IMG/VR virus record: IMGVR_UViG_3300036985_000326 | Coordinates: 1-35,548 of that record | DNA length: 35,548 nt | DNA from: a virus | Strand: one strand, 5' to 3' | Notes under the pieces: generated by a model | Told to the model about the DNA's origin: nothing | What the model saw: only the letters and a program-made list of their open reading frames with translations | The model's database searches: none | Program-made: the position numbers and the translations under genes | Part shown: one piece after another, positions 1 through 35,548 of the stretch | Position numbering within the stretch: the stretch's first letter is position 1 | Layout of the letters: the number at the start of each line of letters is the position of its first letter

Positions 1-1037
1 AATAATAATTTCGTTACTTATGGAGAATAATTATAAAAATATTATTACGGTTAAATTCGCACAAGCGGAGCAACCTAAATTTGAGGAAAAGAAAGGCAAA
101 GGATATGTTGAATTTGGTTTAAATAATAATTATCCTGATTACCTTATAGGCTTGTATAATGAAAGTCCTAAACATGGTGCTATCATCAAAAGCAAAACTA
201 ATTATATTTTTGGTCAGGGTTGGGATGGCATAGAACAAAAGGCAAATGTTAAGGGTGAAAGCTGGAATCAAGTTACTAAAAAATGTATTTTAGACGATGA
301 ACTTTTTGGAGGTTATTATTTACAAATAATTTATAATTTATTAGGTGAAATTAAAGATGTATACCACCTTGAGTATCATAAAGTAAGAACGAATAAAGAA
401 CAAAACGAATTTCAGGTAAAAAATGATTGGTCAGATAATAAAGAAAAGCCTAGGTATTACCCTGCTTTTAATATTAACGACCCAGTAGCTAGTCAAATAT
501 TATTCGTAAAACAATATAATCCTAAATCTGATATATATCCTCTACCTAACTACTTTCAAGGATTAAATTACATTGAAAGTGATGTACAAGTAAGCCGGCA
601 TATTTTAGGAAATGCAAAAGATGGTTTTGTAGCTACAACATTAATTAACTTAAATGGTGGTGAACCAGCAGAGGAAGCAAAAGAAGCGGTTGAACGTGGA
701 ATAAAAAAGAAGTTTACAGGAAGCGAGGGGGATAGGGTTGTGATAATGTTTAACAAGTCTAAAGATAATAGTGCTGAAATATTGCCATTATCTTCTACGA
801 TGTTAACAAAGGAAGATTTCACCAATGTAAATAATTTAATTCAACAAGAAATATTCGCATGCCATCAAGTTACATCACCGAGTTTATTTGGGATTAAAAC
901 AGAAGGTCAACTTGGCGGTTCAACCGAGATAAGAGACGCCTATAAAATATTTGCCAATACATACGTTAACGAAAGACAACAAGCGATTGAGGAAGTATTT
1001 AACCAATTGTTTGACTATGTAGGTATTGAGGGAGATT
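1..1037. repeat. Left copy of the contig-end overlap (allele A)
   Basis: This stretch aligns base for base, with no gaps, to 34512-35548 (offset 34511). Bases 1-126 and 911-1037 are identical to the other copy. The 784 nt between them carry 57 substitutions by my count. It covers the end of the gene before the portal and about half of the portal gene. Because the copies differ in a codon-aware way, I read this as two population alleles joined by assembly, not a physical terminal repeat. Confidence 0.9.
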
Positions 1038-2014
1038 ATGAATTAATACCAGTTGAGCCATTAAGTTTTGAATTTAGCGAAAGCGTTATGGCTGCTAATA
1101 TGACTAGGGATGAAATAAGGGAGAAACTAGGTTTAGCTTCGGAGGTTGTTGTTAATCCTACTTTAAATCCTTTAAGTAATCCTACCGAGCAGCCTATTAC
1201 AGCATCAAATGATAGTATTAAAAATCTAACAGGCAGACAATACCAAAATGTAATGCGTATCGTTAGACAGTTTACAAATGGTAAGCTAACAAAGGAACAG
1301 GCTGCATTAATGTTAAAGAATGGATTTGCTTTTACTGATTCCGATGTAAATACTTTTTTAGGTTTGGACGCTGACCCTGCAACATTTTCAAGCGATGACA
1401 ACGAAATGGAGTTGGTAGAAATGTTTGAAAAGTTTAGCGATGATTTAAGTGACTATGAAGTATTAAGTGAAAAGCCAGCAAATACATTTAATCACTTTGC
1501 AGAGAATAAGCAATTGAGCCAATTAGAGGCTGATATTTTGGGCTATCTCAACAAGGATAAGAGAATTACTAGCGAAGTACTTTCGCAGGTCTTAAAACAA
1601 GATATAAAGGTCATTGATGCAACCTTGAAAAGTTTAATTGATAATAAGATTATTGATGTTAAAGAAGTAAAGGTTGGTCAAGATATTATCATTGAAAGAA
1701 CAAGGACAAGCATTAAAGCAGATGTGCCAAAACCTAGTCCATTAGTTTTGCAGATTGGTTATAAATATGCTTGGAGAAGCCAAATACCAGATAATGAAAG
1801 AGATAAAAAGCCGCATTTTTCAAGACCTTTTTGTGTTAAAATGATGCAACTTTCTGAAACTAGATTATGGTCAAGGGCAAGGATTGAGCAAATGAGTATG
1901 GCACTAGGGTATTCAGTATTTGATAGGGTTGGAGGATTTTGGAATAATAAAGGAACTATCGAAATACATTGCAGACATGAATGGAAGGCTTTAATAATTC
2001 AAAAAAAGAAATAA
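20..2014 (+). CDS. Phage portal protein with C-terminal extension
   Basis: Portal proteins form the dodecameric ring at one capsid vertex through which DNA enters and leaves. The first 420 or so residues have the look of Bacteroidota-phage portals, including the N-terminal NNYPDYL and the stretch KTEGQLGGSTEIRDAY. At 664 aa it is longer than a typical siphovirus portal. Residues about 505-555 resemble a small winged-helix unit (ITSEVLSQVLK then IDNKIIDV). The last 90 or so end in IEIHCRHEWKA, like the Cys/His end of MuF-type minor head proteins. The start ATG overlaps the stop of the preceding gene by 11 nt, seen in full at 34531-34541. The stop touches the next ATG. The portal call is firm; the extension is inference. 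Confidence 0.85.
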   Translation: MENNYKNIITVKFAQAEQPKFEEKKGKGYVEFGLNNNYPDYLIGLYNESPKHGAIIKSKTNYIFGQGWDGIEQKANVKGESWNQVTKKCILDDELFGGYYLQIIYNLLGEIKDVYHLEYHKVRTNKEQNEFQVKNDWSDNKEKPRYYPAFNINDPVASQILFVKQYNPKSDIYPLPNYFQGLNYIESDVQVSRHILGNAKDGFVATTLINLNGGEPAEEAKEAVERGIKKKFTGSEGDRVVIMFNKSKDNSAEILPLSSTMLTKEDFTNVNNLIQQEIFACHQVTSPSLFGIKTEGQLGGSTEIRDAYKIFANTYVNERQQAIEEVFNQLFDYVGIEGDYELIPVEPLSFEFSESVMAANMTRDEIREKLGLASEVVVNPTLNPLSNPTEQPITASNDSIKNLTGRQYQNVMRIVRQFTNGKLTKEQAALMLKNGFAFTDSDVNTFLGLDADPATFSSDDNEMELVEMFEKFSDDLSDYEVLSEKPANTFNHFAENKQLSQLEADILGYLNKDKRITSEVLSQVLKQDIKVIDATLKSLIDNKIIDVKEVKVGQDIIIERTRTSIKADVPKPSPLVLQIGYKYAWRSQIPDNERDKKPHFSRPFCVKMMQLSETRLWSRARIEQMSMALGYSVFDRVGGFWNNKGTIEIHCRHEWKALIIQKKK

Positions 2015-2800
2015 ATGAGCGCAAATATATTATTCATATCAGAGAATTTAATTAAAAGCAGAACTGGAATAAGTGACGCTATTGATGGTAAACAATTAAA
2101 GCCACATATTAAGGTAGCGCAGGATTTATATTTGCAACCTGCATTAGGTTCAACCTTATATCTTCGTTTACAGTCAGGTGTAGAAGCGGACAACTTATCT
2201 AATTTAGAGAAAGTTTTGCTAGATAATTATATAACCGATTGCCTTGTATGGTATACGATGTCGCTTTTACCTTTCGGATTGGGTTATCAATTTTTCAGTA
2301 AAGGTATATTGCAAAAAACAAGTGAGGAAAGCAACGCACCAAGTAGGGCGGATTTAGAATTGATTGGAAACGAATATAAAAAAACTGCTGAATTTTACAA
2401 GCAAAGATTAATTAATTATTTAAGGGAAAACTATTTGTTATATTCTCAATACTTTAATCCTGCAACTGGATTGGATGTTATTTTCCCCGAATTAAAAGCA
2501 TATACAAGTCCTATTTATTTAGGTAATGTAGTTGATGGAATAAGGGTATTTTCAAACAATGCAACCACTGATGGGGCAACAACTATTTACCATACACCGG
2601 CAGCCGGAGATAATAGCTTTTCAGTTGGTGGATTATCTAATAAAGTGGTATTGATTGCAACTAGGTCAGGACTAGTTAAGGGAATTACAAACTTACCAAC
2701 TGCAAACCCAATGTATTTACAAATTGTTAATAGTGTAGTTACATTATCGACCGGAGATGTAACGCAAGCTGGCGAAGTATTTTCATTCACAATAAGATAA
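2015..2800 (+). CDS. Putative head-tail adaptor with C-terminal beta domain
   Basis: A 261-aa protein starting directly after the portal stop. Residues 1 to about 165 are mostly helical and include KPHIKVAQDLYLQPALGS and LLDNYITDCLVWYTMS. This is the size and style of head-tail adaptors (gp6/connector family) that stack under the portal, and the position after the portal agrees. Residues about 170-261 change to short strands rich in Gly, Thr and Asn, suggesting an added beta domain that could dock a neck or decoration partner. The adaptor call rests on position and fold style, not on a diagnostic motif. Confidence 0.55.
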   Translation: MSANILFISENLIKSRTGISDAIDGKQLKPHIKVAQDLYLQPALGSTLYLRLQSGVEADNLSNLEKVLLDNYITDCLVWYTMSLLPFGLGYQFFSKGILQKTSEESNAPSRADLELIGNEYKKTAEFYKQRLINYLRENYLLYSQYFNPATGLDVIFPELKAYTSPIYLGNVVDGIRVFSNNATTDGATTIYHTPAAGDNSFSVGGLSNKVVLIATRSGLVKGITNLPTANPMYLQIVNSVVTLSTGDVTQAGEVFSFTIR

Positions 2801-2844
2801 ATTTATGGCTTATAAAAAAGCATTAATTCAAAAAGTTTTATTTC

Positions 2845-3279
2845 ATGACCTACAACCAGTTAATAACAACAATAACAAGCCTACTGCAAAGCCATGCAAT
2901 GATAGAAACGGCAAAGTTCACAACACCAAAAGAATGGCTGTTAAGAGATGAGCAGCCAGTATATCCAATAGCTTGCTTTTCGGTTAATTCGGGCAGTATA
3001 AATATAGGCAGAGAACAGGTTTTTAATGTTCAATTTTTCTTTTTAGATAAAAGCGGTAAGGAGGCAGAATTTGAAAACGATGTTATAAGTGACCAGATTC
3101 AAACTGCTTCAGATATTTTAAGCCTTATGAGAACAGGTAGAAAAGATTATTCAATAGATGATAATGTTTCCTTCAATGCTATTTCAGATAAGTACGAAGA
3201 TTATTTAGCCGGAGTAGAATTAACAATTAATATTTCAACACAAAACGAATTTACAGGATGCAACGTGCCATTGTTATAG
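2845..3279 (+). CDS. Putative tail terminator / head-tail joining protein
   Basis: A 144-aa alpha/beta protein beginning MTYNQLITTITSLLQ and ending in strands (YEDYLAGVELTINIST). It has no catalytic motif. Length, the N-terminal helix and the place between adaptor and fibre fit the small proteins that cap the tail tube and join it to the head. It follows the adaptor after 44 nt. Its 3' end overlaps the fibre gene by 22 nt, which suggests translational coupling. Role inferred from context. Confidence 0.45.
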   Translation: MTYNQLITTITSLLQSHAMIETAKFTTPKEWLLRDEQPVYPIACFSVNSGSINIGREQVFNVQFFFLDKSGKEAEFENDVISDQIQTASDILSLMRTGRKDYSIDDNVSFNAISDKYEDYLAGVELTINISTQNEFTGCNVPLL

Positions 3280-6200
3280 TTTTATTATTTTTATCTTTTG
3301 GATTAAAAGCGCAAGTTTACCAAGCTATGCCGCAGGCTGGATATGGACCTGTAAAAAGGTTTTTAACTGATAGTGTTTTAACTATTCCAACTGGTATAAA
3401 TTCTTTAAGAAATATTACTGGTGGAAGGGATGCGGGGCAAATAAGATGGAATACAACCGATAGTGGTTTTTATGTTTATAGTGGTACACAATGGATTAAA
3501 ATAAATATTGATAGTGTTTCATTAAGTAATCGAATTAATGGCAAATTAAATATAAGTGATACTGCTACAATGTTATCTGCTTACTTAAGAAAAGGAGATA
3601 CTTTAAGCCTTTCAAATAGAATCAATTTAAGGGTTAAATACAGCGATACGGCAGCCATGCTTTCAGCTTATTTACTGAAATTAGATACTGCAAGTTTATC
3701 GGATAGGATTAATAAAAAAATGGATAGTTTAATATTGACTACCATTGGAACTGGAGGATTAGCAACCTTATTAGGTACTACTTTAAACATACCTAATTAT
3801 GGAGGTGCTTTAACTGGCTATGTGCCGTATAGTGGCGCTACAAATAATGTTACTTTAGGAAGTTATAATTTAACCGGAACTTTATTAAATGCAGATTATT
3901 CTTTACAAATAAAAAATGAAGTTGGTGCAGGTGGTGCTTCTACTTTAGGTTATACTTCAATAAGTTCTAACAATAGTGGATACTATTTTTATACTAGTTA
4001 TACTGGCGGTCAAAAGGGTGCTTATTTTAATTACCCAACTAGCGGCACTACTTTCTCTTATAACTTGCCAGTTCGTGCTGGTACTTTAGCATTGGTAGAA
4101 GATACAGTTAGTTTATCAAATAGAATCAATTCAAAAATAGGGGCAAGCGATACAGTTTCTTTAAGCAATAGAATTAATTTAAAAGTAAATATTTCAGATA
4201 CTGCTTCTATGCTTTCACCTTATTTAAGAAAAGCAGATACAAGTTCTTTGAGTAATAGGATTAATTTAAAATTAAATGCTAGCGATACTGCAAGCCTATC
4301 TAATAGAATTGATTTAAGAGTTAAATACTCTGATACTGCATCTATGTTAAGTGGGTATCAAAGTGCAATAAATGCACGTGTTAAATATAGCGATACTGCC
4401 GCTATGTTAGACCCTTATTTAACGGCTGCGGTTACGAGTGTAGGGTTATCAATGCCAGTTGCTTTTAGTGTTGCAAATAGCCCTATAACAAGCACAGGAA
4501 CGCTTGCAGTTAGTGCTATCGGTACGGCTGCACAATATATTCGTGGAGATGGTCAACTAGCTACTTTGCCAAGTGGTTCAAGTGGTGGAAGTTCAGTTGA
4601 TTATTATTTAAATGGCGGTACAAGTCAAGGAACTATTGGCGGAAGTACTTATTACGAAATGAGTAAAGATGCGGTAATAGGAACGAACGCAGATTTTAAT
4701 AGAACGAATGCACAAGGCAATGGGTTGATAGCGCAATTTATTACCGATGCTGGAGACCCTAATAGAATTGAAATACCAACTGGTGCTTGGAATTTTGAAT
4801 TATTTTTTAACGCTTCAAGTTCTGGCGGCTCACCATCTTATTATATTGAATTATTAAAATACAATGGAACTACTTTTACATCTATTGCTTCAGGTTCGGC
4901 AGTCCCTGAAAGAATTACAACCGGAACAACTACTGATTTATATTTAAGTTCTTTAGCAGTACCATATACAACGTTATTAGTAACTGATAGATTAGTAATA
5001 AGGGTTTACGTTGTTACAAGTGGTAGGACAATTACGCTTCATACACAGGATGGGCATTTATGTTTAATTACAACTACATTTGCCGGTGGTGTAAGTTCAT
5101 TAAATGGCTTAACTGCAAATACACAATATTTAGCAGTAGGAACTAGCGGTACTGATTTTGCAATTAACAGTTTAGTTGATACACATACTTTTAATTTACC
5201 TACTGCTTCTGCAACAAATAGGGGTGCTTTGTCAAGTGCTGACTGGACTACATTTAATGGTAAAATGAATTATAGTGATACAGTAAGTTTAAGCAATAGA
5301 ATTAATACAAAATTAAATAGCGCAGATACTGCAAGCCTATCCAATCGTATCAATGCAAAAGCAGACGCATTAAGTGGAACAACAAACACAGTAGCTAAAT
5401 TTACTTCATCAACAACAATAGGAAACAGCAATATTAAAGACAATGGAAATGCAGTAAGTATAAATACAACTGCTGCTGGGTTTGGTGCTTTACAAGTAGG
5501 AGATTACAATGGTGGAATAATGATTAATAAAGGTTCAGGTGCTGCATTGATTTTTAAAAATACATTGTCATCTGATAAGTTATGGGATATTAACCCAGTA
5601 GGTAATGACTTATCTATTGATGAATCAAATGTATCACCACCTAGAATGTATTTACAAGCAGGTGGAAATGTTGGAATTAATTTAACTACACCTACAAAAA
5701 CTTTAGATATTAATGGAACTATAAAGGTTTCGGATACTGCATATTTTGGTAATAAATTATCAAATGGAACTTACACCTATACTTTACCATCTGCAACAGG
5801 AACGCTTGCATTAACAAGTGCTTTTGATACTACTTCATTAAGTAACCGAATTAATCTTAAATTAAACATTAGTGATACTGCTTCTATGCTTAACGGATAC
5901 CAAAGCGCAATTAATTCTAAACAACCGCAATTAAATGGAACAGGTTTTGTAAAAGCATCAGGTACAACAATTAGTTATGATAACAGTACCTATGCAACTA
6001 CTTCATCATTGAGTGGATATTTACCATTAACAGGTGGAACTTTAACAGGTGCTTTGGGTGGAACTAGTGCAACATTTAGTGGCACAATAAACTCAACAGT
6101 TGGGAATAATGGTGCTTTGTTAAGTGCAACTACTGCTACAACAGGTTATCAATATATTGATATTATTACTACAAGTGGAAGAACACAATTAATACAAGAG

Positions 6201-7139
6201 TCAAGTGTAGCAGGAACTACTGTTACTAACTCAACTGCCTATGCATCAATGTTTGGAAGTGCAGTTGCTAAAGATGTAATACTATTTACTAATGGGGCAA
6301 ATAGATTAAAATTAGATGGCTCCACAGGTGCTGCTACATTTACAGGTAATAATGCAACAAATACCACAGAAAATTCTTCAGTAAGTTGGAACGATTTAAA
6401 TGGCAACTTAATGGGTAAAATCGTAGGTTATCGTGGTGTAAATGGTAATGATGGAAATTTAAGATTTTATACTTCCAATACTTCTACTTTAGCTTTAACC
6501 CTAGCCTCCACAGGTGCTGCTACATTTAGTAATGATGTAACAGTATCGTCTGCTTCAACTAATGGGTTTATAGTAAATTCTACAAGTGGAGCATCATTTA
6601 GAGGATTTAAAATACAGCATAATGGTTCTACAAATGCAGGTTTTGAGGCTGATGCTAATACAGGTCAAATTAAAATTGGTGGTTATTTTAATACAGGAGA
6701 TTATTTTCCTGTTATATATTCTGATGGAGTTGCAGCATTAACATTTGGAATAGGGGCAAGTCCTTCAGCTACATTTGTTAGTCTAGGAACAGGAACAGTT
6801 ACTGCATCAAGTGGAACATTATCTACAGTTTCAGATTCATCTTATAAAATAGCTGATGGATTTATTGAGGATGCTTTGCCAAGTGTAATGAATTTAAAGC
6901 CTAGATATTTTTATTGGAAAGATAAAAGCGGATTAGATACTACAATTAGACAACTTGGTTTTTATGCACAAGAAGTTAATTCAGCAATAGGAGAAGAGGC
7001 GGCAAACACTCCAAAAAAAGATAGTCCTTGGGGTATTAATGATAGGTCAGTTATTGCTATGCTAACAAAAGCAATTCAAGAACAACAAGCACAAATAAAA
7101 GATTTACAAACAGAAATTCAAACTTTAAAAAACAAGTAA
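3258..7139 (+). CDS. Tail fibre with N-terminal signal peptide and C-terminal S74-type chaperone
   Basis: A 1293-aa protein, the largest in the genome and the likely receptor-binding fibre. Residues 1-18 look like a Sec signal peptide (IVIVLLFLSF core, KA|Q cleavage). Residues about 84-155, 284-390, 673-705 and 857-895 carry ten copies of SLSNRIN or a close variant, alternating with SDTASML units, as in a repeat-built trimeric shaft. Low-complexity Gly/Ser/Thr beta sequence fills the rest. Residues from about 1190 (VSDSSYKIADGFIEDALPS, then QLGFYAQEV) match the S74 intramolecular chaperone, whose trimer releases itself at a Ser/Lys site. It ends in a coiled coil (KDLQTEIQTLKNK). The stop overlaps the next start (TAATG). 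Confidence 0.85.
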   Translation: MQRAIVIVLLFLSFGLKAQVYQAMPQAGYGPVKRFLTDSVLTIPTGINSLRNITGGRDAGQIRWNTTDSGFYVYSGTQWIKINIDSVSLSNRINGKLNISDTATMLSAYLRKGDTLSLSNRINLRVKYSDTAAMLSAYLLKLDTASLSDRINKKMDSLILTTIGTGGLATLLGTTLNIPNYGGALTGYVPYSGATNNVTLGSYNLTGTLLNADYSLQIKNEVGAGGASTLGYTSISSNNSGYYFYTSYTGGQKGAYFNYPTSGTTFSYNLPVRAGTLALVEDTVSLSNRINSKIGASDTVSLSNRINLKVNISDTASMLSPYLRKADTSSLSNRINLKLNASDTASLSNRIDLRVKYSDTASMLSGYQSAINARVKYSDTAAMLDPYLTAAVTSVGLSMPVAFSVANSPITSTGTLAVSAIGTAAQYIRGDGQLATLPSGSSGGSSVDYYLNGGTSQGTIGGSTYYEMSKDAVIGTNADFNRTNAQGNGLIAQFITDAGDPNRIEIPTGAWNFELFFNASSSGGSPSYYIELLKYNGTTFTSIASGSAVPERITTGTTTDLYLSSLAVPYTTLLVTDRLVIRVYVVTSGRTITLHTQDGHLCLITTTFAGGVSSLNGLTANTQYLAVGTSGTDFAINSLVDTHTFNLPTASATNRGALSSADWTTFNGKMNYSDTVSLSNRINTKLNSADTASLSNRINAKADALSGTTNTVAKFTSSTTIGNSNIKDNGNAVSINTTAAGFGALQVGDYNGGIMINKGSGAALIFKNTLSSDKLWDINPVGNDLSIDESNVSPPRMYLQAGGNVGINLTTPTKTLDINGTIKVSDTAYFGNKLSNGTYTYTLPSATGTLALTSAFDTTSLSNRINLKLNISDTASMLNGYQSAINSKQPQLNGTGFVKASGTTISYDNSTYATTSSLSGYLPLTGGTLTGALGGTSATFSGTINSTVGNNGALLSATTATTGYQYIDIITTSGRTQLIQESSVAGTTVTNSTAYASMFGSAVAKDVILFTNGANRLKLDGSTGAATFTGNNATNTTENSSVSWNDLNGNLMGKIVGYRGVNGNDGNLRFYTSNTSTLALTLASTGAATFSNDVTVSSASTNGFIVNSTSGASFRGFKIQHNGSTNAGFEADANTGQIKIGGYFNTGDYFPVIYSDGVAALTFGIGASPSATFVSLGTGTVTASSGTLSTVSDSSYKIADGFIEDALPSVMNLKPRYFYWKDKSGLDTTIRQLGFYAQEVNSAIGEEAANTPKKDSPWGINDRSVIAMLTKAIQEQQAQIKDLQTEIQTLKNK

Positions 7140-7354
7140 TGAAAAAAACAATCACAACCCTAGTAATGGCATTAAGTATGTCAGCAGCATTTGCCCAAGA
7201 TACATTAATTATCAAAATGGATACTACTACTTTTAAAAATGTAATTGCAATCATACAAAAGCAATTAGATAGCAAAGCAGCTAGTAATTATGTATTAGAA
7301 GCATTAAGTAAATATGAATTAATATCAACAAAACCCAAAGAAATAAAGAAATGA
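7139..7354 (+). CDS. Small secreted protein of unknown function
   Basis: A 71-aa protein with a clear Sec signal peptide: MKK, a hydrophobic core ending SAAFA, then Q at position 20. The mature part is about 52 residues and helical (TFKNVIAIIQKQLDSKAA). It begins on the last base of the fibre stop and overlaps the next start by 4 nt, so it is translationally coupled within a fibre-to-lysis operon. It may act in the periplasm or at the surface, as a fibre partner, an exclusion factor or a lysis aid. I do not recognise a family. Confidence 0.7.
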   Translation: MKKTITTLVMALSMSAAFAQDTLIIKMDTTTFKNVIAIIQKQLDSKAASNYVLEALSKYELISTKPKEIKK

Positions 7355-7725
7355 AAAAAGTAATATTATCAGCTTTGATATTGGCTTCATTGTCAACAAA
7401 AGCACAAATGTTTAGAAATGGCGGAGATACTGCTATAATTGGAAATGATACCATCTATTATCAAAAGGGTGGTATATTAATTAAGCCAGTAATTGTTAAT
7501 TATTCAGGCGAAAGCGCTTGGTCATTAAGTTGGACTGCTAACAACCTATCAAGTAACGGAGAAGGATGTAATACCTATGTAACATTAAGAGGTAAGAACA
7601 ACCAGCAGTTAGCTGATTTTAATTGTTTTATTCCTGCTTCAGTTGTGGCAGTTTGGGGGATTAGTAATTCTCCGATTGATTCGACAATATTAAGTAAATA
7701 TCCACGTTTCGTAAAACAAGACTAA
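7351..7725 (+). CDS. Secreted protein of unknown function
   Basis: A 124-aa protein with an N-terminal signal peptide (MKKVILSALILASL core, KA|Q cleavage at 18/19). The mature part is beta-rich with two Cys (GEGCNTYVTL and LADFNCFIP) that could form a disulphide once exported. The ATG overlaps the previous stop (ATGA) and its stop overlaps the next start (TAATG). It is the third consecutive gene encoding a signal peptide. Function unknown; a surface or periplasmic role is inferred from the export signal alone. Confidence 0.7.
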   Translation: MKKVILSALILASLSTKAQMFRNGGDTAIIGNDTIYYQKGGILIKPVIVNYSGESAWSLSWTANNLSSNGEGCNTYVTLRGKNNQQLADFNCFIPASVVAVWGISNSPIDSTILSKYPRFVKQD

Positions 7726-7883
7726 TGAACCTTCAGGATTATAAGATATATATTTTTAATGGCTTTGCGCTTTCGGTGTCAATGACTAATGTTGAAACTT
7801 ACCTACGCATTACTTTATTAGTGCTTTCAATAGCTTACACAATTTTTAAACTTTTAAAAAATGATAAAAATGAAAAATCTTAA
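7725..7883 (+). CDS. Small membrane protein, candidate holin
   Basis: A 52-aa ORF starting in TAATG. It begins MNLQDYKIYIFNGFALSVSM, then has one hydrophobic helix (ITLLVLSIAYTIFKLL, about residues 29-44) and a basic end (KNDKNEKS). Tiny one-helix proteins just upstream of a lysozyme are good holin or pinholin candidates, making the membrane lesion that times lysis. It overlaps the next gene by 23 nt. The coding call is supported by the tight overlaps and coding-like sequence; the holin role is inferred from position. Confidence 0.65.
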   Translation: MNLQDYKIYIFNGFALSVSMTNVETYLRITLLVLSIAYTIFKLLKNDKNEKS

Positions 7884-8052
7884 AACAAGTTTAGCTGGTT
7901 TATTGGCTGGTTTGCCTTTTATAGTGGATGCGCTTTTGCAAGCCTATACTGCTGGCACATTTACCAATAAAAGCGGATTGCAATTAGTTGCAGCTATTGG
8001 GGTTGTATTATTAGGTCTATACTCTAAAGACCATGATGTTAAGGGCATTTAG
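7861..8052 (+). CDS. Small membrane protein, second holin-like candidate
   Basis: A 63-aa protein with two hydrophobic segments (SLAGLLAGLPFIVDALL, about 10-26, and LQLVAAIGVVLLGLY, about 41-55) and a polar end (SKDHDVKGI). The layout fits a two-helix holin or a lysis-associated membrane protein of the type often found before lysozymes in Bacteroidota phages. Translation may start at 7861 or four codons later at 7870, giving MKNLKTSL. It overlaps the genes on both sides. It could be holin and the 52-aa protein antiholin, or the reverse; sequence does not decide. Confidence 0.65.
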   Translation: MIKMKNLKTSLAGLLAGLPFIVDALLQAYTAGTFTNKSGLQLVAAIGVVLLGLYSKDHDVKGI

Positions 8053-8533
8053 TTGGTTTGTGGTAGTTTCCTTATTAGGAGGCTGCTACACCCAATTTAA
8101 GGCAACAAAACAAGTTGGTAAGGCATTGGCTTCATATCCGCAGATAGTGGCTAGAATCGCCCTAGATTCATTCCCTTGTAATGTTATCCGAATTGATACG
8201 GTAATATACGAAAGAGATACGATTGTAGAAAGTTATCCAGTTGAGACTACTTTAGTAGATACATTTGTTATAACAAAAAAATTGTATGTTAAATTGCCGT
8301 ACAAGACGATTTACATAACTAAAGTGGTTGAATCAACTGCAAAGCTAACTATTATTAATGCTCAATTAGATTCGGTTAACAATGCAATTTGCGAATTGCA
8401 AAAGTCAAAGGATGAAATAACTAATAAAGTAGGAAGAAAAAACAAAACTATTTACTGGCTACTTGCATTTATTTTTGCATTATCAATTCCCTATGTTATC
8501 CGCATTTTAAATTTGTTGACAATTAAAATATAG
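8033..8533 (+). CDS. Candidate unimolecular spanin (lipoprotein plus C-terminal membrane helix)
   Basis: A 166-aa protein with a lipoprotein signal: basic N-terminus, hydrophobic core and lipobox LLGGC with Cys18 as the lipid site. A middle region rich in alternating strands (IRIDTVIYERDTIVESY) is followed by a coiled-coil-like stretch (INAQLDSVNNAICELQKSK) and a C-terminal membrane helix (YWLLAFIFALSIPYVIRI, about 141-158). Outer-membrane lipid at one end and inner-membrane helix at the other is the defining plan of u-spanins such as T1 gp11, which fuse the two membranes at the end of lysis. It sits between holin-like genes and lysozyme. The topology is visible in sequence; the activity is inferred. 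Confidence 0.65.
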   Translation: MMLRAFSWFVVVSLLGGCYTQFKATKQVGKALASYPQIVARIALDSFPCNVIRIDTVIYERDTIVESYPVETTLVDTFVITKKLYVKLPYKTIYITKVVESTAKLTIINAQLDSVNNAICELQKSKDEITNKVGRKNKTIYWLLAFIFALSIPYVIRILNLLTIKI

Positions 8534-8541
8534 ATTTACAC

Positions 8542-9009
8542 ATGAAGCAGCCATCAGAAGAATTTTACAGGTTAATAAAGTTATTTGAGGGATGTAAATT
8601 AGAGGCTTACAAATGCTCTGCAAATGTTATAACAATTGGCTGGGGTAGTGTATTGGATAGTAAAGGCAATCCTATTTATATGGGTGCTAAAATAACACAG
8701 GCTGAAGCGGATTTACTTTTGAAAAATGAAGTTACACGAAAGGCAGATTTTTTAAATAAAGAACTAGGAAAGACAGTTATTAATCAAAACCAATTTGATG
8801 CGCTTTTGTCATTTCAGTATAATTGCGGAAATGCTGCATTAAGCAGAAGTTCATTATTAAGAAAAGTAAAAGCGAATCCAAAGGATATTTCTATAATTGC
8901 AGAATTTGCGAGATGGAATAAAGCAGGTGGCAAAGAAATTAAAGGCTTATCTATACGTAGAGCAACGGAATCCAAACTATATTTTACAAAATATGAGACC
9001 AAGATTTAA
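8542..9009 (+). CDS. GH24 phage lysozyme (endolysin)
   Basis: A muramidase of 155 aa that hydrolyses the MurNAc-GlcNAc bond of peptidoglycan. The GH24 catalytic pattern is present as Glu16 (KLFEGCKLEAY), Cys25 and Thr31 (VITIGWGS), with the +9 and +15 spacing of T4 lysozyme E11/D20/T26. Cys in place of Asp is a known variant. FDALLSFQYNCG and the terminal FARWNKAGG...LSIRRATE block complete the family. There is no signal peptide, so it needs a holin for release, in line with the upstream genes. Its 3' end overlaps the next gene by 17 nt. Confidence 0.92.
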   Translation: MKQPSEEFYRLIKLFEGCKLEAYKCSANVITIGWGSVLDSKGNPIYMGAKITQAEADLLLKNEVTRKADFLNKELGKTVINQNQFDALLSFQYNCGNAALSRSSLLRKVKANPKDISIIAEFARWNKAGGKEIKGLSIRRATESKLYFTKYETKI

Positions 9010-9826
9010 CGAAATACAAACGGATTGGTGGCAACAAAAGCAATTATTCGATAAGCAACTTTACAAGGTATTAATATTTTCCGATTGTCATGGATGGCTG
9101 GCAGACTTATCCGCTTTGCGTTGTATCAACCAAGTACTTCAGCACAATAAATTCGATGAGGTTATTATTAACGGTGATATTACCGACATGCCATTCATAT
9201 CAAAGCACAGTCAAAGGTTATATTCTGAAGGCATTTTAAAGGGTTATACTGAAGTTGGAGAAATTGAATACACAAAAGAGCAGATATTAAAACCATTGCG
9301 TTTAAGTACTGAAGCAAAAATAAGGATCAGATTAGGCAATCATGATGAACGGATAACAAACCCTTTTAATTTAGGTGATAAGCAACTAGCAAGATTAGCA
9401 GTATTATACAAAAATTATAATAGTACTAAATACAATGAAATGCTTGATTTAAAGGATAGTGATAATTTCATTTATGATGAAAGCGATGTTTATAACCTAT
9501 TTAATATTTTTGATGTTACACATGGATTAAGTTTAAATAAGACGGCAGCCGAGAAAAACATTTTTGAATATATGGGTAGCGGCAGCACTGGTCATACGCA
9601 TAGGCTAAATTCAAAGTATTTAACGAATAGAAAAAACCCTTACGTATGGTTAGAAAGTGGATGCACAAGGTTAACTAAAGAAGTTGAATTTTTTCCTACC
9701 GGCAAAACTGCGGATTGGCAGCAGGGATTTATTGAAGTGGTATTTACTAAAGATTCATTCTTTGCCCAGCCTACTTTAATATTAAATGGGCAGTGTTATT
9801 ATAACGGTATAATTTACAAGGGATGA
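8993..9826 (+). CDS. Calcineurin-like metallophosphoesterase
   Basis: A 277-aa protein with the full metallophosphoesterase motif set: DCH at 31-33, NGD at 60-62, GNHDER at 115-120, THG near 176 and GHTH at 200-203. These bind two metal ions and hydrolyse phosphate mono- or diesters. I place the start at 8993 (MRPRFNEIQ); an earlier in-frame ATG at 8897 would overlap the lysozyme by 113 nt and adds a tail with no family character. Its substrate is unknown: DNA, cyclic nucleotides or other phosphoesters are all possible. It overlaps the next gene by 4 nt (ATGA). Confidence 0.85.
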   Translation: MRPRFNEIQTDWWQQKQLFDKQLYKVLIFSDCHGWLADLSALRCINQVLQHNKFDEVIINGDITDMPFISKHSQRLYSEGILKGYTEVGEIEYTKEQILKPLRLSTEAKIRIRLGNHDERITNPFNLGDKQLARLAVLYKNYNSTKYNEMLDLKDSDNFIYDESDVYNLFNIFDVTHGLSLNKTAAEKNIFEYMGSGSTGHTHRLNSKYLTNRKNPYVWLESGCTRLTKEVEFFPTGKTADWQQGFIEVVFTKDSFFAQPTLILNGQCYYNGIIYKG

Positions 9827-10131
9827 ATGGAAGTATATTAATACCTGAAAACTTTAAACTAGCTGGCAAGACTATTAATATAATTATAGATAATGAATAT
9901 TGTAACGATAACAACTGCCTAGGTGAAGCAGATTTCAGTTTAAAAATTATCACATTATGCGATACCTATGCTGGTAAGAAATTAACAAAGCGAAGTAAAG
10001 AGCAGATATATTATCATGAATTAATACATCAGATATTACACACAATGAAACTAGAAAGATTAAAGTATAATGAGTTATTTGTAGATAGTTTTGCCGATTG
10101 CTTAATTGAGTATGAAAGGACAAAAAGATAG
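9823..10131 (+). CDS. Small HExxH (zincin-like) protein
   Basis: A 102-aa protein with a gluzincin-type motif HELIH at 65-69 and a possible third ligand Glu84 in NELFVDSFAD. The N-terminal half is strand-rich. Similar short HExxH proteins are common in Bacteroidota phages and look like minimal SprT- or ImmA-like metallopeptidases. It is the last gene before a strong terminator and is translationally coupled to the phosphoesterase. Zinc binding is likely; peptidase activity and target are unproven. Confidence 0.7.
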   Translation: MNGSILIPENFKLAGKTINIIIDNEYCNDNNCLGEADFSLKIITLCDTYAGKKLTKRSKEQIYYHELIHQILHTMKLERLKYNELFVDSFADCLIEYERTKR

Positions 10132-10152
10132 TTTGTTTTTTAGTTTTTGGTT

Positions 10153-10185
10153 AATCCTGCCGTTTTTACGGTGGGATTTTTAATT
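10153..10185 (+). terminator. Intrinsic terminator of the structural/lysis transcript
   Basis: A 10-bp stem (AATCCTGCCG at 10153-10162 with CGGTGGGATT at 10169-10178, two G-T pairs), loop TTTTTA, then a T-rich tract. It lies 22 nt after the last late gene and ahead of the early promoter. A second, weaker hairpin (GCTTGA/TCAAGC arms, 10195-10218) follows without a T-tract. Confidence 0.85.
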
Positions 10186-10266
10186 TATTTTATAGCTTGA
10201 AACCCAATGGAATCAAGCCTTATTATAATTATTATATATATGTTATAAAAAAAACTTTAAAATAAA

Positions 10267-10297
10267 TTTGGTAGTATTAAAAAAGGTTGTATATTTA
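10267..10297 (+). promoter_or_regulatory. Bacteroidota-type promoter for the early region
   Basis: TTTG at 10267-10270, a spacer of exactly 19 nt, then TATATTTA at 10290-10297. This is close to the Bacteroidota sigma-ABfr consensus TTTG-N19-TAnnTTTG, with only the last base off. It follows the terminator and precedes the first early gene by about 30 nt, as expected of a host-read early promoter. Confidence 0.75.
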
Positions 10298-10327
10298 CAT
10301 CATCAATCACAATTAAACCACTAAAAA

Positions 10328-10522
10328 ATGACAAATACAACAACAAACAAAAGAGGCTACACTTTTACAACTTACACAGCATCAAAGCCTTACAAAGTAG
10401 CTGAAAATGGTTTAATGTATTTTAAACAACTTATCACTTGGGATAATAGCAGAATTGGTAGAGTTATATATGATAGAACAGTTTTAATTGATGCAACAAA
10501 CGCAACATATCCACAAAAATAA
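10328..10522 (+). CDS. Small early protein of unknown function
   Basis: A 64-aa, Thr- and Tyr-rich polar protein with no recognised motif. It is the first gene after the early promoter, with an A-rich leader (CACTAAAAA) before the ATG. First early genes often encode host-takeover proteins, but nothing in the sequence shows a specific role. Confidence 0.6.
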   Translation: MTNTTTNKRGYTFTTYTASKPYKVAENGLMYFKQLITWDNSRIGRVIYDRTVLIDATNATYPQK

Positions 10523-10578
10523 AATAATCACAAGGGGTGCAGCATCCTATCAACTGCATAAACCAAAAAACAAAACAA

Positions 10579-10719
10579 ATGACTTACGCAAAAATTACAT
10601 TCAACGGTTCAAAAACTTACATGGTAGTTGATTCTGCTAACCAATGCAGGTTTGCTACAACTTCAGAAAAAAAGGCAAAAAACTTTTTAGCTAAACTTTT
10701 AAAACAAGTAAAAAATTAA
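10579..10719 (+). CDS. Small basic early protein of unknown function
   Basis: A 46-aa protein beginning MTYAKITFNGSKTYMVVD, with a basic helical end (SEKKAKNFLAKLLKQVKN). I chose the ATG at 10579, preceded by AAAACAA, over an in-frame GTG at 10537 whose extra 14 residues (HPINCINQKTK) look like leader sequence. A strand-then-basic-helix design could bind nucleic acid or protein, but no family is recognised. Confidence 0.55.
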   Translation: MTYAKITFNGSKTYMVVDSANQCRFATTSEKKAKNFLAKLLKQVKN

Positions 10720-10722
10720 ATT

Positions 10723-10905
10723 ATGAAACCAAGCCAACTAAAAATGCTCGAAGATTTGTACAACTTTCTTGGAGCAAACGAAACCTTACTAAAGGCAGAA
10801 TTTAAGAAAAGCAAAGAATTAATGCCAGATGTAAAAAAAATTAACTTCCTGCAATTTTGCGTTATCACTTATTCCAATTTAAATGAAACAAATAAAAGTA
10901 AGTAA
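10723..10905 (+). CDS. Small helical early protein of unknown function
   Basis: A 60-aa mostly helical, Lys-rich protein (SQLKMLEDLYNFLGANETLL) starting 3 nt after the previous stop. Its 3' end overlaps the next small gene by 23 nt. No motif recognised. Confidence 0.55.
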   Translation: MKPSQLKMLEDLYNFLGANETLLKAEFKKSKELMPDVKKINFLQFCVITYSNLNETNKSK

Positions 10906-11044
10906 AACAGTCTACCCACCAAAGCAGCCAACATTAATGAAATGGATGCAAGATTTCAAAGTAGGTGTAAGAATCGAAATGAAGTCAAATAATAGAGCGG
11001 AAAACATGAATCAATTTTATGACATTCAAAAAATTAAAATATGA
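10883..11044 (+). CDS. Short basic protein (53 aa) of unknown function
   Basis: An ORF beginning MKQIKVSKTVYPPKQPTLMK, overlapping the gene before it by 23 nt and the one after it by 4 nt (ATGA). It is strongly basic with two Trp/Phe-containing clusters (KWMQDFKVG, NQFYDIQ). The double overlap and the otherwise empty slot support it being a gene. Function unknown. Confidence 0.55.
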   Translation: MKQIKVSKTVYPPKQPTLMKWMQDFKVGVRIEMKSNNRAENMNQFYDIQKIKI

Positions 11045-11130
11045 CAAACAAAGAGATTAACGACGCAATAATAATTACAATAATAATAATGGCAGCTTTA
11101 TTTGCCGATAGTATTTTAAACTTTTTTTAA
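11041..11130 (+). CDS. 29-aa single-helix membrane peptide
   Basis: A tiny ORF beginning MTNKEINDAIIITIIIMAAL and ending FADSILNFF, dominated by one Ile-rich membrane helix. It starts in ATGA overlap with the previous ORF and fills the gap to the next gene. The hydrophobic span is what makes it more than a chance ORF. It might perturb the host membrane early in infection; that is a guess. Confidence 0.45.
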   Translation: MTNKEINDAIIITIIIMAALFADSILNFF

Positions 11131-11149
11131 CCAACTAAAATAAAACAAA

Positions 11150-11413
11150 ATGAAGTACAAATTTAACACTTTAATTGTAAATGAAATTGAAATTGAATTA
11201 CCAATTTATTTTAAAATAAATAATGCAAATGGGTATTTTGCTTTATATGAAAAACAAGCTATTGTAGTTTATAATGATTTTGATATTTGCAAAAGCAATT
11301 TTCCGCAGAATTATTTTAAGTATATAAATTCAGAAAGTTATGAAGTAATTACTAAAGAACATTTTGTTTTAAATTTAGAGCAGGAATATAGATTATTAAT
11401 TTCTAAAATTTAA
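11150..11413 (+). CDS. Early protein of unknown function
   Basis: An 87-aa acidic alpha/beta protein beginning MKYKFNTLIVNEIEIELP, with many aromatic residues (YFKYINSESYEVI). The start is preceded by an A-rich leader (TAAAACAAA). No family recognised. It lies two genes ahead of the recombination pair in the same early transcript. Confidence 0.6.
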   Translation: MKYKFNTLIVNEIEIELPIYFKINNANGYFALYEKQAIVVYNDFDICKSNFPQNYFKYINSESYEVITKEHFVLNLEQEYRLLISKI

Positions 11414-11416
11414 ACT

Positions 11417-11635
11417 ATGAAAGACAGTATAGAGTTATACATCGAACATCCTACCGACTGGCAACAATCCGAGTATGTTATAGTGGATTTTTTTATAAAT
11501 TGGGTTGGTGATAAATTGGATGATCTAGGAGTTGAAAAATGGAGAACTAAAGATTTAGCCGAATGGATTACCGAAGATATTGTATATTACGAATTATTAA
11601 ACCAAATAAAAAAACAAAATGAGCAATCTAATTAA
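11417..11635 (+). CDS. Acidic early protein of unknown function
   Basis: A 72-aa strongly acidic helical protein rich in Trp (TDWQQSEYV, FFINWVG, VEKWRTKDLAEW). It starts 3 nt after the previous stop and overlaps the ERF gene by 17 nt, so it probably works with, or at the same time as, recombination. Small acidic phage proteins can be DNA mimics or inhibitors; there is no direct evidence here. Confidence 0.6.
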   Translation: MKDSIELYIEHPTDWQQSEYVIVDFFINWVGDKLDDLGVEKWRTKDLAEWITEDIVYYELLNQIKKQNEQSN

Positions 11636-12152
11636 AATTCAAGCCGAATTAAAAGCACCAAAAAATCAAACGAATGCGTTTGGAAAGTACAAATACCGAA
11701 GCTGCGAGGATATCCTTGAAGCGGTCAAACCTTTACTTGCAAAGTATAAATGTCAGTTAGTAATTAGCGACGCAATTAAAGAAGCTGGAGGGGTTATCTA
11801 TTGCGAAAGTAGAATAGCATTTACCGATGCTTTAGAAAGCATAACAGTTACAGCCTGCGCAGGAATAGAACCAAACCGTAAAGGTATGGACATAGCGCAG
11901 TCATTCGGTGCATCATCCAGCTATGCTAGAAAGTACGCTTTAAACGGTTTATTTCTGATAGATGATACAAAGGACGCTGACGCTACCAATGACCACAAAC
12001 CTAAAGAAGATGCAAAACCATTTATGACGGATGATAAAATGATTGGGTTAATTGCAAGGTACAATGATGGCGAAAGGGATATCTTTGAGAAAGCAAAAGC
12101 GCACATGATTTTACGAGACAAAGATTTATTAACCATAAAAGCAATGAAATGA
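11619..12152 (+). CDS. erf: ERF-family single-strand DNA annealing protein
   Basis: A 177-aa annealase of the ERF superfamily, which pairs complementary single strands during phage recombination. Signature stretches are GKYKYRSCEDILEAVKPLL near the N-terminus and FGASSSYARKYALNGLFLID followed by DTKDADATND. This core covers residues about 15-125; the C-terminal tail is charged and probably makes protein contacts. It overlaps the exonuclease start by 4 nt, giving a synaptase-exonuclease pair like lambda Bet-Exo. Confidence 0.88.
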   Translation: MSNLIKIQAELKAPKNQTNAFGKYKYRSCEDILEAVKPLLAKYKCQLVISDAIKEAGGVIYCESRIAFTDALESITVTACAGIEPNRKGMDIAQSFGASSSYARKYALNGLFLIDDTKDADATNDHKPKEDAKPFMTDDKMIGLIARYNDGERDIFEKAKAHMILRDKDLLTIKAMK

Positions 12153-12787
12153 TAGAACAATATTCAACTGAATGGTTTGCCCAAAGAATGGGTAAGCTAA
12201 CATCATCAACTATTTACAATTTGATGACTGAACCTAAACTAAAGTCTGAAGCAGGTCAATTATCCGCAACAACAAAAGAATATTTAACTTCTAAACTTGC
12301 TGAAAGATTAACAGGTGTACAAAGAGAGTTTACATCTAATGCAACTAATCACGGACTGGAATTAGAAAACGAAGCGATAAAATTCTATGAAGGTAAGACA
12401 GGAAACAAAGTTAATCCTAGTGGATATATCGAAAGAATATCAGGTTTATACGGAGGAACACCAGATGGCTTAATTGAAGGTGGAGGAATCATACAAATTA
12501 AATGCCCTTACCAATATTCTAATCATATCAACAACGGTGTTATAGACAGTCAAGAATACTTTAAAAAGAATTACAAGCAGTATTACTGGCAATGTCAAAG
12601 TGATATGATAGTAACGGAAAGCGAGTTTTGCGATTATGTTTCTTATTGCCCACAGATTGCAGATAACTTAAAAATGTTTATCTTTAGGATTGAGGCAAAT
12701 GTTGAAGATATGGAATTGCTTTTACAAAGAATCTCAATGGCTGGAGAATATTTAAATAACCTTTATAATAAATTATATGAACGATAA
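12149..12787 (+). CDS. YqaJ / lambda Exo-type exonuclease, with Gln at the usual Glu
   Basis: A 212-aa PD-(D/E)XK nuclease of the YqaJ family that resects DNA for the ERF partner. WFAQRMGKLTSS at 9-20, HGLELENEA at 68-76, and TPDGLIE with Asp106 fit the family. The third motif reads IIQIKCPY: Gln116-x-Lys118 instead of the usual Glu-x-Lys (Glu129/Lys131 in lambda Exo). The codon is CAA, one base from GAA. The enzyme may be impaired, or Gln may be tolerated. It is coupled to ERF upstream and overlaps the next gene by 11 nt. Confidence 0.85.
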   Translation: MIEQYSTEWFAQRMGKLTSSTIYNLMTEPKLKSEAGQLSATTKEYLTSKLAERLTGVQREFTSNATNHGLELENEAIKFYEGKTGNKVNPSGYIERISGLYGGTPDGLIEGGGIIQIKCPYQYSNHINNGVIDSQEYFKKNYKQYYWQCQSDMIVTESEFCDYVSYCPQIADNLKMFIFRIEANVEDMELLLQRISMAGEYLNNLYNKLYER

Positions 12788-13154
12788 TCTTAAAACAATA
12801 CTAAAATATATTCAATTGTATACGGAATGCGATGATTACGCAATGGGAAAAATAGCTTTATTATTTGATTTATACCCGATAGAAAAGATAAAAATTAAAA
12901 CTATCGAAAAAGAAAAGGTAGAGTTTATGCGTATATTTGAAAGTATAGACGAATGGACGGATAAATATTTAATTACAAATAATTTATCTTATGAGCAATT
13001 AACTGCAAATAATCGTAAATATGAAACAGTTAAGCAAAGGGTTCATTTCTCAAAAGCTGCTCGTGAACATGGATTTATTTTAACTGATATTGGAAGAAAA
13101 TTAAAAATGCACCATTCCAGTATTATGCACCTTGTAAACAATTTTCAACCATAA
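12777..13154 (+). CDS. DnaA domain IV-like DNA-binding protein
   Basis: A 125-aa protein whose last 50 residues (KQRVHFSKAAREHGF, LTDIGRKLKMHHSSIMHLV) resemble the C-terminal DNA-binding domain of DnaA: a helix, then a helix-turn-helix with IGR and a His-His-Ser recognition segment like DHSTV. There is no AAA+ part. Residues 1-75 are helical and charged. Stand-alone DnaA-C-like proteins in phages are candidates for origin recognition; the nearby DnaB helicase supports that. The role is inferred. Confidence 0.6.
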   Translation: MNDNLKTILKYIQLYTECDDYAMGKIALLFDLYPIEKIKIKTIEKEKVEFMRIFESIDEWTDKYLITNNLSYEQLTANNRKYETVKQRVHFSKAAREHGFILTDIGRKLKMHHSSIMHLVNNFQP

Positions 13155-13164
13155 AAACAAAACA

Positions 13165-13416
13165 ATGACAACACCAACAAATCAAAATGCAGAAGTATTA
13201 AATTTACTTCTAACAGAAAAACAAACATCGCTTAACCTAGTGATGAAAGGTATTCTAAACCCAACTGCAAGGATTACAAACCTTCGAGCAATGGGGGTAA
13301 ATGTACTTTGTGAATTTATTTCACATACTAATAAATTTGGTAGAGCAATTCGTTATGGTCAATTTTCAGTATTGAACAAAAAAGATTCAAGGAAAATTTA
13401 CAAAGAAATTAATTAA
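13165..13416 (+). CDS. Small helix-turn-helix-like protein
   Basis: An 83-aa basic protein. Residues about 10-60 (EVLNLLLTEKQTSLNLVM, LNPTARITNLRAMGVNVLCEFI) resemble the short HTH proteins of Bacteroidota phages in which a helix pair is followed by a wing (AIRYGQFSVLNKKDSRKIY). It is the last gene before a terminator, 10 nt after the DnaA-like gene. It may be a regulator or replication accessory. Confidence 0.5.
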   Translation: MTTPTNQNAEVLNLLLTEKQTSLNLVMKGILNPTARITNLRAMGVNVLCEFISHTNKFGRAIRYGQFSVLNKKDSRKIYKEIN

Positions 13417-13428
13417 TTAACTAATTAG

Positions 13429-13454
13429 GTAGGGGTGAAATTCCCCTACTTTTT
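13429..13454 (+). terminator. Intrinsic terminator within the early region
   Basis: GTAGGGG (13429-13435), 7-nt loop, CCCCTAC (13443-13449), then TTTTT. The stem is perfect and GC-rich against an AT-rich background. It splits the recombination block from the replication block and leaves 11 nt before the next ATG, so downstream genes depend on read-through or a promoter I cannot see. Confidence 0.85.
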
Positions 13455-13465
13455 AAATTTACATT

Positions 13466-13696
13466 ATGATTAACATCAGTTCAGATATATTCAATTTAAA
13501 AATAAATAATTCAGCTAAACTTTTTTTTGTTTATCTTCAACATACCAAAGCACTAGAAAAATCAAATGCTCATTACGCAGATTGCTTCGAAGTAAGCACA
13601 ATGACAATTACTAACTGGCTTAATGAATTGGTAGACAGTAACTTAATTGACATTACCTACAATTTAAATAAACGTAAAATTAAAATCAATGAATAA
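13466..13696 (+). CDS. Winged-helix-like small protein
   Basis: A 76-aa protein with an HTH reading CFEVSTMTITNWLNELVDSN followed by strands (IDITYNLNKRKIKIN). This is the layout of N-terminal winged-helix domains in phage replication initiators (replisome-organiser type), here free-standing. It overlaps the DUF4373-like gene by 8 nt, so the two may act together at the origin. The fold call is moderate; the role is inferred. Confidence 0.55.
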   Translation: MINISSDIFNLKINNSAKLFFVYLQHTKALEKSNAHYADCFEVSTMTITNWLNELVDSNLIDITYNLNKRKIKINE

Positions 13697-14123
13697 ATCT
13701 TATTACTTTAGCCATGATTATAATTCGGCAAACGATGTAAAGATTCTATTTTTACGCCAGCAATTAGGGATGGAAGGTTATGGCATCTATTGGTTTTTAG
13801 TTGAGAATCTTGCACAGGCTGGGGGAGTTTTACCCATGAATATTACACCAGTTCTTGCAATGCAAATGCAAACAAACGAGGTAAAAGTAAAGGCAGTAAT
13901 TGAGGAATTTAATTTGTTTACAATCGCAGAAAATGGATTCTTTTCTAAAAGATTAAACGACCATTTAGGATTGAGAAAGAAATTAAGCGACAAGGGTAAA
14001 ATTGGAGCAGCTTTACGTTGGAAAAATGGGGGGGCTATTGGGGTGGCTAATGGGGAGGCTTATGCAAAGAAAGAAAGTAAAGAAATAAATAATAGTGATT
14101 TTGTAACCAAAATTGTTCTTTAA
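13689..14123 (+). CDS. DUF4373 / Lin1244-like replication-associated protein
   Basis: A 144-aa protein with the hallmark of the Lin1244/Lin1753-like N-terminal domain: YYFSHDYNSANDVKILFLRQ, then MEGYGIYWFLVENLAQAGG and DKGKIGAALRWKN. In phages this domain is found at the front of replication initiator or helicase-loader proteins. Here the C-terminus is short (ending FVTKIVL), so it is either a minimal form or a truncated one. It directly precedes DnaB. Confidence 0.7.
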   Translation: MNKSYYFSHDYNSANDVKILFLRQQLGMEGYGIYWFLVENLAQAGGVLPMNITPVLAMQMQTNEVKVKAVIEEFNLFTIAENGFFSKRLNDHLGLRKKLSDKGKIGAALRWKNGGAIGVANGEAYAKKESKEINNSDFVTKIVL

Positions 14124-14201
14124 TACATTCTCAATCATCAAAAAAGTATAAATGCTATTTAAAAGCATTTTAAGATAGCAAGGATTGATTTTAAATTACT
14201 T

Positions 14202-14218
14202 TTGATAGAATCTATCAA
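14202..14218. promoter_or_regulatory. 17-bp perfect palindrome upstream of dnaB
   Basis: TTGATAGA, central A, TCTATCAA: eight-base arms with perfect dyad symmetry, 33 nt before the dnaB ATG in a 128-nt gap that also holds an AATGCT/AGCATT hairpin near 14152-14170. The size and symmetry suit an operator for a dimeric HTH regulator; three HTH-like proteins lie just upstream. There is no T-tract, so it is not a terminator. Confidence 0.45.
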
Positions 14219-14251
14219 GAACCAATTAAATAACCAAAAAACAGGCTTAAA

Positions 14252-15583
14252 ATGGCTAAAACAACAAAAGCACCACCAAACAATAAAGAGGTAGAGGATA
14301 GGATACTAGGAGTATTATTAATCGAACAAAATTCAGTACATACCTACATCGCTAAAATTACTTCAGAATTTTTCTACCAAACTAAAAACCAATTAATATT
14401 TAAAGCTATTCAATCGCTTTACGATAAAATGAGTGCGATTGATATAGTAACAGTTTGCCAATACTTGACAAATAACAATGAAATTGAAACAGTTGGAGGC
14501 GCTTATGAAATTGTAAAACTTACAAATAATGTTACTGGTAGCAGTTCAATGAATGACTGGATATTAATCCTTCAGCAAAATTACTTACAAAGAAAAGGTA
14601 TTGTAATAGGTCAGGAACTTGTTAACGATTCTTATCAGGGAGAAATTGAAAACCATTTAAACAATGCAAGTAATAAGATTTTAAACGCACAAGAAAGCAT
14701 TTATAAAAATAGCGAAAAGGGGATGGCTCATTACATTATGTCATTATCCAAAGAAAGGGATGCAGTACTTGAAAATGGGCAGATAGGAATTAACACAGGA
14801 TGGGAAAGTTTAAACAAATATATTAGTGGATGGGTTAATCCTGATTTAATTATTCTAGCAGCAAGACCAGCACAAGGCAAAACTGCTTTTATGCTTAATG
14901 CAATACTAAACGTTTTAAGACAAGATAAGCCGGTAGGAATATTTAGCCTAGAGATGTCAGGGGAACAACTAGTTAACCGATTAATTAGCTTGGATAGTGG
15001 TATAGCGCATCATTATTTAAGAACTAATAACCTTACGGAAGCACAAAAGTTTATGCTAATGGCAAGTGAGGAAAGATTGCAAAAAGCTAAACTTTACATT
15101 GATGACACACCAAGTTTAAATATCAGAGACTTACGAAGCAAAAGCGCAATCCTAAAAAGAAAATATAACATTGAATTTCTTTGTATTGATTACCTACAAC
15201 TAATGTCGGGAGTAGATAGGAAGGGAAATAGAGAAAGCGAGATAGCAGAAATAAGTCGGGGATGTAAAATAATAGCAAAGGAATTAAATATACCAGTAAT
15301 GGCATTAAGTCAATTAAGCAGAGCAGTTGAAAGCAGAGCGGATAAGATGCCACAGTTAAGCGATTTAAGGGAAAGCGGAGGAATTGAACAGGATGCAGAT
15401 TCAGTTATCTTTTTAATGCGACCTGAAACCTACGGAATAAAAGAAATAGAAGTTGATGGAATGACGCATAGCGCAGAAGGTAAATGTATAGTTAAGCTAG
15501 CAAAAAATAGGCATGGTAATTTAAAAAATATTCCTTTCCAGTTTATAGGAGAAAGGATGGAATTTAAAGAAATGAAAATATGA
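14252..15583 (+). CDS. dnaB: Replicative DnaB-family DNA helicase
   Basis: A 443-aa hexameric helicase that unwinds DNA at the phage fork. The N-terminal helical domain (EVEDRILGVLLIEQNSVHTY, IDIVTVCQYL, EIVKLTNNVT) covers about 1-150. The RecA-like domain has Walker A ARPAQGKTA near residue 204, EMSGEQLVNRLIS, Walker B FLCIDYLQLM near 309, ALSQLSRAVESR and the switch LRESGGIEQDADSVIFLMRPE. Length matches bacterial DnaB. It overlaps the next gene by 4 nt. With no phage polymerase or primase visible, host enzymes probably do synthesis. Confidence 0.95.
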   Translation: MAKTTKAPPNNKEVEDRILGVLLIEQNSVHTYIAKITSEFFYQTKNQLIFKAIQSLYDKMSAIDIVTVCQYLTNNNEIETVGGAYEIVKLTNNVTGSSSMNDWILILQQNYLQRKGIVIGQELVNDSYQGEIENHLNNASNKILNAQESIYKNSEKGMAHYIMSLSKERDAVLENGQIGINTGWESLNKYISGWVNPDLIILAARPAQGKTAFMLNAILNVLRQDKPVGIFSLEMSGEQLVNRLISLDSGIAHHYLRTNNLTEAQKFMLMASEERLQKAKLYIDDTPSLNIRDLRSKSAILKRKYNIEFLCIDYLQLMSGVDRKGNRESEIAEISRGCKIIAKELNIPVMALSQLSRAVESRADKMPQLSDLRESGGIEQDADSVIFLMRPETYGIKEIEVDGMTHSAEGKCIVKLAKNRHGNLKNIPFQFIGERMEFKEMKI

Positions 15584-15846
15584 GAAATTTAACAATAACA
15601 ACCGACCAACAAAAGCACATCCAAATAAATTACAAACTAAAAAAGCAAAAAGATTTAGCTGATGAACTTGGAATAACTTTAGGAGTATTAAAAGACAATG
15701 CAAGATTAATGAACTTATGTACTGAAAGACCAAAAAGAAATAAAGATTGGAATGAACATTATATCCAGTTATCAGTTTATGTAAAAAGAAAACATTACAA
15801 AGAAGCAGAAGCAGAATTTAATCAACTTGTAAAAAAATATAGATGA
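15580..15846 (+). CDS. Small helix-turn-helix protein
   Basis: An 88-aa basic protein. Residues about 20-45 (KKQKDLADELGITLGVLKDNA) form a plausible helix-turn-helix, followed by charged helices (HYKEAEAEFNQLVKKY). It is coupled to dnaB by ATGA and to the next gene by ATGA. It may be a DNA-binding regulator; no named family recognised. Confidence 0.55.
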   Translation: MRNLTITTDQQKHIQINYKLKKQKDLADELGITLGVLKDNARLMNLCTERPKRNKDWNEHYIQLSVYVKRKHYKEAEAEFNQLVKKYR

Positions 15847-16040
15847 CACCAAAACAAAAAGCAGCAGAATTAGTTAATAAATATTATCAGTATTTTGAAT
15901 CAAATACTAATGCTAAAGAATGTGCATTAATAGCAGTAGATGAGATTATAAAAGAAATTAATAATAATTATGATACATTACATTCAGCAGATAGAAAACA
16001 ATATTGGAAAGGAATTAAAAAAGAAATAGAAAACTTATGA
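15843..16040 (+). CDS. Small conserved-type phage protein of unknown function
   Basis: A 65-aa protein beginning MTPKQKAAELVNKYYQYFES, with AKECALIAVDEIIKEINN in the middle. Short proteins of this pattern are common in Bacteroidota phages and have no assigned function. Its last 11 codons lie in the 37-bp direct repeat, and its stop overlaps the next start (ATGA). Confidence 0.6.
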   Translation: MTPKQKAAELVNKYYQYFESNTNAKECALIAVDEIIKEINNNYDTLHSADRKQYWKGIKKEIENL

Positions 16041-16043
16041 AAA
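16007..16043 (+). repeat. 37-bp direct repeat, copy 1
   Basis: Identical over 37 bases to 16264-16300, period 257 bp. This copy codes the C-terminal KGIKKEIENL of the 65-aa protein and includes the ATG of the 73-aa gene. Together the copies bracket that gene. Confidence 0.95.
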
Positions 16044-16258
16044 CAGCAATGCAAGAATTAATTGAAGAATTAGAATCAATTAAAGGTTACAAATATGGAG
16101 GATTAGTAATAAGATTAATAAAAGATAAACTTGAAAAAGAAAAAGAGCAGATAAGAGATGCTTGGATTGAGGGAGGTGATTATTCTCGATTATCAGAAGA
16201 AAGTGATAGAATATTAGCAGAACAATACTACAACCAAACCTATAACCAAAACAAATAA
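16037..16258 (+). CDS. Small protein in a repeat-bounded cassette, paralogue of the gene at 17312
   Basis: A 73-aa charged helical protein. Its C-terminal half (EKEKEQIRDAWIEGG, ILAEQYYNQTYNQ) matches the end of the 76-aa protein at 17312 (EKEQIINAWIVAD, AAEGYYNEKYQPK), so the two are paralogues. The pattern is typical of small Bacteroidota-phage proteins without known function. The gene starts inside copy 1 of the 37-bp repeat and ends just before copy 2, so recombination could remove it cleanly. Confidence 0.6.
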   Translation: MKTAMQELIEELESIKGYKYGGLVIRLIKDKLEKEKEQIRDAWIEGGDYSRLSEESDRILAEQYYNQTYNQNK

Positions 16259-16263
16259 CCTAT

Positions 16264-16300
16264 GAAAGGAATTAAAAAAGAAATAGAAAACTTATGAAAA
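16264..16300 (+). repeat. 37-bp direct repeat, copy 2
   Basis: Second identical copy of the 37-base unit. Here it follows ATG at 16262 and codes only a vestigial 11-aa reading frame (MKGIKKEIENL) whose stop overlaps the start of the PAPS-reductase-like gene exactly as copy 1 overlaps the 73-aa gene. This looks like a duplicated gene end reused as a translational leader. Confidence 0.95.
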
Positions 16301-17055
16301 GATTTATAAGTTTTAGTGGTGGAGTTGAAAGTACAACTATGTGTATTTTATATGGTAAAGGAGCGACTGCTATTTGGTGCGATACTGGAGCAGAACATAA
16401 TGAAATGTATGAAAGAATTAATTATGTAGAAGATAAATTAAAAAAATTACATAAAGGAGATTTTGATTTAGTAAAAGTTAGCAATGAAAAGCATATAGGG
16501 TTAGAACATTATGCTAAAAAGCAAAAGTATATGCCTTCAGGTCAAGCAAGGTATTGTACAAGACTTTTTAAAATTGAACCAATAGATAATTTTTTACATA
16601 ATCAAGGTGAATGTGAATTAATGATTGGATTTAATGCAGATGAAGAAGGTAGGACTGGTAATTTAGAATTAAAATCAAATGTAAAATATACTTATCCATT
16701 AATTGAAAACGGATTAAATAGAGATGACTGCGAAAATATTTTAAAATTAAATAACCTTCACCCAAACTTCCCTGTGTATATGTTAAGGGGTGGCTGTAGA
16801 ATGTGTTTTTTTAAATCAGAAAAGGAGTACAGGGCAATGTATCATTTAAATAGAAAGGAATTTGATGAAATGATTGACTTTGAGGAAGGCATGCAAGATA
16901 AAAGACTGAAGTATTATGCTATAATGGGCAATGGTAAAAGTCTGCGCCAGTTAGGTATTGAATGCCAACAAGAGAAATTAATGTTTAATGAAATAGAAAC
17001 ACTTTATAAATCTTTAAAAAAGGAAACATCTTGCGGTGCTTTCTGCCATAGATAA
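16294..17055 (+). CDS. PAPS-reductase-family (N-type ATP pyrophosphatase) protein
   Basis: A 253-aa protein with a PP-loop SGGVEST at 8-14 and AIWCDTGAEHNEMYERI, the core of the adenylyl-transfer PAPS-reductase/ATP-pyrophosphatase superfamily. GQARYCTRLFKIEP and GGCRMCFFKSEKEY provide a Cys and a CxxC, and the end CGAFC adds two more, so a metal or Fe-S site is possible. Phage members are proposed to act in sulfur or nucleotide modification rather than sulfate assimilation; no partner for such a pathway is seen here. Its start is in the 37-bp repeat. Confidence 0.8.
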   Translation: MKRFISFSGGVESTTMCILYGKGATAIWCDTGAEHNEMYERINYVEDKLKKLHKGDFDLVKVSNEKHIGLEHYAKKQKYMPSGQARYCTRLFKIEPIDNFLHNQGECELMIGFNADEEGRTGNLELKSNVKYTYPLIENGLNRDDCENILKLNNLHPNFPVYMLRGGCRMCFFKSEKEYRAMYHLNRKEFDEMIDFEEGMQDKRLKYYAIMGNGKSLRQLGIECQQEKLMFNEIETLYKSLKKETSCGAFCHR

Positions 17056-17058
17056 CTT

Positions 17059-17271
17059 ATGAAAGCAATATTAGAATTTAACCTTCCTGAAGATAATCAA
17101 GAATTTGAACTAGCAGCAAAAGCATTAAAGATGTTTGGCACGTTATGGGATTTTGATGTATGGCTTCGAACAGAAATTAAATACAATAACCAAGAACAGT
17201 ATGAACCAGTCAGGGAGAAGCTGCGAGAATTGATGAATGATAATAGAATTGATTTCGATATGTGCGAATGA
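17059..17271 (+). CDS. Small acidic phage protein of unknown function
   Basis: A 70-aa protein beginning MKAILEFNLPEDNQEFELAA, with Trp-rich centre (TLWDFDVWLRTEIKY) and acidic end. Such LEFNLPED...WDFDxWLR proteins recur in Bacteroidota phages and prophages without assigned function. The leader AACTTATGAAA is shared with the two preceding genes. Confidence 0.6.
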   Translation: MKAILEFNLPEDNQEFELAAKALKMFGTLWDFDVWLRTEIKYNNQEQYEPVREKLRELMNDNRIDFDMCE

Positions 17272-17311
17272 TTGATAAAAGTATAATTAATGATTGATAA
17301 AATGTAAACTT

Positions 17312-17542
17312 ATGGACGAGAGAAACGATTATAATTCAATACCAATGCAGCACACTCAAACAGCAGTAGAATGGTTGAAATGTGAATTAAAAAAGATTCC
17401 ATTTATTAATGTTATTGAAGTATTTGAACGAGCCAAACAAATGGAGAAAGAGCAGATAATAAATGCTTGGATAGTTGCTGATAATGAACTACAAAGAACA
17501 GCAGCAGAAGGATACTACAACGAAAAATATCAGCCAAAATAG
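17312..17542 (+). CDS. Small protein, paralogue of the gene at 16037
   Basis: A 76-aa protein: TAVEWLKCELKKIPF at the front and MEKEQIINAWIVAD...AAEGYYNEKYQ at the end, the latter shared with the 73-aa protein at 16037. I use the ATG at 17312, preceded by AAACTT as in neighbouring genes, rather than an in-frame TTG at 17294. It is the last gene before the 522-nt gene-free region. Function unknown. Confidence 0.6.
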   Translation: MDERNDYNSIPMQHTQTAVEWLKCELKKIPFINVIEVFERAKQMEKEQIINAWIVADNELQRTAAEGYYNEKYQPK

Positions 17543-17604
17543 GAAGTAAAATAGTGCCAAATTAAGAAGTTATACTGCGCATATTTAAGAAATAGTAAAC
17601 TGTA

Positions 17605-17623
17605 TTTATACTGTGAGTATAAA
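17605..17623. promoter_or_regulatory. 19-bp palindrome, operator-like
   Basis: TTTATACT, spacer GTG, AGTATAAA: eight-base arms in perfect dyad symmetry with a 3-nt centre. The form suits binding by a dimeric regulator. No T-tract follows, so it is not an intrinsic terminator. Confidence 0.45.
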
Positions 17624-17691
17624 AATAAGGAAAAAAGTAAACCAATAGATTGACAAATAGGTATGTCTAGTAAACCAATTGCTTTACTATC

Positions 17692-17720
17692 TGCATGAAT
17701 TTTGCTGGATATTTCATGCA
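17692..17720. repeat. Inverted repeat TGCATGAA / TTCATGCA
   Basis: Perfect 8-bp arms at 17692-17699 and 17713-17720 with a 13-nt loop. It could form a hairpin or bind protein. It is followed within 10 nt by the palindrome CTTTATAAAG. Confidence 0.5.
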
Positions 17721-17944
17721 TAAAGTTCTTTATAAAGCACAAATGATGGATATATGCGTCATTTAACGAACATTTGACATACATTTAAAAACATAAGTCA
17801 GGAATGCCATTATTTGAATTAGGTGCAAAGAAATATAAATAGGCGCAGATTAATAAATTATAAGCAAAAGCATATAACATCCGCAAATATGCGTGGAATA
17901 GAATGATTATTCAACGCAAACATAAATTATAAACTTAAACAAAA

Positions 17945-17979
17945 AAGGAGGGTAAACTATGATATCAAAAGCAGTTTAA
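17945..17979 (+). promoter_or_regulatory. Canonical Shine-Dalgarno with a 6-codon leader ORF
   Basis: AAGGAGGG at 17945-17952, then ATG at 17959 and a six-codon ORF (MISKAV). Other genes in this phage lack such sites, so a full-strength one before a tiny ORF is odd. It may be a leader peptide, the remnant of a lost gene, or chance in A/G-rich sequence. Confidence 0.35.
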
Positions 17980-18019
17980 AAATTAACCAGTAGAGAGGAT
18001 GATGATTAAATTGCTTTTG

Positions 18020-18058
18020 ATAACTTTATTTAATTTGTTAATAACTTTATTTTAATTT
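18020..18058 (+). repeat. AT-rich tandem repeat before the VRR-NUC gene
   Basis: ATAACTTTATTTAATTT (18020-18036) recurs as ATAACTTTATTTTAATTT (18041-18058) with a 21-nt period, two helical turns. It ends six bases before the ATG at 18065. It might be an easily melted or regulator-bound element. Confidence 0.55.
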
Positions 18059-18064
18059 TATGAA

Positions 18065-18442
18065 ATGTTAGAGAAAGACTTACATCGATTAGTTTGCGAC
18101 TACATACGAAAGCTATACCCATACGTTATATTCCGGACTGACTTTAGTAGTGGAATGAGAATGTCAATAGGGATGGCAAAGCGACACAAAGCACTACAAT
18201 ATTCAAATGCTTATCCTGATTTATTTATAGCTGAACCTAAAGGAAACTATGCCGGACTATTTATTGAATTAAAAACTATTAATAACGTAGTATTTAAAAA
18301 AGATGGTTCAATGAGAAAGAACGCACATCATGAGGAACAAGAAACAATGATGTTAAAATTAAGGGGTAAGGGATACAAAGCAGAATTTGGGCAAGGATTT
18401 GGAAATACAATTAAATTAATAAACGAATATTTAAACCAATAA
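18065..18442 (+). CDS. VRR-NUC domain nuclease
   Basis: A 125-aa PD-(D/E)XK nuclease of the VRR-NUC family. Glu3 in MLEKDLHRLVCDYI, Pro51-Asp52 (NAYPDLFIAEPKG) and Glu68-x-Lys70 (GLFIELK) form the active site; HHEEQETMMLKLRGKGYKAEF is the family C-terminal helix. Phage VRR-NUC proteins are thought to act on branched DNA or replication intermediates, and the neighbours here are DNA-metabolism genes. It follows the 522-nt gap, so it may head a separate transcript. Confidence 0.85.
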   Translation: MLEKDLHRLVCDYIRKLYPYVIFRTDFSSGMRMSIGMAKRHKALQYSNAYPDLFIAEPKGNYAGLFIELKTINNVVFKKDGSMRKNAHHEEQETMMLKLRGKGYKAEFGQGFGNTIKLINEYLNQ

Positions 18443-18444
18443 AA

Positions 18445-18723
18445 ATGAACGAAGAAAAAAAACAACAAATTAGACTAGGCAGCGGAAAAAAGATTAATGA
18501 AACCTTTTTATCCTCCAGCCTGTGTATTACCGACGCTCTAGAATATGCCTATGAGTACAACGGCAAGAAGTATATTAAACTTAATATCAGCATATTTGCA
18601 GAACCTGACCAGTACGGTAAGAATGTAAAGATTACTTTGAACGATTACGACCCAAAAAGTAAAGATATAAAAGCAGAAATAAAATCAGTAAGTATTAATA
18701 CAAATGATTCTCTACCTTTTTAA
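18445..18723 (+). CDS. Putative single-strand DNA-binding protein
   Basis: A 92-aa protein with strands (KKYIKLNISIFAEPDQYGK, KNVKITLNDY) that could form a small OB fold. It ends NTNDSLPF, very like the acidic C-terminal tip DDDIPF/DDDLPF with which bacterial SSBs recruit partners. It sits between a VRR-NUC and an HNH nuclease gene and overlaps the latter's start by one base. The SSB call rests on tip and context; the body is not a recognisable standard SSB. Confidence 0.5.
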   Translation: MNEEKKQQIRLGSGKKINETFLSSSLCITDALEYAYEYNGKKYIKLNISIFAEPDQYGKNVKITLNDYDPKSKDIKAEIKSVSINTNDSLPF

Positions 18724-18977
18724 TGAAAAACCACACTAAAATATATTTGAAATATTTTGGGTATGGATTGGATTCGTACATTGCCTGCGAAGTATGCGAT
18801 AGTAAAGCGGTAGACATCCATCACATTGAAGCACGTGGGATGGGTGGAAGTAAAACAAAAGATACTATTGAAAACTTGCAGGCACTATGTCGTCAATGTC
18901 ATATTTTTTTCGGTGATAAAGATGAATATTTACAATTCTTAAAAGATAAACATAATGACATTATTGGAGGAAATTAG
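18723..18977 (+). CDS. Small HNH endonuclease
   Basis: An 84-aa HNH nuclease. CEVC binds zinc, VDIHHIEARGMGGSK gives the HH of the ββα-metal site, IENLQALC gives the Asn and CRQCHIFFGDK gives the second CxxC and final His. Length is that of a minimal HNH domain. Many tailed phages need an HNH protein next to terminase for packaging; this one lies about 4.2 kb upstream, so it may act in DNA processing or as a free-standing nuclease. Confidence 0.85.
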   Translation: MKNHTKIYLKYFGYGLDSYIACEVCDSKAVDIHHIEARGMGGSKTKDTIENLQALCRQCHIFFGDKDEYLQFLKDKHNDIIGGN

Positions 18978-19134
18978 CGCTGACTTACAAAAGCGCGAGA
19001 CCAAAGGTATTAATACCTATGGAACTACACTAGACAATGCAGATTTAAACAAAGCGCAGTTATTAAATCATTTATACGAGGAACTGCTTGATTCGGTATT
19101 TTATATTAAAAAATTGATAAATGATAAAACTTAA
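18955..19134 (+). CDS. 59-aa conserved-type phage protein
   Basis: An ORF beginning MTLLEEISADLQKRETKGIN, followed by TYGTTLDNADLN and LNHLYEELLDSVFYIKKLI. The YGT...D...L..LYEELLD pattern is a recurrent small phage protein, often labelled as related to MazG-like or nucleotide-metabolism domains. It overlaps the HNH gene by 23 nt and the methyltransferase gene by 14 nt, the packing expected of a real gene. Exact role unknown. Confidence 0.7.
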   Translation: MTLLEEISADLQKRETKGINTYGTTLDNADLNKAQLLNHLYEELLDSVFYIKKLINDKT

Positions 19135-20620
19135 AGTTGCTGCTATCAAAAGCAATCCTAAAAATCCAAGGTTAATAAAAGATGACAAATTTAAAAAACT
19201 TGTAAAGTCTATTAAAGATTTTCCTGAAATGGAATCAGTCCGACCGATTGTAGTAAATAAAGATATGGTTATACTGGGCGGTAATATGCGTTATAAAGCT
19301 ATGATTGAATGCGGATATAAAGAAGTTAATGTAGAAGTAGTTGACTGGAGTGAGGATAAGCAGAACGAATTTATTATTAAAGACAATATAGGATTTGGAG
19401 ATAATGATTGGGATATGTTAGCAAACGAATGGGATATGGAGCAGCTTGAAGGATGGGGTTTAGATTTACCAATATTTGATTATAAAGAAATAGATGCAGA
19501 AGAAGATGACTTTGATGTGCCGGATGGTGGAATAGAAACTGATATAGTTATAGGAGATTTATTTGAAATAGGAGAGCATAGGTTATTATGCGGAGATTCA
19601 ACTGATAGCGACCAGGTGGAAAAATTAATGGATGGTCAAAAAGCGGATATGGCTCATAACGACCCACCTTATGGAATGAAGAAAGAAAAGGAAGGGGTAA
19701 TTAATGATAATTTAAATTATAGTGATTTATTGGATTTTAATAGAGAATGGATAGGCTTACAATTTATGCACCTTAAAGAAAGCGGAAGTTGGTATTGTTG
19801 GGGTATTGATGAACCACTTATGGATATTTATAGTGAGATATTAAAGCCATACATTGCAGAACAAAAAGCAACATTTAGAAATTTAATTACTTGGTTTAAA
19901 AATCCAAGTGGTTTAGGAGATGGTCAAAATAATTCAATAGCAAGAAGTTTTGGTGTAATAACAGAAAAATGTTTATTTGTTATGATGGGGGTACAAGGTT
20001 TTAATAATAATGCTGATAATTATTTTGAAGGTTTTGAAGTATTAAGAGATTGGCTAATTAAAGAAAAACAAAAAAGCGGATTAAAAAATGAAGAAATAAC
20101 AAAATTAACAGCAACAACCCACACGCATTATTGGAGCAAAAGCCAGTGGGCATTCCCAACTAAAGAACATTATAATTCTATTAAAGAAGCATCAAATGGA
20201 AAAGCATTTACAAAAGAATACGAAGAAATAAAAAAAGAATACGAAGAAATAAAAAAAGAGTACTATTCTACAAGGGCTTATTTTAATAATACTCACGATA
20301 AAATGACAGAGGTATGGCAATTTGATAGGCATATAAGGCAAGGAGATGAAGGGGGACACGCAACACCTAAACCAATTCCTTTATGTGAAAGAGCAATAAA
20401 ATCAAGTTGCCCTGACAATGGATTAGTTTTAGATGTATTTCTAGGTTCAGGTTCAACAATGGTAGCATCACACCAACTTAAACGCAAATGCTATGGTATG
20501 GAACTTGACCCTAAGTACTGTCAAGTAATAGTAAATAGAATGCTCAAACTTGACCCAACATTAACCATTAAAAGAAATGGCATTGATGAAACACAAAAAT
20601 GGTTAGATGAACAAGTGTAA
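19121..20620 (+). CDS. ParB-like nuclease domain fused to a DNA methyltransferase
   Basis: A 499-aa fusion. Residues 1-115 form a ParB/sulfiredoxin-like domain (PRLIKDDKFKKLVKSIK; GGNMRYKA at 53-60). Residues about 140-499 form a β-class amino methyltransferase: catalytic DPPY at 181-184 and the SAM loop DVFLGSGSTMVASHQL near 437-452, followed by GMELDPKYCQVIVNRM. It would methylate adenine N6 or cytosine N4, likely to evade host restriction. No cognate restriction enzyme is visible. An internal KKEYEEI repeat lies near residue 370. The start is within the 59-aa gene's end. Confidence 0.9.
   Translation: MIKLKVAAIKSNPKNPRLIKDDKFKKLVKSIKDFPEMESVRPIVVNKDMVILGGNMRYKAMIECGYKEVNVEVVDWSEDKQNEFIIKDNIGFGDNDWDMLANEWDMEQLEGWGLDLPIFDYKEIDAEEDDFDVPDGGIETDIVIGDLFEIGEHRLLCGDSTDSDQVEKLMDGQKADMAHNDPPYGMKKEKEGVINDNLNYSDLLDFNREWIGLQFMHLKESGSWYCWGIDEPLMDIYSEILKPYIAEQKATFRNLITWFKNPSGLGDGQNNSIARSFGVITEKCLFVMMGVQGFNNNADNYFEGFEVLRDWLIKEKQKSGLKNEEITKLTATTHTHYWSKSQWAFPTKEHYNSIKEASNGKAFTKEYEEIKKEYEEIKKEYYSTRAYFNNTHDKMTEVWQFDRHIRQGDEGGHATPKPIPLCERAIKSSCPDNGLVLDVFLGSGSTMVASHQLKRKCYGMELDPKYCQVIVNRMLKLDPTLTIKRNGIDETQKWLDEQV
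20216..20257 (+). repeat. 21-bp tandem duplication inside the methyltransferase gene
   Basis: Two identical 21-bp units (20216-20236 and 20237-20257) plus the start of a third, coding EYEEIKK twice then EYY. The repeat keeps frame and extends a charged helix, so copy number could vary without breaking the gene. Confidence 0.9.
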
Positions 20621-21119
20621 TGATATAGTCCTAGAGATATACAACCATCCTGACCTAATAAAAGCGATAAGCAAAACAAAGCCTGAATCAATACAAGACG
20701 ATTTAAGACAAGAAATAGCAGTTAGCTTACTACTTCAGCCTTGTGATAAGATAAGTGCTTTATTCGCATCTAATAACTTATTAAGGTATGCTATTAAGAT
20801 ATGTTGGTTTATGGCTACTTCTAAAACATCAGAATTTTATTATAAGTATAAAAAAAGTGATTTATTAAAGGCAGTTGAATATTTTAACAGTCAATTAGAC
20901 TTACCTACTATTCCTGAAAGTTTAGCAATAGAGGCAACAAAAGCGCTAACAAAAAACAATACCAATATAGAAACCGACCACGAAATAAGAATATTTAATA
21001 AATACGTAGAACTTGGAAGCAATAGAAAGGTAGCAGAATATTACGGTATACCAGTTAATCACGTTTGCAATATTACTAACAAAGTAAAAAAAGAATTAAA
21101 ATGTATATTATTACAATAG
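20607..21119 (+). CDS. Sigma-70-like putative transcription regulator
   Basis: A 170-aa protein arranged like a small sigma factor. ESIQDDLRQEIAVSLLLQ resembles the region 2 DDLxQE helix. The C-terminal NRKVAEYYGIPVNHVCNITN followed by KVKKEL resembles a region 4 helix-turn-helix. It precedes the glycosyltransferase, packaging and structural genes, a good place for a late-gene activator. It overlaps the methyltransferase gene by 14 nt and the next gene by 19 nt. The function is inferred. Confidence 0.55.
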   Translation: MNKCNDIVLEIYNHPDLIKAISKTKPESIQDDLRQEIAVSLLLQPCDKISALFASNNLLRYAIKICWFMATSKTSEFYYKYKKSDLLKAVEYFNSQLDLPTIPESLAIEATKALTKNNTNIETDHEIRIFNKYVELGSNRKVAEYYGIPVNHVCNITNKVKKELKCILLQ

Positions 21120-21340
21120 CAGCATTCACATTTGCTTATTACTTCATTAATGTATTTAATGGTCATATCATACTAAAGCGAATATTCAAAATTCCTTTAG
21201 TTAAAAGATTACGACCTTTCGACTGCATCCAATGCTTAACGGTATGGTCAGCATTTGCATTTACGTTCTTACCTATTCATACAGTTGAAACAATAGCAGT
21301 AATATTCGCAGCAGGGTTTATATCAATAAAGATTAAGTAG
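21101..21340 (+). CDS. Small membrane protein with a CxxC motif
   Basis: A 79-aa protein with two or three hydrophobic segments (IITIAAFTFAYYFINVF, TVWSAFAFTFLPI, IAVIFAAGFISI) and CIQC between basic and aromatic residues (RPFDCIQCLTVW). Similar FDCxxC...W membrane proteins occur in Bacteroidota phages; function unknown. It could alter the host membrane or exclude other phages. It overlaps the sigma-like gene. Confidence 0.65.
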   Translation: MYIITIAAFTFAYYFINVFNGHIILKRIFKIPLVKRLRPFDCIQCLTVWSAFAFTFLPIHTVETIAVIFAAGFISIKIK

Positions 21341-21350
21341 ATACAAAAGC

Positions 21351-22340
21351 ATGAACATAATAGGATTAACACATAAGGAATCAGGATGCGGTTATCATAG
21401 AGTAATATTACCTTTAGCTTTCATGGATGATATTAAAGGGTATGTAACCAACTTTATAACTGAAGATAAGACCGATGATTGGAATATTTTACTATACAAT
21501 AGGATATGTCAGTACGACTTAAATTGGAGCAAAACAAAGGAATTACTTGGATGTCAGATAGTTATGGATATAGATGACCATTGGAAGTTACCATTTAACC
21601 ATTTAAACTACGAGGCATACCAAAGCATGGGTGAAAGGATAGAACGGAACTTAATGCAGGCTGACCTTGTTACGGTTACTAATTCCAATTTATTGAATAA
21701 AGTAAAGCAATTCAATGATAATGTGATAGTTATACCGAACTGTTTACCTTATGGATTAAATCAGTTTACCGATGTAAGGGTGGCTTCTGATAAGGTAAGA
21801 ATATTTTGGTGCGGTTCGGTAAGTCATGAAAACGATATTAAGATATTAAGAGAACCATTAAAAAGATTGACTGGTAATATTCAAATGATAATGGGAGGAT
21901 ATAATGATAGCGACCCTTTAACTAAATCAATATGGGATAGGATGTATTCAATGTTTGCCGGTAAGCATGATTCAATTAAATTACCATCAACCAGTCCAAC
22001 TACCTACATGGATATGTACAATTACGCTGATATTGTTTTAATACCATTGGAAGATTCAGATTGGCATGGATGCAAAAGCAATTTAAAGATACTTGAAGCA
22101 GCGGCAAAAAGGTTGCCTGTTATCTGTTCAAATGTTGCACCGTACAACTTGGATGCAGATGCTCCGGTGTTATGGGTTAATAATCAAAAAGACTGGTTTA
22201 AATATATTAATTTATTAATCAATAATCCCAGCTTAAGGGAAAATTTAGGCAACGAACTATATGCGTGGGCGTCCAAAAGGTACAACTTCAAAGAAATTAA
22301 TCAACAACGACATAGTGCCTACAAAAGCATTATCGGTTGA
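21351..22340 (+). CDS. GT-B type glycosyltransferase (GT4-like)
   Basis: A 329-aa enzyme transferring a sugar from an activated donor. CGYHRVILPL near the N-terminus, VMDIDDHWKLP, ADLVTVTNSNLLNKV, IVIPNCLP and IFWCGSVSHENDIKIL are the alternating pieces of a GT-B fold. SNLKILEAAAKRLPVICS is the C-terminal donor-site block of GT4 enzymes. It may modify the phage DNA, virion or host surface. It overlaps the AT-hook gene by 80 nt and is followed by a second glycosyltransferase-like gene. Confidence 0.8.
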   Translation: MNIIGLTHKESGCGYHRVILPLAFMDDIKGYVTNFITEDKTDDWNILLYNRICQYDLNWSKTKELLGCQIVMDIDDHWKLPFNHLNYEAYQSMGERIERNLMQADLVTVTNSNLLNKVKQFNDNVIVIPNCLPYGLNQFTDVRVASDKVRIFWCGSVSHENDIKILREPLKRLTGNIQMIMGGYNDSDPLTKSIWDRMYSMFAGKHDSIKLPSTSPTTYMDMYNYADIVLIPLEDSDWHGCKSNLKILEAAAKRLPVICSNVAPYNLDADAPVLWVNNQKDWFKYINLLINNPSLRENLGNELYAWASKRYNFKEINQQRHSAYKSIIG

Positions 22341-22557
22341 GAAAGCAGTAAATAATATATTTGATAAGCATCGGCACTTTTACGATTTCTACCATAAGAC
22401 TGGCGAGATAGTAAACTTTAATCATGATATTCAAAAAGAATTACTAGATGAGTATAGAAGGGTAAAAGATGCGTACTACCATTATAATACTAACTGTACT
22501 ATTTGCGTAATTGACTTTTTAAATCTAATATACCGATGGTATGACATTCAAGCATAG
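22261..22557 (+). CDS. AT-hook-containing small protein
   Basis: A 98-aa protein starting MRGRPKGTTSKK, a good AT-hook (RGRPKG) that inserts in the minor groove of AT-rich DNA. The rest is helical and aromatic (HRHFYDFYHKTGE, DEYRRVKDAYYHYN). The 80-nt overlap with the upstream gene is long, but the hook and the coding-like downstream part support it. It may serve packaging or recognition of the AT-rich genome. Confidence 0.6.
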   Translation: MRGRPKGTTSKKLINNDIVPTKALSVEKAVNNIFDKHRHFYDFYHKTGEIVNFNHDIQKELLDEYRRVKDAYYHYNTNCTICVIDFLNLIYRWYDIQA

Positions 22558-23203
22558 CGGAGCAACTGGTGATATTATATTTAGTCTACCTACCATTAAA
22601 AAAATGGGTGGAGGAACTTTGTATATTTCACCTTATCATTTGCAAAGGGCTGAAAGCATAGCGCCGTTAATTAAATTACAGGATTATATTAAAGATGTTA
22701 TTGTAAGTGATATAACACCGCCTATTGATGTTGACTTGGATAAGTTCAGAGTATTTGCAGGTCATCACTCAAATTTGATTGAGGCGCATTTAAAGGCACA
22801 AGGATTAGAAGATAATAGCTGGAGGGATGGATGGTTAAGGATTGAGGATAAGCAGCCTATAATCGACTATACTTATTCGGTAATAAATACAGGTTCAAAT
22901 TATAAAGACCCTAACTTTGATTGGAATAAAGAAATAAAATACTTACTAACGTTAAGCGATAGGGTTTTTTATTTGGGTTATAAAGAAGAATTTGATTTAT
23001 TAAATAATAATGAAGCGGAATTTTTTGAATGTGATTTTTTAACTGCCGCTGAAATGATTTATTACGCTAGAATGTTTACAGGTGGATATTCAGCCTTATC
23101 AACAATTGCAATGGGATTAGGTATTAATTATAGGATGGTTCAAGCACCAGACCATACTTGCAGTAGTTTATTAATGGAAAGAGAAAAAATAATAAATTTA
23201 TGA
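22541..23203 (+). CDS. GT9-like (heptosyltransferase-related) protein
   Basis: A 220-aa protein. MTFKHSGATGDIIFSLPTIK matches the GDIIxxLP opening of GT9/heptosyltransferase-like GT-B enzymes, and MFTGGYSALSTIAMGLGI matches their late Gly-x-Ser/Asp...A..LG donor-site segment. It is shorter than full-length heptosyltransferases (about 320-350 aa), so it is a compact variant. Two glycosyltransferases in a row beside an AT-hook protein suggest a glycosylation pathway of DNA, capsid or surface glycan. It couples to terS by ATGA. Confidence 0.65.
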   Translation: MTFKHSGATGDIIFSLPTIKKMGGGTLYISPYHLQRAESIAPLIKLQDYIKDVIVSDITPPIDVDLDKFRVFAGHHSNLIEAHLKAQGLEDNSWRDGWLRIEDKQPIIDYTYSVINTGSNYKDPNFDWNKEIKYLLTLSDRVFYLGYKEEFDLLNNNEAEFFECDFLTAAEMIYYARMFTGGYSALSTIAMGLGINYRMVQAPDHTCSSLLMEREKIINL

Positions 23204-23583
23204 GTTTAGAGAAGCAACCACATGGAGGGTTTTTAAACCGATATGAGAAAGGCGCAGCATGGAAGGGTAATAGGAATGGTAGACCTAGAAAGTACATAAC
23301 TGACCTAGCACCAATGGGTTATAAGAACGCACAGGTAATGGATTGTATTCAAGTATTAATGGCAATGACTGTGGATGAACTTAAAGCGGTTTGGGATAAC
23401 AAGGAAAGCACTATATTAGAAAAGACTTTGGCAAACGCTTTAATCAAATCAATGGCTAAAGGTTCTTTGTATTCAGTAGATACATTATTAAGTAGGGTAT
23501 ACGGTAAGCCTAAAGAAACTACGGCAGTAATTCAGGATAGCAAAATAGAAGTAGTTTTTGTTAAGGGTAAAACTATTTTATGA
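23200..23583 (+). CDS. terS: Putative terminase small subunit
   Basis: A 127-aa basic protein: FLNRYEKGAAWKGNRNGRPRKY is the NGRPRK-type opening found on small terminases and related DUF5681-like proteins; a helical middle (TVDELKAVWDNKESTILEKTLANA) and KGSLYSVDTLLSRVYGKPKE follow. It would bind the packaging site and recruit the large subunit, whose start overlaps its stop by 4 nt. Position is strong evidence. Confidence 0.7.
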   Translation: MSLEKQPHGGFLNRYEKGAAWKGNRNGRPRKYITDLAPMGYKNAQVMDCIQVLMAMTVDELKAVWDNKESTILEKTLANALIKSMAKGSLYSVDTLLSRVYGKPKETTAVIQDSKIEVVFVKGKTIL

Positions 23584-24734
23584 TTTTAGAGTTACCAGAA
23601 GCACATACAAATCAATTAAAAATACTTGAATCAAAAGCAAGGTTTAGGGTTGTAATGTGTGGCAGAAGGTTTGGAAAGTCTGAATTGTCACAGGTTGAAA
23701 TAATCAGTAATGCAATTCAAGGAATGAACGTAGCATATATTACACCAACCTATAAACTAGCAAAAACATTCTTTGAGAAATTAACACAAAGTTTACCATT
23801 TGAAAACAACAAAAGCGATTTAACAATTCATTTTCCCAATTCGGGAACTGTTGAATTTTTCACAGGCGAAAGACTAGATAACTTAAGGGGTAGAAAATTT
23901 CATTTAGTTGTTATTGATGAAGCAAGTTTTATACCTAATTTAGAAGATGGCTGGCTAAATTCAATCCGACCAACGTTAACCGATTATCAAGGTAGAGCAT
24001 TATTCCTATCTACACCAAGAGGTAAAAATTATTTTTATTCTCTTTACATGAAGGGAGGGCAAAAGGATTGGGATAGTTTTAAATTTACTACATACGACAA
24101 TCCTTATATTTTAACTTCAGAAATTAATGACGCAAAAGCACAGTTACCAAATGCAGTATTTGAACAGGAGTATATGGCTAACCCAATGGAGAACGCAGCA
24201 AACCCATTCGGTTCAGAACATATAAATAAATGTGTAAAGTTCATAAGTACCAATGAACCAATGTATTATGGAATAGATTTAGCAAAGTCATTCGATTGGA
24301 CTGTCATTATTGGATTAGATTCTAATGGAGATGTTTGCCATTATGAACGATTTCAAAAAGATTGGCTTCAGACAAAAGAAACAATTAAAAACATACGAAA
24401 GCATAAACATATTTTTATTGATAGCACTGGAGTAGGTGATGCAATTGTTGAGGACTTACAAAAGCACTTTAACGACATGACTGGATTTAAATATACATCA
24501 ACTAGCAAGCAACAATTAATGGAAAGCCTTGCATCATCAATCCATAAAGCCGAGATAGGATTCCCAATTGGTGCAATCAAAGATGAATTAGAAATATTTG
24601 AATATCTATTTACATCAACTGGGGTAAGGTATTCAGCGCCATCCGGATTCCATGATGACTGTGTAAATGCTTTAGCTTTAGCCAATAAATGCCGGATTGA
24701 AAATAGGGGAAGCGGACAATATCACTACATTTAA
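23580..24734 (+). CDS. terL: Terminase large subunit
   Basis: The packaging motor and genome-cutting nuclease. ATPase: Walker A CGRRFGKS at 27-34, Walker B LVVIDEAS near 109-116, and a coupling motif ALFLSTPRGKN. RNase H-like nuclease: YGIDLAKSFDW near 230, IFIDSTGVGD near 278 and FHDDCVNALALA near 357. At 384 aa it is at the short end for the family but no motif is missing. It sits downstream of terS and heads the packaging/tail block. Confidence 0.95.
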   Translation: MILELPEAHTNQLKILESKARFRVVMCGRRFGKSELSQVEIISNAIQGMNVAYITPTYKLAKTFFEKLTQSLPFENNKSDLTIHFPNSGTVEFFTGERLDNLRGRKFHLVVIDEASFIPNLEDGWLNSIRPTLTDYQGRALFLSTPRGKNYFYSLYMKGGQKDWDSFKFTTYDNPYILTSEINDAKAQLPNAVFEQEYMANPMENAANPFGSEHINKCVKFISTNEPMYYGIDLAKSFDWTVIIGLDSNGDVCHYERFQKDWLQTKETIKNIRKHKHIFIDSTGVGDAIVEDLQKHFNDMTGFKYTSTSKQQLMESLASSIHKAEIGFPIGAIKDELEIFEYLFTSTGVRYSAPSGFHDDCVNALALANKCRIENRGSGQYHYI

Positions 24735-24754
24735 TTACATTTCTCAAAAACTTA

Positions 24755-24760
24755 TATAAT
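24755..24760 (+). promoter_or_regulatory. TATAAT box 6 nt before a late gene
   Basis: TATAAT with 6 nt to the ATG at 24767. The same box at nearly the same distance precedes the genes at 30963 and 31990. It could be a phage-sigma -10 element giving near-leaderless mRNA, or only an AT-rich initiation context. Confidence 0.3.
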
Positions 24761-24766
24761 AGATAT

Positions 24767-25414
24767 ATGACAATTAAACAATTTCAAGAGTTGTACTATG
24801 TGGCTACTTCATCCGATATTGACCTAGATAAGTCAATTAAGATGGTAGGGATAGTAACAAATAAAACACCCGAACAGGTGGAAGCAATGTCAATGCTCCG
24901 ATTTAATTTACTATGCGCAAGGGTACACAATGAGTTTAAATTATTTGAAAGAGATTTATTAAAAACCAAACCAAAAAAGATAGTAAGGATAGGAAAGCGC
25001 TTTTATAAAATCAATTACGATATAGCAAAAGCAAAAGCATCAACCTATGTTGAAGTTGCAACCTTTAGCACTGATATTATTCAGAACTTACATAAGGTAA
25101 TGGCTTCAATAGTTACACCGATTAAATTTAGATGGGGCAAGTGGGTTGAGGTAGAGCATGAAGATTTAGCAAAGGAAATGGAATCAATGGATTTCGAGGC
25201 TGCTTATCATGCAGCGGTTTTTTTTTACACACTATTCAATGTATCAATGCAAGTTATCCAGCCTTATTTGATAAACGAAATAACAAGGAAGGGGATATCG
25301 AAGGAGAAAGCAACGGAGATACTGACGAATTCGCAAAGCATTTTGGATGGCTTTACAATGCCAAGATGGTCGCAGACTTCGAAGGAATACCTTTACAATC
25401 GGTTTGGGATTTAA
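24767..25414 (+). CDS. Putative tail assembly chaperone, unshifted product
   Basis: A 215-aa protein: MTIKQFQELYYVATSSDIDL, VEAMSMLRFNLLCARVHNE and KWVEVEHEDLAKEMESMDFEA in a helical layout typical of the small chaperones that coat the tape measure during tail assembly. Near its end is a run of nine T (25218-25226). From about 25285 this frame turns unlike the genome, using TCG, ACG, GAG, AAG and CTG, while the -1 frame becomes normal and continues to 25497. I take this as the unshifted half of a frameshifted pair. Role inferred from arrangement and position after TerL. Confidence 0.6.
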   Translation: MTIKQFQELYYVATSSDIDLDKSIKMVGIVTNKTPEQVEAMSMLRFNLLCARVHNEFKLFERDLLKTKPKKIVRIGKRFYKINYDIAKAKASTYVEVATFSTDIIQNLHKVMASIVTPIKFRWGKWVEVEHEDLAKEMESMDFEAAYHAAVFFYTLFNVSMQVIQPYLINEITRKGISKEKATEILTNSQSILDGFTMPRWSQTSKEYLYNRFGI

Positions 25415-25497
25415 AAGTTTTACATTTTTTAAATGATTTACTTTATTTAAAATTAAAGCAGGATAAAGAAAATGAGCATAACAAAAAGCCAAGCTAG
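25162..25497 (+). CDS. -1 frame extension of the tail assembly chaperone
   Basis: The -1 frame is open from 25162 to a TAG at 25495-25497. Past the T9 run it encodes an acidic linker (NNKEGDIEGESNGDTDE), then a compact domain (FAKHFGWLYNAKMVADFEG, IPLQSVWDLKVLHFLNDL, YLKLK). This is well-formed protein with the A/T-ending codons of this genome and no ATG of its own at a sensible place. A -1 slip on the T-run would give a 243-aa fusion (153 + 90 codons). This mirrors lambda gpG/gpGT, whose shifted tail binds the tape measure. The alternative is a miscounted T-run in the assembly. Confidence 0.6.
   Translation, partial: RFSKGNGINGFRGCLSCSGFFLHTIQCINASYPALFDKRNNKEGDIEGESNGDTDEFAKHFGWLYNAKMVADFEGIPLQSVWDLKVLHFLNDLLYLKLKQDKENEHNKKPS
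25218..25226 (+). promoter_or_regulatory. T9 slippery site for -1 frameshifting
   Basis: Nine T in a row, read GTT TTT TTT T in frame 0, contain an in-phase T TTT TTT heptamer that lets both tRNAs re-pair at -1. A missed base in the run would mimic a shift, so read support matters. Confidence 0.5.
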
Positions 25498-26110
25498 AGA
25501 AATTGCACTAGGCAGGAATCTAGAAGGTGATTTTAATTTGGAGGATAATAAATTAATTGATTTAAAAGATGTTACGCTTTCATTTTTTGAAAAATACGCA
25601 GCTATTTATTTACTTGCAATCAGTGAAAGCATAAAGAAAAATCAAGTTGTCGGCAGTGGTAAAATGCTAAAGGGTATTGACCCGCAGATTTCAAAGGAAG
25701 AAAGTACCATGCGTATTTACATGGCTGATTATTATGACTTTGTAAATAAAGGGGTTAAAGGTGTAAAGAATTATAAGAATGCGCCAGCAAGTCCTTATAA
25801 ATATAAAAATTATGTAATGAATGCCGAAGGTAGGGCATCAATAAAAGATTATATACAAAGCGGTAAAGCGAAGATAAGTGTAGCAACAAAGAAAAACACA
25901 ACAAACGCAGTAGGATTAGAAAAGAAAAAAATTAGTTTAATTGATTTAAAAACAAATACTTTAATTTATTTGATTAAAAAGTACGGTATTAAAACGACTA
26001 ACTTTTTTGATGAGGCAACCGAAAGCGTAAGAAAATCAATGATTGAAGATATAAGCGAAGTAATGGCACAAACAATAGTAATTCAAATAGGACAACCCAA
26101 AAAGAAATGA
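25472..26110 (+). CDS. Putative tail completion / HK97 gp10-like protein
   Basis: A 212-aa basic protein. SFFEKYAAIYLLAISESIKK then GKMLKGIDPQISKEESTMRIYMADYYDFVNKGVKGVKN resembles the gp10-type tail-completion proteins: a helix, strands, and a Tyr-rich turn. The C-terminal half is Lys-rich helices. It overlaps the chaperone extension by 26 nt and the next gene by 4 nt. The gp10 link is by pattern and neighbourhood only. Confidence 0.45.
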   Translation: MSITKSQAREIALGRNLEGDFNLEDNKLIDLKDVTLSFFEKYAAIYLLAISESIKKNQVVGSGKMLKGIDPQISKEESTMRIYMADYYDFVNKGVKGVKNYKNAPASPYKYKNYVMNAEGRASIKDYIQSGKAKISVATKKNTTNAVGLEKKKISLIDLKTNTLIYLIKKYGIKTTNFFDEATESVRKSMIEDISEVMAQTIVIQIGQPKKK

Positions 26111-27255
26111 GTATAACAATTAACACAAACCCAGCAAGCGGAAGTACTGCACAAGATGACCTGTGGCACGTTGCAACAAGTACGGCATCCGGTTCAACTG
26201 ATATGAAATATATCTTTGAAGTATATGTTGGTGGAAATAGGAAAATATCAGTAAGGCAATTTCCTGAACCATCAAACGGTAAAGCATATTTTAACGCAGG
26301 TGCTACGGTGCGAAATAGCATGACTTTTAATTGGTTTGAGCCAATTGGTAGCGCTTACGTTTATGAGCCAAATTTAAGCGGTGAAATGGCGGTACAATAC
26401 GATATAAGAGTAGGTGAGGAAGTAAGCGGAATAACCACCTTTAATTTAGCATCTGGAAGCGTAACTGCATACAATTACAATGCGCCATTATTCAAAAGGA
26501 GGGTTGCTACATTATCAGATAGGTTAAATAAATGGTTAACAGTCCGTCCAGCTTATGCCAATACTAAACTAGGTGAAAATTTATATATACCATTTTATAC
26601 AAATGCGGCATTAAATTTAAAGTGTTCAACCTATGACGCTTCAAATAATTTAATAGCTACGGCAAGCGGAAGCACTACCACAATAGAAAATGGATTTGTA
26701 CAAATGAATATCGGAAGCGCAGCCATTGCAACCGAATTAGGTATTACAATTAACGATAGTGTAAAGTATTATGAAGTTTGGTTTAATAGTTTTGATAAAA
26801 TAAGGGTTAATGTTGTTTGCAATCCAAAGTACGACCCTATAAATATTCACTTTGTTAACAGTTGGGGGATGTGGGATAGCGAAAGATTTGATTTAGTTAG
26901 TAAACTTAATATGTCGGTTGAAAGGAAAGGATTCGAGCAAAGAGATTATAGATTTAACGGTAATGCAGTTGAATACAAAAGCGCATCAAATAGGTATTAT
27001 GAAGGTGCAATTAATTATAGTAATAAATCAAATTTTACTTATAAGTTAACTGCTGACGCATTAACGGATGATGAGTATACTTGGATGGCAGACCTTATAG
27101 TATCACCACAAATATTAATGGAAATTGAAGGATATTTTTATCCAGTAACATTGACTGAAAATAATTACGAGTTTAGTAAAAATGTATTTAACAAATTAAA
27201 GGCATTAGAGTTAACGTTTAATATGAACCAAACAAGATACTCCCAATTACGATGA
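26107..27255 (+). CDS. Tail/baseplate structural protein
   Basis: A 382-aa beta-rich protein (MKYIFEVYVGGNRKISVRQF, GEEVSGITTFNLASGSV) with late aromatic segments (INIHFVNSWGMWDSERFDLV). No enzyme motif. It lies between the tail-completion gene and the hub-like gene and overlaps both by 4 nt. Bacteroidota phages often carry such a protein here, probably at the tail tip. Exact role not determined. Confidence 0.55.
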   Translation: MSITINTNPASGSTAQDDLWHVATSTASGSTDMKYIFEVYVGGNRKISVRQFPEPSNGKAYFNAGATVRNSMTFNWFEPIGSAYVYEPNLSGEMAVQYDIRVGEEVSGITTFNLASGSVTAYNYNAPLFKRRVATLSDRLNKWLTVRPAYANTKLGENLYIPFYTNAALNLKCSTYDASNNLIATASGSTTTIENGFVQMNIGSAAIATELGITINDSVKYYEVWFNSFDKIRVNVVCNPKYDPINIHFVNSWGMWDSERFDLVSKLNMSVERKGFEQRDYRFNGNAVEYKSASNRYYEGAINYSNKSNFTYKLTADALTDDEYTWMADLIVSPQILMEIEGYFYPVTLTENNYEFSKNVFNKLKALELTFNMNQTRYSQLR

Positions 27256-29282
27256 CAAGAATATTAATCGAAGGATTTGACCTAGATATTGACAAAGGAT
27301 TGAGCAATCAAATTACTTATTCGGTAAGTGATTTAAAAGCAATAGATACTAAAACAACTTCATTTAGTAAAACAATTATATTACCTGGAACTGCAAATAA
27401 TAATAGTTTGTTGGGTAATATATTTGAGTTTAATAATGCTAACTATACAAACATTGTTGAGCCAAATGTTAAGTACAATTACAATGCAAGTAAAACGGCA
27501 AAGTGCAGTATTGAAGTAAATGGAATGACTGTTATTAAAGGAATATTTAAATTGCTTGAAATTATTATTGATGGGGAGAATATCGAATATGAATGTAGCG
27601 TAATCGGTGAACTTGGCGGATTTTCAATGAAAATGGGGGCAAAGAAAATTGAGGAGTTAGATTTTAGCGTTTATAATCATGTTTACAGTATAGCAAATAT
27701 AACTGGTAGTTGGGCAAATGAAAATGCAGGGGCTGGGTATTATTATCCCTTAATTGATTATGGTACTTATTCAACCGATAAAAAAAATTGGAAATATGGA
27801 ACTTTTAGACCTGCTTTATTTGTAAAAGAATATTTAGAAAAGATTTTTGAAGTTAATGGCTATACGTATGAATGTGATTTATTTAGTACGGATAGATTTA
27901 AAAGATTAATCATTCCACATAACTTAAAAAAAATAGTAAGCTATCTAACAGGGCAAATGGAGTTAGCTGCTAAAATTGCAACCTATACAGGCGCAACGGC
28001 TTGGAGATGGAATGCAGTAACATTGGGCGATTTCCTTTCTGGAGATATTGATGGAGAAAGTTGGTATTATAACGGAGCAAGCACAATAACCGCAAATTTT
28101 AAAATAGCATTATCAGGTCAAGTTATTTCACAGGATGGCGCTGGAGTTAAACCATTTGAATTAAGAAAGAATGGGGTTATAATTGGATTTGTAAATATAA
28201 CAACCGGAAGCAGTTTACCATATACATTTTCTAATAAGCAAATAAATGTAAATAATGTAAGTGTTGCAAATGGTGATACATTTTCCGTTACTTATCCATC
28301 TTATAGTATAACATCATTAAGACAAATTACAAGTTCATTTAAAGTAACTACTAATTCAGTTAGTCCAGTAACAATCAATTTAGGGGATACAATTACTATA
28401 AATGACTGCATACCTAAAAACATACTTCAAAAAGATTTCTTTGCTTCGATTCTTAAGCTATTTAATTTATATGTAGATGAGAATAGGTTTGATGAAAAGC
28501 ATTTGATTATTAAACCTTATGTTGATTATTATAACGGAACTGTTGAAGATTGGAGTGATAAAATAGATAGGGCAAAACCGATTAGAATTAAACCTATGTC
28601 GGAATTAAATAGTAGGTACTATTCTTTAAAATATAAAGATGATAATGATTATTGGAACGAGTTATATAAAAAAAGATATAATGAAGGATATGGTAGCAGG
28701 ATATTTGACAGCGAATATGAGTTTTCTAAAGAGACTGAAAATGTAGAATTAATTTTTGCACCAACACCATTGGTCGGGTATGCAGGTGAAGAAAAAATTT
28801 ACAGCACTATATTTAAACAAACAAATGCGCTAGAGGAAACCATTGATAGTGTTATTAGAATATTAGTAGCAAAGAAAATTACAGGGGTTGCAAGTTATAA
28901 TATCCTAGATGGTGCGACTGTATTAACAAGCCAGACTGCTTATGGATATGCTGGACATTTTAACGACCCTGATGCAGTAGCAAACGATTTAAATTTTGGT
29001 GCAACACAAGAACTATTTTTTACATTAGTTAGTGGCGCTTTAAATGTTAACCAGTTCAATGTTTATTATAGTCCTTACATGGCAGAGATTACCGATAAAG
29101 ATAGCAGGTTATTAAGTTGCAATGTAAAGTTAACCGATGTGGATATTTTCAATCTTGATTTTGCAATTTTTAAATATATTGATGGCGGTTTATATAGGTT
29201 AATTAAACTTACTGATTATACACCAGAAGCAAACGAAACAACGAAGGCAGATTTTTTAAGAGTAATAAATAAAGAATATTAA
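27252..29282 (+). CDS. Putative tail hub / baseplate protein
   Basis: A 676-aa protein with the opening common to Bacteroidota-phage tail-tip proteins: LDIDKGLSNQITYSVSDLKA, TTSFSKTIILPGTANNN, NYNASKTAKCSIEVNGM. Residues about 265-385 form an extra Ser/Thr-rich beta domain (FELRKNGVIIGFVNITTGSS) that could bind a surface glycan. Then ILQKDFFASILKLFNLYVDE and HLIIKPYVDYYNGTVEDWSD return to the hub-like core. It directly precedes the tape measure. The family call is moderate, the glycan idea speculative. Confidence 0.6.
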   Translation: MTRILIEGFDLDIDKGLSNQITYSVSDLKAIDTKTTSFSKTIILPGTANNNSLLGNIFEFNNANYTNIVEPNVKYNYNASKTAKCSIEVNGMTVIKGIFKLLEIIIDGENIEYECSVIGELGGFSMKMGAKKIEELDFSVYNHVYSIANITGSWANENAGAGYYYPLIDYGTYSTDKKNWKYGTFRPALFVKEYLEKIFEVNGYTYECDLFSTDRFKRLIIPHNLKKIVSYLTGQMELAAKIATYTGATAWRWNAVTLGDFLSGDIDGESWYYNGASTITANFKIALSGQVISQDGAGVKPFELRKNGVIIGFVNITTGSSLPYTFSNKQINVNNVSVANGDTFSVTYPSYSITSLRQITSSFKVTTNSVSPVTINLGDTITINDCIPKNILQKDFFASILKLFNLYVDENRFDEKHLIIKPYVDYYNGTVEDWSDKIDRAKPIRIKPMSELNSRYYSLKYKDDNDYWNELYKKRYNEGYGSRIFDSEYEFSKETENVELIFAPTPLVGYAGEEKIYSTIFKQTNALEETIDSVIRILVAKKITGVASYNILDGATVLTSQTAYGYAGHFNDPDAVANDLNFGATQELFFTLVSGALNVNQFNVYYSPYMAEITDKDSRLLSCNVKLTDVDIFNLDFAIFKYIDGGLYRLIKLTDYTPEANETTKADFLRVINKEY

Positions 29283-29283
29283 A

Positions 29284-30921
29284 ATGGCAGATACAAAATC
29301 AACGATAGCATTAGAGATAAAAGTAAATGGTGAAGCAGCAACGGCATCGGTAGGTAGTTTTAAAAAGCAATTAAAAGATGCTAATAATGAATTGCTTAAT
29401 ATGGCTTCTCAATTTGGGGAGGCATCAAAAGAGGCATTAAACGCAGCAAAGAAAGTAGCAAGTTTAAAAGATTCTATCGGAGATGCAAAAGCACTAGCAG
29501 ATACATTTAACCCAGACAAAAAGTTTGTTGCTTTAGGTGGTGCATTACAAGGGGCAACGGCTGGATTTAGTGCATTACAAGGCGCTATGGGGCTATTTGG
29601 GAGTGAAGGCAAGGAGGTTGAAAAAGCATTGTTAAAGGTTCAAAGCGCAATGGCTTTACAACAAGGGATAAGCGGTATTGCTGGGGCAATGGATAGCTTT
29701 AAAATGTTGGGTAATGAAATTAAGGGCAATCTTGTAAAAGCATTTAGCACATTAAAGGGTGCAATTGCAGCGACTGGAATAGGTTTATTAGTTGTTGGAG
29801 TAGGGTTATTAGTAGCAAACTTTGAGAAGGTTAAAGAAGTAATGTTAAACTTGATTCCGGGATTATCAAAAGTTACTGATTTCTTTGGTAAGATGATAAA
29901 TGCAGTTACTGATTTTGTTGGTGTTACAAGTGAAGCAGAAAGGGCAACTAATAGGATGATTTCGGCAGCCGATAAAAGCATTGATAAAAATAAAAAATTT
30001 TTACAGGAACATGGAGACGAAATAGACCAATATACAAAAAGAAAAATTGATGCAGAGATAAGTTATAATGAAGCAATAAAAGTAAAGGGTGCTGACCAAG
30101 TTGAAATGGCTAAAAGATTGAATAGAGAATTAGCACAAGCAGATGTAGATAGAAGAAAACAAATTAATGCCGATGCTAAAGCAGTAAAAGATAAAAATGA
30201 TAAAGATGCTGAAGCAGCAAAAATAAAAAGACAAGCAGCAACTGATAAATATTTTGAAGATGCAAGAAAGCAAGGTGCGAAAGATTTAGAAATAGCAGCC
30301 GCAAAAATAAAAGACGAACAAGAACAAATAAAAAAAGAAGAACTATTGGCAGGTTCAAAAGTTACAATCAGTTCAAATGCTGCAATAGCGGTAAGGGATG
30401 CCACAAAAATGAGTGTTGAACAAACAGACGCATTAAAGAAAAAATATAATGATATTGATTTAGCAGATGCAAAAATATTGCAAGATGCAAAAGTAAAGGC
30501 AACACTTGATACTTTAAATATTGTCAGCGATATACTAGGCAAGGAAAGCGCAGCCGGTAAAGCAATGGCAATTAGTATGGCTTTAATTAATACTTATCAA
30601 GGTATTGCGGCAGGTGTTAAACTTGGTTTTCCTTTAGCAATTCCTGCGGTATTGGCAGCGGCAGCAACTGGATTTAAAGCAGTTAAAAGTATTATTGCAA
30701 CTAAAATACCTGGAGGCGGTGGCAGTGGTGGAGGAGGTAGTGCGCCATCAATGGGAAGCATAGCAGCACCAATAAAGCCTGAAGCACAAACTACAACATT
30801 ATCAACGCAGTCAATTAATCAAATAGGTGTAGCAAGTTCAAGGGCATTCGTATTGGAAACTGATGTAACAAATAACCAAGAAAGGATACAAAGATTAAAT
30901 CGCGCTGCGAGAATCAATTGA
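29284..30921 (+). CDS. Tail tape measure protein
   Basis: A 545-aa helical protein that sets tail length and is ejected with the DNA. An Ala/Lys-rich coiled coil opens it (SFKKQLKDANNELLNMASQF). A hydrophobic pair of segments lies near 160-180 (AATGIGLLVVGVGLLVANF), followed by a long charged Ala/Lys coiled coil (about 240-365) and a second hydrophobic region (GFPLAIPAVLAAAATGFKAV). A Gly/Ser linker (GGGGSGGGGS) precedes the tail end. At about 0.15 nm per residue, the tail would be roughly 80 nm. Among the longest late genes, as usual for a tape measure. Confidence 0.85.
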   Translation: MADTKSTIALEIKVNGEAATASVGSFKKQLKDANNELLNMASQFGEASKEALNAAKKVASLKDSIGDAKALADTFNPDKKFVALGGALQGATAGFSALQGAMGLFGSEGKEVEKALLKVQSAMALQQGISGIAGAMDSFKMLGNEIKGNLVKAFSTLKGAIAATGIGLLVVGVGLLVANFEKVKEVMLNLIPGLSKVTDFFGKMINAVTDFVGVTSEAERATNRMISAADKSIDKNKKFLQEHGDEIDQYTKRKIDAEISYNEAIKVKGADQVEMAKRLNRELAQADVDRRKQINADAKAVKDKNDKDAEAAKIKRQAATDKYFEDARKQGAKDLEIAAAKIKDEQEQIKKEELLAGSKVTISSNAAIAVRDATKMSVEQTDALKKKYNDIDLADAKILQDAKVKATLDTLNIVSDILGKESAAGKAMAISMALINTYQGIAAGVKLGFPLAIPAVLAAAATGFKAVKSIIATKIPGGGGSGGGGSAPSMGSIAAPIKPEAQTTTLSTQSINQIGVASSRAFVLETDVTNNQERIQRLNRAARIN

Positions 30922-30950
30922 GTATAAATTAAACAACTATTTTTAAATTA

Positions 30951-30956
30951 TATAAT
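30951..30956 (+). promoter_or_regulatory. TATAAT box 6 nt before the protease gene
   Basis: TATAAT with 6 nt to the ATG at 30963, in the 41-nt gap between the tape measure and the capsid block. It is the second of three such boxes. Confidence 0.3.
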
Positions 30957-30962
30957 ATAAAT

Positions 30963-31970
30963 ATGAATTTACCTATTTACGATTTAATAATTAATAACGA
31001 TGAGGACAACGATGCAGAGGTTTCATTTGTGGCTTTGGTTGATTCTCCTGCAATTAAAAAGGACTTTCTCGCATTTAATGAGGAATTTATAAACCCATCA
31101 AAAGGAGAGCAAAAGGATGAATTTTTACCACGTTGCATAAGTTATGTAATTAACGAAGGAAAGGAAACGGAACAAGCGGTTGCAATTTGTAACAGTTTAT
31201 GGGAGGAACATTTTGCAGGTGCAAAGGTTTCATTTGACTACGATGATACATTAAGCACAAGCAGGGGTAAAGAATTAGCAAAGAAAGAAATAGCAAGCGG
31301 TAATACCGTTTATATTATTTCAGCACGAAGCGACAAAGGTGCAATGCTTGGAGTAGCAAAAGATTTAGGTATACCCGATAGTAGGGTTTATGCAACTGGC
31401 AGCAACAAGGCTAAAGTTGAAAAGGTAAAAGAATTAGGCATATCAAAGCACTACGATAATAATAGTGATGTAATTAAGGAACTAGGCAGCATAGGAGAAA
31501 AGTTTATGCTAATGGCTTTCGCTATTCAATCAGAAAATGAGCATATCATTACAGGTGCTTTAATGATTCCACAACAATTAATTTATAGAAATTCAGAACA
31601 GTTCGGAGAACATTACGTAAAGTTTTCAGTTGAAACAATTAAACAAATAGCAATTAAGTTTAGCAAGAAGGGATACCAAAAGAACGTAAACATAATGCAC
31701 GAGGCAGATATGCAAGTGGAAGGGGTAACAATGTTTGAAAGTTTTATAAGCGATTCAAAGAGGGGTATTAAACCGATGGAGGCATTTAAAGACTTGCCGG
31801 ATGGAACTTGGTTTGGTAGTTTCTATGTTGAGAATCCTAAAGTTTGGGAATTAGTAAGGTCAGGTGAAGTAAAAGGATTTAGCGTGGAAGGTATGTTTGA
31901 CTATGAAACACCAATGTCTGAAGATGAAAAACAATTAGCAGAATTAAGAGAAATTTTAAACAGTTTTTAA
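30963..31970 (+). CDS. Prohead serine protease (XkdF-like) with an inserted HAD-like domain
   Basis: A 335-aa fusion. Residues 1-40 (MNLPIYDLIINNDEDNDAEV, FVALVDSP) open like XkdF-type proteases. Residues 52-85 hold FLPRCISYVINEG and EQAVAICNSLW, a short Cys motif seen in several Bacteroidota-phage head proteins. Residues 88-172 are HAD-like: DYDDT at 92-96, Ser120 in YIISARS, Lys149 or Lys151, and DNNSD at 165-169. Residues 180-318 return to the protease: ALMIPQQLIYRN, His246 (NIMHEADM) and Ser308 (GFSVEG). It would mature the capsid; phosphatase activity is inferred. Followed by scaffold and capsid genes. Confidence 0.75.
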   Translation: MNLPIYDLIINNDEDNDAEVSFVALVDSPAIKKDFLAFNEEFINPSKGEQKDEFLPRCISYVINEGKETEQAVAICNSLWEEHFAGAKVSFDYDDTLSTSRGKELAKKEIASGNTVYIISARSDKGAMLGVAKDLGIPDSRVYATGSNKAKVEKVKELGISKHYDNNSDVIKELGSIGEKFMLMAFAIQSENEHIITGALMIPQQLIYRNSEQFGEHYVKFSVETIKQIAIKFSKKGYQKNVNIMHEADMQVEGVTMFESFISDSKRGIKPMEAFKDLPDGTWFGSFYVENPKVWELVRSGEVKGFSVEGMFDYETPMSEDEKQLAELREILNSF

Positions 31971-31977
31971 AAATCAA

Positions 31978-31983
31978 TATAAT
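31978..31983 (+). promoter_or_regulatory. TATAAT box 6 nt before the scaffold-like gene
   Basis: TATAAT with 6 nt to the ATG at 31990, in a 19-nt gap. Third box of the set. Confidence 0.3.
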
Positions 31984-31989
31984 AGTATT

Positions 31990-32556
31990 ATGGAAGCAAA
32001 AGAAATATTACAAAAAGTAAAGCAATATTTTAACGAATTAGCTGCACCTGAAGTTATGGCTGCCCCAATGGTAGAACCTAAAGAATACGAACTAAAAGAC
32101 GGTGGGAAAGTTATGATTGACGTTCTTGAAGTTGGCGGTATTGTAATGATTGACGGTAGCGCTGCACTTGCAGGAGAAGCCGAGTTGGCAGATGGTACAA
32201 AAATGACTATCGGAGATAACGGTGTTATTACTGCAATCGAATTAGGTACAGGAATGGAACCAGCAGAACCAATTGCAGAACCTATCGTTGAAGATATGGG
32301 AACAAAATTTGCTGCATTCGAAACATTGACATCAGAAAAGTTTGCTAATTATGAGATTAAGTTTTCAGCCTACGAACAACGTTTTGCTGATTACGAAGTT
32401 AAAATGAAGAAAGCAAACAAAGTAATTGACGAACTTTTGAAATTATCAACTTTACTTGTGGAAGCACCAGTACAAGCACCTGATAGTTCAGTAAGAACAT
32501 CAAACGCTTTTAAAGAAGAAGTAGAAAAAAAGAATCTTAATATTTTATTTAATTAA
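31990..32556 (+). CDS. Putative capsid scaffolding protein
   Basis: A 188-aa acidic protein just before the major capsid gene. An N-terminal helix (AKEILQKVKQYFNELAA) is followed by a strand-rich middle (ELKDGGKVMIDVLEVGG) and a coiled coil (FANYEIKFSAYEQRFADYEV, KANKVIDELLKL). An acidic, helical scaffold that would be cut by the upstream protease fits both composition and position. It could instead be a decoration protein. Confidence 0.55.
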   Translation: MEAKEILQKVKQYFNELAAPEVMAAPMVEPKEYELKDGGKVMIDVLEVGGIVMIDGSAALAGEAELADGTKMTIGDNGVITAIELGTGMEPAEPIAEPIVEDMGTKFAAFETLTSEKFANYEIKFSAYEQRFADYEVKMKKANKVIDELLKLSTLLVEAPVQAPDSSVRTSNAFKEEVEKKNLNILFN

Positions 32557-32576
32557 ATTAAACATAAAAAAAAATC

Positions 32577-33542
32577 ATGGCATTAGCTTTTAGCGGATTA
32601 TCCGCATACACAAAACAACTTGTTAAACCACTACTTACCAGTGCTGTATTTGACGCAAAAACACAACAGTTAATTCTTGCAAGTGGTATCGTTATACCAA
32701 ATGTAAAAAGTTCTGTTGCAATTCCTTTGATGGAAACCGATGCAGTATTTGCTGCACAGTCTTGTTCTTTCGATGCAAGCGGTACAACTACCTTTTCTCA
32801 ACGTACTATCACAGTAGGTAAAATTAAAGTTGAAGAAAAAATTTGCCCGAAGGATTTAGAGGCGTACTTTACACAAGAAGCGCTCAAAGCTGGTAGTACT
32901 TACGAGGACTTTGGTAATGCAGATTTTCAAAAAGCATACTTCGATAAAAAGAATATCCGTATCGCTTCTCAACTTGAAACTGCAATATGGCAGGGAGACG
33001 CAACAGGTGCAACCGCTAACACTAATAAGTTTGATGGTCTACAAAAATTAATTGCTGCTGGTTCTCCAGTACTTGCTAACGTATCTGGTTACACAGGTGT
33101 TACTGGTTCTCCAATTGTAACTGTTAATGCTTCAAACATTATCGCTGCAACTGAAGGTATCTACAAAGCTATTCCTGTTCAAGTATTGAGCAAAGGTGAT
33201 GTGAAAATATTCGTTGGTAATGATTGGTATCGTTTGTTGATTCTTGCTTACAGAGAGAAAAACATGTTCTCTTACAATCCACAAGATTCACAAGCAGCTT
33301 CATTTATCTTGCCTGCAACTAACGTTGAAGTGATTAGCGTAAATGGTTTGAACGGAACTGGTGATGCTTACGCAATCAGTCTTTCTAACATGGCTTTAGC
33401 AGTTGATTTGGTCGATGAGGAAGGTTCATACAAAATGTGGTATAGCGAAGATAATAACGATGTACGTTATAGAGTAGAATTTAAAATGGGAGTAAACGTT
33501 GCATTCACAAACGAAGTAACTTCTTTCATCGCTGCAATCTAA
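32577..33542 (+). CDS. Major capsid protein (HK97-like)
   Basis: A 321-aa shell protein placed after protease and scaffold. It starts MALAFSGLSAYTKQLVKPLL, has a strand-rich arm (FSQRTITVGKIKVEEKICPK), a helical segment (KKNIRIASQLETAIWQGDA) and ends in YRVEFKMGVNVAFTNEVTSF, the late strands of the HK97 fold. Codon use shifts towards CGT, TTC, ATC, AAC and TAC compared with the AGA/TTT/ATT/AAT norm here, as expected for the most highly translated gene. A terminator hairpin follows. Confidence 0.85.
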   Translation: MALAFSGLSAYTKQLVKPLLTSAVFDAKTQQLILASGIVIPNVKSSVAIPLMETDAVFAAQSCSFDASGTTTFSQRTITVGKIKVEEKICPKDLEAYFTQEALKAGSTYEDFGNADFQKAYFDKKNIRIASQLETAIWQGDATGATANTNKFDGLQKLIAAGSPVLANVSGYTGVTGSPIVTVNASNIIAATEGIYKAIPVQVLSKGDVKIFVGNDWYRLLILAYREKNMFSYNPQDSQAASFILPATNVEVISVNGLNGTGDAYAISLSNMALAVDLVDEEGSYKMWYSEDNNDVRYRVEFKMGVNVAFTNEVTSFIAAI

Positions 33543-33552
33543 ATTTTCTAAC

Positions 33553-33590
33553 ATAGGGCGGTAGTAAAATATCGCCCTATTTAATATTAT
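33553..33590 (+). terminator. Terminator-like hairpin after the capsid gene
   Basis: ATAGGGCG (33553-33560) pairs with CGCCCTAT (33573-33580) across a 12-nt loop, then an AT-rich run with TTT. It is weaker than the other terminators because the U-tract is interrupted. It may cut transcription after the abundant capsid mRNA or protect its 3' end. Confidence 0.6.
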
Positions 33591-33595
33591 ATTTT

Positions 33596-34117
33596 ATGCC
33601 ATCATGTGCAATAGTTAGCGGATATACAATAGATTGTAGGGATTCAGTAGGTGGAATTGATGCAGTATATTTCGCAGAATTTGGAAACGTAACAATACTT
33701 GATGCTAGTGGTATCGTTACAGGAATTACAAAAGTAGCTGGCAAAAAGTTTTATAAATTCGAGATACCTACAAAATCAAGTGCAGTTGCTTCAAGCAATC
33801 CAACTGGTTCAATCGAAAATGGTACTTTGTTTTTTGAGCAAACTTTGGATTTCCCTATCAATAAAAGGGATGCCACCACTAGAAACATCATAACTACTTT
33901 AAGTAAAAATAAAGTTATAGCAGTTACTCTAGATAAGGATGGCACTTATAGAATGTACGGTAAACAATTTGGAATGTATTTAGCTGCAAGCACTGGCACA
34001 AGTGGCGCTGCTGCCGCTGATGCACAAGGATATGTGTTGAAATTTGAAGCTAGTGAAAGAGAAGATTTCTTTGAAGTTACAAACGCATTAGGTTTGGCTT
34101 TGACTACCGCAGGATAA
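33596..34117 (+). CDS. Putative major tail tube protein
   Basis: A 173-aa beta-rich protein. The opening (GYTIDCRDSVGGIDAVYFAE, FGNVTI) and the centre (GTLFFEQTLDFPINKRDA) are the pattern of abundant virion proteins of Bacteroidota siphophages that probably form the tail tube. It sits between capsid and portal, bounded by terminator-like hairpins on both sides, so its expression could be set apart from the others. Tube assignment is by pattern, not structure. Confidence 0.6.
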   Translation: MPSCAIVSGYTIDCRDSVGGIDAVYFAEFGNVTILDASGIVTGITKVAGKKFYKFEIPTKSSAVASSNPTGSIENGTLFFEQTLDFPINKRDATTRNIITTLSKNKVIAVTLDKDGTYRMYGKQFGMYLAASTGTSGAAAADAQGYVLKFEASEREDFFEVTNALGLALTTAG

Positions 34118-34141
34118 CAATTCTTAATTTATTAATTTATG

Positions 34142-34169
34142 CCCCGACCGATGAAAGTCGGGGTTTTTT
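34142..34169 (+). terminator. Strong intrinsic terminator abutting the next gene
   Basis: CCCCGAC (34142-34148), 8-nt loop, GTCGGGG (34157-34163), then TTTTTT. It is the most GC-rich stem in the window. The next ATG is only 3 nt past the T-tract, leaving little room for a promoter. Confidence 0.88.
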
Positions 34170-34172
34170 CTT

Positions 34173-34541
34173 ATGATAAATTTAACGAAAGGACTTACCG
34201 AAACAATTTACTTTACTGGTACTGAAAAGGCTACCATCGACAACCCATTTTTTTTATTTGTGTTTATCCACAGGGTAACGCTTGATGTGGTTAAATTAAT
34301 GGCTACAAATCAAAGTATAACTGGCAGATATGATAAATTTGCATTTACGGTAAATAACTTTTTTGATTTAAAGGAGGAAGGATTTTGGAGTTATACTATA
34401 CATCAAAAAGTATTGGTAACTGATTTTACAGTAGCAGGGTTAATAGTTGAGGAAGGTTTTATGTATCTTAATCCAGCAACTGCATTTGAACCAACAAAAT
34501 ACGAAGAACAAAATAATAATTTCGTTACTTATGGAGAATAA
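34173..34541 (+). CDS. Small structural-type protein of unknown function
   Basis: A 122-aa strand-rich aromatic protein (GLTETIYFTGTEKATIDNPF, LFVFIHRVT, GFWSYTIHQKV, EEGFMYLNPATAFEPTKYEE). Proteins of this length and pattern commonly precede the portal in Bacteroidota phages, with no firm role; a minor virion or connector part is likely. It begins 3 nt after a terminator T-tract and its stop overlaps the portal start by 11 nt, so portal translation is probably coupled to it. Confidence 0.6.
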   Translation: MINLTKGLTETIYFTGTEKATIDNPFFLFVFIHRVTLDVVKLMATNQSITGRYDKFAFTVNNFFDLKEEGFWSYTIHQKVLVTDFTVAGLIVEEGFMYLNPATAFEPTKYEEQNNNFVTYGE

Positions 34542-35548
34542 TTATAAAAATATTATTACGGTTAAATTCGCACAAGCGGAGCAACCTAAATTTGAGGAAA
34601 AGAAAGGCAAAGGATATGTTGAATTTGGTTTAAATAACAATTACCCAGATTACCTTATAGGATTGTATAATGAAAGTCCAAAACATGGTGCAATCATCAA
34701 AAGCAAAACTAATTATATTTTTGGTCAGGGTTGGGATGGCATAGAACAAAAGGCAAATGTTAAGGGTGAAAGCTGGAATCAAATTACTAAAAAATGTATT
34801 TTAGACGATGAACTTTTTGGAGGTTATTATTTACAGATTATTTACAATTTATTAGGCGAGATTAAAGATGTATACCACCTTGAGTATCATAAAGTAAGAA
34901 CGAATAAAGAGCAAAACGAATTTCAGGTAAAAAATGATTGGTCAGATACTAAAGAAAAGCCGAGATACTATCCTGCATTTAATATTAACGACCCAGTAGC
35001 TAGCCAAATATTATTTGTTAAACAATACAATCCTAAATCAGATATCTATCCTCTACCTAATTATTTTCAGGGATTAAATTACATTGAAAGCGATGTGCAA
35101 GTAAGCAGACATATTTTAGGTAATGCAAAAGATGGTTTTGTTGCTACTACTTTAATCAATTTAAATGGAGGTGAACCAGCAGAGGAAGCAAAAGAAGCAG
35201 TTGAAAGAGGAATAAAAAAGAAGTTTACAGGAAGCGAAGGGGATAGGGTTGTTATTATGTTTAACAAATCAAAAGATAATAGTGCTGAAATATTGCCGTT
35301 ATCTTCTACGATGTTAACAAAGGAAGATTTCACGAATGTAAATAATTTAATTCAACAAGAGATATTTGCATGCCATCAGGTTACTTCACCGAGTTTATTC
35401 GGGATTAAAACAGAGGGGCAGCTTGGCGGTTCAACCGAGATAAGAGACGCCTATAAAATATTTGCCAATACATACGTTAACGAAAGACAACAAGCGATTG
35501 AGGAAGTATTTAACCAATTGTTTGACTATGTAGGTATTGAGGGAGATT
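34512..35548. repeat. Right copy of the contig-end overlap (allele B)
   Basis: The partner of 1-1037: 126 identical bases, then 784 nt with 57 substitutions (7.3 percent by my count), then exactly 127 identical bases to the window end. Only two substitutions change an amino acid (Val to Ile, Asn to Thr). Confidence 0.9.
34531..35548 (+). CDS. Portal protein, 5' part of a second allele (cut by window end)
   Basis: The first 339 codons of a portal gene that matches the gene at 20 except for two residues. The reading frame is intact and simply runs off the end of the window. It represents a second version of the portal gene, not a duplicate gene. Confidence 0.88.
   Translation, partial: MENNYKNIITVKFAQAEQPKFEEKKGKGYVEFGLNNNYPDYLIGLYNESPKHGAIIKSKTNYIFGQGWDGIEQKANVKGESWNQITKKCILDDELFGGYYLQIIYNLLGEIKDVYHLEYHKVRTNKEQNEFQVKNDWSDTKEKPRYYPAFNINDPVASQILFVKQYNPKSDIYPLPNYFQGLNYIESDVQVSRHILGNAKDGFVATTLINLNGGEPAEEAKEAVERGIKKKFTGSEGDRVVIMFNKSKDNSAEILPLSSTMLTKEDFTNVNNLIQQEIFACHQVTSPSLFGIKTEGQLGGSTEIRDAYKIFANTYVNERQQAIEEVFNQLFDYVGIEGD

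Follow-up and report, generated by a model that had tools for sequence, protein, structure and literature searches.

The locus examined here raises the question of whether two open reading frames that overlap in the −1 register are expressed as a single gene through a programmed frameshift and, if so, what kind of protein that gene encodes. Within the 35,548-nt stretch of viral DNA that was analysed (the window), a 215-aa frame-0 ORF begins at an ATG and is overlapped by an open −1 frame, with a run of nine T residues lying in the overlap (Table 1). The run places T TTT TTT in the phase required for a tandem −1 slip, and an in-phase heptamer with two overlapping, −1-related frames is the arrangement expected of a G/GT-type tail assembly chaperone gene. 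The shifted product would consist of 243 aa, with the first 153 residues common to both products. An earlier note on this DNA had described the extent of both frames, the heptamer within their overlap and a 243-aa shifted product, all of which were borne out by the ORF coordinates. The next gene (25472–26110) starts 26 bases before the −1 frame closes, and the end of the shifted product overlaps this third ORF.

We consider it likely that the locus is a G/GT-type tail assembly chaperone gene in which a minority of ribosomes shift by −1 on T TTT TTT. Most ribosomes would remain in frame 0 and produce the 215-aa protein, while a minority would slip back one base on the heptamer, enter the −1 frame and produce the 243-aa protein, in which the shared residues would be followed by a linker and a helical domain. 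If lambda gpG and gpGT are a guide, the tape measure protein may be bound by the shared part and the tail tube protein recruited by the −1 domain of the minor fusion (PMC5009743).

Table 1. Features of the frameshift locus and its neighbours, in window coordinates.
Feature	Position	Strand	Remark
Terminase large subunit (TerL), neighbour	23580..24734	+	phrog_2 E 9.9e-48, Pfam Terminase_6N
Frame-0 ORF, predicted unshifted G-like product, 215 aa	24767..25414	+	kept in 57 related same-clade contigs
N-terminal region, ~residues 13–53, Phage_TAC_7 / phrog_166-like	24803..24925	+	below curated cut-off
Open −1 frame	25162..25497	+	post-shift translated part 25225–25494, stop 25495–25497
T9 run	25218..25226	+	GTT TTT TTT TAC in frame 0
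Slippery heptamer T TTT TTT	25219..25225	+	122/122 loci; 159/160 in site-blind scans
Two-frame overlap, both constrained	25226..25414	+	codon-position substitution rates, codon randomisation
Acidic variable linker, −1 frame	25270..25329	+	alignment; low pLDDT at −1 tail residues 18–30
Helical T-like −1 domain (FGWLYNAKMV ... FLNDLLYLKLK), conserved	25330..25458	+	11 invariant −1-tail columns in 30 sequences; predicted helices
Probable tape measure protein, neighbour	29284..30921	+	phrog_1538 E 0.0017, weak

Relatives were collected by scanning IMG/VR with the frame-0 protein and its profile, down to ~33% identity, and more were added from a scan with the −1 tail. The T9 run stands in the same codon phase in all of these relatives but one (L073) and, where the contig is long enough, it is followed by a −1 tail of 88–95 codons that ends 77–131 bases past the frame-0 stop. 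With L073 set aside, 122 loci from two clades, equivalent to 37 representatives at 90% identity, were compared. All 122 possess an in-phase T TTT TTT with an open −1 frame, a run of at least nine T and a T at each of the three wobble positions of the heptamer; in the remainder of these genes TTT accounts for 61% of Phe codons (624/1027) and GTT for 41% of Val codons (487/1199). In dinucleotide shuffles of the window, T9 runs numbered 12.8 on average over both strands, against two in the actual sequence; T9 is avoided in this genome yet retained at the slip site. The slippery run for which the earlier note proposed a comparison of relatives is therefore conserved, as is the −1 domain, both as expected of a G/GT-type chaperone, and no relative examined lacked the −1 ORF. 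Two loci considered as frame-fusing T10 variants (L075 and L136) acquired the tenth T by substitution, A-to-T in L075, with the frame unaltered.

Two additional scans were blind to the slip site, using only peptides of the −1 domain as queries, and the 80 best loci of each were kept. T TTT TTT was present in 159 of these 160 (80/80 in the window clade and 79/80 in the sister clade). The single exception, L206, reads GTA AAT TTT ATA at about 254–263, placing A AAT TTT, a standard heptamer, in phase, and is the sole locus examined with a non-homopolymer slip site in this gene. A further variant, L243, reads GGT TTT TTT TAC and retains the heptamer with only T8, while in some other loci AAT or AGT precedes the two Phe codons. 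The run is thus not kept as a long homopolymer in every member, and L243 and L206 suggest that the heptamer is conserved rather than the run length, each variant being a single contig that carries little weight for the window itself. Five candidate exceptions (L334, L336–L338 and L231) were rejected because the match had merely begun elsewhere, the heptamer being present.

An identical fusion protein would be made if RNA polymerase, rather than the ribosome, slipped on the run, such that some transcripts contained ten U and ordinary translation read into the −1 frame. In bacteria, slippage is documented where nine A or T stand in a row (PMC5009743), and the minimum of nine T throughout the 122 loci first compared is consistent with such a process. 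A search for a conserved RNA stem downstream of the slip site, of the kind that may stimulate ribosomal shifting, was negative (consensus energy −0.92 kcal/mol; z below −2 in 2 of 10 single sequences), and in E. coli shifting occurs less readily on U UUU UUU than on A AAA AAG (PMC5009743); both points count against a ribosomal shift. However, L206 has no long run and L243 falls short of nine T, and the outer two T of T9 are explicable by the encoded amino acids, namely V, L, I or F before the heptamer and a −1-frame Leu after it. Because of the A AAT TTT and T8 variants, ribosomal frameshifting is favoured over transcriptional slippage on these sequence comparisons, and the latter is considered unlikely.

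The earlier note had held that frame 0 loses its coding character after about 25285. Between close relatives, pairwise differences by codon position were 0.10, 0.07 and 0.33 upstream, where only frame 0 is read, and 0.11, 0.07 and 0.17 in the −1-only tail. In the overlap, counted by frame-0 codon positions, they were 0.09 (first), 0.10 (second) and 0.17 (third), and the elevated third-position rate of each frame is therefore damped there; the same flattening was seen in mid-range relatives, and less of it in the most distant. When the frame-0 protein was held fixed and synonymous codons were randomised, the −1 frame stayed open in ~2% of trials per lineage, and with the −1 protein fixed frame 0 stayed open in ~9% of trials on average, figures that are not to be multiplied into one probability as the lineages are not independent. 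Given the damped third-position rates and the randomisation, a loss of frame-0 coding character is unsupported at the level of evolution, and the substitution pattern indicates that both frames of the overlap are constrained, with two predicted products bearing alternative C-termini.

Except in L073, the frame-0 tail is conserved and open throughout the relatives, and the number of frame-0 codons after the slip site is 62 in the window and ranges from 16 to 79 in relatives. The chances are about even that the shift swaps one functional C-terminus for another rather than adding one, in which case the unshifted tail would have a job of its own. On that reading the overlap would consist of two selected tails in two frames. 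In L073 the frame corresponding to the frame-0 tail is broken by several stops, as expected if only a translated tail is maintained free of stops.

The nature of the protein was approached through family and structural matches. The window protein itself had no Pfam or PHROGs match at the thresholds used. Among 27 family members, 14 matched PF10109 (Phage_TAC_7, which includes P2 gpE and Mu gp41; best E 9.9e-5) and 18 matched the tail protein family phrog_166 (PHROG 166; best E 1.2e-4), in each case over ~40 N-terminal residues. The curated PF10109 cut-off of 25 bits was not reached, the best member shown with coordinates scoring 19.9 bits, and at 79 positions the Pfam model is much shorter than the window protein, the rest of which, including the −1 domain, matches nothing. 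The N-terminus is accordingly filed as resembling PF10109, weakly but repeatedly, and not as a member. P2 also makes use of −1 frameshifting (PMC5009743). In the predicted structure of the −1 tail (pLDDT 72), a short helix is followed by a low-confidence linker and then by a helical domain; the domain had no relative among PDB folds and none in Pfam. A short fold match to A0A8S5L849, annotated as a tail assembly chaperone, was obtained (rmsd 1.4 over 52 columns, E 0.87). Both the frame-0 model and the −1 tail also have a match in A0A6J7WJY4, a viral protein of 243 aa (38% identity), which suggests that single-ORF versions may exist.

The late genes of the window (23580–35548 and 1–2014) begin with TerL and the putative chaperone, continue with three unknown genes and the probable tape measure gene, and end with probable capsid genes and a portal-like ORF, with tail genes preceding head genes. 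A candidate tube protein is encoded at 33596–34117. At the two ends of the window, positions 34512–35548 and 1–1040 both encode the beginning of the portal-like ORF with few differences; the record is therefore likely to be that of a circular or terminally redundant genome, the overlap being strain-variant. A position directly upstream of the tape measure gene is typical of G/GT-type chaperones, though not universal. Here three genes and ~4 kb separate the two, the tape measure call being weak.

The frameshift could be real and the product another late protein, for example a neck or head–tail protein. Such an assignment would accommodate the lack of a significant family match for the window protein, the location of the gene after TerL and at a distance from the tape measure gene, and a −1 domain without a solved relative. 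The repeated PF10109 and phrog_166 matches argue against it, as does the fold match to A0A8S5L849, despite its E value, and a late gene with a conserved −1 frameshift typically encodes a tail chaperone (PMC5009743); a different late function is hence regarded as improbable. The tail assembly chaperone proposed in the earlier note thus keeps the support of the family matches and of gene order in the late region, though not that of adjacency to the tape measure gene, and is most likely the function of this gene as predicted from sequence.

The predicted structure of the frame-0 protein (pLDDT 77) matched gp38 of the cultured Nonlabens/Persicivirga phage P12024S (E 1.8e-6). As in the window, gp38 lies directly after TerL and contains a T9 run in the same phase, read CTT TTT TTT TAT, and the −1 frame of P12024S runs through the annotated 55-aa gp39. 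A scan with gp38 recovered 63 loci, all with the slip site. When profiles of the two clades were compared, frame 0 aligned with E 1.4e-16 over 205 columns and the −1 tail with E 1.4e-8 over 82 columns, from its first residue; these alignments, at 14–16% identity, indicate that both halves are homologous between two distant clades. The P12024S gene differs in that its frame-0 tail extends only 25 codons past the site and in that gp38 and gp39 are annotated as separate hypothetical proteins. Together, gp38 and gp39 of P12024S (JQ823122, L123; 23136–23830) are most likely one frameshifted gene, and P12024L retains both frames. Proteins of the window and of L070 had no match in INPHARED phages by tblastn, and the window proteins had none in bacterial and archaeal genome contigs. 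A weak fold match to Flavobacterium phage 6H was discarded, the gene examined being without a T9 site. No paper linking Flavobacterium phages with a frameshifted tail chaperone was found in the phage literature searched, a negative of little weight given that most subscription papers lie outside it.

The annotation of gp39, whose ATG overlaps the gp38 stop, also illustrates how the −1 frame might be taken for a separate gene with its own start codon, and an ATG is likewise present at codon 48 of the −1 tail in the window. Such starts differ between lineages and mostly fall after the conserved FGW motif, while most lineages have no start upstream of GW and the −1 tail of L145 contains no ATG, GTG or TTG. 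Moreover, the stretch from the slip site to any start is itself conserved, and separate initiation would leave the invariant heptamer unexplained; it was rejected as very improbable. A sequencing or assembly error or a broken gene, in which ten T would join one continuous frame, is barely credible: L073 alone shows such a T10 (about 1307) in a single continuous 246-aa ORF, and may be a genuine fusion or itself an assembly error, but the relatives refute this account, since many separate assemblies and the cultured P12024S records likewise show T9, P12024L preserves two frames, and the frame-0 tail is maintained outside L073.

The preferred reading, a ribosomal −1 shift in a chaperone gene, resembles lambda gpG/gpGT, where a late gene also uses a −1 frameshift to make a minor product with a different C-terminal domain (PMC5009743). 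In lambda, however, the slip site lies near the 3′ end of gene g, whereas here the further frame-0 codons beyond the site are numerous and conserved, and the window gene is not beside the tape measure gene; the sequence relation to lambda was compared by family searches only. The locus represents a new family within a kind already known, that of the probable G/GT-type chaperones. The family is large and frequent in aquatic metagenomes, and one cultured pair, the marine phages P12024S and P12024L, links it to Bacteroidota phages; well over 100 related phages, this pair included, have retained its slip site. Gene callers can split or truncate genes of this family, of which the published P12024S genome is an example. 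The near-invariant site and its rare natural variants (T8, A AAT TTT and the fused T10) together provide ready material for distinguishing ribosomal from transcriptional slippage, and the doubly constrained overlap clearly exemplifies selection on two protein tails within a single stretch of DNA.
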